Source: Haloarcula limicola (GTDB lineage: Archaea > Halobacteriota > Halobacteria > Halobacteriales > Haloarculaceae). From it: DNA of 64,000 nucleotides. Position 1 is the first letter of the stretch. Every line of letters starts with the position of its first letter. A program made the position numbers and the translations under genes. This document shows positions 1 to 64,000 of this stretch, piece by piece. Location of the stretch: the NCBI RefSeq assembly GCF_010119205.1, contig NZ_WRXM01000001.1, positions 1-64,000 of the forward strand, read 5' to 3'. The notes beneath the pieces were generated by a model that saw only the letters and a list, made by a program, of their open reading frames with translations, was not told the DNA's origin and made no database searches.

Positions 1-50
1 AGCGAGTACTGGAGTGCGCGAGCCTCTGGGAAATTTGGTTCGCCGCCACC
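1..50 (+). rRNA. rrf: 5S ribosomal RNA, 3' end only
   Basis: The first 50 bases read like the 3' third of a haloarchaeal 5S rRNA. They contain the segment GAGTACTGGAGTGCGCGAG, then CCTCTGGGAAA, and end GGTTCGCCGCCACC, which pairs with the usual 5' end of the molecule. The 5' part lies before the window, so this marks the end of an rRNA operon transcribed rightwards. Recognition rests on memory of haloarchaeal 5S sequences. The exact 3' end is inferred and could be off by a few bases. No tRNA gene follows within the next 140 bases, although haloarchaeal rRNA operons often carry a tRNA-Cys there. Confidence 0.85.
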
Positions 51-72
51 ATTCATTCCCTATCATTCATTC

Positions 73-106
73 AGCCCACACGGAGAGATGTCTCTTCGTG
101 TGGGCT
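73..106 (+). terminator. Hairpin terminator behind the rRNA operon
   Basis: A 10-bp perfect inverted repeat (AGCCCACACG at 73-82, CGTGTGGGCT at 97-106) is extended inward by five more pairs, one of them G-T, closing on an ATGT tetraloop. A T-rich tail follows (TTTCC, then GTATTTATT). It sits 22 bases after the end of the 5S sequence and about 80 bases before the 3' end of the convergent GH3 gene. It could therefore terminate rRNA transcription, or serve as a processing site for the operon transcript. Confidence 0.6.
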
Positions 107-189
107 TTCCGTATTTATTGCGTAGCGGCAGCGCCGGACAACGAGTTCGACAAGCGCGAAAGCCGCGAGCGGAGCGTCAGTTGTGCGAG

Positions 190-2286
190 TCAGCGCTCGA
201 TTCTGACGGTCTCTCGAACGTCCTGAGCGGAGCGCGCTATCTCGACTGTGTATTCGCCTGTATCGACCGTCCACCCGCGGTCCGTATCGTAGCGCGAGAA
301 CGCGAGGTCGTCGAGAGAGAGCGAGACGGTTCGTGATTCGCCCGGCGACAGCGAGAGCGATTCGAAGCCCGCGAGTTCGCGATGCGGCCGGTCGATGCCG
401 TCGACGGAGGGCGGTCGAACATACGCCTGTACGACCTCACGCCCTCGGCGACCGGCGACGTTCTCGATAGACACTTCGATAGTGCCCCCGTCGAGAGCGA
501 CTGCGTCGCCGTATTCGAAGGTCGCGTAGGAGCGGCCGTGACCGAAGGGGTACGTCGGGTCGGTGTCGGTCGTATCGAAGTGCCGGTACCCGACGAAGAT
601 CCCCTCGTCGTAGTGAGCGACGCCGTCGACGCCGGGGAAGCGCCGGTCGTCGCTCGTCGGGTAGGTCTCCGCCGGCGCGAACGTGACCGGCAGTCGGCCG
701 CCGGGGTCTCGGTCGCCGTAGAGGACGGACGCCAACGCGTCGCCGTCGGCTTGACCGGGGTACCAGCTCTGGACGATCGCGGCGACGTCGTCGCGCCACG
801 GTGTCTCGACCGGGCCGCCGGAGCGGAGGACGACGATCGTCCGGTCGTTGGCGGCGGCGACGGCAGAGACGAGTTCGTCCTGTCGGCCCGGGAGCGAGAG
901 GGTGTCGCGGTCCCGCGCTTCGGTCGTCGCGTCGCGGACGACGACGACGGCGGCGTCGGCGTTCGCCGCGGCGTCGACGGCGTCCGAGAGCGAGGGCTCG
1001 CTCTCGGGCGCGGAATCGGCGTCGTCGCGGCCGCCCTCGACGAACGGGAGGAGGTCGAACAGCGAGACGGATTCGATCGCGTCGATACCCCGAGCCGTAG
1101 TCACTGATCCGGCGGCCCGCTCTTTCAGGCCGTCGACGGGACTTTGCGAGTGAAACGGCGTCGTCTCCGAAGAGCCGCCGCCGCCGAGTTTCGCTTCGTG
1201 AACGTGGGGACCGACGAGCGCCACGTCCGCGTCGTCCGAGAGGGGCAGGATGCCGTCGTTTTCGAGTAGGACGGTTCCGCGAACGGCTACTCGTTCGGCG
1301 AGGTCGCGGTGACGTTGGCTGTCGAGTTCGCCGGTGCGTTCGGCTCCGTCGAGCAGGCCGATTCGCGCCATCTGTCCGAGGACGCGGGCGACCATGTCGT
1401 CGAGGCGGGCCGCTGGGACTGACCCGTCGTCGATAGCAGCGGCTAAGGGGGAACCGAACAGGCCCGCGTGGGTCGCGTCTGGAATTCCGTCTGGCCACTC
1501 GAACTCGTCGGCGTCGTCGGCTTCGGGTTCGACTGGGACGCCCGGCATCTCTAAGTCCATACCGGCGTTGGCCGCGCCGACGGTCGTCTCCAGCCCGTAC
1601 CAGTCCGAGACGACGTAACCGTCGAATCCCCACTCGTCTTTGAGGAGATCGGTGACGAGCGTCTCGTGGTCGCTCATGTGGGTGCCGTTCACTCGGTTGT
1701 AGGCCGTCATCACCGACCCGACGCCGGCTTCGACGGTGGCGCGGAACGGCGGAAGATAGAGCTCTCGAAGCGTCCGCTCGTCGACGTCGGAACTGACAGT
1801 CGTCCGGCTCGTCTCCTGGTTATTGGCGACGAAGTGCTTGACGGTCGCGACGACGTCTTCGGACTGTATCCCCTCGACGAGCGCTCGGCCGATATCGCTC
1901 GCGAGCACGGGGTCTTCCGAGAGATACTCGAAGTTTCGCCCGCAGTGGGGCACCCGCACGATGTTCACGCCGGGGGCCAGTAGCGCGTGCTGACCGTGTG
2001 CGGTGGCTTCGCGCGCCATCGCGGCCGCCTGTTCGCGGGCGAGGTCGGGGTCGAACGACGCTGCCGTGGCGAGCGACGCGGGGAACGCGGTCGAGCGCTC
2101 GCCCTCGGCGCGGACGCCGAGGGGACCGTCGACGAGGCGAAAGGGTGGAATGTCGAGGCGTCCGACGCCGGCGAGGTAGCCGGTCGCGGTCCCGTCGGGG
2201 TCGCGCGTCCCGCAGACGAGCGATAGCTTTTCGGCACGGGTCAGCTCGGAGACGAGTGCGTCGATCTCGGGAGGTGGGTCTGCCAT
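190..2286 (-). CDS. Glycoside hydrolase family 3, beta-glucosidase-like
   Basis: A 698-residue protein of the beta-glucosidase/beta-xylosidase type, which removes terminal sugars from beta-linked oligosaccharides with retention. The N-terminal barrel carries the family block GYVVSDWYG, in which the Asp of SDW is the expected nucleophile. A second alpha/beta domain begins near VLLENDGILPL. A C-terminal fibronectin-III-like domain contains YPFGHGRSY. No signal peptide is visible, so it is probably cytoplasmic. The ATG at 2286 is chosen because the protein proper starts at MADPPPEIDAL; the in-frame upstream extension is rich in Arg and Pro and does not look coding. It converges on the rRNA operon. 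Substrate specificity cannot be read from sequence alone. Confidence 0.9.
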   Translation of the reverse strand: MADPPPEIDALVSELTRAEKLSLVCGTRDPDGTATGYLAGVGRLDIPPFRLVDGPLGVRAEGERSTAFPASLATAASFDPDLAREQAAAMAREATAHGQHALLAPGVNIVRVPHCGRNFEYLSEDPVLASDIGRALVEGIQSEDVVATVKHFVANNQETSRTTVSSDVDERTLRELYLPPFRATVEAGVGSVMTAYNRVNGTHMSDHETLVTDLLKDEWGFDGYVVSDWYGLETTVGAANAGMDLEMPGVPVEPEADDADEFEWPDGIPDATHAGLFGSPLAAAIDDGSVPAARLDDMVARVLGQMARIGLLDGAERTGELDSQRHRDLAERVAVRGTVLLENDGILPLSDDADVALVGPHVHEAKLGGGGSSETTPFHSQSPVDGLKERAAGSVTTARGIDAIESVSLFDLLPFVEGGRDDADSAPESEPSLSDAVDAAANADAAVVVVRDATTEARDRDTLSLPGRQDELVSAVAAANDRTIVVLRSGGPVETPWRDDVAAIVQSWYPGQADGDALASVLYGDRDPGGRLPVTFAPAETYPTSDDRRFPGVDGVAHYDEGIFVGYRHFDTTDTDPTYPFGHGRSYATFEYGDAVALDGGTIEVSIENVAGRRGREVVQAYVRPPSVDGIDRPHRELAGFESLSLSPGESRTVSLSLDDLAFSRYDTDRGWTVDTGEYTVEIARSAQDVRETVRIER

Positions 2287-2459
2287 CAGATACCGTATCC
2301 TCGGTCGACCGCCGTATAGAGGCTTTGACGACGGAATCGCTAAGCGTCGCGAACCAAAGGTATCGATATGATCGAACGGGGACTGACACGCGGCAGTGAA
2401 AAGGATGGAGCGCACATAGTCTGTATGGCGACGAACGACCTGACGAGGGAGGAGCGGTC

Positions 2460-3101
2460 ATGAGCGGGCCACACCAGAACCAGGAACTGGTTACGGCCGG
2501 AACATCGCTGGACGACGCCGAGGCGGCGATGGTGTTGGTCCATGGCCGCGGGGCGACGGCACAGAGCATCGTCCAAATGGGACGGGAAGTCCACCGTGCC
2601 GGGCTCGCGCTGCTGGCACCGCAGGCCGCCCGCAATACGTGGTATCCCCAGTCGTTCCTCTCGCCCGTCGAGGAGAACGAACCCGGACGGAGTTCGGGGT
2701 TACGGGCGGTCGGCGACGCGATGGAACGGGCGAACGACGCGGGGATTCCGGCGGAGAAGATATTCCTACTGGGGTTCTCACAGGGGGCGTGTCTCGCAAG
2801 CGAGTACGTCGCACGGAATCCCGAGCGATACGGCGGGCTGGCGGCACTAAGCGGTGGTCTCATCGGCGAATCTGTGAACCCCGACGAGTACGACGGTGAT
2901 ATCGAGCGGACGCCGGTGTTCCTCGGGTGCAGCGACGTGGACCCGCACATCCCGCTGGAGCGGGTTCACGAGACGAAAGCGGTCTTCGAGCGACTGAACG
3001 GGGACGTGGACGAACGCATCTACGAGGGGATGGGACACGGCGTCAACGAGGACGAACTCGATGCGGTGGACGAACTAGTCGAGCGATTGATCTCCGCCTG
3101 A
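2460..3101 (+). CDS. Alpha/beta hydrolase, phospholipase/carboxylesterase family
   Basis: A 213-residue single-domain serine hydrolase. The nucleophile elbow is GFSQGA, the oxyanion region is VLVHGRGA near the N-terminus, and the acid and base are probably the Asp of CSDVDPHIP and the His of GMGHGVN. Length and motifs match the carboxylesterase group that includes Bacillus MhqD; a true phospholipase activity is not implied. The start at 2460 has GGAGGAG just upstream, and a 12-codon reading frame (ATG 2425) ends on the ATGA overlap with it. Its usual partner in relatives, a VOC/glyoxalase-type dioxygenase, is not present next to it here. It is convergent with the NikR-like gene, 6 bases apart. 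Confidence 0.85.
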   Translation: MSGPHQNQELVTAGTSLDDAEAAMVLVHGRGATAQSIVQMGREVHRAGLALLAPQAARNTWYPQSFLSPVEENEPGRSSGLRAVGDAMERANDAGIPAEKIFLLGFSQGACLASEYVARNPERYGGLAALSGGLIGESVNPDEYDGDIERTPVFLGCSDVDPHIPLERVHETKAVFERLNGDVDERIYEGMGHGVNEDELDAVDELVERLISA

Positions 3102-3107
3102 ACCGGT

Positions 3108-3536
3108 TCACTCCACGTCAGCGAGCGTCCCGAACTCGTCGACGGGGACGACCGAGTAGTCGATGTTCAGCGTGTCCTTGGTCGCGCGAATCTTACCCAC
3201 GAAGGTCGATATCTCTTCGAGTTCCCCTTCGAGAACGAACAGTTCCATACAGCGGTGTTCGCCGACGTGGCTGTGGAAGTTCGAGGCGACGAGACCCTCG
3301 TGCTCGTGGCGCAGGCGCATCATCTTCTCTTCGACGGCGGTCGTGTCGTAGTCGAAGAGGACGGTGACGATCCCCATGAGTTCACGGCCCTCCAGTCGTT
3401 TGTCCTCGAACTCGCCCAGTAAGTTCCGACTGGCCTCGCGGATGATCTCGCTCCGGCCGGTGTAGCCGTGTTCCTCGGCGAACTCGTCGATGCGTTTCAG
3501 GAGTGACTCCGGCATGGAGACGCTGACGACGGTCAT
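3108..3536 (-). CDS. nikR: NikR-like ribbon-helix-helix metal-responsive regulator
   Basis: A 142-residue protein with an N-terminal ribbon-helix-helix DNA-binding domain (residues 1-45, starting [17 protein letters not shown]) and a C-terminal ACT-like metal-binding domain. The nickel ligands of the family are in register: H88 and H90 (HSH), C96 (HRC), and H77 or H79 from the partner subunit. Such proteins bind operators as tetramers when nickel is loaded and repress nickel uptake. A TATA-like stretch (CCTTAATAGG) lies about 25 bases before the ATG, suggesting a leaderless message. No nickel transporter is next to it, so its target is elsewhere or is itself. Divergent from the VWA gene. Confidence 0.85.
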
Positions 3537-3623
3537 GTATTAACTGAGTCGACAATTCCTATTAAGGATTATCGAACGACTCGCGCCGCGACGGCTTTCT
3601 CTCTCCTGATTCTGTGGGGAAAA

Positions 3624-3631
3624 CTTATAAT
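3624..3631 (+). promoter_or_regulatory. TATA-box promoter of the VWA-kinase-phosphatase block
   Basis: The AT-rich element CTTATAAT is centred 29 bases before the ATG at 3657, the spacing expected for a haloarchaeal leaderless transcript. It is the only clear promoter before the VWA, kinase and PP2C genes. The next TATA-like element (TTTTATT at 7305-7311) precedes the FHA/zinc-ribbon gene at 7342. Confidence 0.6.
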
Positions 3632-3656
3632 TAGGTCGTAAGTCCCTCTTACCAGT

Positions 3657-4841
3657 ATGACCGCGAACGTCGTGACCGACGCTAACCGGCCACACGTCCC
3701 GGGGGATGGGGCGAAGTTGACGGCCGAGATCGAAGTCGAACCCGGCCGACAGGACGAACGACCGACGCGCCAGATCGCGCTGTGTATCGACGCCAGCGGG
3801 TCGATGGCGGGCGAGGATATCGAACGCGCTCGGTCGGGGGCTGAGTGGGTGTTCGGACTGCTCGAAGACGACGACTACGTCTCCATCGTCGCCTTCGATA
3901 GCGACGTCGAAGTGATCCTCGAAGCGACGCGGTGGGGCGACATCTCACGCGAGGACGCGATGGACCACCTCGAGGAGATCGCCGCTGGCGGCGGGACGGA
4001 TATGTATCGCGGACTCGCGGCGGCCGCGGAGTCCCTGCGTCGGCTGCCGGACGACGCCACGACTGCGCGTCGCCTCCTGTTGCTCTCGGACGGTAAGGAC
4101 AACAGCCACGACCCGCCCGAGTTCGAGACGCTCGCGCGGGAGATCGACGCCGAGGGCATCCGCATCAAGTCGGCCGGTATCGGCAGCGACTACCGCAGGG
4201 AGACGATCCGGACGCTCGGCTCGACCGCACGCGGGGAGTGGACCCACCTCGAAGCGGCGGGCGACATCGAGCAGTTCTTCGGCGACGCCGTCGAGGAGGC
4301 CGGAACGCTCGTCGCGCCCGACGCGCAGCTGGAGTTGGACGTGGCCGAGGGCGTCGAAGTCAGTGAGGTCTACCGCGCGCTGCCACAGACACAGGAGGTC
4401 ACGCCCGAATGGCGGGACAACGCGACCGTCATCAAACTGCCGGACCTGCTGGACCGCGAGACCCAGCGCGTCGTGCTGAAGATACACGCGCCGCCGCGCG
4501 CGGTCGGTCAGGAGGTCACGCTCGCGGACGTGATGCTGACCGCCGGCGGCGAGACGGCGACCGGAGCCATCACCGTCGAGTACACCGACGACGCCGAGAA
4601 ACTCGGCGAGCACAACGAGCAGGTCGACGTCGACCACCGTCAGACCGTCATCAAGACGGAACTCGGGAAGGGCAACGTCGCGGAAGCCCAGACACAGATC
4701 GAGCGGATGACCCGAATCCACGGCGCGGACGCCGAAGCCGTCGAGTCCGCGGAGCGCCAGACACAGATCGTCATGGAGGGCGGCCGCGAGGAACAGAGCC
4801 GGGCGACGAAGATCGTCACCGACGAAGGACTCCAGAAGTGA
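3657..4841 (+). CDS. VWA domain protein, first gene of a phospho-signalling block
   Basis: A 394-residue protein with a central von Willebrand A domain (about residues 38-220). The metal-ion-dependent adhesion site is intact: DASGS at 45-49, the Thr of GGGTDM, and the Asp of LLSDGKDN. After it comes a beta-rich region and a helical C-terminus rich in Glu and Gln. VWA domains bind protein partners through a divalent metal. No signal peptide or membrane segment is seen, so it should act in the cytoplasm. The next two genes encode a kinase and a PP2C phosphatase, an arrangement like the bacterial TerY-type VWA/kinase/phosphatase triads. By analogy, not proof, it may be their substrate or scaffold. 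No tellurium-resistance genes are nearby. Confidence 0.85.
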   Translation: MTANVVTDANRPHVPGDGAKLTAEIEVEPGRQDERPTRQIALCIDASGSMAGEDIERARSGAEWVFGLLEDDDYVSIVAFDSDVEVILEATRWGDISREDAMDHLEEIAAGGGTDMYRGLAAAAESLRRLPDDATTARRLLLLSDGKDNSHDPPEFETLAREIDAEGIRIKSAGIGSDYRRETIRTLGSTARGEWTHLEAAGDIEQFFGDAVEEAGTLVAPDAQLELDVAEGVEVSEVYRALPQTQEVTPEWRDNATVIKLPDLLDRETQRVVLKIHAPPRAVGQEVTLADVMLTAGGETATGAITVEYTDDAEKLGEHNEQVDVDHRQTVIKTELGKGNVAEAQTQIERMTRIHGADAEAVESAERQTQIVMEGGREEQSRATKIVTDEGLQK

Positions 4842-4890
4842 CGACGGGCGAATCGGGTGAACCGAGCGAGGCGGCCGACCGAACCCGACG

Positions 4891-6132
4891 GTGAGCACCG
4901 TGACGTGGGAACCCGAACCGGGCGACGCCGTCGGCGGTCGGTACGAACTCGAGGAGTTCCTCGGGAAAGGCGGGTTCGCGAAGGCCTACCGGGCGCTCGA
5001 TCGGGAGACCGGCGACGCCGTCGTCCTGAAGCACCCGAACTACACGGAGTCACAGAACGACCGGAGCGTCATCGAGGAGTACTTCGAGAAGGAGGCGGAG
5101 TCGCTCGAACGCATCGCCGCGGCGGGCGGCCACGAGAACGTGATGGACCTCTACGACACGGTCCGGGAGCGTGACGTCCCCTTCCTCGTCGTCGAACTCG
5201 TCGAGGGCGGCATCGAACTCGACGGGGTCATCGACCGGCACGGCCCCATCGAGGACACCGAGCAGGTCCGCCGGATCGGTATCGACCTCGCGGACGCGAT
5301 GGGCTTCCTCCACGAGAACGAGATCGTCTATCGGGACTTGAAACCCGAGAACGTGATGCTCACGCCCGACATCACGCCGACGCTCATCGACTTCAACACG
5401 GCGACGGGGTTCGACGCCACCGGCGACCCGGCGACGGGCAACAACGGGACGACCATCCTCGGGCCGTTCAAACCCCGCGAGGTCGCGGAGGCGAGTCGGA
5501 CTGACGTCCGGCAGGGGCCGTGGTCCGACGTCTACTCTATCGGGAAGATCCTGCTCTTCCTGCTGAAGGGGAGCGTCCCGAAGAAAGACGGCGTCAACCC
5601 ACAGGAGTTCGGCGCGGACTGCGAGGACTACCTCGCGGAGATCGTCGAGCGCGCGACCCAGTCGGATTACCGGCATCGCTATCGCAACGCGACGGTGCTC
5701 AGAGACGTGCTGGAGGCCAAGGACCCGACGCCGCCCTCGACCGCTTCGGTCAGATACATCCAGGCCGACCAGCAGTTCACGGTCGAACCCGGCGACACGA
5801 TCGGCCGCGAGGGGGCGACCGGTCCGCCCGCGTCCATCACCATCGAGGACCCGCAGGGCGAGTACATCTCCTCGGTGCAGGTGCAGTTCGACACCCGCGA
5901 CGGGGAGTGGCACCTGGTCGACCGGAGTCTCAACGGCACGTTCGTCCAGAAGGGGTCGGGATGGCAGCGAGTGCTCTGCGAGGCGGGCCGCGAGCGCCTC
6001 CGACAGGAGGGCGAGGACCCGACGGACAGACACGGCGACGTGCCGCCGGAGTCGGTGCGACTGCGGGACGGCGACCTCGTCTCGCTCGTCCATCCGACCT
6101 ACGGCGTCACCTTCGAGTTTCACCCCGAGTGA
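4891..6132 (+). CDS. Ser/Thr protein kinase with C-terminal FHA domain
   Basis: A 413-residue Hanks-type kinase. The glycine loop is GKGGFA at 25-30, the ATP-anchoring lysine is K47, and the catalytic loop is YRDLKPEN at 147-154 with D149, K151 and N154. The metal-binding motif reads DFN (167-169) instead of DFG, and Tyr replaces the His of HRD. Residues about 290-410 form a forkhead-associated domain that should bind phosphothreonine, with GREGATG and SLNGTFV visible. The start is a GTG at 4891, 49 bases after the VWA stop; another GTG lies three codons on. The stop is 2 bases before the PP2C start, implying cotranscription. No membrane segment is present, unlike many bacterial PASTA kinases. 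Confidence 0.9.
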   Translation: MSTVTWEPEPGDAVGGRYELEEFLGKGGFAKAYRALDRETGDAVVLKHPNYTESQNDRSVIEEYFEKEAESLERIAAAGGHENVMDLYDTVRERDVPFLVVELVEGGIELDGVIDRHGPIEDTEQVRRIGIDLADAMGFLHENEIVYRDLKPENVMLTPDITPTLIDFNTATGFDATGDPATGNNGTTILGPFKPREVAEASRTDVRQGPWSDVYSIGKILLFLLKGSVPKKDGVNPQEFGADCEDYLAEIVERATQSDYRHRYRNATVLRDVLEAKDPTPPSTASVRYIQADQQFTVEPGDTIGREGATGPPASITIEDPQGEYISSVQVQFDTRDGEWHLVDRSLNGTFVQKGSGWQRVLCEAGRERLRQEGEDPTDRHGDVPPESVRLRDGDLVSLVHPTYGVTFEFHPE

Positions 6133-6134
6133 TC

Positions 6135-7289
6135 ATGCGATACGCAACCAACTACGACATCGGCGACCGGAAGCGCGGACGAGGAATCAACGAGGACAGC
6201 CTCTCGCTGACCGTCTTCGAGGAGGGACACCGCGACGGTTATCGGGGGCAGCAACGCTCGCCCGATAGCGGCGAGGCGTCGAGCGCGGACGCGGATGACG
6301 GCGACAGCGGGGCCGAGGATACGGACGAGCGAGAAACGGAAGACGAACGCGAGGGCCGCCCGGCCAACCGCTCGGCTGGCGTGTTCGTCCTCGCGGACGG
6401 CGCGGGCGGTCACGACGCGGGCGACGCGGCCTCCTACATCGCGACGACGGTCGTCGCCGAGCGGCTGGCTCCGGTCGCCATCCGCGCGGTTCGGAGCCAC
6501 CCGGACGGGTTCGACGTGGACATCGGGCCGAACGTGCTCCCCGAGACGCTCGGTCCCGAGGACATTCAGGCCGCTATCGAGAGCGCCGTCGTCGAAGCCC
6601 ACCGCGATATCGTTCGGTACGCCGACGAGTCGGGGTCGCAGTCGTACACGACGCTCGTCGCCGGCGTCTACGCCGACGGCAAGCTCCACCTCGGCTGGGT
6701 GGGCGACAGCCGTGCCTATCTCGTCAACCACGCCCGCGAGGAGATCGCCCGGCTGACCAAGGACCACGCCGTCGTCGAGGAGATGGCCGACGTCGGGGAG
6801 ATCGACGACGTGGAGGCGCACGTCCACCCGAACGGCAACGAGATAACGCGGGCGCTCGGCGGCTCCGGTCACGAGGACCCCGAACGGGCCTTCGTCGAGG
6901 TCGACACGCGGACCGTCCGGTTGTACGCCGAGGACACCATCCTCGCGACGAGCGACGGTCTCGTCGACGCCCAGACCGACGCGCCGGAGCTCTACGAGGA
7001 GTACGTGGATGCCGACCGCTCCGAAGCGGTCGCCGAGACCGTCCGCGAGGCGGTCGTCACCGACGACGAGATCCGAGACGTCCTTCTGGACGCCGACTCG
7101 CTCGCCGACGCCGCTCGGGAGTACGTCTCGGTGGCCAACGACCGCGGCGGAAAGGACAACATCTCCGTCCTCATGTTCGCCGACGAAACGCTTCCGCCGA
7201 CCCCCGAGACCGGTGGACTGCCGGTGCGGGCCGCAGACCCGGACGAAGACGTCGAAGACCGCGAGACGCTCATAATGTCAGACGAGTGA
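6135..7289 (+). CDS. PP2C-family protein phosphatase
   Basis: A 384-residue metal-dependent Ser/Thr phosphatase. The motifs appear in order: RGINEDS near residue 18, LADGAGGHDAGDA, the GWVGDSRAYL strand, ATSDGL, and GGKDNISV near the C-terminus, giving the Asp ligands of the two-metal centre. An acidic, low-complexity insert of about 40 residues (around 38-78) separates the first two motifs; it is longer than in typical bacterial PP2C proteins and probably a solvent-exposed loop. ATG 6135 is chosen because the family's N-terminal motif follows directly; a longer in-frame reading upstream overlaps the kinase and is not credible. It presumably reverses phosphorylation by the kinase two bases upstream. 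Confidence 0.9.
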   Translation: MRYATNYDIGDRKRGRGINEDSLSLTVFEEGHRDGYRGQQRSPDSGEASSADADDGDSGAEDTDERETEDEREGRPANRSAGVFVLADGAGGHDAGDAASYIATTVVAERLAPVAIRAVRSHPDGFDVDIGPNVLPETLGPEDIQAAIESAVVEAHRDIVRYADESGSQSYTTLVAGVYADGKLHLGWVGDSRAYLVNHAREEIARLTKDHAVVEEMADVGEIDDVEAHVHPNGNEITRALGGSGHEDPERAFVEVDTRTVRLYAEDTILATSDGLVDAQTDAPELYEEYVDADRSEAVAETVREAVVTDDEIRDVLLDADSLADAAREYVSVANDRGGKDNISVLMFADETLPPTPETGGLPVRAADPDEDVEDRETLIMSDE

Positions 7290-7341
7290 ACTTCAGGGGT
7301 AACGTTTTATTTCTCGCCGTGAAACCCGCCAACGAACGAGC

Positions 7342-8637
7342 ATGTCAGACGCAAGTACCGAACGTGGGGTGGAGTGCCCGATCTGCGGGGAGGAGTTCGA
7401 CCCGTCGACAGCGGGCGGGTGGTGTACGAATCCGGAGTGCGGGGAGTGGCAGTACACGGACGATAGCGATGTAGACGAGGCCACGGAAGCGGATAGTGAC
7501 GCGTCCACGGAGACGACTGCCGAGGAGTCTGACCGCGACTTGCTCTCCGAGACGGCGGAGCGTACCGACGACAGCGACTCCGTCGCCGACGCCGAGTCGA
7601 CCACCGGAGCGGCTTCAGGTGACGCCGGCGAGACAGACGACGCTGGTGAGACGGCCGAAGTGAGCGAGTGGGACGAGGACGTCGAGACGGCCGAAACCGA
7701 CGGCGTGGCGGAGGCGTCCGAGGAGGGCGCGCCCGCCGACGCCGCCGACGCGGAGCCGGCCCCGGACTCGCCGGGCGCGCCGGCCGGCGACGAGTCGCCC
7801 GAACCGGACGCCGAGGCGGCGACGAGCGACGCGCCGGCCGAGACGCCGGAGACGGCGACCGACGCGGGGGCCGACGAGACGACCGCCGGCGAGTCGGCGG
7901 GCGAAGAATCCGCGTCCGAGGAGTCGACTGCCGAAGTCGACGAACGCGACGAATCTGCCGTCGAGGCGAACGGGGCGACGGCTGCCGAAGCGGAATCGGA
8001 GACCGAGGATCGAGAGATGGCGGACGACGAGACCGCTGAAGCGGAGCCGGCGACCGTCGACTGTCCGGACTGCGGTGCGGACCTCGATCCCGAGGCCAAC
8101 TTCTGTCTGGAGTGTGGGGCCGACGTACAGGACCTCGAACCGGGCGAACCCGACCCCCTCGCGGAGTGCCCGGAGTGCGGTGCGGACGTCGACGAGGACG
8201 CCAACTTCTGTATGAACTGCGGCGAGGACCTCGACGCGCACCGGGGCGGTGAATCCGGTGGAGACGACTCGGGAAGTCAGGACGCCGTCGAGGCCCTGGA
8301 GGCACAGAGCGACGACGGCGAGACGGAGCCGGTCCCGGACTCGCTGGTGCTCGAAGTCGGCGGCGAGGAGATTCCGGTCGCCGACGGCGAGAAGGTCGGT
8401 CGGGAGATCCGAGCGGCGCTCATAGACGCCGGACGACCGGAGGACGAGGCGGTCCGAATCCACCGGGAACACGTCCGGTTCGTCCGCGAGGCAGACGCGT
8501 TCTACCTCGTCGATCTCGGTGACAACCCGACTCGGCTCAACGGTCAGACGCTCCAGAAGGGCGACCGGGAACCGGTCGCGCCGGGGGACGAACTCGAACT
8601 CTCCGGCGTCGCGACTGTCGCGATTCGAGCGCCCTGA
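7342..8637 (+). CDS. Zinc-ribbon and FHA domain adaptor with acidic linker
   Basis: A 431-residue protein in three parts. Residues 1-35 carry a Cys4 motif (CPICGEEF...CTNPECG). Residues about 45-230 are a disordered linker of Glu, Asp, Ala and Thr. Residues about 235-295 hold two zinc ribbons (CPDCGADLDPEANFCLECG and a second like it), and the C-terminal 100 residues look like an FHA domain, with EKVGREIR and NPTRLNGQTL visible. It should bind phosphothreonine without being an enzyme, a natural target of the upstream kinase. It has its own TATA-like element (7305-7311) about 30 bases upstream. A 186-bp part of the linker (7708-7893) is almost identical to part of the rpap1 gene 13 kb away. 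Confidence 0.75.
   Translation: MSDASTERGVECPICGEEFDPSTAGGWCTNPECGEWQYTDDSDVDEATEADSDASTETTAEESDRDLLSETAERTDDSDSVADAESTTGAASGDAGETDDAGETAEVSEWDEDVETAETDGVAEASEEGAPADAADAEPAPDSPGAPAGDESPEPDAEAATSDAPAETPETATDAGADETTAGESAGEESASEESTAEVDERDESAVEANGATAAEAESETEDREMADDETAEAEPATVDCPDCGADLDPEANFCLECGADVQDLEPGEPDPLAECPECGADVDEDANFCMNCGEDLDAHRGGESGGDDSGSQDAVEALEAQSDDGETEPVPDSLVLEVGGEEIPVADGEKVGREIRAALIDAGRPEDEAVRIHREHVRFVREADAFYLVDLGDNPTRLNGQTLQKGDREPVAPGDELELSGVATVAIRAP
7708..7893 (+). repeat. 186-bp duplicated segment, copy A (inverse of 20933-21118)
   Basis: This stretch encodes part of the acidic linker of the FHA/zinc-ribbon protein, from the Ala codon before EASEEG to the Glu of TTAGE. The reverse complement of 20933-21118 matches it with six mismatches in 186 by hand count (about 97 percent) and no gaps, in the same reading frame. 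A run of more than 60 bases is exactly identical. Outside these limits the two genes do not resemble each other. Confidence 0.9.
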
Positions 8638-8676
8638 CCGCACGAATTAAGCCATCACTTGGAGATACGTCACGTA

Positions 8677-9918
8677 ATGTCGGACGGGGTCCCCGCCGAA
8701 GAGTTTCGCCGGTCGCTGTCGCTGCTCGCCACCGAGTGGTGGGTACTCGTCGGCGGGCTCGCGGGGTACCTGTTCTACGGCACGTGGGTCGTCCTCACCG
8801 GGATTGCCGTCGGCCGCATCGTGCCAAGCTTCGCGGATGCAACCGTGCTGACCGTCGGCGGCGTGGCCATCACGGGACTCTCGGCCGCCGCCCTCGCGCT
8901 GTGGCTCCTCGCACCTGCGCTCGTAGCCGCGCGGCTGACGAACGGTCGGTTCCGAAACAGACACGGGAACCTCGCGAAGCGATACCGGCTGAACCACCCG
9001 AGTGTTCTCGTCGCGCCACCGGGGGCCCTCTTACTCGGCTGCCTGTTGGTGTCGCTCGCCATCGGGCCGACATTGGCCGTCACGGTTGTGGCGCTCGTAG
9101 CCAGCGTCCACCTGCTCGTACGGACCGTCGTCTACGGCTATCGGGTGTACTCGCTGTCGGTGCCGCCGCTGTTCACGCTGTTTCTCTACGTGACTGCCGC
9201 GATGCTCGCGGCCGGGTGGCTCGTTCAGGCGACGTTCCTCGGTAGCGTGAGTCCGTCCATCGGGAGGCTGCTGACCGCCGCTGGCGTCGACGGCGTCGTC
9301 GAGACGGGGTTCGAAATGACCGGCGTCGGCCCGAGTGCGGCGCTCGCCGCCGTGGTCGCGGTTCCCGCGCTCCTCTCGACGGCGTACCTCCTCGCTCAGC
9401 AGGTCGCCGGCGCGATCGTCAGGTCGAAAGCCCCCCTCGCCGAGCCGTCGCGCCGGCCCGGCCAGCGGTTCCCGATCATGCCGCCGGTCGCGCGGGCGGA
9501 AGGGGGACCAAGCGACGCTCGGGCCGAATCGACGAGTGACCGCGCTATCGAGGACGGAACGCTGCCGGACGAGGGCGGCGAGAGGGACGAGAACGCGGCC
9601 GATCGCGGGACGGTGGAGACCCCGGTCGAAGAACGAGGCGGAGACGACCGTTCCTCGAACACGCGGGTGTTCACGCCGGACGAAGCGGTTCCAGAAGAGA
9701 CGGAGACGAACGTGGGTGCGGGGGTGACGACGTTCGACGACGCGGACGATTCCGTGGATACCGAAGGCGAGGACGACGGGTGGCTGGACGACACGGCGGT
9801 GTTCTCGCCGGAGCGCCGCGACGCGTCAACGTCCGAGGCGTGTCCCGCCTGCGGCCGGGAGATCCCGCCGGAGACGACGGCGACGTTCTGTCCCGACTGC
9901 GGCGAGCGCCTCGACTAG
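8677..9918 (+). CDS. Six-TM membrane protein with C-terminal zinc ribbon
   Basis: A 413-residue protein of unknown function. About six hydrophobic helices occupy residues 15-260 (the first includes WWVLVGGLAGYLFYG). A cytoplasmic, acidic, low-complexity tail follows, ending in a Cys4 zinc ribbon (CPACGREIPPE...CPDCGERLD). ATG 8677 is preferred because the reading frame before it holds only six codons and the downstream sequence is the start of a typical acidic N-terminus. It follows the FHA/zinc-ribbon gene by 39 bases on the same strand and shares its Cys4 ribbon style, so it may be the membrane partner of the phospho-signalling block. Its stop codon overlaps the stop of archease on the other strand. 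Confidence 0.75.
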   Translation: MSDGVPAEEFRRSLSLLATEWWVLVGGLAGYLFYGTWVVLTGIAVGRIVPSFADATVLTVGGVAITGLSAAALALWLLAPALVAARLTNGRFRNRHGNLAKRYRLNHPSVLVAPPGALLLGCLLVSLAIGPTLAVTVVALVASVHLLVRTVVYGYRVYSLSVPPLFTLFLYVTAAMLAAGWLVQATFLGSVSPSIGRLLTAAGVDGVVETGFEMTGVGPSAALAAVVAVPALLSTAYLLAQQVAGAIVRSKAPLAEPSRRPGQRFPIMPPVARAEGGPSDARAESTSDRAIEDGTLPDEGGERDENAADRGTVETPVEERGGDDRSSNTRVFTPDEAVPEETETNVGAGVTTFDDADDSVDTEGEDDGWLDDTAVFSPERRDASTSEACPACGREIPPETTATFCPDCGERLD

Positions 9919-10325
9919 ACGTCGAAGACGACGTAAGCGCGCCAGCCGTCGGGCGTCGATTCGACGGCCATCTCGGAGTAGGTGACGGCTTTCACCTCTC
10001 TGGCGGTGACCGCTTCGAGCGGGACACCGCGGGCGCTCGCCTCGACGCGCCACTCGCCACCCTCCTCTGTGACGGCGGCGTCGTTTTCGACCGGGAGGAC
10101 GTTCCGAACGTCCCGCTCGTAGATGAGTTCGTCGAGGTAATCGAACAGGAGCGCCTCGACGGACTCCGCGGTGACGCGGAGGTCGAAGCGCTCGCCCGCG
10201 TCGGGGACCGTCTCGCACATCGCGGCGGCGAGGCCGTCGGCCATCGCGGCGAACGTCTCGTCGAGGGTCCCGCCGGTGGCCTCGACGGCGACGTCTGCCG
10301 TGTGGGAACGGAGGGTGAACGGCAT
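9915..10325 (-). CDS. Archease
   Basis: A 136-residue protein of the archease family, which promotes multiple turnover of the RNA ligase RtcB during tRNA splicing. Family features visible are the N-terminal HTADVAVEATG, the central LLFDYLDELIYERD helix, and the C-terminal EVKAVTYSEMAV strand; acidic residues that bind calcium in relatives (Asp of HTAD) are present. Full family length. Its TAG stop and the TAG of the convergent membrane protein gene share the palindrome CTAG. No rtcB gene is in this window. Confidence 0.92.
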   Translation of the reverse strand: MPFTLRSHTADVAVEATGGTLDETFAAMADGLAAAMCETVPDAGERFDLRVTAESVEALLFDYLDELIYERDVRNVLPVENDAAVTEEGGEWRVEASARGVPLEAVTAREVKAVTYSEMAVESTPDGWRAYVVFDV

Positions 10326-10951
10326 CGCTCGACGGTTCGCTCCTCGCCGAAAAAGAGGTGCGGGTTCTCGAGATCTCGGGCGACGGCTGGCTGTGTCACG
10401 GGTTACCGAACGTGCAGTAGATTTAATATGTGTTCCTGAGATGGATAAAATACGTCACACGAAGCGACGTGGTGTTCCCATGACCGACAACATCCAGGCC
10501 CCATCGTCCGCGCCCGACGCACGCTGTGCGTACAGCGTGCCGACGGCCCCCGGACGCGGCGAGCGTGCCGCGTCCGGGATTCCCTTTATCGGGGCTTGGA
10601 TCGGTCGGGTGAACGCCCGTCCGTCCCGCCTCGCATAGGGACACAGCGCCGCCGTGGGACGGTTGTCCGGTCGCGCGGACGCCCACTGCGGCGGCGCTTC
10701 GATCTCGTCTTCCGACGCCCCGATTCGCCGGCGACGCCGCTGCCGACGACCGCCGGGCGCTCAACTACCTTCGTGGGTAGACGGTTCGCTCGGTGACAGA
10801 CGACCGTCGTCCGTCCTCACGAGCCGGGCGTGATCGGGTGCTCGGAAACGACCAACTGGTGAGAGATGTCTCCGTCGAGCGACCGCTGTGTCGCCCCACC
10901 GACGGACTCGATCGGCGAGTCCACGCCCGGTTCGACTCCGGCCGTCGGTCT
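10326..10951. other. Gene-poor interval with promoter-like elements and strong hairpins
   Basis: No convincing protein gene is seen in these 626 bases. AT-rich elements occur at 10421-10428 (ATTTAATA) and 10444-10450 (GATAAAATAC). The second lies about 30 bases before an ATG at 10480 that opens a 52-codon frame ending at 10638 (MTDNIQAPSS...). That frame could be a leaderless microprotein, but it is crossed by two perfect hairpins and its composition is ordinary for non-coding high-GC DNA. From 10700 to 10951 nothing recognisable was found; the in-frame stretch before the next gene is Arg-rich and unlike haloarchaeal protein. Confidence 0.5.
10519..10697 (+). ncRNA. Candidate structured RNA (three strong stem-loops)
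   Basis: Stem 1 has perfect 9-bp arms (10519-10527 and 10532-10540) with a 4-base loop. Stem 2 has perfect 12-bp arms (10549-10560 and 10567-10578) with a 6-base loop. Stem 3 is compound: 8 bp (10646-10653 with 10690-10697), then 5 bp (GTGGG with CCCAC), then an inner 5-bp hairpin at 10665-10680. A promoter-like element lies about 70-90 bases upstream. The strand is inferred from that element. No motif of SRP RNA or RNase P RNA was recognised, so the identity is open; it could also be a structured untranslated region. Confidence 0.35.
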
Positions 10952-11269
10952 ATGTCGCTGAAAGCGACTGTCCCCGTCGAGGCATCGGCCGAAGTCTCGC
11001 TGCGGGTCCCCCGCGGCGGTTCCGAAGACTTAGAGAGCGGCGTCGCCGGCGTCGTCGAGAACGTCGACGGCGTCGCCGAGGTCACGGTGCGGCGAGTCCG
11101 CGGCGTCCGGCCGACGTTCACCGACCTCCGGGTCGACGCCGACCTGCGAGTGTCGATCACCGTCACCGACGACGGCGACGACGCCGCACTCGAGGCTGTG
11201 GTGACAGAATGCCTCGCCGACGGGTTCGGTATCCTCGCCGTCGACGATCTCGTCGTCGAGGACGCGTAA
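10952..11269 (+). CDS. Hypothetical protein, 105 residues
   Basis: A small acidic protein with no family recognised. The composition (rich in Asp, Val, Glu) and strong G or C preference at third codon positions are those of a real haloarchaeal gene. Alternating Val/Leu strands (VSLRVPRGG, AEVTVRRVRG, DLRVSITVTDDG) and a helix (AALEAVVTECLADG) would suit a small alpha/beta fold of two strand-helix units, but this is a guess. ATG 10952 is chosen because the 53 codons before it in frame are Arg-rich and look non-coding. No clear partner gene; the next gene is on the other strand. Confidence 0.6.
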   Translation: MSLKATVPVEASAEVSLRVPRGGSEDLESGVAGVVENVDGVAEVTVRRVRGVRPTFTDLRVDADLRVSITVTDDGDDAALEAVVTECLADGFGILAVDDLVVEDA

Positions 11270-11304
11270 CCCGCGCTTCGGCTCTCCCCCCGCTGGCTCC
11301 CCGC

Positions 11305-11369
11305 CTCTCCGCGTCCACTGGCGGACGCCGGACATCCTCCGGTCTCTGGGTTCGACCCCCGGCGGAGAG
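11305..11369 (+). other. tRNA-like cloverleaf, 65 bases, not a standard tRNA
   Basis: The segment can fold as a cloverleaf. It has a perfect 7-bp end stem (CTCTCCG with CGGAGAG), a small hairpin TCC/GGA whose loop holds GG, a 5-bp arm (one G-T pair) around a 7-base loop ACATCCT, and an arm CTGGG/CCCGG around the T-loop-like TTCGACC. It is too short for a normal tRNA, lacks T33, has a two-base variable region and begins with C-G. It could be a degraded tRNA, a tRNA mimic or chance. It lies between a hypothetical gene and the 3' end of the MutS-like gene. Confidence 0.25.
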
Positions 11370-11521
11370 AGGATCGACGAATGCGAACCACGTATCTCAT
11401 CGCCATCGCGGAACAGCGACGAAAGCAGCGAGACGACGACCGCCGACGCGCCCGCCGTCGGTAACACCGCGGGTTTTCCCGCCGCTGTCGTGACCGAGCA
11501 GCCGTCGGCCCGCCGACTGGC

Positions 11522-13279
11522 TCACTCTCCCTCGTTCCAGCGAACGTCGGAGAGGGTTCGCTGCACCGCTTCCTCGCCGACGGCTTGCGCGAGCGTCTCG
11601 AAGCCGCCGCGCTCGACGGGGTCGTTGGCGTTGGCGACCAGTCGCGAGACGATGAACTCCGGCGTGGACTTCCCGACGGTGCCGAAGCGGGGCTGATAGT
11701 CCACCTGTAAGTTCAGGTCGGAGTCCAGCCCCTCGGCGAAGATGCCGTCGACGCGGGCGGCGTCGGGGAGCGGTTCGAGGTCCGCCGCGAGGTGCGTGAC
11801 GAAGACGCCCAGCGCGTCGCGGTCGACGGTCAGCGTGACGAGGCCGTGCAACAGGTTCGCCGCCGAACCGGGTTCGGTGATGGCCTCGAACTCGTCGACG
11901 AGCATCAGGGTCCGGTCGCCGCCGGTCAGCGGCGGGACGACCGACCGGAGCGTCGATTCGAGGACGCCCGCGTTGAACGAGGCGTGTCGGCGGTGGAAGA
12001 CGACGGTGTCGACGACGCCGACCTCCGCGGCGTCGGCGGGGACCGGCAGCCCCATCTGCGCGAGCAACTGGACCTGACAGAGCGTCTCCAGCAGGGTCGT
12101 CTTCCCGCCGGAGTTCGCGCCGGTGAGAACCGCCACCCGGTCGCCGCTGGGCGGGGCGTCGGTCCGCTCGATGTCGAGCGCGTGGTCGCCGACGGCGTAG
12201 GTGACCGGTTGCACGTCGTCGGCGTCGGCGAGCGTGAGGTTGCGGGCGTTTCGCACGGCTATCGTCTCGCGGTCGACGAACGTCGGTCGCGTCAGGTCGT
12301 AGGCGATGGCGAACCGAGCCAGCGAGACGGCCAGCGAGACCTCGTCGACGACGGTGACGGCCGCGTCGATGTCCTCGCGCGCGGCCGCGAGGTTGTCTTC
12401 CAGTCGCTCGGCGACCGCGGTTTCGCGCTCCTCGACGGCGGTCCGGAGCGACCGGCGCAGCTCGCGGAGGGCGGCGTCGACGAAGTCCTGTGCATCCGTC
12501 GCTTCGCTCGGCATCGCGTCGCGGACTCGCGTGGCGTCCATCCCCGTCTCGTCGGTGACGTACCGGACGAGCGCGTCCTGGAAGTCGGCCGGGCGGCGCG
12601 CCCCGTCCTGGACGGCCTCGACCACCTCGGGCGTGGCGGCCGCCAAGTCCTCGACTTCGCCGAGCTGCGTGCGGAGGCGGTCGAGTTCCGCGTCGGCCCC
12701 CTCGCCGACGCGTTCGCCCTCGCCGGCGAGACCGGCCAGCGCCGCCCGAGCGTCTTCGAGCGCGTCGGTATCGAGCGCCGCCACCTGCTCGAAGACGCCG
12801 TCCCCGACGCCGGTCTCCAGCAGCGCGAGCGCCGTCTCGACGGCCGCTCGCTCGCCGGTCTCCGCGTCGTAGCGGTCGAAGGCGTCGAGGACGGCCCGCT
12901 GGTCGTCGTCGGCGAGGTCGCTCCAGGTCCCCTTGGCTTCGAGGACGTCGTCCAGTCGCTCGGTCATCGCCTCGCGGGTGGGCAGCGGCGTCAGGACGCG
13001 AATCCTGTCGGCGGCGTCGGCCGTGACCGCGTACTCCTCGGCGAGGTCCAGCAGTTCCTTGTAGACGTCGCGGGTGTCTCGGGTCGCCAGCAGATCCATC
13101 GACTCGGCTCCAGTCGCTCGCCGGAGGATGCGCGTCGCCCGCCCGCGGGAGAGTCCCGCGGCGGTCAGCGTCCGCGTGTTCGCCGTCTCGATGGCCTCGA
13201 CGGCCCGTTCGACGCCTAACTTCTCGGCCAGCAGCTCGGACGTCTTCGGTCCGATCCCCCAGTACTCCTCCAGTCGCAT
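11522..13279 (-). CDS. MutS-like ATPase with N-terminal helix-hairpin-helix
   Basis: A 585-residue protein of the MutS superfamily lacking the mismatch-reading N-terminal domains. It starts with a helix-hairpin-helix-like stretch (EYWGIGPKTSELLAEKL) that may touch DNA. A long helical core region follows, then the MutS ATPase domain: Walker A GANSGGKTT at 387-395, Walker B LMLVDEFEA around 460, and the VFVTHL switch. It is closest in layout to archaeal MutS-like proteins of the MutS2/MutS5 type. No Smr nuclease domain is seen at the C-terminus. A role in recombination or branched-DNA handling is more likely than classical mismatch repair, but this is inference. It stands alone, convergent with small genes to its left. 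Confidence 0.85.
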   Translation of the reverse strand: MRLEEYWGIGPKTSELLAEKLGVERAVEAIETANTRTLTAAGLSRGRATRILRRATGAESMDLLATRDTRDVYKELLDLAEEYAVTADAADRIRVLTPLPTREAMTERLDDVLEAKGTWSDLADDDQRAVLDAFDRYDAETGERAAVETALALLETGVGDGVFEQVAALDTDALEDARAALAGLAGEGERVGEGADAELDRLRTQLGEVEDLAAATPEVVEAVQDGARRPADFQDALVRYVTDETGMDATRVRDAMPSEATDAQDFVDAALRELRRSLRTAVEERETAVAERLEDNLAAAREDIDAAVTVVDEVSLAVSLARFAIAYDLTRPTFVDRETIAVRNARNLTLADADDVQPVTYAVGDHALDIERTDAPPSGDRVAVLTGANSGGKTTLLETLCQVQLLAQMGLPVPADAAEVGVVDTVVFHRRHASFNAGVLESTLRSVVPPLTGGDRTLMLVDEFEAITEPGSAANLLHGLVTLTVDRDALGVFVTHLAADLEPLPDAARVDGIFAEGLDSDLNLQVDYQPRFGTVGKSTPEFIVSRLVANANDPVERGGFETLAQAVGEEAVQRTLSDVRWNEGE

Positions 13280-13367
13280 GGGCCAGCGGACGGGTCGCCG
13301 CCGTTTAGTCGTTTATCACGCGCCGTCGGCCTCGATCGAGGTGTGCGTCTCCCGCGTCTCGCCCGTC

Positions 13368-14234
13368 TCAGCCCTGTGTCTGCCCGGACCGCCCGCCGAC
13401 GGCCTCCAGTGACTCCCACGCTACTGCCCCCTGTTCGACGATGTTCGACGGCTGCAGCGCCGGATCCGTGAGCGTCTCTCGGGCGAGTTCGACGGGCCCG
13501 GCACGCGGTGCCGGGAGCGCGCTCGGATCGCTCGTCTCGAAGGGCGCTTCGGTGGCGTCGCCAACGACGACGCGCATCGCCATGCCGTACGTCTCGTGGG
13601 GCGAACACAGCAGGTCGTAGACGCCCGGCGTCTCGAAAGCGTAGAGCCACGTCGACGGGACGGGTCCGCGGGGACTACCGCCCTGCTGTCCCCCATTCTG
13701 CGGTCCACCGCCGCCTTGCCCGTCTCCCTGTCCGCCACCCTGTTGATCGCCGCTCTGCTGTCCAGCGCCTCCCTGTCCGCCTTCGCCGCCTCCGTCCATC
13801 TCGGCCGGCGGCTCGATCTGGTCGTCGGCGATCGAGCGCGGTTGCCAGCCCAGTATCGGCGAGGAGAAGGCGTGCACGCCGGTCGGCACCCGGCGTCGCA
13901 TCCCGAAGGCCGGGTGGTAGCTGACGACGTTGTGGTCCGGCGTGGTGAAGACGAACTTGATCACGTCGCCCGGCCGGAGGTGGAGACCGGTCGGCTGATA
14001 GAAGAAGTCGACCGGCCGATCCGGATTGGTCGGCGGCCCCCGTATCAGCGTCTCGACTTCGTAGACCGTACCCGCACCGTCACCGGGTGAAGGGGTGTCG
14101 CCGCCTTGTCCGTCATCTGTCTGTCCGTCGTCGGTCTGTGCGGTCGCCGTTCCGCCGAGTCCCGACAGCACCGCGCCCGCGCCGAGCGCCTTCATCACGT
14201 CCCGCCGCGAGGAGTCGAGTGGATGTCGTTCCAT
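13368..14234 (-). CDS. Halocyanin-like secreted cupredoxin with Gly/Gln insert
   Basis: A 288-residue protein with a Tat signal (SRRDVMKALGAGAVLSG, twin Arg at 10-11) and a plastocyanin-like domain that should bind one copper ion outside the membrane for electron transfer. Candidate ligands are H101, C210, H213 and M218 (LLCSPHETYGMAM). There is no lipobox Cys after the signal, so it may be free or held by its signal helix. Residues about 147-188 are an insert made almost only of Gly and Gln, lying inside the cupredoxin fold between the first His and the Cys ligand. ATG 14234 is preferred over a TTG four codons upstream. Confidence 0.8.
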   Translation of the reverse strand: MERHPLDSSRRDVMKALGAGAVLSGLGGTATAQTDDGQTDDGQGGDTPSPGDGAGTVYEVETLIRGPPTNPDRPVDFFYQPTGLHLRPGDVIKFVFTTPDHNVVSYHPAFGMRRRVPTGVHAFSSPILGWQPRSIADDQIEPPAEMDGGGEGGQGGAGQQSGDQQGGGQGDGQGGGGPQNGGQQGGSPRGPVPSTWLYAFETPGVYDLLCSPHETYGMAMRVVVGDATEAPFETSDPSALPAPRAGPVELARETLTDPALQPSNIVEQGAVAWESLEAVGGRSGQTQG

Positions 14235-14463
14235 GCCAGTACGCAACGGTCGACTGCACTTTGTTAACCTCTCTCAGTAGCGGAGCGCCGTTCACAGGAC
14301 GCCGTTACCGCCCAGACGGCCTCGAAACGCTGAACGTCACTATCGTGACAGGGTAAGTCGAGCGTAGCGAACGGCAGGCCGACCGTACCGAACCGACGAC
14401 GAGCGGGCAGTCGGCCGTCGGACCGAGCGGACCACTCAAGCCGCTGGCGTCGCATGCGACGGT

Positions 14464-15084
14464 ATGGACGAGTGGCGCACGGCCGACGACCCGGCCTGTC
14501 CCGCCTGCGGGAAGTCACTGGCAGCGACGGCGACGGCGTGCCCGGCCTGCGGCGAGCAGTTGGTCTCCGAAGAGGTGGCGGCCCTCCTCGACGAGCGGAT
14601 GAGCGCGGCCCACGACGGCGACGCGAACGCCGCGCCGCGGTGGGCCGTCCTCCTGACGGGGCTCGCGCTCGGAATCGCCATCGCGCCGCTGCTCGCCTAC
14701 GCCGTCGTCATCGCCGTCGGCGACCTGCCCCCTCTCGCGATCGGCGGCCTCCTGCTCGCCGGCTGGCTCGGGTCGGCGGCGGCGCTCGCTCGCCTCCCGA
14801 ACCCGAGTGCGGCGCTCGCTCGCGGGCTCTCCCTCGTCGTCGCCGGCGTTCTGGCCGTCATGGCGGCGCTGGGCTACGACTCGGTTTCCGGTGGCGGTGT
14901 CGGTTCGGATCGAACGCTCCTCGTCGCCGCCGCGCTGGCGGTTCCCGCCGTCGCTGCGGCGCTCTTGGCGCGGCGCGTCTCCGAGCGCGCCGCCCGGCAG
15001 GCCCGTGGCGAACCCGGTCCGCTCCACGAACGCGCGGGGTTCGGCAGCGACGGCACGGAAGAGTCTGCGGACGAGCGGCCCTGA
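14464..15084 (+). CDS. Zinc-ribbon membrane protein, four TM helices
   Basis: A 206-residue protein with an N-terminal Cys4 zinc ribbon (residues 12-33, CPACGKSLA...CPACGEQL), a short linker and about four membrane helices (for example WAVLLTGLALGIAIAPLLAY). The C-terminus is polar. No enzyme motif is visible. Proteins of this architecture are common in haloarchaea and mostly uncharacterised. The gene is divergent from the cupredoxin gene. Its TGA stop overlaps, as CTGA, the beginning of a short coding-like frame (15081-15230). Confidence 0.75.
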   Translation: MDEWRTADDPACPACGKSLAATATACPACGEQLVSEEVAALLDERMSAAHDGDANAAPRWAVLLTGLALGIAIAPLLAYAVVIAVGDLPPLAIGGLLLAGWLGSAAALARLPNPSAALARGLSLVVAGVLAVMAALGYDSVSGGGVGSDRTLLVAAALAVPAVAAALLARRVSERAARQARGEPGPLHERAGFGSDGTEESADERP

Positions 15085-15230
15085 CCGTCCACGTGGATGT
15101 CGACCGCCGCGGCGGCCTGCTCTCGGAGGCGATGGACGCGGACGAACGCCACACCTCATTCACCGTCCAGAACGCCGATCCGTCGGCCGTCGAAGGGCCG
15201 CTGTCCGACGCGATTCGGCGGCTGAGCTGA
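15081..15230 (+). CDS. Short coding-like frame, possible gene remnant
   Basis: About 49 codons with the codon bias and acidic composition of a real haloarchaeal gene (SEAMDADERHTSF, NADPSAVEGPLSDAIRRLS), overlapping the stop of the preceding gene by CTGA. No ATG is available. The start could be this CTG, the GTG at 15093, or none if it is the tail of a decayed gene. It ends 19 bases before the 3' end of the convergent lhr gene. No family is recognised. Confidence 0.35.
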   Translation: MTVHVDVDRRGGLLSEAMDADERHTSFTVQNADPSAVEGPLSDAIRRLS

Positions 15231-15249
15231 TCTTCCGAAATCGACTCGG

Positions 15250-18078
15250 CTACCCCCAGAACGACTGCGTTCTGGCGTATTCCCGCTCCTGACGGAGGAT
15301 GTCCCGGTAGAACTCGTCTTCGTCCTCGCGCAGGCGGTTGATGATCCGCGCGGCGTTGTGCGGCCCGACGCCGCGGGCGGCGAGGGCGACGACGGCCTGC
15401 TTGCCGTGGGTCTGGACGAGCGACCCGGCGCGGTAAGCGCGCTCGGTCATCTTCTCCTGTTCCTCGTCCTTCTCGTCTGCTCGCACCGCCGACACGACCT
15501 CGTCGGCCCACGGGTTCAGCGCGGCGACGCGAGTGGACCCGCACTTCGGACACTCCGGCTGGTCTCGCACTCGCTTGACCTGCTGCTTGCGGTCCCACTC
15601 CCGACAGTGCAGACAGGCGAGGATGACGCGGTCGCTCTGGATCCGCTCTCGCACGGTCTGGATGACGCTCGCGTCGGCGTTCTCCGGCGAGAGCAGTTCG
15701 CGGCCCGAGGCGTTCCCGCCGAGACCGATTGGCGTGCGTTCGCCGACCGTTTCGAGGGCGACTTCGCCGGACTGGAGCGCTTCTAGCAGCGCCGCCGTCT
15801 CCTCGATGGCGAGGTCCTCGTGGCGCACCTCGCGCAACGCCTCGTCGTACATCGGCGTGTCTTCCAGCGCGGCGAGCAGTCGGTCACGACCGAAGTCCGT
15901 CGACCCGCGGCCGCGCCAGCGCTTGAGCGACCCGAACTTCGTGGCGACCTGCGCGAGCTTGAACTTCAGCGCGTCGGCGTTCTTCAGGCTCAACTCGACG
16001 AGCGCCGGGAGGTGGTCGGGGTCGGTCCCCTCTAAGACCTCCATCACGTCGCCGGCGCTGATGCGGCGAGGCACTTCGAGTTCGATGCGGTAGGGGTCGA
16101 CCTCCATCGCGACCGAGGACCCCGCCCGCTGGCCCAGCAGCGCCGAGAGGACGCGTCCCAGCGTCTCGTTGACCTTGTGGCCGTAACAGCAGTTGACGAG
16201 GACCTCCCGGCCGCGGAACTCCACGAGTATCGTCTCGGCGTCGGGGATCGGTGCCTCGTGGCCTTCCAGTTGCGAGAGCCCGTCGGCCACTGTCTCCCTG
16301 TCGGCGTCGTACCGGCGGGCGACGTGGGCCGCGACCGACTCGGCGGGCGCGCCCTCCTGTAACTGCTCGCCGGCGACTCGCCGCAGTTCGCCGACCTCGC
16401 CCGCGACGGCTCGTGGGACCGGAATCTCGCTTCCGACCCACGAAGGCACTTCGCCGGCGGGGTCCTCGATGGGGGAGACGGTCACGATTTCTTCCTCTTC
16501 GTCGATATTCGTGATGCGCCACATCTCGCCGCGCTGGACGAACACCTCGCCGGGGGTGGCGAAGTTGACGACGAACCGCTCGTCTAAGGTCCCGACCTGC
16601 TGGCCCGAGGCCACGTCCTCCACGTCGTAGGTGGCCTCGTCGGGGATCATCGAGAGGTTCTGATAGAAGTACTGCCACGTGCCGCGGCGCTTCTCCAGCG
16701 TGTCGCGGTCCTCGTCCAGCCAGACGACGTTGTTCTCGGCGAGTTCGCGGACGACTTCCTTGAACGCCGCTTCGTCGATATCGCGGAACGGGTAGGCCCG
16801 CGTGATGATGCGGTACGACTCCATCGCCCGCACCTCGCCGGTGTCCATCACGATACCGGCCAACTGGTTTGCGACGGTGTCGAGGCTCCCGTCGTGGATC
16901 TCGGCGGGTTCGACGTCGCCGTCCTGCGCCTGGCGGGCGATCGCCAGCGCCTCCAGCGTGTCGTCGGCGTGGGTCGTCACGACGGTCCCCGAGGATATCT
17001 CGTCGCGGCGGTGGCCGGCGCGGCCGACTCGCTGGACGAGCCTGGACACCTGCCGGGGACTGCCGTACTGGACGACGTGGTCGACCCGGCCCACGTCGAT
17101 GCCCAGTTCCATCGACGAGGTACAGAGCAGGGCGTCGAGCTCCCCGGCCTTGAACTGGTCTTCCACGTCGATTCGGGCCTCCTTCGAGAGCGACCCGTGG
17201 TGGACGCCGAGGTTCGTCCCGAGCTCTTTGAACCGCGAGCCGAGCGCCTCGGCGGTCTGTCGCGTGTTGACGAACAGCAGGACGGACTCGTTCTCCCGTA
17301 TCAGGTCGTCGATGAAGCGGACGTGACTGGCCGTCTCGGCGTCGGTGACCAGTTCGCGGGAGAGCCGCTCGTCGCGGTCGGTCACCTGCGGTCGCACCAC
17401 GTTCACGTCCAGTCGGCTGCCGATGTCCACCGCGACGACGGAACACCCGCGGCCGCCGGTGAGGAAGCGCCCGACTTCCCGTGGGTCGCCCACCGTCGCT
17501 GAGAGGCCGATTCGCTGAAACGGGCCCGAAACTTCGCGCAATCGTTCGAGTCCGACCGTCAACTGCGCGCCGCGCTTGGCCGCGGCGAGTTCGTGGACTT
17601 CGTCGACGACGACGTGGTCCACGTCTTCGAGCGCCGTCCGGAGTTTCGACCCCGTGAGCATCGCCTGCAGCGTCTCGGGGGTCGTCACGAGCACGTCCGG
17701 CGGGTCGTTGGCCTGCTTCTGGCGCTGGTAGTCGGTCGTGTCCCCGTGTCGGACGTCCACGTCCAAGTCGAGCGTCTCGCCCCACCACTCCAGCCGCTCG
17801 CGCATGTCGCGGTTGAGCGCCCGCAGCGGCGTGATGTACAGCGCGCCGATGCCGAACCGCTCCTCGTCGGCCGACGCGAGCGCGTCCAACACGGGCAGCA
17901 TCGCCGTCTCGGTCTTGCCGGTGCCGGTCGGGGCGACGACGAGCGCGTCCTCGCCGCGCGCGAGACGGGGAATCGCCTCGCGCTGCGGTTCCGTCGGCGT
18001 CGTGAACCCGCGCTCGGAGAGGGCGCTTCGCACCTCGTCGCCGAGCACGCTGAACGCCGCGACACCGGTCTCACTCAT
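15250..18078 (-). CDS. lhr: ATP-dependent helicase Lhr
   Basis: A 942-residue superfamily 2 helicase of the Lhr type, a 3'-5' DNA or RNA:DNA unwinding enzyme of DNA repair. Visible motifs are APTGTGKTE at 49-57 (I), DEVHEL (II), LSATVGD (III), a FVNTRQTAE region, and QRVGRAGHRRD (VI), followed by the winged-helix and long Lhr-specific core. A zinc-binding group CLHC...CPKCG lies in the C-terminal part. Length is that of a full archaeal Lhr. The DNA repair genes rpa1, rpap1 and rpe lie a few kb to the right. The start ATG 18078 directly precedes the motif-bearing domain. Confidence 0.93.
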   Translation of the reverse strand: MSETGVAAFSVLGDEVRSALSERGFTTPTEPQREAIPRLARGEDALVVAPTGTGKTETAMLPVLDALASADEERFGIGALYITPLRALNRDMRERLEWWGETLDLDVDVRHGDTTDYQRQKQANDPPDVLVTTPETLQAMLTGSKLRTALEDVDHVVVDEVHELAAAKRGAQLTVGLERLREVSGPFQRIGLSATVGDPREVGRFLTGGRGCSVVAVDIGSRLDVNVVRPQVTDRDERLSRELVTDAETASHVRFIDDLIRENESVLLFVNTRQTAEALGSRFKELGTNLGVHHGSLSKEARIDVEDQFKAGELDALLCTSSMELGIDVGRVDHVVQYGSPRQVSRLVQRVGRAGHRRDEISSGTVVTTHADDTLEALAIARQAQDGDVEPAEIHDGSLDTVANQLAGIVMDTGEVRAMESYRIITRAYPFRDIDEAAFKEVVRELAENNVVWLDEDRDTLEKRRGTWQYFYQNLSMIPDEATYDVEDVASGQQVGTLDERFVVNFATPGEVFVQRGEMWRITNIDEEEEIVTVSPIEDPAGEVPSWVGSEIPVPRAVAGEVGELRRVAGEQLQEGAPAESVAAHVARRYDADRETVADGLSQLEGHEAPIPDAETILVEFRGREVLVNCCYGHKVNETLGRVLSALLGQRAGSSVAMEVDPYRIELEVPRRISAGDVMEVLEGTDPDHLPALVELSLKNADALKFKLAQVATKFGSLKRWRGRGSTDFGRDRLLAALEDTPMYDEALREVRHEDLAIEETAALLEALQSGEVALETVGERTPIGLGGNASGRELLSPENADASVIQTVRERIQSDRVILACLHCREWDRKQQVKRVRDQPECPKCGSTRVAALNPWADEVVSAVRADEKDEEQEKMTERAYRAGSLVQTHGKQAVVALAARGVGPHNAARIINRLREDEDEFYRDILRQEREYARTQSFWG

Positions 18079-18178
18079 CGGACCCGTCTAGCGGATACGA
18101 CCGGTTAAGCGCGTCGTGTCACACGTTGTCGGGCCTATTCGGCATCGGTTTCAAGGCGGTCGCGCCGGAACTGCGTCC

Positions 18179-18949
18179 ATGTATCTCGCCGACGAGGCGT
18201 GGCCGGACCTCGAATCGTACTTCGAGTCGGAGTCGCTGGCGCTGATGCCGCTGGGGTCGACGGAGCAACACGGGCCCCACCTTCCGGAAGCGACCGACCA
18301 CATCATCGCCGAGTCCTTCGCCCGCCGGGCCGCCGAGGAGACCGGCTATCTCTGTACGCCGACCGTCAATGTCGGCGTCAGCCCCCACCACCGGCAGTTC
18401 CACGGGACGATGTGGGCCGACGCGCCGGCGTTCCGGGACTACGTCGAGAGCGTCACCCGGAATCTGGCGTACCACGGCATCGACCGCGTCATCTTCGTCA
18501 ACGCCCACGGCGGCAACGTCGAGCATCTCCGCGAGGTGGGCCGCCGGCTGCGCGACGACGGGACGCTGTACGCCATCGAGTGGATGTGGGACGAGAGCAT
18601 CACCGACCTGATCGCGGAGACGTTCGAGACGCCGGGTCCCCACGGCGGGCCCAAGGAGACGTCGCTCATTCAGCACCTCGCCGGCGAACTGGTCCACGAG
18701 GAGCGCCTCGAAGAGGCCCGCGACGGTGGCTGTCGGGAGTTCGACGAGACGACCGGCCGCGTCAACGGCGCGAGGACGTTCTACGACGCCATCGACAACA
18801 CGGAAAACGGCGTGCTCGGCGACCAGACCGACGCCTCGGCCGAAGCGGGCGAGAAGTTGTTCGATGCGGCGCTCTCAAACCTCACCGGTCTCTGCGAGTG
18901 GTTAGACGACCAGCCCGCAGAAGGCCTCTTTCCGAAACCGCACGTGTAG
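18179..18949 (+). CDS. arfB: Creatininase-fold amidohydrolase, probable ArfB
   Basis: A 256-residue protein of the creatinine amidohydrolase superfamily. Metal and active-site residues of the family appear in PLGSTEQHGPHLPEATD, in FVNAHGGN, and in the Glu of PKETSL. In archaea one well-studied member, ArfB, removes the formyl group from the first GTP-derived intermediate on the path to riboflavin and coenzyme F420. An ArfC-like reductase for the same path lies 5 kb away and cofD for F420 is also in the window, which favours that role, but other creatininase-family activities remain possible. ATG 18179 starts right at the conserved region; the frame before it is not convincing. Confidence 0.75.
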   Translation: MYLADEAWPDLESYFESESLALMPLGSTEQHGPHLPEATDHIIAESFARRAAEETGYLCTPTVNVGVSPHHRQFHGTMWADAPAFRDYVESVTRNLAYHGIDRVIFVNAHGGNVEHLREVGRRLRDDGTLYAIEWMWDESITDLIAETFETPGPHGGPKETSLIQHLAGELVHEERLEEARDGGCREFDETTGRVNGARTFYDAIDNTENGVLGDQTDASAEAGEKLFDAALSNLTGLCEWLDDQPAEGLFPKPHV

Positions 18950-19014
18950 TTTATGTCGCCGGCGAGACGACGTGAGGACATGTTCGAACCCAGCGACAGC
19001 GCGAGGGCGGGTCG

Positions 19015-19875
19015 ATGAACACGCTCGACGACGTCGAACGGGCGGTCAAGGACACGGCTCACTACATGCGCCGGAACCTCGCCAACTACGCCGGGCGACG
19101 CGGCGGCGGGAATCCGGGCGACGAGAACCCGAGCGGCGAACGGCAGGTCGGCGGCGACGTGTGGGCCGACGACCTCTTCTTCGACGCCCTGTCCTACGTC
19201 GACGGCGTCGGCGGCTACGCGAGCGAAGAGCGCGAGGGCGTCGTCGACTGCGGCGAGGGCTACACCGTCGCGATCGACCCGCTGGACGGCTCGGCCAACC
19301 TCGCGTCGAACAACTCTGTCGGTACGATCGTCGGCGTCTACGACGCGTCGCTTCCCGCGACCGGCCGCGACATGGTCGCGTCGATGATGGTCCTCTACGG
19401 CCCCTACACGACGATGACCGTCGCCCGCGAGGACCGCGACGTGGTCCAGGAGTACCTCCTGCGCGACGGCCACAGCGAGCGCTGGGGAACCTTCTCCCTG
19501 CCGGAGGAACCGACCGTCGTCGGCATCGCCGGCAAGTCCGGCGAGCGAACCGACGCTGTCAACGACTTCGCCAGAGACCTGAGCCGAGATCTGAAACTCC
19601 GCTACGGCGGGGCGACGGTCGCCGACCTCGCGCAGGTGCTGGAGTACGGCGGGCTCTTCGGGTACCCGGCGACGACCACCTATCCCGACGGGAAACTCCG
19701 CGTCCACTTCGAGGCCGCGCCGCTCGCGTACCTCGTGGAAGCGGCAAGCGGCGGCTCCTCCGACGGATCGCAGTCGCTGTTGGACGTCGAACCGGACGGT
19801 CTCCACGGGCGGACGCCGACGTTCCTCGGAAATACGGAACTCGTCGAGCGCTTAGAGGCCGCCGTGAGCGAGTGA
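19015..19875 (+). CDS. fbp: Fructose-1,6-bisphosphatase, class I
   Basis: A 286-residue sugar phosphatase of the class I FBPase family. The metal-binding motif DPLDGSAN is present, with the acidic pair SEER upstream, and later [22 protein letters not shown], the C-terminal family signature. It hydrolyses fructose 1,6-bisphosphate to fructose 6-phosphate in gluconeogenesis, which haloarchaea need when growing on amino or organic acids. It lies 65 bases after the ArfB-like gene on the same strand but has no functional link to it. Confidence 0.9.
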
Positions 19876-19900
19876 CCGGACGACAGACGCCGTTTCAGCG

Positions 19901-20650
19901 TCACACCCGATCGTACCGCCCGAGCCGCGTCCCGTCGAGCAGGAACGCCTCCGCGTCGGCCATCCCGTCCGGAAGGAACGGCGCGAGGAAGTCCTGTCCC
20001 TCGACGTTGACCCACGTCCCGCCAGAGCGGTCGTTGAACGCCGGGAAGACGACGAGGTCGGCGCTCGTCTCGACGGCCGCGCCGTAGCGGTCGGCGAACG
20101 GATCGGCGACGAGGGACCCGCGGAGCCACGCCCGCTCCTTCCGCGCACCGCCGACTTCGTCCTCCAGTCTGACGACCGGGTGTTCGTGGCCGACGCAGAC
20201 GACCTCGGCGTTCAGCACGTCGGGAGCCGGCCACGTGTGCCCGTGAACGAACCCCACGTCGCCGATGCGGGTCCCGTGGCCCGGCGTCACGTCGACGGCG
20301 GCGTCCATCTCGGCGAGGACGGGTTCTAAATCGCCGTCGTGGTTCCCCTTCACGAGGGTGACCGGCACGTCTACGGCGTCGAACAGCGCGGTCAGCTCCT
20401 CGCGCTCCTCGGCGAAGGGGTCGCCGATCGCGTGGCCGAGGTCGCCGAGGACGACCAGTCGGTCCGCTCGCGCCCGGTCGAGCAGCGCCAGCAACCGCTC
20501 GCGTCGCTCCTCGGCCGCCGACTGGAGCGAAACGCCCTCGTAGCGGAGGCCGGCCTCGATGCCGGCGTGGAAGTCCGCGACAGTCAGCAGTCGCTCGCCG
20601 CCGGTCTCGACGGTGGCGGCCGGGGCGTTCGGGAGCGGTTCGACGCGCAT
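19901..20650 (-). CDS. rpe: Calcineurin-like phosphoesterase Rpe, third gene of the rpa1 operon
   Basis: A 249-residue metallophosphoesterase. The two-metal motifs are DFH, GDLGH, GNHD and GHTW...GHEH. In Haloferax the single-stranded DNA-binding operon ends with such a gene (rpe), and here it lies 51 bases downstream of rpap1 on the same strand, so the name rests mainly on this conserved order. The natural substrate is not known; related proteins sit beside Lhr helicases and DNA ligases in other prokaryotes, and lhr is close by here. Convergent with fbp. Confidence 0.85.
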   Translation of the reverse strand: MRVEPLPNAPAATVETGGERLLTVADFHAGIEAGLRYEGVSLQSAAEERRERLLALLDRARADRLVVLGDLGHAIGDPFAEEREELTALFDAVDVPVTLVKGNHDGDLEPVLAEMDAAVDVTPGHGTRIGDVGFVHGHTWPAPDVLNAEVVCVGHEHPVVRLEDEVGGARKERAWLRGSLVADPFADRYGAAVETSADLVVFPAFNDRSGGTWVNVEGQDFLAPFLPDGMADAEAFLLDGTRLGRYDRV

Positions 20651-20701
20651 CGCTCTCGCGTTGGCGACGACGGGAGAAAAGGGGCGCGACTGCGACTCCG
20701 C

Positions 20702-22405
20702 TCAGATCGGAGTGAGCTTGCCGTCTTCGGGCTCGTAGCACTGCCCGCTCATCAGCGCGTCCTGGATCGCGTCCTCGACGGCGTCTGAGTCTGCGCCGTA
20801 CTCCTCGACGACGGTCGCGCGGATCTCCTCGCGGTCCGCGCCGTCGCCGTCGTCCAAGTCGCGCATGACGTCCATCACGGCGTCTTCGAGGTCTACGTCC
20901 TCGGCATCGGGTTCCTCGGCCGCGTCGGCGGCCTCGCCGGCGGTCGTCTCGTCGGCTCCCGCCTCGGTCGCCGTCTCCGGGGTCTCGGCCGGCGCGTCGC
21001 TCGTCGCCGCCTCGGCGTCCGGTTCGGGCGACTCGTCGCCGGCCGGCGCGCCCGGCGAGTTCGGGGCCGGCTCCGCGTCGGCGGCGTCGGCGGGCGCGCC
21101 CTCTTCGGACGCCCCCGCCTCTGCTTCGGCCAACTCCTCCGGGTCCGGCGTGTCGATGTCGGCCTCGCCCGGCTCGTCGACTTCCGACCCACTCTGGAAG
21201 TCGGTGCCGTACTCCGCCTCGATCTCCTCGCGCTCGCCCTCGTCGAGTTCGAACTCGGTGTCGAAGTCGCCGACCTCGTCGTCGGCGTCCGCGTCGTCAG
21301 CACCCTCGTCGGCCGTCGAGGACTCGGTCGCCGCGTCGCTCGAATCGGCGATTTCCGTCTCGTCGCCGCCGAACTCGCCGGCGGTCCCCACGTCGGTATC
21401 GGTCTCGGTAGGCGCGTCCTCGGACTCCGGTTCGGTCGGTTCGACGGTCTCGCCCTCGTCGGGCGTCGCGTCGGCGGTGCCCATGCTCTCGGTGTCGGCG
21501 CTCTCGGCCGCCGCGGCGGAGTCGTCGGTCGGTTCTGCTTCGACCGACGGTTCCGAATCGTCCGACGCCCCCGAATCGACCGACGGTTCCGCGTCGCTCG
21601 GCGATGCCGCTTCAACTTCGGCCGCACCGTCGCTCTCGTCGCCGGCCGCTGCCGCCGCCACGTCGCTCTCCAGTTTGACTCCGGCGAGCACTGGCAGCGG
21701 GTCGTCGGTGCCGTCACCGGGCGACAGCGACAGCGTCCCGGCCTCGTCGACCTCGCCCGCCACGACGCGGGCGGCGTCGAGCGAGAGGTCGCGGAGCGCT
21801 TCTAGGTAGTCGCCGGTCGTGCCGTAGTGCTCCAGCGCCAACGGGATGCCGGCCGCGAGACTCTCCTCGACGCCGGACTCGGTCAGCGAAGCACGGAGGT
21901 CGTCGCCCGCGAGATCCGACTGCTTCGCGCTGGCCATGTGCCCGATGCGCTCGACGGTCTGTTCGGCGGCCTGGACGACCCAGCGGTCGCGGGTGCCGGC
22001 GTCCACCTCGCTGATGGATTCGGGGCGGATCGAGGTGAACACGCGGTCGCCGTCTTCGGGTTCGAAGGTGCGCGCCTTGCCGGTGATGGCGACGAACAGC
22101 GGCGGCGTCGTGCTCTCTAGGAACGCCAGCGCGTCGGGCTGGTACTGCCCGGCGTAGACGACGAACGGCCCCGTCGGGTCCACGATACGGGCGCGGAGCA
22201 CCTCCTCGTTGACCTGCTCGATCTCGGTGAGGACGCCGACGGCGAACAGGCGGTTGACGCGCGCCCCCGTGGGCGTGACGACGTAGTTCGGGGCGCGCTC
22301 TTCGTCGGACTCAGAGTACGAGAAGTCCGCGTCGTCGAACTCCGCGGCGAACAGGCGGTGGGCGACCTCGCGCCGCCCCGGCCCGCCGTCGTCGGACTCG
22401 CTCAT
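20702..22405 (-). CDS. rpap1: RPA-associated protein Rpap1
   Basis: A 567-residue protein. The N-terminal 250 residues (from HRLFAAEFDDADFSYSESD) form an OB-like domain of the RPA-associated family, with RIVDPTGPFVVYAGQYQP and the block FVAITGKARTF. A long Asp/Glu/Ala-rich disordered stretch (about 260-500) follows. The last 60 residues (EDAVMDVMRDLDDGDG to the C-terminus) look like a winged-helix tail. It works with Rpa1 in binding single-stranded DNA. Its ATG overlaps the rpa1 stop as ATGA, so translation is coupled. Part of the disordered stretch (20933-21118) is a near-copy of DNA in the FHA/zinc-ribbon gene. Confidence 0.88.
   Translation of the reverse strand: MSESDDGGPGRREVAHRLFAAEFDDADFSYSESDEERAPNYVVTPTGARVNRLFAVGVLTEIEQVNEEVLRARIVDPTGPFVVYAGQYQPDALAFLESTTPPLFVAITGKARTFEPEDGDRVFTSIRPESISEVDAGTRDRWVVQAAEQTVERIGHMASAKQSDLAGDDLRASLTESGVEESLAAGIPLALEHYGTTGDYLEALRDLSLDAARVVAGEVDEAGTLSLSPGDGTDDPLPVLAGVKLESDVAAAAAGDESDGAAEVEAASPSDAEPSVDSGASDDSEPSVEAEPTDDSAAAAESADTESMGTADATPDEGETVEPTEPESEDAPTETDTDVGTAGEFGGDETEIADSSDAATESSTADEGADDADADDEVGDFDTEFELDEGEREEIEAEYGTDFQSGSEVDEPGEADIDTPDPEELAEAEAGASEEGAPADAADAEPAPNSPGAPAGDESPEPDAEAATSDAPAETPETATEAGADETTAGEAADAAEEPDAEDVDLEDAVMDVMRDLDDGDGADREEIRATVVEEYGADSDAVEDAIQDALMSGQCYEPEDGKLTPI
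20933..21118 (-). repeat. 186-bp duplicated segment, copy B (inverse of 7708-7893)
   Basis: Codes for part of the disordered acidic region of Rpap1, in the same frame as the partner copy in the FHA/zinc-ribbon gene but on the opposite chromosome strand. By hand count the differences are six single bases: three silent and three giving Glu/Gly, Asp/Asn and Asp/Glu changes. Confidence 0.9.
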
Positions 22406-23682
22406 GCGTCGACCCCCTTCAGGAAGTTACTCGCACGCGCCGCGGGGTCGTCGTCGGCCTCCGCGAACTCGGTGGCGTTGAGGTTCGCGCCGTACTCGTC
22501 GACCGACAGCGAGCCGCGGACGACGTACTCGTGGCCGACGACGCGCTCGGCGATGCGGTCGGCGACGACCTCCTTGTCCATCGCGTCGCGGGCGTGTTCG
22601 CGGGCGTCCTCTAAGTCGCCGCCGTACACACGCTCGGTGAGTTCGTCGTCGAGGATGACCGTGACCGTGGCGGTGCCGTCGTCCAAGATGGCCTTCGTCC
22701 GCAGGTCGTCCTCGCCCTCGACCGCGCCGTGGGTGCGACACTGGCCGTTCTGGACGACGCGGCCGCAGTCGGGACAGCGCTCGATGAGGCCGGAGCCGTC
22801 CCGGATCTCGATGACGTTGCCGACCAGTTCCACGTCGAACTGGCCGCCGCTCTCGACGGCCTCGCGGATCCGCATCCGCGGGGCGTCCTCGGTGACGCTG
22901 ACGGGTTCGGAGAGCGGCGTGACCGTCGAGAACTCCGAGACGTTGACCGAGGGCGCACCGCGGAACTCGCGGACGAACGTCTCCTCGATGCGGACGGACG
23001 CCCCCTCCTCGATGGTGTCGTGGGGCTCCCAGTCAGTGAAGGGGAGCCGCCCGCTCTCGTCGCCGAGCACGCCGCTCAGGATGGTCGTCTCGCCGTCCCG
23101 GCCGTCGATGACCTTCTCCTCGCACTCTATGACCCGCACCTCGACAGTGATGCCGCGGTCGCCGGGTTCGAGGTCGGCGAGGGCGGACTCCCCGCCCACG
23201 TCGGCGTCGACGTCGAGCGTCTCGTCGACCACCTCGGCGTCGGTGCTCTGGCCGAGGTTGAGTTCGGGGCGGCCGTCCCACTCGCGGACGCCGGCGTTCC
23301 CGAACCGGACGGTCTGGCCGGGTTCGAGGTCGCCTTCGAAGCCGTCCCACGCGGTGTAGGAGATGGTGCCGGACTCGTCTGCGAGCTGGCCCTCCCGGAT
23401 GACGTGTTGCTCGCCGTTGTACTGGATGGACCGGCGACCGGACGTGAGGACGACGGCGGTGACCGTCACGTTCGAGTCGTCGGTGGTGACCTCGCCGATG
23501 GCCTTACTCGACGGCGTGCCGCCGCTGCCGCCGGAGTCGCCGCCGTACTTCCGCCGGAGGCTCTGCTTGGCCTCGTCCATCGGGACGGAGTACTCCACGA
23601 GGTTCTCTAAGTCGCGTCTGACCTCCTCTTTGTCTACGTCGAGGTCGGAGGCGAGTTCCTCGACATGATCTTCGAGAGACAT
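22402..23682 (-). CDS. rpa1: Single-stranded DNA-binding protein Rpa1 (RPA large subunit type)
   Basis: A 426-residue replication protein A. An N-terminal helical region (1-50) is followed by OB folds starting around TVTAVVLTSGRRSIQY and ITVEVRVIECEEKVI, and a third that contains the zinc finger CPDCGRVVQNGQCRTHG. It coats single-stranded DNA during replication, repair and recombination. The order rpa1-rpap1-rpe matches the Haloferax operon. Length is as expected for haloarchaeal Rpa1. The ATG at 23682 is the only sensible start. Confidence 0.93.
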   Translation of the reverse strand: MSLEDHVEELASDLDVDKEEVRRDLENLVEYSVPMDEAKQSLRRKYGGDSGGSGGTPSSKAIGEVTTDDSNVTVTAVVLTSGRRSIQYNGEQHVIREGQLADESGTISYTAWDGFEGDLEPGQTVRFGNAGVREWDGRPELNLGQSTDAEVVDETLDVDADVGGESALADLEPGDRGITVEVRVIECEEKVIDGRDGETTILSGVLGDESGRLPFTDWEPHDTIEEGASVRIEETFVREFRGAPSVNVSEFSTVTPLSEPVSVTEDAPRMRIREAVESGGQFDVELVGNVIEIRDGSGLIERCPDCGRVVQNGQCRTHGAVEGEDDLRTKAILDDGTATVTVILDDELTERVYGGDLEDAREHARDAMDKEVVADRIAERVVGHEYVVRGSLSVDEYGANLNATEFAEADDDPAARASNFLKGVDA

Positions 23683-23799
23683 CGACGGGAAGTTCGGCGG
23701 CGGCGTTCAAAAGGGTTTGTGGGCCGGCGCGCGCTCCCATGGAACTGTCTCGCTCCCGGAACCGAAACCCGTTTTCGTCACAGTCGCCTGCCGGCGACT

Positions 23800-24459
23800 A
23801 TGCACGTACTCGTCAACGCCGCGATGAGCGCGGACGGAAAGCTCTCCTCCCGGCGTCGAGAGCAACTGGCGGTCTCCGGTCCGGACGACTTCGATCGGGT
23901 CGACGAATTGCGGGCCGAGAGCGACGCCGTCATGGTCGGCGTCGGGACCGTCCTCGCCGACGACCCGTCGCTGACCGTCAAGGACGCCGACCGCCGGGCG
24001 GCCCGCGTCGAACGCGGCGACTCCGAGAACCCCGCCCGCGTCGTCGCCGACTCGCGGATCCGGACGCCGCCGGACGCGAAGGTGCTCGACGGGAGCGCGG
24101 AGACGTATCTGCTGGTCAGCGAGGCCGCGCCGACGGACTTCGTCGAGGAGATGGAAGACGCCGGCGCGTACGTCGTCGCCGCCGGCGAGGACCGCGTCGA
24201 CGTGACGACGGCGCTGGCGAAGTTGGAGGGCGACGGTATCGACCGTCTCCTGGTCGAGGGCGGCGGCGAACTCATCTTCAGCCTCTTCGAGGCGGGGCTG
24301 GTCGACGAGCTCTCCGTCTTCGTCGGGCCGAAGGTGATCGGCGGCCGCGACGCGCCGACGCTCGTCGACGGCGACGGCTTCGTCGAGGAGTTCCCGGAAC
24401 TCGAACTCACCGATGTCGAGCGCGTCGACGGCGGCGTCCTGTTGACCTGGGACGTCTAA
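23800..24459 (+). CDS. arfC: RibD C-terminal-type reductase, probable ArfC
   Basis: A 219-residue NADPH-dependent reductase of the dihydrofolate-reductase-like RibD C-terminal family. It should reduce 2,5-diamino-6-ribosylamino-pyrimidinone 5'-phosphate in archaeal riboflavin (and F420) synthesis. Motifs seen are the N-terminal NAAMSADGKLSS, VGVGTVLADDPSLTV, RVVADS, LLVEGGGELIFSLFEAGLVDE and GPKVIGG. It lacks the deaminase domain of bacterial RibD, as usual in archaea. ATG 23800 begins at the first strand of the fold. It is divergent from rpa1, with about 117 bases between. Confidence 0.9.
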   Translation: MHVLVNAAMSADGKLSSRRREQLAVSGPDDFDRVDELRAESDAVMVGVGTVLADDPSLTVKDADRRAARVERGDSENPARVVADSRIRTPPDAKVLDGSAETYLLVSEAAPTDFVEEMEDAGAYVVAAGEDRVDVTTALAKLEGDGIDRLLVEGGGELIFSLFEAGLVDELSVFVGPKVIGGRDAPTLVDGDGFVEEFPELELTDVERVDGGVLLTWDV

Positions 24460-24469
24460 CGTCGGAAAA

Positions 24470-24757
24470 TTAGTGGTCGTGGCCGGTCAGCTCGCCGAAG
24501 CTGGAGCCGAAGCGCTCCTCGAAGAGGTCGAGGGTCGCCGACTCCAGTTCGGCGATCTCCTCGTCCGGCTCGCCCTCGCTGTGGTGGACCGCGGCGTGGA
24601 TGCGCTGGGCCAGGCCGAACATCGCGATGTCGCCGACGACCTGCGGGTCCGACTCGTCGGGTTGCTCGCGGAGGATGTCCAAGAGGTCGCTCGGGACCGT
24701 CAGTTCGTCGGTCGCGTCGTCGCCTTCGATAGTCAGCGTGACAGTGTCGGGTGCCAT
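24470..24757 (-). CDS. Small acidic haloarchaeal protein, function unknown
   Basis: A 95-residue protein, strongly acidic, with an N-terminal beta-like part (TVTLTIEGDDATDELTVPSDLLDIL) and a helical C-terminus (EEIAELESATLDLFEERFGSSFGEL). It resembles conserved haloarchaeal proteins of unknown function; no motif points to a role. ATG 24757 is preferred over an in-frame GTG two codons earlier. It ends 10 bases from the convergent arfC and is followed upstream by trxB on the same strand. Confidence 0.7.
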   Translation of the reverse strand: MAPDTVTLTIEGDDATDELTVPSDLLDILREQPDESDPQVVGDIAMFGLAQRIHAAVHHSEGEPDEEIAELESATLDLFEERFGSSFGELTGHDH

Positions 24758-24830
24758 AGGCACCCTTCGAGAGTCCGTCCTAAAGGGCTGTGGATGCCCG
24801 GACGAGTGACTGTCGAGAACGGTTTCGCGC

Positions 24831-25880
24831 TCAGTCGTCCGCCTCGGCCTGCGCCTCGGACTCCGCGGTCGGCTGGGCGTCCGCGAGGTCTTCGAGGTAG
24901 CCGTCGGCGTCGATCGCGGCCTTACAGCCCATCCCGGCGGCGGTGACCGCCTGCTGGTAGTGGTAATCGACGACGTCGCCGGCCCCGAACAGCCCGGGAA
25001 CGCCGGTCGCGGTCTGGTTGCCGCCCTTGCCGCCCTGGGTCTGGATGTAACCGGTTTCGTCGAGTTCGACGCCGGTGTCGGCGAGATACCCCGTGTTCGG
25101 GGTGTGGCCGATGGCGACGAACACCGCGCCGACGTCCATCTCGACTCGCTCCGTCCCGGGGTCGTCTAAGTTCTCCGAGGGATAGCCGGCGTCGTTCCGC
25201 GCGAGAGTGACGCGGTCGACGCCCGCCTCGGCCGAGCCGTGAATCTCCAGGAGCTCGGTGTTGCGCAGGATCTCGATCTCGCCCTCGTCGACCTTCTCCT
25301 GGACCTTCTCGATCCAGTAGTCCTCGGCGCGGAACTCCTCGCGGCGGTGGGCCAGATAGACGGTGTCGGCGAACTTCGTGAGGAAGTGGGCCTCCTCGCA
25401 GGCGGCGTCGCCGCCGCCGACGACGAGCATGTCCTCGCCGCGGAAGAACGCGCCGTCGCAGGTCGCACACGTCGAGACGCCGTAGCCCATCAGGTCGTCC
25501 TCGCCGGGGATGCCCAGGGTGCGGGCGCTGGCACCCGAGGCGGCGATGAAGGCGTCACAGGTGAGGATGTCGCCGTTCGACAACTCGACGCGGAAGGGCC
25601 GCTCGCCGTCGTCGACGCGCTCGACGATGCCGTGGCGCAGCTCGGCACCGAACTGCTCGGCCTGCTCCTTCATCTCGTTGATGAGGTCCGGGCCGGAGAT
25701 GCCCTCGGGGAAGCCGGGGTAGTTCTCGACCTCGCTGGTGAGAGTCAGTTGGCCGCCCGGTTCGTCCCCTTCGAGGACCAGAGGATCGTTGTTGCTGCGG
25801 CCCGCGTAGATGGCCGCCGTCAGCCCGGCGATGCCGGTGCCGGCGACGACGAGTCGGTGGTGTTCCTCGTTGTCTGTCAT
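24831..25880 (-). CDS. trxB: Thioredoxin reductase
   Basis: A 349-residue flavoprotein of the low-molecular-weight thioredoxin reductase family. The FAD-binding motif is GTGIAGLTAAIYAGRS at the N-terminus, the redox disulfide is CATC, the NADPH-binding motif is VVGGGDAACEEA, and GLFGAGDVVD closes the FAD site. It moves electrons from NADPH to thioredoxin. The NADPH region carries HRREEFRA, typical of NADPH preference. ATG 25880 is chosen because the preceding in-frame codons are Arg-rich and not conserved in the family. An acidic C-terminal tail of about 20 residues is a haloarchaeal addition. Confidence 0.93.
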   Translation of the reverse strand: MTDNEEHHRLVVAGTGIAGLTAAIYAGRSNNDPLVLEGDEPGGQLTLTSEVENYPGFPEGISGPDLINEMKEQAEQFGAELRHGIVERVDDGERPFRVELSNGDILTCDAFIAASGASARTLGIPGEDDLMGYGVSTCATCDGAFFRGEDMLVVGGGDAACEEAHFLTKFADTVYLAHRREEFRAEDYWIEKVQEKVDEGEIEILRNTELLEIHGSAEAGVDRVTLARNDAGYPSENLDDPGTERVEMDVGAVFVAIGHTPNTGYLADTGVELDETGYIQTQGGKGGNQTATGVPGLFGAGDVVDYHYQQAVTAAGMGCKAAIDADGYLEDLADAQPTAESEAQAEADD

Positions 25881-25980
25881 TACCGGGATTACTCTACACC
25901 GGCCTATACACCTTGCGCTGTCGTAGCGGGCACGCACAGCCACCCGACACGGTTATCCGCCCACCGTCGCTGGCTCCGAT

Positions 25981-26265
25981 ATGGCCGCCGACATCGAGGA
26001 GAAGACGGACCGCTACGAGGGACTGCTCGCCGACGCGCTCGACGCCGCCGCGATCGCGCCGCCGGAGGGGACGCCGATGCACGACGCCGCCCTCGACTGC
26101 GAGGAGATGGCGTCGGCGTACCTGGAGGACGGGAGACACTTCCGGGACGACGACGACCTCGTCAACGCGCTGGCGTCGTTCTCCTACGGGCACGCGTGGC
26201 TGGACGCGGGCGCGCGCATCGGCCTGTTCGACGTGCCTACCGAGGGGCATCTATTCACCGTCTGA
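25981..26265 (+). CDS. DUF357 family protein
   Basis: A 94-residue all-helical protein of the archaeal DUF357 family, recognisable by the pattern ALASFSYGHAWLDAGARIG in the second half. Function unknown; the helices resemble TPR-like packing. It has no obvious operon partner, is divergent from trxB with 100 bases between, and is followed 73 bases later by a HTH gene. Confidence 0.8.
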   Translation: MAADIEEKTDRYEGLLADALDAAAIAPPEGTPMHDAALDCEEMASAYLEDGRHFRDDDDLVNALASFSYGHAWLDAGARIGLFDVPTEGHLFTV

Positions 26266-26338
26266 ATCCCCGCGGCGAGGCCGATGCCCAAACTAGTAGG
26301 CGGTGGGCTTACGTAGCGGCCCCGAGTTGGACACGACG

Positions 26339-26614
26339 ATGGAGGCCGTCTTGTGGTACGTCTTGACGAGTACGCGGGGCGGAGCGAACCGAATCCGCAT
26401 CCTGCGTACCATCGACGAACGGCCTCGGAACGCGAACAAACTCGCGGAGGAACTGGACCTCGACTACAAGACGGTCCGTCACCACCTGGACGTCTTAGAG
26501 GAAAACGACATCGTCACCGACAGCGGCGACGACTACGGCGCGGTGTACCTGCCGACCGATCGGGTCCGGAACTACTGGGACACCGTCGAACAAATCATGG
26601 AGGCAGCGGACTGA
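26339..26614 (+). CDS. ArsR-like winged-helix regulator
   Basis: A 91-residue DNA-binding protein. A winged-helix domain fills most of it, with helices RIRILRTIDERPRNANKLAEEL and the recognition helix DYKTVRHHLDVLEEN, then the wing IVTDSGDDYGAVYLPTDR. No metal-binding Cys pair is seen, so it is not an obvious metal sensor. ATG 26339 starts at EAVLWYVLTSTRGGANR, the usual beginning of this family; the codons before it are not conserved-looking. It is followed on the same strand by a three-helix membrane protein, and the pair may work together. Confidence 0.85.
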   Translation: MEAVLWYVLTSTRGGANRIRILRTIDERPRNANKLAEELDLDYKTVRHHLDVLEENDIVTDSGDDYGAVYLPTDRVRNYWDTVEQIMEAAD

Positions 26615-26668
26615 GTATGGCCGAAATTGGGAAAGAGTATATGAACTGTAACCTGAAATGGAAGAGCG

Positions 26669-26974
26669 ATGGTTAGTTGGATTGACGCCGCCCGGGTCGC
26701 GGTCAGCGTCAACATGCTGCTCCTAGCGGTGCTCATCTACGTCTGGGGCCGCAACCTCTATCAGATCCGGTCGAAGCACACGTTCGGTCTTCTCTTCTTC
26801 GCCCTCCTGCTGTTCGCCGAGAACGCCTTCGCGCTCTACTTCTACCTGCTGGACCCGCTCCTCTCGGGGTGGTTCAGCAACGCGGTCCCCGACCCGGCGT
26901 GGCAGGCGATGGTCGTCCTCCACGTCCTCGAAACGGTGGGGTTGGCGGTGCTGGCGTGGATAACGTGGGACTGA
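26669..26974 (+). CDS. Small three-helix membrane protein
   Basis: A 101-residue protein with three hydrophobic helices (AVSVNMLLLAVLIYVWG, FGLLFFALLLFAENAFALYFY, AMVVLHVLETVGLAVLAW). No catalytic motif. Its place 54 bases after a winged-helix gene on the same strand suggests that the helix-turn-helix protein controls it or that the two form a sensor pair, as seen for other paired HTH/membrane genes in haloarchaea. Function unknown. Confidence 0.75.
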   Translation: MVSWIDAARVAVSVNMLLLAVLIYVWGRNLYQIRSKHTFGLLFFALLLFAENAFALYFYLLDPLLSGWFSNAVPDPAWQAMVVLHVLETVGLAVLAWITWD

Positions 26975-27179
26975 AACTGCGGGTCGTCGCTCGGGATCGA
27001 CGTTTCTCTTCGGGTGCGGAGCGGCGACGACGCGAGCGTCGAACGAGTCGAAGCGATCACCCGACCGACCCCCGCGCCAGGCGTCTCCATTTGCGGCAGA
27101 ATTAAGTAGTTTACCGAAACGGCTTGTTCCTTGGTATCACCGTTCTGTCGGGCGGTTTTGGGTCGAAATTGGCGAAACA

Positions 27180-27187
27180 TTTAAATA
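27180..27187 (+). promoter_or_regulatory. TATA box of the tfb gene
   Basis: TTTAAATA, a near-ideal archaeal TATA box, is followed by an expected start of transcription at about 27208-27211. That falls after the first in-frame ATG (27203), so translation probably begins at ATG 27269 with a leader of about 60 bases, which is long for haloarchaea. A second TATA-like element (TTAAGTAG, about 27102-27109) lies upstream. From 26975 to 27170 no gene was found. Confidence 0.6.
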
Positions 27188-27268
27188 GTTGTCGAACTAA
27201 CTATGGGTAACAGAGAGTCAGTAACAGCACTTCAAGATTATGCACCCGGCAGCCCGGGACACACCACC

Positions 27269-28243
27269 ATGAGCGAATCACCAGCACACAACGGCGTTCG
27301 GGAACGGACACAGGACGAACAGGAACTCGGCGAGGAGACGACGGAACGGCAGGACGTCTGTCCGGAGTGTGGCGGTGACGTACGCACGGACAGCGAGCAC
27401 GGCGAGACGGTCTGTCGGGACTGCGGTCTCGTCATCGAAGAGGACAGCATCGACCGCGGTCCCGAGTGGCGGGCGTTCGACTCCGCGGAGCGCGACCAGA
27501 AGTCCCGCGTGGGCGCGCCGACGACGAACATGATGCACGACAAGGGGCTCTCGACCAACATCGGCTGGCAGAACAAGGACGCCTACGGGCGCTCGCTCTC
27601 CAGCGAGCAGCGCCAGAAGATGCAGCGCCTACGCACTTGGAACGAGCGGTTCCGCACCCGCGACTCCAAGGAGCGCAACCTCAAGCAGGCGCTGGGCGAG
27701 ATCGACCGCATGGCCTCGGCGCTGGGTCTGCCCCAGAACGTCCGCGAGACGGCCAGCGTCATCTACCGCCGCGCGCTGGACGAGAACCTGCTCCCCGGCC
27801 GCTCCATCGAGGGCGTCGCGACCTCGGCGCTGTACGCGGCGGCCCGGATGGCCGGCAGCCCGCGTTCGCTCGACGAGATGGCGGTCGTCTCCCGCGTCGA
27901 GAAGATGGAACTCACTCGGACGTACCGCTACGTCGTCCGCGAGCTGAATCTCGAAGTCCAGCCCGCAGACCCCGAGCAGTACCTCCCGCGGTTCGTCTCG
28001 GACCTCGACCTCTCCGAGGAGACGGAGCGACGGGCCCGCGAACTCATCGTCCGGGCGCGCGACGCCGGCCTGCTCTCCGGGAAGTCGCCGGTCGGACTGG
28101 CCGCGGCCGCGGTGTACGCCGGCGCGCTGCTGACCAACGAGAAGGTGACCCAGAGTGAGGTCGGCAACGTCGCCAACGTTTCGGAAGTCACCATCCGAAA
28201 CCGGTACAAAGAGCTGCTCGAAGCCGAGGACGTTCCGGCCTGA
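27269..28243 (+). CDS. tfb: Transcription initiation factor IIB (TFB)
   Basis: A 324-residue general transcription factor that bridges TBP bound at the TATA box and RNA polymerase. It has an N-terminal zinc ribbon (CPECG at 31-35 and CRDCG around 51), a B-reader/linker region with GPEWRAFD, and two cyclin-like repeats, with SIEGVATSALYAAARMAG and SPVGLAAAAVYAGALL as the conserved blocks. The C-terminal NVSEVTIRNRYKEL is the recognition helix for the BRE. Full length. Haloarchaea often carry several tfb paralogs; which one this is cannot be told here. An in-frame ATG at 27203 is rejected on promoter spacing. Confidence 0.92.
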   Translation: MSESPAHNGVRERTQDEQELGEETTERQDVCPECGGDVRTDSEHGETVCRDCGLVIEEDSIDRGPEWRAFDSAERDQKSRVGAPTTNMMHDKGLSTNIGWQNKDAYGRSLSSEQRQKMQRLRTWNERFRTRDSKERNLKQALGEIDRMASALGLPQNVRETASVIYRRALDENLLPGRSIEGVATSALYAAARMAGSPRSLDEMAVVSRVEKMELTRTYRYVVRELNLEVQPADPEQYLPRFVSDLDLSEETERRARELIVRARDAGLLSGKSPVGLAAAAVYAGALLTNEKVTQSEVGNVANVSEVTIRNRYKELLEAEDVPA

Positions 28244-28306
28244 ATCCGACTCGCTCCGATTCAGAGGCAGAGGAGTGGGGAGACACCAATCTTTTTGCCT
28301 CCTCTT

Positions 28307-28329
28307 CATGTGTGTGATTAGCACACATG
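28307..28329. promoter_or_regulatory. Inverted repeat spanning the start codon of a zinc-ribbon microprotein
   Basis: Perfect 8-bp arms CATGTGTG (28307-28314) and CACACATG (28322-28329) flank a 7-base spacer. The right arm includes the ATG start codon at 28327. A T-rich element (CTTTTTG at 28291-28297) just upstream could serve as promoter, which would put the start of transcription inside the repeat. It could be an operator, or an RNA hairpin that hides the start codon if the message begins upstream. Confidence 0.45.
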
Positions 28330-28506
28330 GAAGAAGCGTACGTTCGGTTGCTCTGTCCGGAATGCACGAAAGGCTGGGAGTCGACGCCGAGCGAGTTACC
28401 GACACACGACTCGCTGTTTCACTGTCCGAACTGTCACGCGAGCCGACGGCTCGCGGAGTTCACCCGAACCGACCGCGACTTACAGACGCTGAAGGATCTC
28501 CAGTAA
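28327..28506 (+). CDS. Zinc-ribbon microprotein, 59 residues
   Basis: A 59-residue protein with two CxxC pairs (CPEC at 10-13, CPNC at 33-36), about 20 residues apart, giving one Cys4 zinc site. The rest is polar, with a C-terminal helix (DRDLQTLKDLQ). Such small zinc-finger proteins are frequent and conserved in haloarchaea; some affect motility or biofilm, but no role can be assigned here. It begins inside an inverted repeat (28307-28329). It is followed 19 bases later by the 3' end of the convergent aIF2-beta gene. Confidence 0.8.
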   Translation: MEEAYVRLLCPECTKGWESTPSELPTHDSLFHCPNCHASRRLAEFTRTDRDLQTLKDLQ

Positions 28507-28525
28507 CCGGCGCTGCGGCGACGCC

Positions 28526-28933
28526 TCACTCGTCGCCCGTCGCAGAGCGCGCCCCACAAGCCTCACAGCGGAGGAGCGTCGCGCCGCCCTCCTCTTCCAG
28601 CCGCGTGTCGGGCAAGCCACACTCCGGACAGCGGACGAACTGCTCGGCGTACTCGTCCGTGGCGTTCCCGAGCCTGTCGGCGTCGAACGACCCCGTGAGC
28701 CGCGCCCGTCCGCTCTCGTCGATGTGCGCGCTGGTCCCGACCTCGCGCTGGAGGAACTGGAGGACGTGGTCCGGGTCCCGTCCCAGCGCGTCGCACAGTG
28801 ACTGGAAGTTCTCGACGACGGTCTCGTTTCCCTCCTCTCGGACCGCCGGGTCGGGTACGTCGAGGCGGTCGGCCGGCTCGTCGATCGTCGGCGTCTCGCT
28901 CGCCGCCCGGTCGAGCATGTCGTCGTACTCCAT
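28526..28933 (-). CDS. Translation initiation factor aIF2 subunit beta
   Basis: A 135-residue subunit of the heterotrimeric aIF2, which brings initiator Met-tRNA to the ribosome. The N-terminal alpha-helix that binds the gamma subunit is present (DDMLDRAASETP), then the alpha/beta core (GNETVVENFQSLCDALGRDPDHVLQFL) and the C-terminal Cys4 zinc domain (CPECGLPDT...CEACGA). ATG 28933 gives the usual archaeal length; an upstream in-frame extension of nine codons is not supported. Convergent with the zinc-ribbon microprotein. Confidence 0.92.
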   Translation of the reverse strand: MEYDDMLDRAASETPTIDEPADRLDVPDPAVREEGNETVVENFQSLCDALGRDPDHVLQFLQREVGTSAHIDESGRARLTGSFDADRLGNATDEYAEQFVRCPECGLPDTRLEEEGGATLLRCEACGARSATGDE

Positions 28934-29117
28934 GTCCGTTAGTGCACCACCCACCGACAAAAATCTTTCAGTCCCGGTTTTCGGCGGTTTAGATGCCCCC
29001 TAACACTCGAAATCATCGCTGATATCCCGAGCGGCAGATTTATAACTATTCTTTATCTGTGTGTTAACCTTCGTCAGAGTACTACTATAACCCTCCAGTC
29101 TCTAGCTTCGCGTGACC

Positions 29118-29354
29118 ATGAAAAAGCAGGAGCTCATCCACCTTCACGGCCTGCTTGCACAGGTACAAGACCACTACGAAGCCGACACGGGCTCGGAAGT
29201 GGAACACGACGAGTACGCCGAACTCGGCGTGAAGCCGACCTCGATTCACAAGTCGAAGACCGACCACAAAGAGGCCGTCTTCGCGATCGTCGACGGCATC
29301 ACCTCGGAGATGACCGCCGAAGAGAAAGAACCCGTTTCTGCCGCCGCTGACTGA
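29118..29354 (+). CDS. UPF0058 family protein
   Basis: A 78-residue helical protein of the archaeal UPF0058 family (start MKKQELIHLHGLLAQVQDHYE, later KPTSIHKSKTDHKEAVF). Function unknown. A TATA-like element (CTATAACC, 29084-29091) is centred about 30 bases before the ATG at 29118, implying a leaderless message and favouring this ATG over a GTG two codons upstream. Confidence 0.85.
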   Translation: MKKQELIHLHGLLAQVQDHYEADTGSEVEHDEYAELGVKPTSIHKSKTDHKEAVFAIVDGITSEMTAEEKEPVSAAAD

Positions 29355-29359
29355 TCCGC

Positions 29360-29378
29360 TCCGCTCGATTCGAGCGGA
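29360..29378. terminator. Hairpin between two convergent genes
   Basis: Perfect 9-bp arms TCCGCTCGA and TCGAGCGGA with one base between them, starting 6 bases after the UPF0058 stop. The DUF555 gene ends at 29426 on the other strand. It would form a short hairpin on either transcript and is a plausible bidirectional end signal; no T-run follows, so this is tentative. Confidence 0.35.
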
Positions 29379-29425
29379 ATGCTGCCGAAAACTGAGCCGT
29401 GAGCGCGGACTGCGGGTCGTCGGGA

Positions 29426-29878
29426 CTACTCGTCGATGAGGTCTTCGAACTCCGGGAGGACTTCGTCGTCGCTCGTCTCGGTACCGCTCTCGTCTCTCTC
29501 GTCGCTCTCCGCCTCCACCTCCTCGTCGTCTTCGTCCTCCTCCGCTATCTCCTCGATTTCGAGGACGTCGAGCGGGATGTTCTCCAGTCGCTGCCCGATC
29601 TCCTTGCGGGCGATTCGGGCGGCGTGCTCGTCGCGTTCGACGTTGAAGACCATCATCTCCAGTTCGAGCGCGACGAGGCTCTCGTCGGCGGCGAGAAACG
29701 CGGGGTCCAGGTCCTCCCCGCAGTGCGGGCAGTGGCGTTCGCCCATGTTGATTTCGACGTAGTTGAGGTCGGGATTGAGCATCTCGCCGGTCTTCGAGAT
29801 GGCGATGCGGACGGCCTCGTCGGACGTCCCTACGTCGTAGACGGGTACGGCGGCCTCGACGACAACTCTGCAGTCCAT
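29426..29878 (-). CDS. UPF0212 / DUF555 family protein
   Basis: A 150-residue archaeal protein of the DUF555 (UPF0212) family: N-terminal strand-helix block (VVVEAAVPVYDVGTSDEAVRIAISK), then LNPDLNYVEINMGERHCPHCGEDL with one CxxC pair, then an acidic tail of about 45 residues unique to halophiles. Function unknown. It is a lone gene between convergent UPF0058 and a same-strand transporter. Confidence 0.85.
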   Translation of the reverse strand: MDCRVVVEAAVPVYDVGTSDEAVRIAISKTGEMLNPDLNYVEINMGERHCPHCGEDLDPAFLAADESLVALELEMMVFNVERDEHAARIARKEIGQRLENIPLDVLEIEEIAEEDEDDEEVEAESDERDESGTETSDDEVLPEFEDLIDE

Positions 29879-29922
29879 GAAAGAGTGTTTGTGAGCCTAT
29901 ATAATGAAGGTTAGCCCGGGAG

Positions 29923-30903
29923 TCAATCGGACTCGAATCCGGTCGCGTCCTCGCCGACGGCGAGGCGGTCGGTCGGGACGGCGGTCTCCCCGTGGATCCA
30001 CGACCTGACCGTGGCGAGCGAGAGCGACTCGCTGCCGAGTATCGCGAACCCGGCGAAGACGGTCAGGAACCCGACGACCGCCAGTTCCGAGACGGTCTCG
30101 CCGAGCAGCGCCCAGCCGCCGAGCGTCGAGACGACGGGGACGACGTAGAAGACGAGGTTCGCGTGGGTCGCCCCGGCGGTGTCGATCAGGCCGAAGTAGG
30201 CCACGTAGGCGACCGCCCCCGCGAACACGCCGACGTAGACGAGTGCGAGCAGCGCCCCGGCGGTCCAGTCGACGGCCGCGAGCGATTCGCCGGCCGACAG
30301 GCTGAGCGCGTGACAGAGCGCCGCGGCGAAGGGGAGTCCCCACGCCGTCCGGACCGTGCTCTCGAGGGCGGCGTCGCTCCAGCGGACGAGGACGCTCCCG
30401 AGCGCCCCGCTGATCGCGCCGCCGAACAGCAGGAGCTTGCCACCGCCGCCGCTCAGCAGCGTCGCCGGGTCGGGAGTCACGACCAGTCCGACGCCGAGCA
30501 GCCCGACGAGGAGGCCGGTCGCACCGCGGGCCGAGAGGCGTTCGTCCGAGAGCAGGAGCGCCGCGAACACCGGCGTCAGGATGGGATTGAGGCTGAAGAC
30601 GATCGCTCCGACGGCGCTGGTGGCGTCCTGCTGACCGAGGAACAGGAGCGCGTTCGTCAGGCCGAGCGCGAGCAGTCCGGTCGAGAGAATCCCCAGGAGG
30701 TCGCCGCGAGTCCGCGGGAGCAGTTCGCTCCGCGAGCGAGTGAGGGCGACGTAGCCCAGCAGCGCCACGGCGGCGACGTCGAACCGCAGCGCGATGAACA
30801 GGAGCGGCGGGAAGTAGGCGAGCCCCGCCTTCGCCGCAACGAACACGCCGCCGAACAGCACGCTCGCGGCGACGCCGAAGGCGAGCATCCGTCGTGACAC
30901 CAT
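29923..30903 (-). CDS. EamA/DMT-superfamily transporter
   Basis: A 326-residue membrane protein with ten hydrophobic helices in two EamA repeats, the second beginning around GGKLLLFGGAISGALGSVLVRWSD. DMT transporters export metabolites such as amino acids or nucleosides. The start ATG 30903 is preceded by GGAGG ten bases upstream, and the leader contains a perfect 20-bp palindrome (30920-30939). It is divergent from a HTH regulator at 31104, with about 200 bases between them, so that regulator probably controls it. Substrate unknown. Confidence 0.85.
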   Translation of the reverse strand: MVSRRMLAFGVAASVLFGGVFVAAKAGLAYFPPLLFIALRFDVAAVALLGYVALTRSRSELLPRTRGDLLGILSTGLLALGLTNALLFLGQQDATSAVGAIVFSLNPILTPVFAALLLSDERLSARGATGLLVGLLGVGLVVTPDPATLLSGGGGKLLLFGGAISGALGSVLVRWSDAALESTVRTAWGLPFAAALCHALSLSAGESLAAVDWTAGALLALVYVGVFAGAVAYVAYFGLIDTAGATHANLVFYVVPVVSTLGGWALLGETVSELAVVGFLTVFAGFAILGSESLSLATVRSWIHGETAVPTDRLAVGEDATGFESD

Positions 30904-30919
30904 AGTTATACTACCTCCC

Positions 30920-30939
30920 GGCCGCCGTCGACGGCGGCC
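30920..30939. promoter_or_regulatory. Perfect 20-bp palindrome in the transporter leader
   Basis: GGCCGCCGTC followed directly by its reverse complement, 17 bases before the EamA start codon. As DNA it could be an operator; as RNA it would fold only with a small loop by opening central pairs. High GC means a palindrome this long is uncommon but not impossible by chance. Confidence 0.35.
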
Positions 30940-31065
30940 ATCGAGATACGTCGAAAAACTGCAGATAGTAGTTCGCTCATCACGTTCTTCCGTAGGAGAC
31001 GGCGGCTTATAGTCTCGTTCAGAAAATTTTACACGACGGGAAATTGTCGGCGACCCGTGATCGGA

Positions 31066-31089
31066 TTTCACGGGGTGAAAATATTTCAC
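31066..31089 (+). promoter_or_regulatory. Triple half-site operator at the regulator promoter
   Basis: Three half-sites alternate in orientation at even 9-base steps: TTTCAC (31066-31071), GTGAAA (31075-31080), TTTCAC (31084-31089), with spacers GGG and ATA. Any two neighbours form a palindrome. The AAAATATTT within the array also serves as a TATA-like element 20-26 bases before ATG 31104. This is what an autoregulated promoter would look like. Confidence 0.55.
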
Positions 31090-31103
31090 GACGCGTAAGG
31101 GGT

Positions 31104-31919
31104 ATGTGGGAGGACGCGGTAGCGCTCGGTATGGACGCCACGCTCGACGAGATAGAGTTCCTCGCGCTCTCGTCGAACCGTATCGCGGTGCTGGAACGCC
31201 TCGCCGCGGAGAAACACACCCGCTCGGAACTCGCGGAGGCGACGGGCGCGTCACAGGCCACGCTCGGCCGCATCCTCGGTGACTTCGAGGACAGAAAGTG
31301 GGTGCGCCGCGAGGGCGGCGGGTACGTCGCCACCGCGACCGGCACGCTCGTCGCCGAGGGGTTTCGTGACCTCGTGGACGTCCTCGACACCGAGCGCGAA
31401 CTCCGCGACATCGCCGAGTACCTGCCGACGGACGCGATGGACTTCGACCTCCGTCACCTCGCCGGCGCGACTATCACTCGACCCACCCAGACGCGGCCGA
31501 ACGCGCCGCTTCAGCACCTGCTGACGCTGATGGACGGGGCCGACGAGGTCACGGCGTTCTCCCACACCCTGAACGATCAGAGCCTCCGCGTCGCGGCCGA
31601 CCGCACGGGCGACCAGCGGTTCCGGGCGGTCCTCCCGCAGAGCGCAATCGACGCGCTCGTCGGCGACGAGGCGCTACGCGACCGTCTCCGCGACCTCGTG
31701 GCTGCCGAAACCGCGTCCGTCCGCGTCTACGACGGCGAGATACCGCTGGCCGTGACTATCGTCGACGACGTGGTGAACCTCCTCGTCCGCGACCGGCGCG
31801 GCGTGCTGCGGGCCGCAGTCGACAGCGAACACCCGGCGGTTCGCGCCTGGGCCGAGACGCAGTTCGAACGGTATCACGCCGACTCGACGCCGCTCTCGGC
31901 GGGTTCGCTCTCGCCGTAG
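31104..31919 (+). CDS. Winged-helix transcriptional regulator of haloarchaeal type
   Basis: A 271-residue protein. The N-terminal winged helix includes [38 protein letters not shown] and the wing [16 protein letters not shown]. The rest, about 180 residues, is an alpha/beta sensor-like domain common to a haloarchaeal regulator family ([23 protein letters not shown], then [18 protein letters not shown]). No ligand is known. ATG 31104 fits the TATA spacing for a leaderless message; ATG 31131 is an alternative. The promoter holds three TTTCAC half-sites, so autoregulation and control of the divergent DMT transporter are likely. It ends one base from the UDG-like gene on the other strand. Confidence 0.8.
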
Positions 31920-31920
31920 C

Positions 31921-32544
31921 TCACCGGACGCGCCAGACCTCGTCGCCCGGGAGGAACCGGCCGAGCTCGGCCTCCTGTCGGTAGTCGGTCTGCAGGAGCG
32001 CTTTCAGCGCCGCGACCAGTCGCTCCTCGTCGGTATCGACCCAGTCGGCGGGGTCCTTGATGGGATAGACGAGCCAGCCGCTGCCTCTGACCTCCGTCCC
32101 GTGCAGTTCGTCCATCTCCACCTCGTCGGCCCGTCGCGGGGTCATGTTGGCGAAGACGTACTTCGTCGCGCGTTCGCCGACCGGCAACAGGACGTGAGAG
32201 GTGATCGCCCTGACCTCGGTATCGAACATCGGTTCGTGGTCGTCGTAGTCCCGCTCGGTCGGTTCCCGGTCGCCGCACATGTACATGTACGAGAGGTACG
32301 TCTTCTCGACGACCGGCGGCGTTCCGGCCTCTCGCAGGAGGCCGGCCTCGACCAGCGCTCGCTGGAGGGTGTCTGCGGCCGGTGTGCCGGTGAAGGGGAT
32401 CCCGGTATCGCTCCCGCCGTGGACGCCGGGGTGGTCGCCGATGACGTGGAAGTCGGCGTTCGCGTCGCCGTATCCCGGGACGAACGGCTCACACGGCGGG
32501 TCGAAGCCGAAGGGGTTGTGCTGCGTAGCCGTGATGTTCTTCAC
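31921..32544 (-). CDS. Uracil-DNA glycosylase superfamily protein
   Basis: A 207-residue protein of the UDG superfamily, enzymes that cut damaged bases from DNA. The motif-1 region is clear ([20 protein letters not shown], followed by AADTLQRAL). The second catalytic motif, HPS or HPA in classical families, is not evident; the corresponding C-terminal region reads [11 protein letters not shown]. Activity on uracil is therefore uncertain. No Fe-S cysteine set of family 4 is present. The start is a GTG at 32544; no ATG is available near the beginning of the fold. Divergent from pccB, with about 123 bases between. Confidence 0.7.
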
Positions 32545-32667
32545 GGGCGGTCTGACGCGGCAGTGCGGCAAAACTCCGGCGGTCTCCGACGGGGACTCTC
32601 GGGCAACGTTTTTCTCGGATGCGCTCGACGGGACGGGTATGTTCGAGCCCGGGAGCCGTGGTGTCGC

Positions 32668-34218
32668 GTGAGTCACGATGACCGCGTCGAGGACCTCCGC
32701 GAGCGGAAAGCGGAGGCCGAACGGGGCGGCGGCGAAGAGCGCATCGAGGCCCAACACGAGCGGGGCAAGCTCACCGCCCGCGAGCGGATCGACTACTTCC
32801 TCGACGACGACACCTTCGTCGAGATCGACACGTTGCGAGAGCACCGCTCGACGAACTTCGACATGGACGAGAAGCGCGCCCCCGGCGACGGCGTCGTCGT
32901 CGGCTACGGCGAGGTCGACGGCCGGCGCGTGTACGTCTTCGCTCACGACTTCACCGTCTTCGGGGGGTCGCTGGGCGAGGCGTTCGCCCAGAAGGTCTGT
33001 AAGGTGATGGACAAGGCCATCGAGAACGGCGCGCCGATAATCGGACTGAACGACTCGGCTGGCGCGCGGATTCAGGAGGGCATCGACTCGCTGGCCGGCT
33101 ACGCCGACATCTTCCACCGCAACCAGCAGGCCAGCGGCGTCGTCCCGCAGATCTCGGCCATCATGGGACCCTGTGCCGGCGGCGCGGTCTACTCACCCGC
33201 GATCACGGACTTCGTCTACATGGTCGAGGAGACGAGCCACATGTTCATCACCGGCCCGGACGTCATCGAGACGGTCACGGGCGAGGAGGTCGGCTTCGAC
33301 GAACTGGGCGGGGCGAATACCCACGCTAGCGAGTCCGGCGTTGCCCACTTCACCGCCGCCGACGAGAAGGACGCGATGGACGACATCCGGTATCTCCTCT
33401 CGTTCCTCCCGCAGAACAACGTCGCGGACCCGCCCAGCGTCGACCCGTGGGACGACCCCGAGCGCCGGGACGAGTCGCTGGTCGAGACGGTGCCCGACCA
33501 GCCCCAGAAGCCCTACGACATGGTCTCGGTGATCGACGGCGTCCTCGACCGGGACTCCTTCTTCGAAGTGGCCGAGAAGTTCGCCCGCAACATCGTCACC
33601 GGATTCGCTCGCCTCGACGGCCACTCGGTCGGCGTCGTCGGCAACCAGCCGCGGGTCAACGCCGGGACGCTCGACATCGACGCCTCGCGGAAGGCGGCCC
33701 GCTTCGTCCGCTTCTGTGACGCGTTCAACATCCCCATCGTCACGTTCGTCGACGTGCCCGGCTTCATGCCCGGGAAGGACCAGGAGCGAAACGCCATCAT
33801 CAACCACGGCGCGAAACTGCTGTACGCCTACAGCGAGGCGACGGTGCCGCTCCTGACCGTCATCACCCGCAAGGCCTACGGCGGCGCGTACGACGTGATG
33901 GCCTCGAAGCACATCGGCGCGGACGTGAACTACGCGTGGCCCACCGCCGAGATCGCCGTGATGGGCCCACAGGGCGCGGTGAACGTCCTCTACGACGACG
34001 AACTCGAAGCCGCCGAGGACGTGGAAGCCCGACGCCAGCAGCTCATCGACGAGTACCGCGACGCCTTCGCCAACCCCTACACCGCCGCCGAACGCGGCTT
34101 CGTCGACGACGTCCTCGAACCGAAGGACACGCGCAAGCGCCTCATCGACGACTTAGACCTGCTCCGGGGCAAGCGTAAAGACCAGCCCGACCGCAAACAC
34201 GGAAACATCCCGCTGTAA
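32668..34218 (+). CDS. pccB: Acyl-CoA (propionyl-CoA) carboxylase carboxyltransferase subunit
   Basis: A 516-residue carboxyltransferase beta-type subunit. It moves a carboxyl group from biotin to propionyl-CoA (or acetyl-CoA). The family blocks are [14 protein letters not shown], the crotonase-like oxyanion regions [12 protein letters not shown] and [12 protein letters not shown], and [12 protein letters not shown] in the second half. The start is the GTG at 32668 ([16 protein letters not shown]), giving the usual length; longer in-frame readings run into the antisense of the UDG-like gene. One base separates it from pccX. With pccX and pccA it resembles the Haloferax mediterranei propionyl-CoA carboxylase, whose product feeds methylmalonyl-CoA metabolism. 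Confidence 0.93.
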
Positions 34219-34219
34219 C

Positions 34220-34519
34220 ATGGCCGCAGACACCGACGAGACGACGGACGCCGAACTGGTCGCAGAGATAGCGAGGCAGGTTCCCGATGCGTCGGCCGAC
34301 GAGGCGGCGGCCATCGCCGTCGCCATCGGCGCGCATCTCACCGACCGACAGCGGGCCGCCGCCGCAGCCGCTGCTGCCGCCGGCTCGGGTGAGACCTGGA
34401 ACGGCAAGGAGTGGTCCTTCTCGGGCCGCATCGACGCCACGCAGAAGCGACACGTCCGCGTGCGACAGGAGGCCCCGACGGACCCCTGGAGCGCGGCGGG
34501 ACGCACCGACCGGATGTAG
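34220..34519 (+). CDS. pccX: Acyl-CoA carboxylase small subunit PccX
   Basis: A 99-residue third subunit of the haloarchaeal propionyl-CoA carboxylase, essential in Haloferax mediterranei and counterpart of the actinobacterial epsilon subunit. Visible features are an N-terminal acidic helical part ([21 protein letters not shown]), an Ala-rich helix ([14 protein letters not shown]), and the C-terminal [12 protein letters not shown] with [10 protein letters not shown]. Starts two bases after the pccB stop, so cotranscription is certain in practice. It is not an enzyme itself and likely stabilises the carboxyltransferase core. Confidence 0.88.
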
Positions 34520-34659
34520 CCGTCGAGACCGTACGGCGGCAGGCGAACGGGTCGTCGACCCCCATCAGCTACACGCTCGTCCGTAGCTTCCCACGAGCGC
34601 GATATCGCTCGCCAACTTCGCCCCAATCTCCGGGTGGTTTTATGGGGTGACTACGGGTA

Positions 34660-36505
<1,846 letters not shown>

Positions 36506-36510
<5 letters not shown>

Positions 36511-36629
36511 ATTTTTACTTCAGGGGGTCGCGTAGCGACCCCCGTTCGCAAAAATTTAGTATAAAAAGGCCGGAAGCGCGGCGAAGCCGCGCTTCCGGTG
36601 AAACCGCGAGCGCCGACGGCGCCCGCGGT
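36506..36629. repeat. Array of three long hairpins between pccA and birA
   Basis: First hairpin: outer arms of 11 bp (36506-36516 with 36550-36560, AT-rich and including the pccA stop codon) and inner arms of 9 bp (36523-36531 with 36535-36543) around a GTA loop. Second: perfect 13-bp arms (36570-36582, 36586-36598) around GAA. Third: 12-bp arms with one mismatch (36603-36614, 36618-36629) around GAC. Each has a three-base loop beginning with G. The first looks like a terminator for pccA; the rest may be repeats of a small mobile-like family or RNA structure. No protein gene is seen in 36511-36712. Confidence 0.6.
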
Positions 36630-36712
36630 ATGCTACCTCTTACCGCGCCGCTACCGCTCTACACCGCCGCGTGCTGCCAACTGCTTTGTACCCTCGCCGC
36701 GCTACGCCGGGT

Positions 36713-37654
36713 ATGAACGAAACGCGACACCGGGTGCTCGACGCGCTCTCGGCCGGGCCGGTCTCCGGGCCGGAACTCGCCGAGGAACTCGGCATCTCCC
36801 GGTCGGCGGTCTGGAAGCACGTCGAGGCGCTCCGCGAGGCGGGATTCGACGTCGCCAGCGACGACGCGGGCTACTCGCTGGCCGGGGTGCCGGAGTTCGG
36901 CGGCGAGGCCGTCGAGTACGGGCTCGACGCGCCCTTCGAAGTCGAGTATCACGACAGCGTTCCGAGCACGAACGCACGGGCGCGTGACCTCGCGGCGTCG
37001 GGGGCCGAGGACGTCGTCGTCCTCGCAGACGAGCAGACCGGCGGTCGGGGGCGACTCGACCGGGAGTGGTCCTCGCCGAGCGGCGGCGTCTGGCTCTCGC
37101 TGCTCTTTCGACCGGACGTGCCGATGGCACAGGCCCCGGCATTCACGCTGGCGGCCGCCGTCGCAGCGACGCGGGCGGCCCGCGAGGTCGGCGTCGACGC
37201 GGGCATCAAGTGGCCCAACGACGTCCTCGTCGAGAGCGACGGGGACGAACGGAAACTCGTGGGGATCCTCACCGAGATGGAGGGGGAGGCGGACCGCACC
37301 TCGTGGATAATCGTCGGCATCGGCGTCAACGCGAACGTCGGTCCCGAGGACCTGCCCGCCGAGGCGAACCCGACGAGCCTCTCGGCGGAACTCGGCGCAC
37401 CAGTAGACAGGCGCGTGTTCACGCAGCGACTGCTCGAACTATTCGAGGAGTTACGACAGGATCCGGAGGCCGCCGTCGCCGAGTGGCGGGAGTACGCGAC
37501 GACGCTCGGCAAGCGGGTCCGCGTCGAGACGCCGAACGGCGTCGTGGAGGGCGAGGCCGTCGACGTCGAGTTCCCGGGGGGGCTCGTCGTCGATACCGGC
37601 GACGAGCGCGTGACCGTCTCGGCGGGGGACTGCGACCACCTGCGGCCGCTGTGA
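36713..37654 (+). CDS. birA: Biotin--protein ligase BirA
   Basis: A 313-residue enzyme that activates biotin with ATP and attaches it to the carrier lysine of PccA. An N-terminal winged helix (LAEELGISRSAVWKHVEALREAG) is followed by the ligase core, with the ATP/biotin loop GGRGRLDREW, KWPNDVLV, and GIGVNAN, then a C-terminal SH3-like domain (GVVEGEAVDVEFPGGLVV). The winged helix means it may also act as a regulator, as in E. coli, but no target operator was found. ATG 36713 starts directly at the helix-turn-helix. The gene is 200 bases after pccA, behind three hairpins, so it probably has its own promoter. Confidence 0.92.
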   Translation: MNETRHRVLDALSAGPVSGPELAEELGISRSAVWKHVEALREAGFDVASDDAGYSLAGVPEFGGEAVEYGLDAPFEVEYHDSVPSTNARARDLAASGAEDVVVLADEQTGGRGRLDREWSSPSGGVWLSLLFRPDVPMAQAPAFTLAAAVAATRAAREVGVDAGIKWPNDVLVESDGDERKLVGILTEMEGEADRTSWIIVGIGVNANVGPEDLPAEANPTSLSAELGAPVDRRVFTQRLLELFEELRQDPEAAVAEWREYATTLGKRVRVETPNGVVEGEAVDVEFPGGLVVDTGDERVTVSAGDCDHLRPL

Positions 37655-37671
37655 ACGGGCGCCGACTCGAC

Positions 37672-38148
37672 TCACTTCGGCGCTCGGGCCTGCGTCTCGT
37701 CGGTCGGGGCCGCCATCTCGTGGTCGCTCACCGGCACCGTCGTCACCGGGACCGGCGACGCGCGGACGACCCGCTCGGCGACGCTTCCGAGCAAGAGGCG
37801 GTCGATGCCCCCGCGGCCGTGGGTCCCCATCACGATGGCGTCGCAGTCGGCGTCGAGGGCGTACTCGACGATCGCGGTGCTCGGAACGCCGTCTCTCGTG
37901 ACCGTCTCGACGGGCACGTCGCCGGTCTGCTCTCTGAGGTCGTCGAGGGCCGTCTCTCCCTCCTCGCGCAGCATCTCGGTCAGGTTCTCCCAGCCGGTCT
38001 TCACCGGGAGCGTGCTGTATCGGCCGGTCTCGACGACGTAGAGGCCGTGAATCTCGGCGTCGTGGAACGCCGCCAGCTCGACGGCGTGGCGCACGACGCC
38101 GCCCATTCCCGCCGACCCGTCCGTTGGGACTAGAATCCGGTCGTACAT
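37672..38148 (-). CDS. Universal stress protein (UspA family)
   Basis: A 158-residue single-domain Usp. The N-terminal strand is YDRILVPTDGSAG, and the ATP-binding motif is MGTHGRGGIDRLLLGSVAERVV with PVTTVPV following, so it is of the nucleotide-binding type. It likely forms dimers. A 15-residue polar tail (DETQARAPK) is extra. Stands alone, convergent with birA 17 bases away. Role in stress response is family-level knowledge only. Confidence 0.9.
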   Translation of the reverse strand: MYDRILVPTDGSAGMGGVVRHAVELAAFHDAEIHGLYVVETGRYSTLPVKTGWENLTEMLREEGETALDDLREQTGDVPVETVTRDGVPSTAIVEYALDADCDAIVMGTHGRGGIDRLLLGSVAERVVRASPVPVTTVPVSDHEMAAPTDETQARAPK

Positions 38149-38210
38149 GCCGGTAGTTGGCGGGCGACCGGCTTAGTTATTTGGTGCGTGGTAACACACG
38201 GCAGTACCGA

Positions 38211-38606
38211 TCAGTTCAGTTCCGATTCCAGGTCGTCGCCGTCGCCCTCGTCGGCCATCACTTCTTCCAGTTCGCGCTCGAACTCCGACTCGGTGAGCTC
38301 GCCGTTCGTGTACCGCTCCGCGGCGCGGTCGACCTCGTCCTGCGAGTCGGCGGTCGTGGCCGCAGTCGAGAACTCGGCGGCCCCGTTCTCGTCATCGCGG
38401 CTACCGAGAACCGTCGAGGCAGCCCAGTACAGCGCGTAGCCGACGCCGGCGGCGATCAGGCCGGTGACGAGCAGGCCCAGAAGCGCCGCGACGAGATTCT
38501 GCAACAGGGCCAACAGGGCGGCAGCGATGGTGAGACCGACGAAGAGGGCGACCCCGCCGAGCAGTAAGCGCCCCAGCGTGCCGAGTGCGCGGTCGGTGGC
38601 GGACAT
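38211..38606 (-). CDS. SHOCT-domain membrane protein
   Basis: A 131-residue protein with two hydrophobic helices (LLLGGVALFVGLTIAAALLALL and LVTGLIAAGVGYALYWAAS) and a C-terminal SHOCT motif (AAERYTNGELTESEFERELEEVM), a short helical pair found at the end of many small haloarchaeal membrane proteins. The acidic linker between them is flexible. Function unknown; SHOCT motifs are thought to mediate oligomerisation. ATG 38606 is chosen; the in-frame extension upstream lacks a sensible N-terminus. Confidence 0.8.
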   Translation of the reverse strand: MSATDRALGTLGRLLLGGVALFVGLTIAAALLALLQNLVAALLGLLVTGLIAAGVGYALYWAASTVLGSRDDENGAAEFSTAATTADSQDEVDRAAERYTNGELTESEFERELEEVMADEGDGDDLESELN

Positions 38607-38780
38607 CACTCTGACGTTGCATAGCGGAGCGTAAAAGCGTACTGCGCAAGGTTCGTGAGAATCGACCGTTTTCAGCATCGAGCGTCCTTCTGTCGGCGAA
38701 CTACGCGGCCTCGTCTTCGACGGCGCGTCTGAGCAGCTCGCGGCGGGCGGCGACCCCGCAACGAACCAGAACTGTGCCGA

Positions 38781-39818
38781 CTACCGCCGCGGGTCGTCTC
38801 GGTCCGGCGAGACGACCTGTTTCACGTCCGACGTGCCCGCCCGACGGACGATGGCCCGAATCGCGTTCCGCGCGCCGGCGAGGTTATCGGAGTCGCCGTC
38901 GAGGACCAGCAAGCGTGCGGGGCGTCCCTCCTCGACGAGTCCGCAATCGAGTCCGGCGAGTTCGGCCCCGTTGACCGTCGCCATCCGGAGGACGTCCCGC
39001 GCCGAGACGTCGAACAGCTTCGCGGTGAACGCCATCTCCCGGAACATCGAGGGACTATTGAGAAAGACGTTGTCGGTTCCGAGCGCGACGGTGGTTCGCC
39101 TCGCCAGTTCTTCGACGGGTGGCATCCCGACGCCGGTGACGAGGTTCGACCGCGGGCAGACGGCGACGGGGATCTCGCTGTCGGCGACCCGTTCCATGTG
39201 GAGTTCCTCGGCGTGGACCATGTGGACCAGGAAGTCCGGGTCCAGATCCAGCGCCGCGTTGATGTCGGAGCTGTCGACCTCGCCGGCGTGGATGCCGAAC
39301 AGCTTGCCGGCCCTGCGCGTTGCCCGGCGCTCGTCACCGAACTCGCCGTCGTTGGCACCGCTCGCGCCGAAGCCGTCGGCGATCTCCATCGCATCGACCG
39401 TCTCGCGGCCGAGGACGACGCTCTCTAAGTCCGAATCCGCGAGCGCGGCCCGAATCGCGCGGATGCCGTCGACGCCGCCCTCGCGGAACTCGACGAACGC
39501 GCCGGTCCCCGACTGCTCCATGTAGGACAGGGAGTGCGCCATCGCCTCGACGAGTTCCGACTGGTCGGCCTCGCGGAGGAGGCGGTGTTTCAGGCCGTCC
39601 GGCGGCGCGACCAGTTCTTCGAGCGAGAGCCCCTCTCCGGCCTCTTTGGCGATCGAGTCGCCGATGTGCGTGTGGGCGTTGACGAACGCCGGGCAGACGA
39701 TGTCGTCGCTCTCGACGCTGTCCTCTTCGACGGTCGCGATCTCGCCGTTCTCGACGACGACCCGTCCCTCGACGGGTTCGAACTCCCGTCCCCTGACGAT
39801 GGTCCCCTCGATAATCAT
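38781..39818 (-). CDS. Amidohydrolase (cytosine deaminase/chlorohydrolase group)
   Basis: A 345-residue metal-dependent hydrolase. The two-His metal motif is NAHTHIGD (HTH), then GIHAGE and HAEELHM, and the catalytic Asp is in GTDN. The short N-terminal beta-sandwich (IIEGTIVRGREFEPVEG) and the C-terminal return strand mark the imidazolonepropionase-like/deaminase branch. Substrate cannot be decided; nucleobase or purine-nucleoside derivative deamination is most typical of the branch. It is followed on the same strand by an HD phosphohydrolase 21 bases upstream of its start, so the two may be cotranscribed. Confidence 0.85.
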   Translation of the reverse strand: MIIEGTIVRGREFEPVEGRVVVENGEIATVEEDSVESDDIVCPAFVNAHTHIGDSIAKEAGEGLSLEELVAPPDGLKHRLLREADQSELVEAMAHSLSYMEQSGTGAFVEFREGGVDGIRAIRAALADSDLESVVLGRETVDAMEIADGFGASGANDGEFGDERRATRRAGKLFGIHAGEVDSSDINAALDLDPDFLVHMVHAEELHMERVADSEIPVAVCPRSNLVTGVGMPPVEELARRTTVALGTDNVFLNSPSMFREMAFTAKLFDVSARDVLRMATVNGAELAGLDCGLVEEGRPARLLVLDGDSDNLAGARNAIRAIVRRAGTSDVKQVVSPDRDDPRR

Positions 39819-39839
39819 GGTCGACTCTCGACGCGACGG

Positions 39840-41063
39840 TCAGTTAAACTCATCGAGGGTCGCGTGGATTCCGGGACGAACGTCGCGGACGCGCGCCCCA
39901 TCAAGATTCAATCCCAGTTCGCGGATGGCCACGTCGCCGACCCGTTCGCTGTCGGCCTCGGGCGCGTAGACGCCCAGTCGCCACTGGTCGCGCTGGGCGG
40001 CCCGGATGGCGTTGACGAGCGTGGACTGGTCGCTCAACCGCCGTATCTCGCCGTTGACGAGGACGCGGCTGCTTGACTCGGTCATCGACGGCTCGGCCGG
40101 CACGTCGAGGACGACCGAGTCGTGGTCGACGTTGGCCTCGTCGGCGATCGCGTGTTCCATCGCCCGCACGTCCCGGTGGTCGGCATCGAGCAGTTCGTCG
40201 GGGACGGCGGTCCGCTCGGCCCAGACCGCTCGCTTGTAGAGGTCGCGTTCGCTCAAGCGACGGGCGTAGCCGCTCGTCTCGTCGCAGCGTCGGAGGCGGA
40301 CCAGCAGGTCGGCGTCGTCCCAGCGGCGCAGGTCCGAGGCCGTCGCGTTCGTCGCGGTCAGCAACCGCTCGGTGCCGCGCCGGAGCATCGACTTGGCGAT
40401 CCGGGCGACATGGTGCTGATAGACGGTGGGATTCATCAGCGCCCGGGCGAGCAGGAGCGACTCGGCCGTCTGGACGTTGCCCTCGTCCAGGACGAGTTCG
40501 CCGTCGACGAAGGACAGCTCGCGGACCAGCCGTTCGTGGTCGATGGTGCCGTAGGGGACGCCGGTGTGGTGGGCGTCCCGGACGAGGTAGTCCATCCGGT
40601 CGACGTCGAGTTCGCCCGAGACCAGCTGCCCGAGTTCCCCGTCGCCGGCGACGAGGTCCGCGACGCGGTCCGGGTTCAGCCCGTGGTCGGTGAGGACGCG
40701 AGCCACCTCGCCGGTGTCGAGGATCTCGTGGACGTCGTCGTGGTACTTCCCCGTCTTCCGGTGGACGAGTTCCTCGACGTTGTGGCTGTACGGGCAGTGA
40801 CCCACGTCGTGGAGGAGCGCGGCGGCGCGGACCCGCTCGGCCTGCTGGCCCTCGATGCCGAGCTGCGAGAGCGCCCGGTCGGCCAGATAGTAGACGCCGA
40901 GGGAGTGCTCGAAGCGAGTGTGGTTGGCGGAGGGGTAGACCAGCGTCACCGTGCCGAGTTGCTTGACGTGGCGGAGCCGCTGGACCGGCGGCGTCTCCAG
41001 CAGCGCCTCGGCGACGCCCTCGACCGCGATGTGGTCGTGGACGCTGTCCTTGATGGTGGTCAT
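39840..41063 (-). CDS. HD-domain phosphohydrolase, dGTPase-like
   Basis: A 407-residue protein. The HD motif residues are in order: H of TRFEHSLGV, HD of LLHDVGHCPYSH, and the distal Asp of VDRMDYLVRDAHHTG, binding two metals. Relatives hydrolyse deoxynucleoside triphosphates or remove phosphates from nucleotides. The C-terminal 150 residues form a helical region specific to the group. ATG 41063 gives MTTIKDSVHDHIAVEG, the usual start; longer readings run Arg-rich. Downstream on the same strand is an amidohydrolase that could act on nucleosides, a possible nucleotide-salvage pairing. Confidence 0.87.
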   Translation of the reverse strand: MTTIKDSVHDHIAVEGVAEALLETPPVQRLRHVKQLGTVTLVYPSANHTRFEHSLGVYYLADRALSQLGIEGQQAERVRAAALLHDVGHCPYSHNVEELVHRKTGKYHDDVHEILDTGEVARVLTDHGLNPDRVADLVAGDGELGQLVSGELDVDRMDYLVRDAHHTGVPYGTIDHERLVRELSFVDGELVLDEGNVQTAESLLLARALMNPTVYQHHVARIAKSMLRRGTERLLTATNATASDLRRWDDADLLVRLRRCDETSGYARRLSERDLYKRAVWAERTAVPDELLDADHRDVRAMEHAIADEANVDHDSVVLDVPAEPSMTESSSRVLVNGEIRRLSDQSTLVNAIRAAQRDQWRLGVYAPEADSERVGDVAIRELGLNLDGARVRDVRPGIHATLDEFN

Positions 41064-41137
41064 TGCGCCCGTGTACGACGGCCCCCGGCAAAACGGTACT
41101 GCACGCGAGGACAGGTGTTCGCCGCGTGCTCGACGAG

Positions 41138-41677
41138 TCAGCGCCGCGCGACGGACCCGAGCAGGTCGACCAGTTCCGCGTCGGTCGCGTTCTCGGTCAC
41201 GACGGCGTCCCGGGCGTCCCGCCCCATCTCCTCGACCGTCTCGATGGCCCTGTCGGGGCCGTAGTCGCGGTTGTAGACGAGCCACGCGGCCAGTACCTGC
41301 CCGGTGCGGCCGATCCCAGCGAGACAGTGGACGACGACGCGGGCCTCGTCGTTTCGCGCCGCGGCGAGGAACGGGAGTATCTCCCCGCGGAGGAGCGACT
41401 CGGGAACGAGTCGGTGGTCGGGGACCGGCGCGTGGAGGACGTTCGACTCGCCGAAGGCGTCGCGGTAGCGGTCGAGGTTCGCGCCGCTCTCGTCGAGTTG
41501 CCTGCCGGGGAGGAGACAGCAGACGCGCTCGACGTCGCTCTCGCGCATCGTCGAGATCCAGTCGGCGAGGGCGGCGCTGTGGCTCGCAGCGCTGTGCCAC
41601 CCCGGCGTACAGGAACCGAAGACGTACTCCTCGTCGGGGGCGGCGGGGGCGAATCGGTGTGCGTTCGCGGGACGCAT
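41138..41677 (-). CDS. Dual-specificity/tyrosine protein phosphatase
   Basis: A 179-residue cysteine phosphatase. The signature loop is HCLAGIGRTGQ (HCxxGxxR), with a general-acid Asp upstream in APVPDHRLV. About 90 residues precede it, of strand-helix pattern. It would dephosphorylate Tyr, and perhaps Ser or Thr. The gene lies on the same strand as the HD phosphohydrolase, with about 75 bases between, and is divergent from cofD. Partner kinase not nearby; the Ser/Thr kinase of the window is 35 kb away. Confidence 0.87.
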   Translation of the reverse strand: MRPANAHRFAPAAPDEEYVFGSCTPGWHSAASHSAALADWISTMRESDVERVCCLLPGRQLDESGANLDRYRDAFGESNVLHAPVPDHRLVPESLLRGEILPFLAAARNDEARVVVHCLAGIGRTGQVLAAWLVYNRDYGPDRAIETVEEMGRDARDAVVTENATDAELVDLLGSVARR

Positions 41678-41845
41678 GACTCTCTGTACGTGTCCGCTGA
41701 CGGCCGACTACCTTGAGTGTATCCGCGCAGTTTTCAGGACTGATTCTCAGACCGCCGAGACGGGCGGCAGCCGCGGCTGACGCGCGGGATCTCGCGGCGG
41801 CCGACATGGGTCACCCTTTTACCGCCCGTCCCCCCACGTCGGCGT

Positions 41846-42838
41846 ATGGTGACGTTCCTCGCCGGCGGCACCGGAACGCCGAAGCTACTGGCCGGTGCCG
41901 ACGACGTGTTCGCCCCCGAGACGTCGACAGTCGTCGCCAACACCGGTGACGACGTCGAACTGGGTGGCCACCTCGTCTGTCCGGACCTCGATACGATGCT
42001 CTTTCTCGACGGCGGCGAACTGGACCGGGAGACGTGGTGGGGCCTCGCCGACGATACCGCCGAGACCCACGACGAACTCCGTCGGCTCGCCGAGGCCGCC
42101 GACCTCGACACCGGTCCGCGCTATCTCCCAGAGGACGCACAGACCGCTGGCCGCGACATCGCCCGCTGGCGGCGATTTTCGGGCGTCGCCGAGTTCATGC
42201 ACATCGGCGACCGCGACCGCGCGGTCCACGTCACGCGCACCTCGCTCTTGGACGAGGGGCGCTCGCTGACCGAGGTGACGCGCATCCTCGCCGACGCGTT
42301 CGGTCTCGACCGGACGCTCCTGCCGATGAGCGACGACCCCGTGGCGACTATCGTTCACACCCCGGACGGGCCGATGCACTTCCAGGAGTGGTGGGTCGGC
42401 CGGAACGGCGACCCGCCGGTCGAAGACGTGGAGTTCCGGGGACAGGGAGCGGCGACGGCCACCGACGCCGTGCGGTCGGCGCTCTCTGATCCGGTGGTGA
42501 TCGGCCCCTCGAACCCCATCACGTCGCTCGGACCGATGCTCGCCCTCGACGGTATCCGGGAGGCGCTCGCCGAGACGCCCGTCGTCGCCGTCTCGCCGTT
42601 CGTCGGCGACGAGGTGTTCTCCGGCCCCGCCGCCGATCTCATGGATGGCGTGGGCCGCGAGCCGAGCACCGCAGGCGTCGCCGAGAGCTATCCCTTCGCG
42701 GACGCGTTCGTCCTTGACGCCGACGACGAGACGCCGCTCTCCCGCCCCGTCGTCCGCACCGACACGACGCTCTCCGACGAGACCGACTCGGTACGGGTCG
42801 CCCGCGCCGTCGCGGACGCCCTCGCGGAGGTGACCTGA
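41846..42838 (+). CDS. cofD: 2-phospho-L-lactate transferase CofD
   Basis: A 330-residue enzyme of coenzyme F420 synthesis. It transfers the phospholactate (or related) group to the deazaflavin Fo. Signature elements are the N-terminal [16 protein letters not shown], the block [19 protein letters not shown], and [15 protein letters not shown] in the C-terminal half. ATG 41846 is directly at the family start. It heads an operon: its stop TGA shares one base with the ATG of the dihydrouridine-synthase-like gene. ArfB and ArfC homologs for the flavin-like part of the path are elsewhere in the window. Confidence 0.93.
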
Positions 42839-43584
42839 TGTTCCGCCCGCGGGTCGCGCTGGCGAGCCTCAGCGGTCGGTCCGACGCCGCGTGGGCGCGC
42901 GCGGTCGAAGCGCACGCCGGCTGTGCCTTCCTCGGCGGCATCGCGCTGGACGATCCCACGCGCGAGGCCGCCCGCCGAATGGTCGGCCGGGACCGCGAGG
43001 AGTTCCTGCCCGAGGAACCGATCGCGTTCGTCGACGAGCAACTCACCGCCCTCGCCGACGCGCCGCTTCGCCCCGCGTTCAACGTCCGGAGCGCCTCGCT
43101 CGCTCCGGTCGAACGCGTCGCTCGCGTCTGTTCCCGGCACGACGCCGTCCTCGAACTCAACGCGCACTGTCGACAGACGGAGATGTGCGCCGCCGGTGCC
43201 GGCCAGTCTCTCCTTCGAGACGAAGCGCGGCTGGCCGAACAGGTCGCGGTCGCCTCGGAGGTGGGGGCGACCGTCTCGGTGAAGGTCAGGGCGGAAGTCG
43301 ACGGCGTGGACCTCACGGAACTCGCCCGGACGGTCGAAGCCGCGGGCGGCGACGCGATCCACGTCGACGCGATGGACTCGGAGGCGGTGGTCGGAGATGT
43401 CGCCGACGCGGCGGACCTGTTCGTCGTCGCCAACAACGGCGTCCGCGATCCGGCGACGACCACCGAGTACTTCGAGCACGGTGCCGATGCCGTTAGCGTC
43501 GGCCGGGCGAGCGACGACCCCGCGGTCCTGCGGACGGTCCGAGAGACCGCGGACGACTGGTTCGCACGGGAGGCGATTCGATGA
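42838..43584 (+). CDS. tRNA-dihydrouridine synthase-like flavoprotein
   Basis: A 248-residue protein of the Dus/TIM-barrel flavoenzyme family, shorter than bacterial Dus proteins, as usual for the archaeal version. The conserved catalytic Cys region reads LNAHCRQTEMCAAGAG. It would reduce uridine to dihydrouridine in tRNA, or act as a related small reductase. It overlaps cofD by one base and the CitG-like gene by ATGA, so translation is coupled. Coupling with cofD may only be shared expression. Not every Dus motif is obvious, so the activity is less certain than the fold. Confidence 0.75.
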   Translation: MFRPRVALASLSGRSDAAWARAVEAHAGCAFLGGIALDDPTREAARRMVGRDREEFLPEEPIAFVDEQLTALADAPLRPAFNVRSASLAPVERVARVCSRHDAVLELNAHCRQTEMCAAGAGQSLLRDEARLAEQVAVASEVGATVSVKVRAEVDGVDLTELARTVEAAGGDAIHVDAMDSEAVVGDVADAADLFVVANNGVRDPATTTEYFEHGADAVSVGRASDDPAVLRTVRETADDWFAREAIR

Positions 43585-44420
43585 CCCCCCGCTCGACCGC
43601 GCAGAACGCCGAACTGGCGCTGCTGTTGGAGGTGGCCGGGACGCCCAAGCCCGGCAACGTCGACCGCGAACGGGACTTCGAGGACCTCCGGTTCGAGCAC
43701 TTCCTGGCCGGGGCCGTCGGCGCGCGACCGGGTCTCGAACTCGCCGCCGAGGGCGAGCGGGTCGGGCACGCCTTCGAACGCGCCGTCGCCGGGATGGCCG
43801 AGCAGTCGGCGGGGAACACGCAGTTCGGCGCGCTGCTGGTGCTCACGCCGCTGGTCGCGGTCGCGAGCGAGGGCGACCTGACTCCCGAGAGCGCCGATCG
43901 CGTCGTCAGGGCGACGACCGTCGCCGACGCCGCGGACTTCTACCGCGCGTTCGAACACGTCGACGTGGCCGTCGACGAGCCGCCCGAGGGGCTGGAACCG
44001 CTGGACGTGCGCCGCGGCAGCGACGCGATTCCGGCGCTCGAAGAACGGGGACTGACGCTGTTCGACGTAATGGCACGGAGCGCCGACGCGGACGGCATCG
44101 CCGCGGAGTGGGTCGGCGAGTTCGAGCGGGTCTTCGACGCCGGAGAGCGGATACTTGTCGACGACGGGCCGGTCCCGGACCGCGCCTCGCGTCTCTTCGT
44201 CGAGTTGCTCGCCGAGGAGGTCGATACGTTCGTCGTGACGCGAAACGACCGCGAGACGGCCGAGGAGGTTCAGCGTCGGGCGCAGGCGGTGCTTGACGGC
44301 GAGGAGAACGCCACGGAACTGGCCGAGGAACTGGTCGCGCAGGATATCAACCCCGGGACGACGGCGGATCTGGTGGCAGGTGCGCTGTTCGTCGCGCTGG
44401 AGCGGGGGCTGGTCGTGTGA
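43581..44420 (+). CDS. CitG-like triphosphoribosyl-dephospho-CoA synthase family protein
   Basis: A 279-residue all-helical protein of the CitG/MdcB family. Motifs are TPKPGNVDR near the N-terminus and QDINPGTTADLVAGALF near the C-terminus. In bacteria the family builds the prosthetic group of citrate lyase from ATP and dephospho-CoA. No citrate lyase or malonate decarboxylase genes are here, so in this archaeon the activity is probably on a different nucleotide or ribose compound. It is coupled by overlapping start/stop codons to the Dus-like and DUF447 genes. Function open. Confidence 0.8.
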   Translation: MTPRSTAQNAELALLLEVAGTPKPGNVDRERDFEDLRFEHFLAGAVGARPGLELAAEGERVGHAFERAVAGMAEQSAGNTQFGALLVLTPLVAVASEGDLTPESADRVVRATTVADAADFYRAFEHVDVAVDEPPEGLEPLDVRRGSDAIPALEERGLTLFDVMARSADADGIAAEWVGEFERVFDAGERILVDDGPVPDRASRLFVELLAEEVDTFVVTRNDRETAEEVQRRAQAVLDGEENATELAEELVAQDINPGTTADLVAGALFVALERGLVV

Positions 44421-45046
44421 CCGACGACAGCGCGGACGAGGGGTCGGTGACGGCGAGCGAGGGGAGCGAGCGCGGCTGGCCGGTCGAACTCGCCGGCGTC
44501 ACGGAGACTATCGTCACGACGCTCGGGCCAAACGAGCGCTGGAACGTCGCGGCGCTCGGTGTCCGGGCTCCGGAGGGTGACAGGCCGGCGACGGCGACGA
44601 CGTGGGGCCGGACCCGGACGTGGCGGAACTTCCGCGAACGCGGTGAAGGCTACGTTCAGTTCACGCGCGACCCGGTCGACTTCGCGGAGGCGGCGCTGTC
44701 CGTCCGCGAGGAGGCCGAGCCGATACTCGACAGCGCGGACGCCTGGGTGCGCTGCGCCGTCGATCGAGTGGCCGACGGCGAGGACGGCGGCACTCGGTGG
44801 GTCGAGTGGACGCTGAAGCCGCAGGAATCGGGGGTCGAACGCCGCGTCGTGCCGACGACGAACCGCGGCCACGCGGCGGTGGTCGAAGCGACGGTCGCGG
44901 TCTCGCGGCTGGACGTCCCGGCCTACGACCGCGAGACGTTGCTCGACCGGCTACGGTACTTCGAGTCCGTCGTCGAGACCGCGGGCAGCGAGCGGGAGCG
45001 CGAGGCGTTCCGACGGGTCCGCGAACTCACCGACGCCGAGTGGTAG
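44417..45046 (+). CDS. DUF447 family, flavin-reductase-like split barrel
   Basis: A 209-residue protein of the archaeal DUF447 family. Structures of relatives show a flavin-binding split barrel like pyridoxamine oxidase. Visible are ETIVTTLGPNERWNVAALG, TTWGRTRTWRNF and the helical C-terminal half. Catalysis unknown. Starts on GTG 44417 inside the stop of the CitG-like gene (GTGA), and ends the cofD operon. A 20-residue acidic N-terminal extension precedes the conserved core. Together with CofD and the Dus-like protein, two or three genes of this operon are flavin- or deazaflavin-related. Confidence 0.82.
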   Translation: MTDDSADEGSVTASEGSERGWPVELAGVTETIVTTLGPNERWNVAALGVRAPEGDRPATATTWGRTRTWRNFRERGEGYVQFTRDPVDFAEAALSVREEAEPILDSADAWVRCAVDRVADGEDGGTRWVEWTLKPQESGVERRVVPTTNRGHAAVVEATVAVSRLDVPAYDRETLLDRLRYFESVVETAGSEREREAFRRVRELTDAEW

Positions 45047-45053
45047 CGAACAG

Positions 45054-45107
45054 GTGGCACGACCAGAGATGATCCAGCGACCGTGAGACGGCGACGTGTC
45101 GTGCCAC
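45054..45107 (+). terminator. 10-bp inverted repeat after the cofD operon
   Basis: GTGGCACGAC (45054-45063) and GTCGTGCCAC (45098-45107) are perfect reverse complements with a 34-base loop, beginning 8 bases after the DUF447 stop. It could mark the end of the operon transcript, or be a hairpin at the upstream side of the S17e promoter. No T-run follows. Confidence 0.35.
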
Positions 45108-45234
45108 GCGAGCGCGGTCCACGCCGCCGCAGCGTTCAGGACATATCGACCGCTGGTCCCGCTCAGGGTGATAAACCCTCGCGACCGGGCCGGAAGTCGA
45201 ACCCTTTTTCAACGCGACATAGCAAGAAACCCAC

Positions 45235-45426
45235 ATGGCAATCAAACCCGCCTACGTCAAGAAGACCGGGACACTACTGATGGAGCGATACCCCAAGGCC
45301 TTCGGCGCCGACTTCGAGCACAACAAGGACGTCGTCGACGAAGTCACCGACATCGAGTCCAAGGGCGTGCGCAACCGCATCGCCGGCTACGTCACGCGCA
45401 AGTACAACAACCCCGTCGAAGCGTAA
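45235..45426 (+). CDS. rps17e: Ribosomal protein S17e
   Basis: A 63-residue small-subunit protein found in archaea and eukaryotes. The whole length is conserved-looking: AIKPAYVKKTGTLLMERYP, DFEHNKDVVDEVTDI and RNRIAGYVTRKYN. Full family length. A T-rich element (CCCTTTTTC) about 30 bases before the ATG may be its promoter. No ribosomal partners adjoin it; the other ribosomal genes are 2.5 kb downstream. Confidence 0.93.
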   Translation: MAIKPAYVKKTGTLLMERYPKAFGADFEHNKDVVDEVTDIESKGVRNRIAGYVTRKYNNPVEA

Positions 45427-45477
45427 TCCGGCTCTTCTCTCTGCTCTCAGTTTTCCGTAGCGACAGCGTTACCGATG

Positions 45478-46584
45478 CTACCGCTCGGAACCGGCGTCGG
45501 CGGAGCCGGTACCGGACGGCTCGGCCGGACCGGTGTCGGCAGTTCGGGAGTCAGACTGGCGCTTGCGGTGGATGACGCCCTGCATGTTCGCGGTGCGAGC
45601 GGCGATATCGCGGAAGGCCTCGCCCGTCTCGCTGTCCTCGTCTAAGACGAGCGGTTGGCCCTCGTCGCCGCCCTCGCGGACGCCGGGGTCGAGCGGCACT
45701 TCACCGAGGAACGGCATGTCGGTCTCCTCGGCGAACTCGCGGCCGCCGCCGCTCCCGAAGATGTCGTGGTTACCGCCGCAATCCGGACAGACGAACGTCG
45801 ACATGTTCTCGGCGACGCCCAGGACGGGCGTCTCGTGGCGGCCGAACATCCGCATGCCCTTGCGGGCGTCGTCGAGCGCGACCTCCTGCGGCGTCGTGAC
45901 GATGACGGCGCCGGAGACGGGGACGCGCTGGAGCATCGTCAGCTGCGTGTCGCCGGTGCCCGGCGGCAGGTCGACGATCATGTAGTCGAGGCCGCCCCAG
46001 ACCACGTCGTTCCAGAGTTGGGTGAGCACGTTGTCGACCATCGGCCCGCGGAAGATGACCGGGTCGTCCTTGCCGACGAGGAAGTCCATGCTCATCAGTT
46101 TCATCCCGTACTTCTCGACGGGTAGTATCTGCTCGTCCTCGGTGGCCCGCGGCGACTCGTCGGCGTCGAGCATCCGCGGGACGTTCGGCCCGTAGATGTC
46201 GGCGTCGAACAGACCGACGCGAGCGCCCAGTTGCGCGAGACCGGCGGCGAGGTTGACCGCGATGGTCGACTTGCCGACGCCGCCCTTCCCGGAGGCGACG
46301 GCGATGACGTTCTTGACGTTCGGGAGCGGGTCCTCCTCCTCGGAGACGCCGCGGTCGACGCTCGCCGAGAGCGAGACCTCGCGGTCGGCGTCGGCCAGCG
46401 CTTCGCGGACCTCGCCCGCCATCGCGGTCTCGGTCGGCGAGTACGGCGCGCCGAGCGCGAGGTCGATCCGTATCTCCCCGTCGGTCACGTCGACGCTGTT
46501 GACCAGCCCCAGCGAGACGATGTCTTCCTCTAAGTCCGGGTCCCGCACGTCCCTGAGTCGCTCGCGGACGTCCGCTTCGTTCAT
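45478..46584 (-). CDS. Mrp/NBP35 family Fe-S cluster carrier ATPase
   Basis: A 368-residue protein. Residues 1-80 form a DUF59/MIP18-like domain. The P-loop is SGKGGVGKST at 98-107, with the family's extra lysine, then DADIYGPNVPRML, DLPPGTGDTQLT and the CxxC pair CPDCGG for a bridging Fe-S cluster. It delivers Fe-S clusters to target proteins. The C-terminal 35 residues are polar and variable. ATG 46584 starts the DUF59 domain; the frame before it is not credible. Divergent-convergent neighbours: S17e on the left (convergent), a DUF7344-type HTH gene on the right (same strand). Confidence 0.92.
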   Translation of the reverse strand: MNEADVRERLRDVRDPDLEEDIVSLGLVNSVDVTDGEIRIDLALGAPYSPTETAMAGEVREALADADREVSLSASVDRGVSEEEDPLPNVKNVIAVASGKGGVGKSTIAVNLAAGLAQLGARVGLFDADIYGPNVPRMLDADESPRATEDEQILPVEKYGMKLMSMDFLVGKDDPVIFRGPMVDNVLTQLWNDVVWGGLDYMIVDLPPGTGDTQLTMLQRVPVSGAVIVTTPQEVALDDARKGMRMFGRHETPVLGVAENMSTFVCPDCGGNHDIFGSGGGREFAEETDMPFLGEVPLDPGVREGGDEGQPLVLDEDSETGEAFRDIAARTANMQGVIHRKRQSDSRTADTGPAEPSGTGSADAGSER

Positions 46585-46663
46585 GTCACGGGGATAGGCT
46601 CCGGAGATGCGATAAGGATTGTGACAGCGCTCTCTCCCACCTATCGAACGCCCTGGCGACGGT

Positions 46664-46993
46664 TCACGACGAGCGTTCGAACACTTCGGCAACGGTCAGG
46701 ACCGCGTCGAACTCGGGCGGCTCGCCGGTGAGCCGGACGACGCCGTCGTCGGCGTCGTACTCGATGAACTCCGCCGTGTCCGCCTTCGGGAGATCAGCGT
46801 GGTGGAGCTTGATCTCGTATCGTTCGAGCTCCGTCTCCGAGACCGCCGGGGAGTCGGCGTCGGCCTCCATCTCCGCCACCGCCTCTGCTAACTCACGCAC
46901 ACTCACGGGTGAGTCCTGCTCCCGCAGGTAGTACAGTACGTAGCGCCGGCGTCTCTCGCTGAGCAGCTCGAACACGTCGTCGAGTGATACCAT
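46664..46993 (-). CDS. DUF7344-type winged-helix protein
   Basis: A 109-residue small DNA-binding protein of the haloarchaeal type with ELLSERRRRYVLYYLREQDSPVSVRELAEAVAEMEA in the N-terminal half and KLHHADLPKADTAEFIEYDADDGVVRL as wing region. No sensor domain. ATG 46993 gives the standard start VSLDDVFELL. It is preceded by a TATA-like region near 47015-47030 in the intergenic stretch. Target genes unknown. Confidence 0.82.
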   Translation of the reverse strand: MVSLDDVFELLSERRRRYVLYYLREQDSPVSVRELAEAVAEMEADADSPAVSETELERYEIKLHHADLPKADTAEFIEYDADDGVVRLTGEPPEFDAVLTVAEVFERSS

Positions 46994-47117
46994 GATTGAC
47001 AAAGGTACGCTGCCAGAGAATAAAAACAGGTCGCTGAGCCGACGTGTTCGTCGGTGAAAGGCGGAGCGGCTCGGCCGATTGTCGTCCCTTCCGATCGGGG
47101 GCTCGTCTCGGACTCGA

Positions 47118-47429
47118 CTACGGCCGGCGAAACGTGTAGGAAACCGCCGCATCTCCGTCGCCGAACTCGACGTGCAACTCGCCGGCGTCGTGATCGAACA
47201 CGAGCCTCTCGGCGGGCGCGTCGAACGCGTGAAGCGGCATTCCCGAATCGACGCGGCCGTCCGGGCCGACGCTGACGTGCGTCGACTGACCGAACTCCGC
47301 GGAGAGCGTGCCGTCGTCGGCTTCGGTCAGCCTGTCCGTGCCCGCGAACCGTTCGAGGTGCCGCCGCAGGGCGTCGCGATCGCTCGGGTTGACTGCGGTC
47401 CCGCCGTCGGTGACGAGTCTGTCGACCAT
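47118..47429 (-). CDS. Haloarchaeal hypothetical protein, 103 residues
   Basis: A small beta-rich protein resembling HalOD1/amphi-type output modules: N-terminal helix (SDRDALRRHLERFAGTDR), then alternating strands (GTLSAEFGQSTHVSVGPDGRVDSGMPLHAF and RLVFDHDAGELHVEFGDGDAAVSYTF). No catalytic motif. Codon use and acidity are typical, so it is real. Divergent from the tRNA-Ser/rps13 cluster. Function unknown. Confidence 0.65.
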   Translation of the reverse strand: MVDRLVTDGGTAVNPSDRDALRRHLERFAGTDRLTEADDGTLSAEFGQSTHVSVGPDGRVDSGMPLHAFDAPAERLVFDHDAGELHVEFGDGDAAVSYTFRRP

Positions 47430-47534
47430 ACTCGCCGCTGAGGCCGCCGAACGCTAAGGGGTTGTGTCGTCGGCTCGATCGCGGTCGAGGCCCCGGTGTG
47501 CAGGGTATTCACGCGGCAGCCCCCTTCCGTTGCG

Positions 47535-47542
47535 TTTAAATA
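47535..47542 (+). promoter_or_regulatory. TATA box of the tRNA-Ser/rps13 transcript
   Basis: TTTAAATA, preceded by a purine-poor stretch, about 95 bases before the tRNA. The predicted start near 47565 leaves a 65-base 5' trailer that can form a hairpin (GGGGG at 47576 with CCCCC at 47586 region, flanked by GACTC/GAGTC), to be removed by RNase P. The cluster from tRNA-Ser to rpoD could be read from here. Confidence 0.55.
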
Positions 47543-47629
47543 CAACCCCGGAATAGTCACGGACAGACTCGTGTAGGGGGACCGGCCCCCGAGTCCGCGT
47601 GCCGCGGGCGCGAGTATCAATGCAGGCGT

Positions 47630-47714
47630 GTCGTGGTAGCCAAGCCTGGCCCAAGGCGCAGGGTTGCTAACTCTGTGGCGTACAGCCTCCGGGGTTCGAA
47701 TCCCCGCCACGACG
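47630..47714 (+). tRNA. tRNA-Ser (anticodon GCT)
   Basis: An 85-base class II tRNA with a perfect 7-bp acceptor stem (GTCGTGG with CCACGAC) and discriminator G. The anticodon arm CAGGG/CTCTG holds the loop TTGCTAA, anticodon GCT (codons AGC, AGT). The variable arm is long, and the T-loop is GGGGTTCGAATCCCC. No intron. CCA is not encoded. It lies 23 bases before rps13. Confidence 0.95.
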
Positions 47715-47737
47715 CTCATCAGACCAATTACCCACAT

Positions 47738-48271
47738 ATGAGTGCAGAAGACCCCAACGCGGGCGAGGACGCGGATGCCGAAGAGGAGGAGGACATCCGC
47801 TATTTCGTCCGTATCGGACAGACCGACCTCGACGGGACCAAGTCCGTCGAGCGAGCGCTGACAGAACTGAACGGCATCGGTCACCGCGCCGCCCGCATCA
47901 TCGCCCAGAAGGCCGATGTGGACCGCCGCGCGGTCTTCGGCAAGCTCGACGACGACGTCATCGACACCGTCGTCGAGCACGTCGAGAACTACGCTGACGA
48001 GGTCCCCGAGTGGATGACCAACCACCAGAAGGACTACTACTCCGGTGAGACCACTCACGAGACCGGTAACGAGCTCCAACTCACCCAGCGCCAGGACATC
48101 AACCGCATGAAGATGATCGACTCCTACCGCGGCGTCCGCCACAAGCGCGGACGGAAGGTCCGCGGCCAGCGGACGAAGTCCACCGGCCGTACCGAGGGGA
48201 CCATCGGCGTCAACGTCGAGGCCATCAAGGAAGAGCAGGCCGAGGAAGCCGCCGCGGAGGATGACGAATAA
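47738..48271 (+). CDS. rps13: Ribosomal protein S13
   Basis: A 177-residue S13. It begins with a 20-residue acidic extension, then the core (RYFVRIGQTDLDGTKSVERALTEL, NGIGHRAARIIA), the basic SYRGVRHKRGRKVRGQRTKST and an acidic tail. It bridges the two subunits and contacts the tRNA site. ATG 47738 is the start; the longer in-frame reading runs into the tRNA gene. It heads the conserved archaeal order rps13-rps4-rps11-rpoD and shares one base with rps4. Confidence 0.95.
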   Translation: MSAEDPNAGEDADAEEEEDIRYFVRIGQTDLDGTKSVERALTELNGIGHRAARIIAQKADVDRRAVFGKLDDDVIDTVVEHVENYADEVPEWMTNHQKDYYSGETTHETGNELQLTQRQDINRMKMIDSYRGVRHKRGRKVRGQRTKSTGRTEGTIGVNVEAIKEEQAEEAAAEDDE

Positions 48272-48789
48272 TGGCGCTCGGATCGAACACCAAGTTCTAC
48301 GAGACGCCGAACCACCCCTATCAGGGCGAGCGGATCGCCGACGAGAGCAACCTGCTCGGTCGCTACGGCCTGAAGAACAAGGAAGAGCTCTGGCGCGGCC
48401 AGTCCGAGCTTCGCGACTACCGCCGCGAGGCCCGGAAACTGCTCGGCAGCGCGAGTGAGGACACCGACCGCGAGGCCGAGGAGTTCCTCGCCCGCCTGCA
48501 GCGCTACGGCATTCTCGGCGACCAGGACTCCCTCGACGACGTCCTGTCGCTCGACGTCACCGACGTCCTCGAGCGCCGACTCCAGACCGTCGTCTACCGC
48601 AAGGGCTACGCGAACACGCCCGAGCAGGCGCGACAGTTCATCGTCCACGGCCACATCGAACTCGACGGTCAGCGCGTCACGCGCCCGTCGATGAAGGTCG
48701 AGACGGCCGTCGAGAGCTCGGTCGGCTTCGACGAGAACAGCTCGCTGTCGGACGAACTGCACCCTGAGCGCGCGGAGGAACAAGAATGA
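48271..48789 (+). CDS. rps4: Ribosomal protein S4
   Basis: A 172-residue S4. N-terminal part [18 protein letters not shown], and the S4 RNA-binding domain [31 protein letters not shown]. It binds 16S rRNA early in assembly. Start overlaps the rps13 stop (TAATG), stop overlaps rps11 (ATGA), so the operon is translationally coupled. Confidence 0.95.
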
Positions 48790-49178
48790 GCGAAGCCGAA
48801 AACGACGGAATCTGGGGCGTCGCCCACGTCCACGCATCGTTCAACAACACCATCATCACCATCACGGACCAGACCGGCGCGGAGACGCTGGCGAAGTCCT
48901 CCGGTGGGACCGTCGTCAAGCAGAACCGCGACGAGGCGTCGCCGTACGCGGCGATGCAGATGGCGGAAGTCGTCGCCGAGAAGGCACAGGACCGCGGCGT
49001 CGAAGGCGTCGACGTCCGCGTCCGCGGCCCCGGCGGGAACCAGCAGACTTCCCCCGGGCCGGGCGCACAGGCGACCATCCGCGCGCTGGCCCGCGCAGGG
49101 CTCGAAATCGGCCGCATCGAGGACGTCACGCCGACGCCTCACGACGGCACGCGCGCACCCAAGAACTCCGGATTCTAA
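48786..49178 (+). CDS. rps11: Ribosomal protein S11
   Basis: A 130-residue S11, small subunit platform protein. Conserved [57 protein letters not shown] and the C-terminal [14 protein letters not shown]. Starts within the rps4 stop codon. Confidence 0.95.
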
Positions 49179-49181
49179 TCC

Positions 49182-49964
49182 ATGACACAGGACTACGAGG
49201 TTGAGTTCGTCGAACGCGGCGAGCGGGAGTCACGCGTGCTGGTACGGGGCATCACGCCGGCCTTCGCCAACGGCATCCGCCGGGCGATGGTCGCCGACGT
49301 GCCCACGTTCAGCATCGACACGGTTCGCGTCATCGAGAACACCAGCGTGATGTTCAACGAGCAGATCGGCCTCCGACTGGGGCTGGTCCCGCTGACGACC
49401 GACCTCGACGACTTCGAGGAAGGCGACGAAGTGACGCTGTCGCTGTCGGTTGACGGCCCGAACACGGCCTACTCCAGCGACCTCGTCTCCGGCGACCCGC
49501 TGGTCGAACCCGCCGACGACAACGTCCCCATCATCGACTTGAAAGACGGCCAGCGCCTCGAAGTCGAGGCCGACGCCGTCCTCGACAACGGGAAGGAACA
49601 CGCCAAACATCAGGGCGGCGTGGGCGTCGGCTACCGACACCTCCAGCGCGTCGAGGTCGTCGGGGAGAAAGGCGAGTTCGAGGACGACGAGCCGAACATC
49701 CTCCGCGGCGTCATCGAGGAGGGCGCGGCCGAGCACGCCGCCGACCCGGACGCCGAGAACGGGGACCTCGTCCTCACCGACGAGTTCGGAAACGATCTCT
49801 CCCAGCGGTACCCCGGCAAGGAGGTCGAGGTCACCGACGTCGAGAACGCCTTCGTGTTCCACGTCGAGACCGACGGCTCGTTCACGTCCGACGAACTGGT
49901 CCTGCGCGCGGTCGAGACGCTGCGTGACCGCGCGACCGAACTGAAAGACGCAGTCCAACTGTAA
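49182..49964 (+). CDS. rpoD: RNA polymerase subunit D
   Basis: A 260-residue subunit D, the alpha-like assembly platform of archaeal RNA polymerase with subunit L. Family blocks are the N-terminal [36 protein letters not shown] and [12 protein letters not shown]. The central insert lacks a clear Fe-S cysteine set, so a cluster is unlikely here. Starts 3 bases after rps11. Confidence 0.95.
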
Positions 49965-50067
49965 CGCCACATGCCCCGAAACACACCTTCGACGCCGATG
50001 ACCGCCCGCGCCCCGAGCGAGAGGACCGAAAGGGGTTTTACGGGGCACGCAGAACGAAATAACGCGA

Positions 50068-50152
50068 GCAGGGATAGCCAAGTCAGGCCAACGGCGCAGC
50101 GTTCAGGGCGCTGTCCCGTAGGGGTCCGCAGGTTCAAATCCTGCTCCCTGCA
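50068..50152 (+). tRNA. tRNA-Leu (anticodon CAG)
   Basis: An 85-base class II tRNA with acceptor stem GCAGGGA/TCCCTGC and discriminator A, anticodon stem CAGCG/CGCTG with loop TTCAGGG, anticodon CAG (codon CTG). T-loop GCAGGTTCAAATCCTGC. A TATA-like TTTTA (50036-50040) lies 30 bases upstream. It separates rpoD from rpl18e in the conserved archaeal order. Confidence 0.95.
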
Positions 50153-50176
50153 CTTTTCCTACAAAGGAGGAACTCT

Positions 50177-50527
50177 ATGAGCAAGACGAACCCGAGACTC
50201 AGCAGTCTCATCGCTGACCTGAAGTCGGCCGCCCGCAGCGCGGGCGGCAACGTCTGGGGCGACGTCGCCGAGCGCCTCGAGAAACCCCGGCGCACCCACG
50301 CGGAAGTCAACCTGGGCCGCATCGAGCGGTACGCCCAGGAGGACGAGACCGTCGTGGTGCCGGGCAAGGTACTCGGTTCCGGTGTCCTGCAGAAGGACAT
50401 CACCGTCGCCGCAGTCGACTTCTCCGGCACCGCCGAGAAGAAGATCGACCAGGTCGGAGAGGCTGTATCGCTCGAACAGGCAATCGAAAACAACCCCGAA
50501 GGCTCCCACGTGCGGGTGATCCGATGA
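50177..50527 (+). CDS. rpl18e: Ribosomal protein L18e
   Basis: A 116-residue archaeal large-subunit protein of the L15/L18e fold. Seen are [43 protein letters not shown] and [22 protein letters not shown]. Starts 24 bases after tRNA-Leu with AGGAGG just before the ATG, so a real Shine-Dalgarno is used. Overlaps rpl13 by ATGA. Confidence 0.95.
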
Positions 50528-50961
50528 GCCTCGCGGAGTTCGACGCCGACGTCGTCGTCGACGCCCGTGACTGTATCATGGGCCGCGTGGCCTCGGAAGT
50601 CGCCGAGAGGGCGATGAACGGCGAATCGGTCGCCGTGGTCAACGCCGAACGCGCGGTCATCACCGGCCGCGAGGAGCAGATCGTCGAGAAGTACCAGAAG
50701 CGCGTCAACATCGGCAACGACAACGGGTACTTCTACCCGAAGCGACCGGACGGCATCCTCAAGCGCTCGATCCGCGGCATGCTTCCCCACAAGAAGACGC
50801 GGGGCCGCGAAGCGTTCGAGAACGTCCGCGTCTACGTCGGGAACCCCCACGACGAGGACGGCGAAATCGTCGAGGGGACCTCGCTGGACCGACTGTCGAA
50901 CATCAAGTTCGTCTCGCTCGGCGAGATAAGCGAGCAACTCGGAGCGAACAAGACATGGTAA
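50524..50961 (+). CDS. rpl13: Ribosomal protein L13
   Basis: A 145-residue L13. Core [49 protein letters not shown]. Shares ATGA with rpl18e and overlaps rps9 by seven bases. Confidence 0.95.
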
Positions 50962-51353
50962 CGAACACGTCTGGTAAGAAGAAGACCGCCGTCGCCCGCG
51001 CGACTATCCGCGAGGGCGAGGGCCGCGTGCGTATCGATTCCCAGCCGGTCGAACTCGTCGACCCGGAGCTGGCCCAGCTGAAGATGCTGGAGCCGTTCCG
51101 GATCGCGGAGGACGAACTCCGCGACGACGTCGACGTCGACGTGACCGTCGAGGGTGGCGGCGTCATGGGGCAGGCCGACGCCGCCCGAACCGCCATCGCT
51201 CGCGGTCTCGTGGACTTCACGAACGACGCGGAGCTGCGCGACGCGTTCATGGAGTTCGACCGGTCGCTGCTGGTCAACGACGTTCGTCAGTCCGAACCCA
51301 AGAAGTGGGGCGGTCCCGGCGCTCGGGCCCGCTACCAGAAATCCTACCGCTGA
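50955..51353 (+). CDS. rps9: Ribosomal protein S9
   Basis: A 132-residue S9. [17 protein letters not shown] at the N-terminus, [20 protein letters not shown] in the middle, and the C-terminal [17 protein letters not shown] that reaches the P-site tRNA. Starts seven bases inside rpl13. Confidence 0.95.
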
Positions 51354-51365
51354 GGTGATTCAAGC

Positions 51366-51566
51366 ATGATGGTACCGGTCCGGTGTTTCACCTGCGGCAA
51401 CGTCGTCGGCGAGCACTGGGAGGAGTTCAAGGCCCGCACCCGCGAGGCCGAGGAGCCAGAGGACCCGGAGAAGGTCCTCGACGAACTCGGCGTCGAGCGG
51501 CACTGCTGTCGCCGGATGCTCGTCTCGCACAAGGACCTCGTCGACATCGTGGCTCCGTACCAATGA
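51366..51566 (+). CDS. rpoN: RNA polymerase subunit N
   Basis: A 66-residue zinc-binding subunit N (Rpb10-like). CFTCGN near the N-terminus and HCCRRM in the C-terminal half supply the four zinc cysteines. Two adjacent ATG codons at 51366; either may serve. Overlaps rpoK by ATGA. Confidence 0.95.
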
Positions 51567-51742
51567 ACGCACAGGAGAGCCGATACGAGAAGGCCCGCAA
51601 ACTCGGCGCGAGAGCGCTGCAGCTGGCCCACGGTGCGCCCGTGCTCATCGAGACGGAGCACACCCAGCCGATCCTCATCGCGGCCGAGGAGTACGACGCC
51701 GGTGTGCTCCCCTTCACCGTCAAACGAGGCGACCACAAGTGA
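51563..51742 (+). CDS. rpoK: RNA polymerase subunit K
   Basis: A 59-residue subunit K (Rpb6/omega-like). The archaeal core reads [21 protein letters not shown] with VLPFTVKRG at the end. Starts inside the rpoN stop and ends inside the enolase start (GTGA). It is too short to be obvious but the match over its whole length is good. Confidence 0.93.
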
Positions 51743-52944
51743 CCCTAATCACCGACATCCGACTTCGCCGCGTCCTCGACTCGCGTGGGAACGCGACCGT
51801 CGAGGCCGACGTCCTCACCGAGAGCGGGGGCTTCGGCCGCGGCAAGGCACCGAGCGGCGCAAGTACCGGCGAGTACGAGGCCATCGAACTGCCGGCTCAG
51901 GAGGCGATCGCGAACGCTCGCGACGACGCGCTCCCGCGCCTCGTCGGCGAAGTCCACGCCGGCAATCAGCGCGACGTCGACGCGGCGCTCCGCGCCGCCG
52001 ACGGCTCCGACGACTTCTCGGAGATCGGCGCGAACTCCGCCGTCGCCATCTCGATGGCGGCCGCCAAGGCCGGTGCCGACGTGCTGGGCGCGCCGCTGTT
52101 CCAGCACCTCGGCGGCACCTTCCGTGGCAACGAGTACCCGACGCCGCTGGGTAACATCATCGGCGGCGGCGAACACGCCGCGGACGCGACGAACATCCAG
52201 GAGTTCCTGGCGGCACCCGTCGGCGCGCCGAGCGTCGAGGACGCCGTCTTCGCCAACGCCGCGGTCCACCAGGAGGTCCACGACATCCTCGCGGAGCGCG
52301 ACCTGCCAGCGGGCAAGGGCGACGAGGGCGCGTGGGCACCCTCCGTCTCGGACGACGAAGCGTTCGAGATCATGGAAGAGGCCGTCGAGACGGTGGCCGA
52401 CGACTTCGGCTTCGCGATCACCTTCGGTCTCGACGTCGCCGGCGCGGAGCTGTACGACGACGAGGAGGACGGCTACGTCTACGACGACGGCGTCAAGTCC
52501 ACCGAGGAGCAGATCGAGTACATCGCCGAGAAGGTCGAGGAGTACGACCTCGTCTACGTCGAGGACCCCCTCGACGAGAACGACTACGAGGCCTTCGCCG
52601 ACCTGACCGACCGCGTCGGCGACCAGACGCTCGTCTGCGGTGACGACCTGTTCGTCACGAACGTCGAGCGACTGGAGGCCGGTATCGCCGCCGGGGCGGG
52701 CAACTCCATCCTCATCAAGCCCAACCAGATCGGGACGCTCACCGACGCGGTGGACGCCATCGAGCTGGCGACCCGGAACGGCTACGAGTCCGTCGTCTCC
52801 CACCGGAGCGGCGAGACGGAGGACACCACTATTGCACACCTCGCCGTGGCGACCGACGCGCCGTTCATCAAGACGGGCGCGGTCGGCGGCGAGCGCACAG
52901 CCAAGCTGAACGAACTCATTCGTATCGAGGACAACGCAGTATGA
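51739..52944 (+). CDS. eno: Enolase
   Basis: A 401-residue enolase that makes phosphoenolpyruvate from 2-phosphoglycerate. Signature [21 protein letters not shown], metal ligands around [12 protein letters not shown] and CGDDLFVTN, catalytic lysine in [11 protein letters not shown], and [18 protein letters not shown]. Start GTG 51739 overlaps rpoK. In archaea it sits in this ribosomal operon. Confidence 0.95.
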
Positions 52945-53729
52945 GCGGGAACGAAAAAGAGGGTCTCGACGCGTCCGAGTCCGACTTCGACCCGTCCGAG
53001 GAGGACGACGAAGCGGCCGACGCCGAGCCCGAGACGGAAGCCGAACAGCCCGCCGACGCCGCCGACGAGGCGGCCGAGGCAGAGATAGAGGAAGAGGAAG
53101 ACGCCGGACCGCAGATGGACGAGGACGTCATGCCCGGCGAGCAGTCGGAGGCGGACCTCCTCATCCCCGTCGAGGACTACCTCGGCGCGGGCGTCCACAT
53201 CGGGACCCAGCAGAAGACCAAGGACATGGAGCGGTTCATCCACCGCGTCCGTGACGACGGTCTCTACGTGCTGGACGTCTCGATGACCGACCAGCGCATC
53301 CGCACGGCCGCGGACTTCCTGGCCAACTACGAGCCCGAGCAGATCCTCGTGGCGTCGTCGCGCCAGTACGGTCGGTTCCCGGCCGAGAAGTTCGCCGAGG
53401 CCGTCGGCGCTCGCGCCCGCACGGGGCGGTTCATCCCGGGGACGCTGACGAACCCGGACTACGACGGCTACATCGAACCGGACGTCGTGGTCGTCACCGA
53501 CCCCATCGGCGACGCGCAGGCGGTGAAGGAGGCCATCACGGTCGGCATCCCGGTCATCGCCATGTGTGACTCCAACAACACCACGTCCAACGTGGACCTG
53601 GTCGTCCCGACGAACAACAAGGGGCGAAAGGCGCTGTCGGTCGTCTACTGGCTGCTGGCCAACGAGACGCTCGACCGCCGCGGTGCCGAGCCGTCCTACG
53701 GGCTCGACGACTTCGAATCCGATATCTGA
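52941..53729 (+). CDS. rps2: Ribosomal protein S2 with acidic N-terminal extension
   Basis: A 262-residue S2. The core starts near residue 70 ([23 protein letters not shown]) and includes [37 protein letters not shown] and [30 protein letters not shown]. The first 65 residues are almost only Asp, Glu, Ala, Pro and Gly, longer than in many relatives. It closes the conserved cluster; the following genes are of a different kind. Confidence 0.95.
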
Positions 53730-53840
53730 GTTCGCGCGCTCTTCGATTCGTTTTCGCGGCTCACCGTGTCGAGGAGTGGAGACGCTCGATGAGCCCACGA
53801 CGGCACAAAACCTACTATCCACCCCCGAGTAGCGAGCGCG

Positions 53841-54221
53841 ATGGCAGAGCAAGACACCCTCCTCAACGCGGTCATCGGCGCGGTCGCGACAGCCCTCCTG
53901 AGTTCGTTCGTCCCCTTCGCACCGGTCTTCGGCGGTGCGCTCGCCGGCTACCTCCAGGGCGGCGACCGGGACGACGGCCTCCGCGTCGGGGTCGTCTCCG
54001 GCCTCATCGGCCTCGTGTTCTCGGCGATCGTCGCCGTCTTCGTCTTCGTCGTCCTCTTCGGTCTCGTCCTCAGCGGCGGGATGCCGGTCGGGTTCGGCGC
54101 GTTCGGCCTCGTCTTCCTCGTCCTCGTCGGCCTGTTCTCGGCCGTCTACATCGTCGGGCTGAGCGCGCTGGGCGGCTGGCTGGGCAACTACGTCAAGTAC
54201 GAGACGGACGTCGGCAACTGA
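53841..54221 (+). CDS. DUF5518 membrane protein
   Basis: A 126-residue protein with several glycine-rich helices (VIGAVATALLSSFVPFAPVFGGALAGYL, LFGLVLSGGMPVGFGAFGLVFLVL). Typical of the haloarchaeal DUF5518 family: small, four predicted helices, unknown function. Probably its own promoter; it lies 111 bases after rps2. It opens a four-gene accessory stretch. Confidence 0.8.
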   Translation: MAEQDTLLNAVIGAVATALLSSFVPFAPVFGGALAGYLQGGDRDDGLRVGVVSGLIGLVFSAIVAVFVFVVLFGLVLSGGMPVGFGAFGLVFLVLVGLFSAVYIVGLSALGGWLGNYVKYETDVGN

Positions 54222-54273
54222 CGATCGCTCGCGGGCGGTTATATCACGGCGGTGCTCGATAGCGGCGGGTGAG

Positions 54274-54540
54274 ATGCGCGAGACGCTGACGGACGCGGGG
54301 TGGGGCGCGCTCGTGACGCTCGCCGGGGTCGCGGCGATGGTCCCGCTGTTGGCGCTGTACGTCGCCGGCGCGCTCGGGGTCGGTGTCCCGCCGTCGTCGC
54401 CGGCCTACGACCTCTTCTTGGGACTCGTATTCGGATTCTTCCTTGCGTACGCGGTCGGCCTGAGCACCGTCGGCGGTCTAGGCGGGACGTGGATGCGGCG
54501 ACACACAGACTGGAATCTGGACCCGAGTCGCTGGCTTTGA
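54274..54540 (+). CDS. Small membrane protein, 88 residues
   Basis: Two hydrophobic helices (LVTLAGVAAMVPLLALYVAGALGVG and LFLGLVFGFFLAYAVGLSTVGGLGG) with a short basic C-terminus (WMRRHTDW). No family recognised; likely a haloarchaea-specific protein. Same strand as the DUF5518 gene, 52 bases after it, so probably coexpressed. Confidence 0.65.
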   Translation: MRETLTDAGWGALVTLAGVAAMVPLLALYVAGALGVGVPPSSPAYDLFLGLVFGFFLAYAVGLSTVGGLGGTWMRRHTDWNLDPSRWL

Positions 54541-54609
54541 GGGGGCGCTTCGGCGAATGGCGACGCGGTTTGGCACTCGATTCAAACGTGTCCAGTCCTA
54601 ACCGCCGCT

Positions 54610-55950
54610 ATGTCGAAGACCCCGCCGGGACCGAAGGGGGAACCGCTGTTCGGCAGCAGCCGAACGTACGCGAACGATCCGTTTCGGTTCATCTCGGCGC
54701 TGGAGACGGCCTACGGCGACGTGGCCCGGTTCGATATGGGGCCGATGGACACCCTCATGCTCTGTGACCCGACAGCGATCGAGCGGGTGCTGGTCTCGGA
54801 CGCCGACCGGTTCCGCAAGCCGGACTTCCAGGGCGACGCGCTCGGCGACTTGCTCGGCGAGGGACTGCTCTTGAGCGAGGGCGAGACGTGGGAACAGCAG
54901 CGGCGGCTGGGGAACCCGGCGTTCTCGATGGGGCGGCTGGCCGGGATGGCGGACCGGATTACGGACCACGCCGAGGACCGCATCGCGGGGTGGGACGCGG
55001 GAGATGTCGTGGATATCGAACAGGAGATGACGCGAGTGACCCTCGACGTCATCCTCGATCTGATGATGGGCGTTACACTCTCCGAACAGCGGGTGCGGAC
55101 CATCGAGGAGCAGCTCGTCCCGCTCGGCCAGCGCTTCGAACCCGACCCGATCAGGTTCGCCGCGCCCGACTGGATGCCGATGCCGGACGACGCCGAGTTC
55201 GCCAGCGCCGTCGAGACGCTGGACGGAGTGCTAGACGACATCGTCGCCGTCCGCGAGGCGGACGTCGGGACGGACGCCGACGGCCCGATGGACTTCCTCT
55301 CGGTGCTCATCCGAGCGCGCGACGACGGGAACCAGACGGCCGAGCAGCTGCGCGACGAGATGATGACGATGCTGCTGGCGGGTCACGACACGACGGCGCT
55401 GACGCTCACGTACACCTGGTTCCTGCTGTCGGAGCATCCCGCGGCCGAGCGGAAGGTCCACGCGGAACTCGACGAGGTCGTCGGCGACGAGCGACCGGGG
55501 ATGGAACACGTCCGCGAACTCGACTACCTGGAGCGGGTGATCCAGGAGGCGATGCGGCTGTATCCGCCGGTGTACACCATCTTCCGCGAACCGACCGACG
55601 ACGTGGAGCTATCGGGATATCCGGTCGAGGCGGGGACGACGCTGATGCTCCCGCAGTGGGGGGTCCACCGCTCGGCCCGCTTCTACGACGACCCGGAGGC
55701 GTTCGACCCCGACCGCTGGCGGCCCGAACGCGCGGAAGAGTGCCCGCGGTTCGCGTACTTCCCGTTCGGCGGCGGTCCGCGCCACTGCATCGGCAAGCAC
55801 CTCGCCATGCTGGAGGCCCAACTCATCACCGCGACGACGGCCAAGCGGTACCACCTCGACTTCCAGGGCGAGACGCCGCTGGAACTCATGCCGTCGCTGA
55901 CCGCCCATCCCAGACAGGAGATGTCGATGCGGGTCGAAAGCCGAGACTAG
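54610..55950 (+). CDS. Cytochrome P450
   Basis: A 446-residue P450 monooxygenase. I-helix motif AGHDTTALT, K-helix ExxR in EAMRLYPP, and the heme-binding FPFGGGPRHCIGKH with C393 as iron ligand. N-terminal start is cytosolic (PPGPKGEPLFG), no membrane anchor. It resembles bacterial CYP-type fatty-acid or terpenoid hydroxylases in layout. Substrate and redox partner are unknown and not adjacent. Haloarchaea often carry one such gene. The convergent gene is a secreted lipoprotein. Confidence 0.92.
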   Translation: MSKTPPGPKGEPLFGSSRTYANDPFRFISALETAYGDVARFDMGPMDTLMLCDPTAIERVLVSDADRFRKPDFQGDALGDLLGEGLLLSEGETWEQQRRLGNPAFSMGRLAGMADRITDHAEDRIAGWDAGDVVDIEQEMTRVTLDVILDLMMGVTLSEQRVRTIEEQLVPLGQRFEPDPIRFAAPDWMPMPDDAEFASAVETLDGVLDDIVAVREADVGTDADGPMDFLSVLIRARDDGNQTAEQLRDEMMTMLLAGHDTTALTLTYTWFLLSEHPAAERKVHAELDEVVGDERPGMEHVRELDYLERVIQEAMRLYPPVYTIFREPTDDVELSGYPVEAGTTLMLPQWGVHRSARFYDDPEAFDPDRWRPERAEECPRFAYFPFGGGPRHCIGKHLAMLEAQLITATTAKRYHLDFQGETPLELMPSLTAHPRQEMSMRVESRD

Positions 55951-55957
55951 CCGGCCG

Positions 55958-56821
55958 TTACCACTCGGTCGGGACGTCCGTCACGTCGACGTCTCGCTCG
56001 GCCGTGACGTGGCCGCGAATCCGCAGCGGTATCGTCTCGGCCTCGCTCGTCGTGTATTCCGTGTCTACGTCCAGCGACGCCGAGACCGACTCGCCGGCGG
56101 CGACGGTACGCTCGACGACGCGCGATTCGTCGTCGTCCGCGATGCGCTTCGTCGGCCAGTAGACCGCCGCGAGGAACCGCCCGTCGGTCTCGGCGACGTT
56201 CGTCGCCGAGAGCGACACCGACAGCGGCTCGCCCTGCGAGACCGATTCGGGGACGGTCACGCTATCGAGTTTGAACCGGGGAGACGAGGCGGCGAGCGTC
56301 TCGGTCGCACCCGCCGGGAGCGCCCACTCGGTGTCCTCGCCGTCGCGTCGGATTCGCGGATTAGACGCCGACAGCGGCGACGGCAGGGTGAACGCGAGAA
56401 ACGGTCGCTCGATGCCCGCGGCCATGTAGTTTCTCGATCCGACGGTGTCGGGCAGTCCCGGGTTCCACGACTCCGAATCGGTCTCGAAGGTGAATCCGTC
56501 GGTCGAAGCGTCCCGCGGTCCCTCGATGGAAGCGACGACGTACTGCTTGCTCTGGGCCGTGAGCACGCCCCCCGATCCCATCAGGGACTCGTACCGAATC
56601 GACTTCCGGACGACGATGTCCCCGACGGCGGGCGTCGCGTCGGTGTGCGTTCCGGCGGGTTGGTCGGTTGGCGACTCGGTCCGCGAACCCGTTCGGGTAT
56701 CGCTCGGCGGGGCTTCGGTTCGGTTCGGCGTATCGTCCGAGCCCGCGGGCGACTCGGAGAGACAGCCGGCGAGTCCGGCGAGGGCCGTTCCGCACGCGGC
56801 GAGCAGTCGGCGGCGGTTCAT
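55958..56821 (-). CDS. Tat-exported lipoprotein, function unknown
   Basis: A 287-residue protein. The N-terminus MNRRRLLAACGTALAGLAGC is a Tat signal with a lipobox (LAGC), so it should be anchored outside the membrane. After a Ser/Thr-rich linker (about 25-65) comes a beta-rich region with repeats of strand pattern (SLSATNVAETDGRFLAAVYWP, DSVTVPESVSQGEPLSVSL), possibly an immunoglobulin-like domain such as those in cell-surface proteins. No catalytic motif. Convergent with the P450 gene, eight bases apart. Confidence 0.75.
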   Translation of the reverse strand: MNRRRLLAACGTALAGLAGCLSESPAGSDDTPNRTEAPPSDTRTGSRTESPTDQPAGTHTDATPAVGDIVVRKSIRYESLMGSGGVLTAQSKQYVVASIEGPRDASTDGFTFETDSESWNPGLPDTVGSRNYMAAGIERPFLAFTLPSPLSASNPRIRRDGEDTEWALPAGATETLAASSPRFKLDSVTVPESVSQGEPLSVSLSATNVAETDGRFLAAVYWPTKRIADDDESRVVERTVAAGESVSASLDVDTEYTTSEAETIPLRIRGHVTAERDVDVTDVPTEW

Positions 56822-56982
56822 ACTCGGTCGTTCCGCGCACCGCTAAAAGTGCTTTCAGGAGGCTGAAAACCGCTTTTTACCGTTGTCACATCGTGCGTCG
56901 TCCCGAACTGCGAGCGAGCCGTCGCGTCGATCCGGAATCTCGCTCCGAAAACGCCTAACCCCCTCCGGATACACGAACGGGT

Positions 56983-57966
56983 ATGGTTACGTCGAGCGCC
57001 CCCGGCAAGGTGTATCTGTTCGGGGAACACGCGGTCGTCTACGGTGAGCCGGCGGTCCCGTGCGCCATCGAGCGCCGGGCGCGAGTGACGGCCACCGAGC
57101 GAGAAGACGGGTTGCGCGTTCACGCGGACGACCTCAAGCTCGATGGGTTCACCGTCGAGTACGACGGCGACGGCGATACGCGGCCGGACGTCGAGGCGGA
57201 GCGGCCACTCGTCGAGGCGGCGATGGGCTACGTCAACGAGGCGGTCTCGCAGGTCCGGGAGGCCACCGGGACGCCCGAGGCCGGCTTCGAGATACAGATC
57301 GAGAGCGACATCCCGCTGGGGGCGGGCCTCGGTTCCTCGGCGGCGGTCGTCGTCGCGGCCATCGACGCCGCGACGCGGGAGTTGGGCGTCGAACTCACGC
57401 CCCGCGAGATCGCCGACCGCGCGTACCGGGTCGAGTCGGCGGTGCAGGACGGGCAGGCCTCGCGGGCCGACACGTTCTGCTCGGCCGTCGGCGGCGCGGT
57501 CCGCGTCGAGGGCGACGACTGCCGGACGCTCGATGGCATCGGCAACCTCCCGTTCGTCATCGGGTTCGACGGCGGGGCCGGCGACACCGGGGCGCTCGTC
57601 GCCGGCGTCCGCCGGCTCCGGGAGGAACACGACTTCGCGGCCGACACCGTTCGGGCGATCGGTGACGTCGTCCGGGAGGGGGAGAACGTCCTCGGCACGG
57701 ACGACTACGAGTCGCTGGGGGAGCTGATGAACTTCAACCACGGGCTGCTGTCGGCGCTCGGCGTCTCCTCGCGGTCGCTGGATACGATGGTGTGGGCCGC
57801 CAGGGACGCCGGCGCGGTCGGCGCGAAGCTCACCGGGGCCGGCGGCGGCGGCTGTATCGTCGCGCTGGACGAGGGCGACGACGCCCTCACCGCGCTGAAG
57901 TACACACCGGGCTGTGAGGACGCTTTCCGGGCGGAACTGGACACCGAGGGAGTGAGGCGGGAATGA
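56983..57966 (+). CDS. mvk: Mevalonate kinase
   Basis: A 327-residue GHMP kinase. Motifs VYLFGEHAVVYGEPAVPCAI, the phosphate-binding GLGSSAAVVVA, and GAKLTGAGGGGCIVAL near the C-terminus. It phosphorylates mevalonate for archaeal isoprenoid lipids. Starts 161 bases after the lipoprotein gene; its stop overlaps the IPK start (ATGA). Confidence 0.94.
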   Translation: MVTSSAPGKVYLFGEHAVVYGEPAVPCAIERRARVTATEREDGLRVHADDLKLDGFTVEYDGDGDTRPDVEAERPLVEAAMGYVNEAVSQVREATGTPEAGFEIQIESDIPLGAGLGSSAAVVVAAIDAATRELGVELTPREIADRAYRVESAVQDGQASRADTFCSAVGGAVRVEGDDCRTLDGIGNLPFVIGFDGGAGDTGALVAGVRRLREEHDFAADTVRAIGDVVREGENVLGTDDYESLGELMNFNHGLLSALGVSSRSLDTMVWAARDAGAVGAKLTGAGGGGCIVALDEGDDALTALKYTPGCEDAFRAELDTEGVRRE

Positions 57967-58700
57967 CCGTCGTCCTCAAACTCGGCGGGAGCGTCGTCAC
58001 CGAGAAGGACGAACCGGAGACGGTCGACGACGCGGGACTCGCGGCGGCGGCCGACGCCGTCGCCGACGCGGACGAGGACCTCGTCGTCGTCCACGGCGGC
58101 GGGAGCTTCGGCCACCACCACGCCGCCGAGTACGGCGTCAGCACGACCGAGGGGACCCGCGACGTTGCCGGCGTCGACGCGATCCACGGCGCGATGAAGC
58201 GACTGAACGCGCGAGTCGTCGCCTCGCTGACCGACCGGGACGTGCCGGCGGTCCCGGTCCATCCGTTCTCGGCGGGCCACCGCGACGCCGACGGCGCGCT
58301 CTCGCTGCCCACCGGTCAGGTCGAGACGCTGCTCGGCGAGGGGTTCGTGCCGGTGCTCCACGGCGACCTCGTCGCCCACGAGGGCGAGGGCGCGACCGTC
58401 CTCAGCGGCGACGAACTCGTCGTCGAACTCGCGCCCGCCGTGGACGCGGATCGCGTCGGTGTCTGCTCTACGGTTCCGGGCGTTCTCTCCGAGGCCGGTG
58501 AGGTGATCGAGCGGATCGCGGCGTTCGAGGACGTGGCGGCGGCCCTCGGCGGGAGCGACGCGACCGACGTCTCCGGCGGGATGGCCGGGAAAGTCCGGGC
58601 GCTGCTCGCGCTGGAGAGCCCGGCCCACGTCTTCGGTCCCGACGACCTCCCCGCGTTCCTCGCCGGCGAGTCACCGGGGACGACCGTCGACGCCGAGTGA
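57963..58700 (+). CDS. ipk: Isopentenyl phosphate kinase
   Basis: A 245-residue amino-acid-kinase-fold enzyme of the archaeal modified mevalonate path, making isopentenyl diphosphate. LKLGGSVVTEKDEPETVD at the N-terminus, VVHGGGSFGHHHAAEYG with the family His, and DVSGGMAGKVRALLAL near the end. Overlaps mvk by four bases, so the two steps are coexpressed. Confidence 0.93.
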   Translation: MTVVLKLGGSVVTEKDEPETVDDAGLAAAADAVADADEDLVVVHGGGSFGHHHAAEYGVSTTEGTRDVAGVDAIHGAMKRLNARVVASLTDRDVPAVPVHPFSAGHRDADGALSLPTGQVETLLGEGFVPVLHGDLVAHEGEGATVLSGDELVVELAPAVDADRVGVCSTVPGVLSEAGEVIERIAAFEDVAAALGGSDATDVSGGMAGKVRALLALESPAHVFGPDDLPAFLAGESPGTTVDAE

Positions 58701-58746
58701 TACTGTCGGCGTAACCTATTTGACCAGCGTTGGTCATTGTCGTACA

Positions 58747-60066
58747 ATGTCTGCTGTTAGCTTATTGGACGTTTACCGATACGGCACGCGCTTCGTCGGG
58801 TACTTTCTCGTCGTGAGCGTCGTCGGGGGCGTGTTCGTCGGGATCGGCATGGTCCTCGGCGCGTCGAGTGCGACCTCCCCCACAGTCGAGACGAACCGCG
58901 CGCTCTTGGGCGTCGTCGTCGCCGGTATCGGCGTCCTCCTCACGCTCTCGGGCCTGTTCGGACTCGCCCACAAACTCGTCGCCGACGCGACGCGGGTCGG
59001 TGCCGCCGCGGCCGTCGCGGCGACGGGTGGGGAACCGACTGCTGATCGAGCCGAGGACGAATCGGGCGGTGAGACCGCGACCACTGACGAAACCGCCAGG
59101 GTCGATAGCGGGGAAACGACCGACGAGCGTCGGCCCGCGGATACGGCGGCCGCGTCGACCGGTACGGCGGCTGGTGGGGCCGCAGCGACCGCCGACGAGG
59201 AGACGTCGACCCGGCGATCCGAGACGCAGCCGCCAGCCGAGGACCCCGCGGACCCCGTGGGCGTCAATCGGCCCGGCCAGAGACGCGGCGGTCCGGGGCC
59301 GGCGGCTGCGACGGAGTTGGAGACGGCGGAAGCGACGCGGGCACCGGAACAGTCGCGGTCGGCGGTCGCCGGTGCCGACGACCGATCTGCTGCCGAGCGG
59401 GACTCAGTTCCGGACCAGCCGACGGACGCCGACGTCGACGTTCCGGGGGAAGAGACCACCGGCGATGCCCCTTCGAGCGCGGCGACTGCCACCGAGACCG
59501 ACGACACCGGCGCGGGACCGACCGAGGTGTCCGCCGGAGACGACAGTATCTTCGGTGGCCCGACGGCGGACGCCCCGAGCGACGCCACGGGAGAGCCGAC
59601 GGCGCGCGAAGCGAACGAGGGGAACGCGCCGACTCCGGCGGAGCGCGAGTCGCCGCAGGAGTGGTCCCCGCCGGACCCGACGGAGTTCGAGTCGGGCGAG
59701 TCGTCGGATCCGCAAACGGCGGACGACGCCGGTGGAACCGCGGACGCCGCCGCGTCCGACGCCGCTGACTGGGGTGCGGAGGGCACGGACGCGACGGGCG
59801 ACCACGACGAATCGACCGACGGACCGCGAACGACGGACGACTTATTCGGCGAGGAGCCGATCGACGAGAGCGACCCGTTCGAGCGCGCGGTCGGCGAGGA
59901 GACGCGCACCGCGGACAGTTCGGACGTGACGGGCGCGGACGCGACGGACGAAGTGGTCGCCGACCAATCGACTGACGAGGACGACTCCGAGACCGCTGGC
60001 AGTACCCGACGGTTCGACGTCGACTCGGACGGCGACCCGCTATCCGACGCGCTGGACGACGAGTGA
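58747..60066 (+). CDS. Two-TM protein with long acidic disordered tail
   Basis: A 439-residue protein. Residues 10-85 hold two membrane helices (FLVVSVVGGVFVGIGMVLGA and LLGVVVAGIGVLLTLSGLFGLA). The remaining 350 residues are a low-complexity chain of Thr, Asp, Glu, Ala and Gly, probably cytoplasmic and unfolded. No domain recognised. ATG 58747 is chosen since MSAVSLLDVYRYG is a plausible start and an upstream ATG lacks one. It lies between ipk and rnj in the lipid/RNA cluster; function unknown. Confidence 0.7.
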   Translation: MSAVSLLDVYRYGTRFVGYFLVVSVVGGVFVGIGMVLGASSATSPTVETNRALLGVVVAGIGVLLTLSGLFGLAHKLVADATRVGAAAAVAATGGEPTADRAEDESGGETATTDETARVDSGETTDERRPADTAAASTGTAAGGAAATADEETSTRRSETQPPAEDPADPVGVNRPGQRRGGPGPAAATELETAEATRAPEQSRSAVAGADDRSAAERDSVPDQPTDADVDVPGEETTGDAPSSAATATETDDTGAGPTEVSAGDDSIFGGPTADAPSDATGEPTAREANEGNAPTPAERESPQEWSPPDPTEFESGESSDPQTADDAGGTADAAASDAADWGAEGTDATGDHDESTDGPRTTDDLFGEEPIDESDPFERAVGEETRTADSSDVTGADATDEVVADQSTDEDDSETAGSTRRFDVDSDGDPLSDALDDE

Positions 60067-60085
60067 GCGGACGGAACCCACATCG

Positions 60086-60333
60086 TTTTAAGAAGCCGCG
60101 TTGTACTGCCGCGTAACCGAGCGCACGGCCGCCCGCGACTCGCGGTTCGGCGGCCGGCAGACGACGGGGGAAAAGTCGTCGGGACGCGAGTCCCTTCCAC
60201 TGCGGGAACCGAGGCTACGGGGCTACCCCGGCCGGCCTCGCCACCCATCGGAATCGAGACGCCGTTTCGGCGGTTACCGTCGTCGCCACCACCAACCGCG
60301 TGCTCGCGGTCGGCTCCACTCGGAGCTACAACC
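60086..60333 (+). promoter_or_regulatory. Promoter and long structured leader of RNase J gene
   Basis: TTTTAAGA (60086-60093) is the only TATA-like element before rnj and predicts a start near 60115, leaving a leader of about 220 bases. The leader can form five hairpins: 60127-60155 (7-bp outer arms with an inner CGCG/CGCG), 60160-60180 (GACGAC/GTCGTC), 60181-60194 (GGGAC/GTCCC with a GCGA tetraloop), 60210-60240 (CGAGGC/GCCTCG enclosing GGGG/CCCC), and 60260-60272 (CGCCG/CGGCG). No credible open frame. Autoregulation by RNase J is a possible reason. Confidence 0.5.
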
Positions 60334-61680
60334 ATGGAAGTCGAAATCGCAACAATTGGCGGATATGAGGCTGTGGGCCGACAGATGACGGCCGTCCGTG
60401 CGGGGGACGACGTCGTCATCTTCGACATGGGCCTGAACCTCTCGAAGGTACTGATTCACGACAACGTCGAGACCGAGCGGATGCACTCGCTCGACCTCAT
60501 CGACATGGGCGCGATCCCGGACGACCGCGTCATGTCCGACCTCGAGGGCGACGTCAAGGCCATCGTGCCGACCCACGGTCACCTGGACCACATCGGCGCG
60601 ATCTCGAAGCTCGCACACCGCTACGACGCGCCCATCGTCGCCACGCCGTTCACCATCGAACTCGTCAAACAGCAGATCAAGGGCGAGGAGAAGTTCGGCG
60701 TCCAGAACGACCTCCAGAAGATGGAGGCCGGCGAGACGATGCAGATCGGCGAGCGCACCGAACTGGAGTTCGTCAACGTCACTCACTCCATCATCGACGC
60801 CATCAACCCGGTCCTTCACACGCCGGAGGGCGCAGTCGTCTACGGGCTTGACAAACGGATGGACCACACGCCGGTGCTGGGCGACCCCATCGACATGAAG
60901 CGCTTCCGCGAGATCGGCCGCGAGGGCGAGGGCGTCCTCTGTTACATCGAGGACTGTACGAACGCCGGCCGGAAGGGCCGGACGCCCTCCGAGTCCGTCG
61001 CGCGCCGACACCTCAAGGACGTCATGCACAGCGTCGAGGACTACGACGGCGGGATCGTCGCCACGACGTTCTCGAGCCACATCGCTCGCGTGAAGAGTCT
61101 CGTCGAGTTCGCCGACGACATCGGCCGTCAGCCGGTGCTTCTGGGCCGCTCGATGGAGAAGTACTCCGGCACCGCGGAGCGCCTGGACTTCGTGGACTTC
61201 CCCGAGGACCTGGGGATGTACGGCCACCGGAAGTCCGTCGATCGCACGTTCAAGCGCATCATGAACGAGGGCAAGGAGAACTTCCTGCCCATCGTGACGG
61301 GCCACCAGGGTGAGCCGCGCGCGATGCTCACCCGCATGGGCCGCGGCGAGACCCCCTACGAACTGGACGACGGCGACAAGGTCCTCTTCTCGGCCCGGGT
61401 CATCCCGGAGCCGACCAACGAGGGCCAGCGCTACCAGTCCGAGAAACTGCTGGGTATGCAGGGCGCTCGCATCTACGACGACATCCACGTCTCGGGCCAC
61501 CTCCGAGAGGAAGGGCACTACGAGATGCTACAGGCGCTGCAGCCACAGCACGTCATCCCCGCTCACCAGAGCCTCAAAGGGTTCGCGCCGTACGTGGACC
61601 TCGCCGAGAACCAGGGCTACAAGGTCGGCCGCGACCTCCACGTTACCCGAAACGGTAACATGATCCAACTCACCGAGTAG
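60334..61680 (+). CDS. rnj: Ribonuclease J
   Basis: A 448-residue beta-CASP metallo-beta-lactamase ribonuclease. Motif 2 THGHLDHIG at about 86-94 binds the two zinc ions, with further metal His in [10 protein letters not shown]. The C-terminal beta-CASP blocks include [12 protein letters not shown] and [13 protein letters not shown], ending with VIPAHQS. It degrades RNA 5'-3' or as an endonuclease in mRNA decay. The long structured leader upstream is unusual. Five bases separate it from the idsA start. Confidence 0.93.
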
Positions 61681-61684
61681 AGTG

Positions 61685-62725
61685 ATGTCAGGACGCCATC
61701 AGCAGGTCGAAGCGGCCATCCTCGCCCGGCGAGAGCGGGTCAACGAGGCGCTCCCGGAGGAACTCCCGGTCACGCGGCCGGAACACCTCTACGAGGCGAC
61801 CCGGTACCTGCTGGACGCTGGCGGCAAACGACTCCGACCGACGGTGCTGCTGTTGGTCGCCGAGTCGCTGTTGGACGTCGAACCGCTCTCGGAGAACTAC
61901 CGCGACTTCCCGACGCTGGACGACGGGCGCGCCGACGTGCTGTCGGCGGCCATCGCGATCGAGGTCATCCAGACGTTCACGCTCATCCACGACGACATCA
62001 TGGACGACGACGACCTCCGCCGGGGAGTCCCCGCCGTCCACAAGGAGTACGACCTCTCGACGGCGATTCTGGCCGGCGACACGCTGTACTCGAAGGCCTT
62101 CGAGTTCCTGCTCGGAACCGGGGCCGCCCCGGAGCGGACCGTCGAGGCGAACAAGCGACTCGCCACGACGTGCACCCGTATCTGTGAGGGACAGTCGCTG
62201 GACATCGAGTTCGAGCAGCGCGAGGCGGTCACGCCCGAGGAGTACCTGGAGATGGTCGAACTCAAGACCGCCGTGCTGTACGGGGCCGCGGCGTCGATCC
62301 CGGCGACCCTGCTGGGGGCCGACGAGGAGACGGCCACGGCGCTGTATAACCACGGGCTGGACGTGGGCCGGGCGTTCCAGATCCAGGACGACCTGCTGGA
62401 CCTGACGACGCCCTCGGAGAAACTGGGCAAACAGCGCGGGTCGGACCTCGTCGAGAACAAGCAGACGCTCGTGACCCTACACGCGCGCCAGCAGGGCGTC
62501 GACGTGGCGAACCTCGTCGACACCGACTCGGTCGAGGACGTCTCGGAAGCCGAGATCGACGACGCCGTCGCCCGGCTCCGCGAGGCGGGCTCGATCGAGT
62601 ACGCGGAGGACCGAGCACAGGAACTCGTCCAGAGCGGGAAGGAGAACCTCGAAGTGCTCCCCGACAACGAGGCCCGCGAGCTGCTGGACGGCATCGCGAA
62701 CTACCTCGTCGAGCGAGAGTACTGA
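61685..62725 (+). CDS. idsA: Isoprenyl diphosphate synthase (farnesyl/geranylgeranyl)
   Basis: A 346-residue short-chain prenyltransferase. First Asp-rich motif in LIHDDIMDDDDLRRG, second in FQIQDDLLDLTTPSEKLGKQRGSD. It condenses isopentenyl diphosphate into C15/C20 chains for archaeal membrane lipids. The residues before the first motif decide product length and cannot be judged safely here. ATG 61685 is preferred over the adjacent GTG. Closely linked with rnj and downstream of mvk/ipk, so most of the lipid path is local. Confidence 0.93.
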   Translation: MSGRHQQVEAAILARRERVNEALPEELPVTRPEHLYEATRYLLDAGGKRLRPTVLLLVAESLLDVEPLSENYRDFPTLDDGRADVLSAAIAIEVIQTFTLIHDDIMDDDDLRRGVPAVHKEYDLSTAILAGDTLYSKAFEFLLGTGAAPERTVEANKRLATTCTRICEGQSLDIEFEQREAVTPEEYLEMVELKTAVLYGAAASIPATLLGADEETATALYNHGLDVGRAFQIQDDLLDLTTPSEKLGKQRGSDLVENKQTLVTLHARQQGVDVANLVDTDSVEDVSEAEIDDAVARLREAGSIEYAEDRAQELVQSGKENLEVLPDNEARELLDGIANYLVEREY

Positions 62726-62806
62726 CCGTCGGACCGCGCCCCGTCGGTTTTTCCGGGGTGAGTATCGGGCAACAGACCTATAATCGGCAGACGCGACGGC
62801 CGAACC

Positions 62807-63094
62807 ATGCCGACGTACTCGGTCCTCGCCGACGTCAACGAACAGGAGATACAGAACGCCCAGGAGCTCGTGAGCATCTGGGGCGACGTCCGACAGGACA
62901 TCGAGGACCTCGGTGGGGAGCCCCTCGACAGCTACGCGCTGGCGGGCAGCTACGACTTCCTGCTCACGTTCGAAGTCCCCGACGAGGACACCGTGCTGCA
63001 GGCCTCCATCGCGATCGAGCGGTACGGGCTGGACACGGAGACGATGCGCGCGGTGCCCACCGAGCAGTTCGGTGAACTCGTCACGGACATCTGA
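62807..63094 (+). CDS. GYD-domain protein
   Basis: A 95-residue dimeric alpha/beta-barrel-type protein. The GYD-like region reads LAGSYDFLLTFEVPDED. TATA-like CTATAATC (62778-62785) is about 26 bases before the ATG, so a leaderless message is likely. Function of such proteins is unknown; stress-related binding has been proposed for relatives. Confidence 0.85.
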   Translation: MPTYSVLADVNEQEIQNAQELVSIWGDVRQDIEDLGGEPLDSYALAGSYDFLLTFEVPDEDTVLQASIAIERYGLDTETMRAVPTEQFGELVTDI

Positions 63095-63194
63095 GGCGAT
63101 AGCCCGCGGTCGGCTCCCCGTGGCTCTCGTTCCCCGAATCTCGACCTTCACTCTCCGGAACGGAGTTAAACGGGTTCGACCCCAACAGTCGGCC

Positions 63195-64000
63195 GTGACA
63201 CGGTTCGTCCTCTACGGCGGGAAAGGCGGCGTCGGGAAGACCACCGTCGCGGCGGCGACGGGGCTGCGACTGGCGCGCGAAGACCACGAGACGCTGGTGG
63301 TCTCGACCGACCCGGCTCACTCGCTGGCCGATTCCCTCGGCGTCGCTCTCGGCGGTGACCCGACCGAGATACGTGAGAACCTCTGGGGCGTCGAGGTCGA
63401 CCCGCAGGCGGGCGTCGACCGCTACCGCGTGCTGTTCGAGGCGCTGGCCGACGAGTTGGACGACGCCGGGATCAGCCTCGACGAGGAGGAGGTGGCGACG
63501 CTGTTCTCCTCGGGCGTCGCGCCCGGCAGCGACGAGCTCGCCGCGCTGGAGGGGCTGGCGACGTACGTCGACAGCGACCGCTGGGACCGCGTCGTCTTCG
63601 ACACCGCGCCGACCGGTCACACGCTCAGGCTGCTCGACCTGCCGTCGGTGATCGACCGCGGGATGGCGACGGCGCTGGACCTCCGCGACCAGGTGCGACG
63701 GAAGGTCGACGCCACGCGGACGATGCTGTTCGGGCCGATGGGACGCAAGCGCCGCGGGGAGCACGACGACTTCACGGAGATGCGCGAGCGGATGGAGCGC
63801 GTGGCGACGGTCCTTCGAGACCCCGAACAGACCGAGTTCCGCGTCGTCACGATCCCCGAGACGATGGCGGTCCGCGAGAGCGAGCGTCTCGTCGACCGGT
63901 TGGGCGAGTTCGGGATCCCGGTGACGACGCTCGTCGTGAACAAGGTCATCGAAGACCCGGGCGACTGCGAGCGCTGTCTCGGGAAGCAGGCCGTCCAGGA
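63195..64000 (+). CDS. ArsA/GET3-family ATPase, 5' part only
   Basis: The first 268 codons of a gene that runs off the window. Start GTG 63195, then deviant Walker A GGKGGVGKTT (residues 9-18), STDPAHSLADSLG, and FDTAPTGHTLRLLDLP, the signatures of ArsA/GET3. A CxxC pair (CERC) near the end fits GET3-like dimer zinc sites. Arsenite pump ATPase and tail-anchored-protein targeting factor cannot be told apart from the fragment; no arsenic genes are near. No promoter clearly seen. Confidence 0.9.
   Translation, partial: MTRFVLYGGKGGVGKTTVAAATGLRLAREDHETLVVSTDPAHSLADSLGVALGGDPTEIRENLWGVEVDPQAGVDRYRVLFEALADELDDAGISLDEEEVATLFSSGVAPGSDELAALEGLATYVDSDRWDRVVFDTAPTGHTLRLLDLPSVIDRGMATALDLRDQVRRKVDATRTMLFGPMGRKRRGEHDDFTEMRERMERVATVLRDPEQTEFRVVTIPETMAVRESERLVDRLGEFGIPVTTLVVNKVIEDPGDCERCLGKQAVQ

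Follow-up and report, generated by a model that had tools for sequence, protein, structure and literature searches.

FHA-based phosphothreonine signaling in the Archaea has been studied almost solely in the Sulfolobales. The ArnA–ArnB system of Sulfolobus acidocaldarius and Saccharolobus islandicus (Thermoproteota) is an FHA–phosphothreonine pair under the control of kinases (ArnC and ArnD) and a phosphatase (PP2A), in which a zinc finger also docks on ArnB (PMC12852372, PMC6509490), and a 2023 paper holds that archaeal FHA proteins are conserved in Crenarchaeota only (PMC10470591). Two other systems invite comparison. In the TerY-P triad, a TerY-like VWA protein is accompanied by a PP2C phosphatase and by a kinase with a zinc ribbon fused to its C-terminus (PMC11090510). 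The GarA/OdhI switch of Actinobacteria brings together an FHA domain, a Thr kinase (PknG/PknB) and a disordered Thr motif, with the motif and the FHA domain of GarA lying within one soluble protein.

Here we describe a block of five genes from Haloarcula limicola, a member of the Halobacteria, located within a 64,000-nucleotide stretch of DNA (the window). We conclude that the block probably encodes a phosphothreonine switch of the ArnA–ArnB type, self-contained and coupled to the membrane.

Organization of the five-gene block

Five consecutive open reading frames between positions 3657 and 9918 of the + strand encode, in order, a VWA protein, a kinase–FHA protein, a PP2C phosphatase, a zinc-ribbon–FHA protein and a six-TM protein with a ribbon (Table 1). 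ORF calls, Pfam and motif inspection agree with an earlier note on this DNA as to both the common strand and the domains, and zinc ribbons within the block score up to 5e-15 in Pfam. The nearest neighbors are an esterase, NikR and an archease (Pfam). A candidate TATA box lies about 30 nt 5′ of the ATG of the VWA gene and is kept upstream of that gene in other Haloarcula species; scans for sigma-70 promoters and intrinsic terminators were set aside as inapplicable to archaeal promoters.

Table 1. Coordinates of genes, candidate promoter elements and candidate phosphosites in the window.
Feature	Position	Strand	Basis
ArnB-like VWA protein (394 aa)	3657..4841	+	Pfam, profile match, AlphaFold, structure comparison
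Hanks-type Ser/Thr kinase with C-terminal FHA (413 aa, GTG start)	4891..6132	+	Pfam
PP2C phosphatase with flexible C-terminal tail (384 aa, ATG 6135)	6135..7289	+	Pfam, NCBIfam
ArnA-like ribbon-FHA protein (431 aa)	7342..8637	+	Homologues, profile matches
Six-TM membrane-ribbon protein (413 aa, ATG 8677; in-frame TTG 8659 possible)	8677..9918	+	AlphaFold, homologues
Candidate operon TATA box CTTATAATT, with GGGGAAAA just before	3624..3632	+	Conserved in other Haloarcula species; promoter role putative
Candidate internal TATA-like element GTTTTATTT, 5′ of the ribbon-FHA gene	7304..7312	+	Putative function
Thr384 codon, VWA tail motif ATKIVTDEG (putative phosphosite)	4806..4808	+	Tail motif conservation
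Thr378 codon, PP2C tail motif EDRETLIMSDE (putative phosphosite)	7266..7268	+	Homologue conservation
Thr329 codon, linker motif SNTRVFTPDE (GarA-like candidate FHA ligand)	9661..9663	+	Motif conservation
Thr373 codon, similar second site DDTAVFSPE	9793..9795	+	Haloarcula homologues

The two enzymes are well defined. The kinase domain occupies residues 18–252 (Pfam Pkinase, 1.9e-29) and contains the motifs GKGGFA, VVLK, YRDLKPEN and DFN, and the FHA domain begins at residue 303 (2.1e-6); this is the sole Hanks kinase above the cut-off in the genome, and its FHA domain is the only one detectable there. The phosphatase, with the motifs RGINEDS, DGAGGHD, GDSR, SDGL and KDN, is likewise the single PP2C_2 match in the genome (1.4e-9), and it matches NCBIfam Stp1 at 1.9e-42, a score under the Stp1 cut-off.

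The block shares with TerY-P the three protein classes VWA, PP2C and Ser/Thr kinase, with the PP2C gene lying in the operon, and the earlier note had drawn this comparison. Membership in that family is nonetheless ruled out by two of the components. First, the C-terminal domain of the kinase is an FHA domain and not a zinc ribbon. Second, the VWA protein is not TerY-like but of the ArnB type, and its additional domains are matched along the entire chain. Among the nearest neighbors of the block there are no tellurium or DNA-processing genes.

Conservation among the Halobacteria

The VWA, kinase and PP2C genes are found together in 18 of 126 sampled Halobacteria genomes and at 36 of 37 named loci; the exact order of all five genes recurs at 22 of the 37, across several genera, and therefore reflects more than chance or a peculiarity of this genome. 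All nine sampled genomes of the genus Haloarcula carry the block with its gene order unchanged, and the module is found in a Haloferax species too. Distances between the module proteins correlate at 0.92–0.95. Every FHA match in the 126 Halobacteria falls at the loci of the module, contrary to the published statement that these proteins are restricted to Crenarchaeota (PMC10470591).

The occurrence of the module among Halobacteria is patchy, as might suit a TerY-P-like or PD-T4-6-like antiviral module, with the kinase as sensor of infection and the remaining proteins executing or restraining the response. VWA–PP2C–kinase triads accompany defense systems (PMC11090510), and the kinase scores well against the PADLOC PD-T4-6 models (7.6e-37 over the kinase domain). 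We nevertheless consider a role in defense very unlikely. The PD-T4-6 score is what a generic kinase domain gives, and PADLOC matches none of the other four proteins; the kinase is fused to an FHA domain and to neither a ribbon nor an OB domain, and the VWA protein is of the ArnB type; there is no effector gene in the block; and the constancy within Haloarcula also argues against it. Moreover, the bacterial VWA loci that were fetched, in a scan seeded on VWA patterns that is not a census, had no relatives of the module's kinase or PP2C nearby.

The last two genes belong to the module, as the earlier note had supposed from their order and shared ribbons. It had also allowed that they may have promoters of their own, and this holds in part: a T-rich element resembling that preceding the fourth gene is present at the equivalent place in most Haloarcula relatives, though not in every genus, and the ribbon-FHA and membrane genes keep together when relocated from the rest of the module (in QS_4_69_31, Salinibaculum KK48, a Salinirussus MAG, Tc-Br11 and a Halovenus MAG), both of which suggest a second transcription unit. 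The same two observations could mean that two independent systems merely adjoin, a VWA–kinase–PP2C unit and a ribbon-FHA–membrane unit. This seems unlikely, however, for three reasons. First, every genome with a relocated pair retains both units. Second, in the Natrialbaceae and Haloferax gibbonsii the ribbon-FHA gene is on the opposite side, directly 5′ of the VWA gene (in the window, the kinase and PP2C genes intervene), and the two units therefore rejoin in differing orders. Third, ArnA and ArnB are known partners. For the membrane gene, a single-sequence search (12 of 126 genomes) suggested that it is confined to Haloarcula and its closest relatives, but profile comparison and gene neighborhoods overturned this, with homologues in the Haloarculaceae and, by profile, in the Natrialbaceae, where they flank the module. 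Together with the domains and the conserved order, the linkage of these last two genes supports a single phospho-signaling module containing writer, eraser and readers.

ArnB-like and ArnA-like proteins

The VWA domain of the first protein (Pfam, 2.5e-15) has an intact MIDAS (D45, S47, S49, T114 and D145), and in the AlphaFold model (pLDDT 88) it is inserted in a split beta-sandwich and followed by a C-terminal helical bundle and a disordered tail. As modeled, this is the full ArnB architecture, in which a regulatory helical bundle follows the VWA domain. ArnB (8s05_A) is the best PDB match of the VWA profile (2.2e-24) and aligns with the model over 352 residues (VIA Z 31.8, rmsd 3.5). The highest structural match, however, is a bacterial protein, 4fx5 of Catenulispora acidiphila (Z 34.8 over 363 residues, the whole chain), and "ArnB-type" therefore names an architecture and not specific descent from ArnB.

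The ribbon-FHA protein looks like the ArnA-like partner of this protein. Like ArnA, it has an N-terminal zinc finger, a long linker, here acidic, and a C-terminal FHA domain, although it has three Cys4 ribbons (starting at C12, C241 and C276), the latter two located between linker and FHA domain. Pfam does not detect the FHA domain in the window's own sequence but, of 12 homologues, it recognizes the domain in 10 (best 4.5e-9); across the 12, the N-terminal Cys residues are invariant and the FHA domain is C-terminal. The family profile matches the FHA domains of GarA (3e-5) and Rad53, and also the ArnA ribbon (8s05_C, 0.0018; 5a8i, 0.0058). Its adjacency to the VWA gene in Natrialbaceae and Haloferax recalls that of the FHA and VWA genes in Sulfolobus, and the earlier suggestion that this protein is a lineage-specific addition is thus not upheld. 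One departure is that the protein in the window, like others in Haloarcula, has His at the position of the usual phosphothreonine-contacting Ser (IHREH), which makes its phosphothreonine binding uncertain.

A conserved threonine motif in the membrane protein

The fifth protein has six TM helices over residues 21–251, a disordered linker (AlphaFold) and one C-terminal Cys4 ribbon (C389–C408). A fold search with its model gave no match at E < 0.001, and the middling confidence of that model allows no inference about novelty of the fold.

The new feature here is a T-[RQK]-[VI]-[FY] motif in the linker, common to all 34 homologues, five of them held out (5 of 5 containing the motif). First, the motif is an information peak in a linker that is otherwise unconserved. 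Second, T[RQ][VI][FY] occurs once per homologue in 29 of 29, against a shuffle mean of 0.035 of 17, and the Thr is invariant in all 17 non-redundant homologues; a second copy is confined to Haloarcula. Third, the motif resembles the phosphorylated TSVF of GarA (peptide ETTSVFRADF), to which DTQIFTADF (L046) and DTRIFADDF (L080) are close, although here it lies on a separate membrane protein and no metabolic enzymes are known to take part.

Comparable Thr motifs are conserved in the tails of the VWA and PP2C proteins. In the former, T-[KQRT]-[IV]-V is kept in most Haloarculaceae and Natrialbaceae homologues and is located where the tail with pLDDT < 50 begins; in the latter, the motif lies about 30 aa past KDN-S in 34 of 36 homologues, the remaining two having DWETVLM and NWDTVKR. 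When the VWA, PP2C and kinase proteins were scanned with a profile of the membrane linker motif, these tail sites were not singled out consistently; one shared docking code thus stays a hypothesis, and we do not claim that the motifs are identical.

The Thr motifs are candidate phosphosites predicted from sequence, and they could instead be phosphate-independent protein-binding motifs, with the kinase and FHA domains serving other proteins. The Ser-to-His substitution in the Haloarcula ribbon-FHA protein would accord with this, and FHA domains can bind without phosphate, as cited for GarA in PMC8546545 (Nott et al. 2009). The invariance of the Thr in the membrane protein and the match to a peptide whose phosphorylation and binding by an FHA domain are known argue otherwise, and we regard phosphate-independent binding as rather improbable.

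A probable membrane-coupled switch

Together, the ribbon-FHA and VWA proteins appear to be the haloarchaeal counterpart of the ArnA–ArnB phospho-switch of Sulfolobus, with its own Hanks-type kinase and with PP2C replacing PP2A. In the Arn system, which controls archaellum genes, a Hanks kinase places phosphothreonine in the C-terminal bundle of ArnB, where the FHA domain of ArnA binds it. The haloarchaeal block differs from that system in that the kinase bears an FHA domain of its own and is encoded within the operon, and in the addition of the six-TM ribbon protein. From these components we infer a course of phosphorylation, binding, signaling direction and output. The FHA-kinase would phosphorylate Thr motifs in flexible regions of its partners, namely the helical bundle and tail of the VWA protein, the PP2C tail and the linker of the membrane protein. 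Both the kinase and the ribbon-FHA protein would bind the phosphorylated motifs through their FHA domains, the ribbon-FHA protein probably acting as the phosphate reader of the VWA protein, and the ribbons may provide a weaker, phosphate-independent contact, as in Sulfolobus ArnAB. PP2C, presumably recruited via its own tail, would remove the phosphates, and the six-TM protein may anchor or gate the complex at the membrane. By releasing or capturing the ArnA/ArnB-like pair, the switch would probably control either the expression of genes or a process at the membrane.

A bolder proposal, which we advance tentatively and regard as somewhat doubtful, is that in some Halobacteria a single locus holds the full phosphothreonine code: the sole detectable FHA-kinase, PP2C and FHA reader would act on a common T-x-hydrophobic-hydrophobic motif of the VWA protein, the phosphatase and the six-TM protein, with the Arn switch assembled and disassembled at the membrane.

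The locus is a more complete version of the Sulfolobales system, with kinase, phosphatase, reader and putative substrate together and as the sole detectable copies. Such a single-copy system can be dissected by gene deletion in easily grown archaea, a Haloferax species included, and the linker motif gives exact residues for testing. The ArnB-like protein opens the loose/tight complex model of Sulfolobus to testing in another phylum. The locus could also reveal where Arn-type signaling meets the membrane. If the bolder proposal is true, the module would represent a branch of the ArnAB family that is coupled to the membrane and has no known equivalent in Sulfolobus.

A conserved five-gene operon

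Open reading frames and domain searches bear out the proposal of an earlier note that five genes follow one another on the same strand with distinctive domains. Their products are a VWA protein; a Hanks kinase bearing FHA at its C-terminus; a PP2C phosphatase; a ribbon-FHA protein, which combines three Cys4 ribbons with a C-terminal FHA; and a membrane protein whose C-terminal end is a Cys4 ribbon. The intergenic distances are, in order, 49, 2, 52 and 39 bases. The catalytic residues of the kinase and PP2C and the MIDAS residues of the VWA protein are intact. The genus is Haloarcula, judged from named relatives, and the closest VWA protein is from Haloarcula amylovorans (94% identity). A NikR-like regulator lies upstream and an archease downstream; the archease and membrane genes converge, overlapping at their stops by four bases.

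Locations of the features discussed
Feature	Position	Strand	Residues
Five-gene block	window 3657-9918	+	
Kinase gene; activation segment	window 4891-6132		185-192
NikR-like regulator gene		-	
Archease gene	window 9915-10325	-	
Small protein, locus L085 (Haloferax gibbonsii)	about 15915-16500	+	

The block is a real, conserved operon. Full-length relatives of the VWA, kinase and PP2C proteins are found together in 18 of 126 Halobacteria genomes, including all nine of the genus, and their pairwise distances correlate at 0.92-0.95, as would be expected for co-inherited genes. Scanning named genomes from VWA seed patterns, which leaves loci lacking a VWA gene outside the counts, identified 37 haloarchaeal loci; VWA-kinase-PP2C order is present in 36 and the exact five-gene order in 22. 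The usual Natrialbaceae order is membrane gene (on the opposite strand), ribbon-FHA, VWA, kinase and PP2C, often with a second FHA-kinase next, and the module PP2C carries a C-terminal FHA-like domain. Loci L043-L048, L079-L082 and L086, from Natrialbaceae and Haloferax, have this PP2C form, and many also carry a second FHA-kinase, either next in line or divergent; lineages therefore differ in how many FHA readers they have. Halobacteria archaeon HArc-gm2 has two module copies (L066 and L081), one Haloarcula-type and one Natrialbaceae-type, which suggests horizontal transfer.

The ribbon-FHA and membrane genes belong to the module, as the earlier note had inferred, for they stay paired when unlinked from the first three genes. 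At locus L074 they lie side by side several kilobases from the triad, and in four genomes whose triad has neither gene nearby the two adjoin each other elsewhere; in Halomicrobium the membrane gene is about 200 kb from the triad. Profile comparison relates the Haloarculaceae membrane proteins to those of Natrialbaceae (probability 99, E-value 5e-18 over the transmembrane region), a result to be taken cautiously given the few sequences and their hydrophobic composition. An AT-rich element 5' of the ribbon-FHA gene in most Haloarcula relatives suggests a possible second promoter.

Genome-wide there is one detectable FHA, one Hanks kinase above the cut-off and one PP2C_2, all in the block; Pfam is blind to the FHA of the window's ribbon-FHA protein. 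Among 126 Halobacteria, 17 FHA matches occur in nine genomes, all within or beside module loci, in a scan of incomplete sensitivity (the FHA of the window kinase escaped it but was detected in a separate genome search). These matches are at odds with PMC10470591, which states that among archaea FHA proteins are conserved in Crenarchaeota alone.

Relationship to ArnA and ArnB

The top solved match of the VWA sequence is ArnB in the Sulfolobus ArnA-ArnB complex (PDB 8S05, 1.7e-11), and a profile of 11 homologues matches 8S05 better than all other VWA structures (E-value 2.2e-24). The AlphaFold model (pLDDT 88) has two strands, the VWA domain, the remaining beta-sandwich and then four helices towards the C-terminus, with disorder in the tail from residue 385; this is the arrangement described for ArnB in PMC12852372, which also mentions structurally related Halorubrum products. 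The modelled architecture is ArnB-like, aligning over 352 residues (Z 31.8), but it need not mean descent from ArnB itself, because the bacterial VWA protein 4FX5 aligns with a higher score (363 residues, Z 34.8). Full-length ArnB-like VWA proteins (about 26-34% identity) also occur at four loci, L049, L050, L051 and L088, where no relatives of the ribbon-FHA, kinase or PP2C proteins lie nearby; at L050 the next gene is Hsp70-like.

The ribbon-FHA protein is laid out like ArnA, with a ribbon at the N-terminus, a long acidic linker and FHA at the C-terminus. Its family profile matches the FHA domains of GarA and Rad53, its ribbon matches ArnA (8s05_C 0.0018, 5a8i 0.0058), and 10 of 12 homologues have a Pfam FHA match. 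A point of caution is that in Haloarcula His replaces the usual pThr-contacting Ser (IHREH), which Natrialbaceae retain. In Natrialbaceae and Haloferax gibbonsii its gene is immediately 5' of the VWA gene, like arnA beside arnB. The earlier comparison with bacterial TerY-P triads does not hold, and that identity is rejected: the kinase is joined to FHA where TerY-P has a zinc ribbon, and the VWA architecture is ArnB-like.

Conserved threonine motifs

The linker between the sixth transmembrane helix and the ribbon of the membrane protein is disordered and unconserved save for one island, T[RQ][VI][FY], present exactly once in each of 29 homologues examined. All 17 non-redundant linkers contain it, against a mean of 0.035 and maximum of 2 in 20,000 shuffles, a test that ignores shared descent; the argument rests instead on held-out homologues and on how sharply the island stands out from the linker around it (3.3-5.4 bits at its four positions, mostly 0.4-1.0 in the surroundings). 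Five found later all have the motif, allowing K beside R and Q, and two of these stop soon after it, the ribbon being lost. Among 145 neighbourhood proteins (61,452 aa) it occurs three times, always in membrane homologues. It resembles the GarA peptide SDEVTVETTSVFRADFL, which PknG phosphorylates and GarA's own FHA then binds.

Of 36 PP2C homologues, 34 have a Thr motif about 30 residues past the catalytic domain, usually of the form R[ED]T-x-[ILV], and T-x-[IV]-V is retained in the VWA tail of most homologues; no comparable conserved tail motif was found in the kinase-FHA and ribbon-FHA proteins. The three motifs are similar, not identical, and a profile built on one is not a reliable means of recovering the others. 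The kinase activation segment keeps GTTILGP in Haloarculaceae, reading T-x-hydrophobic-hydrophobic, and may be an autophosphorylation site akin to the tail motifs. At loci L085 and L172, near the module, two small proteins that resemble neither each other nor the membrane protein end in a similar motif, T-[QK]-[VL]-Y, followed by a Cys4 ribbon (SSDTQVYRGG...; NEDTKLYRGF...), a combination that may be a portable docking tag.

A probable variant of the Arn switch

In Sulfolobus, unphosphorylated ArnB is loosely held by the ArnA zinc finger, phosphorylation of Thr residues in its helical bundle by the kinase ArnC leads to tight binding by the ArnA FHA, and PP2A reverses this (PMC12852372, PMC6509490). 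The haloarchaeal block has the Arn architecture but encodes PP2C where Sulfolobus uses PP2A. The module is probably a variant of the Arn-type switch which, by analogy, would follow the same loose/tight logic, with a kinase and a phosphatase encoded in the operon itself, putative docking motifs on the VWA, PP2C and membrane proteins, and the six-transmembrane protein probably serving as an anchor or sensor.
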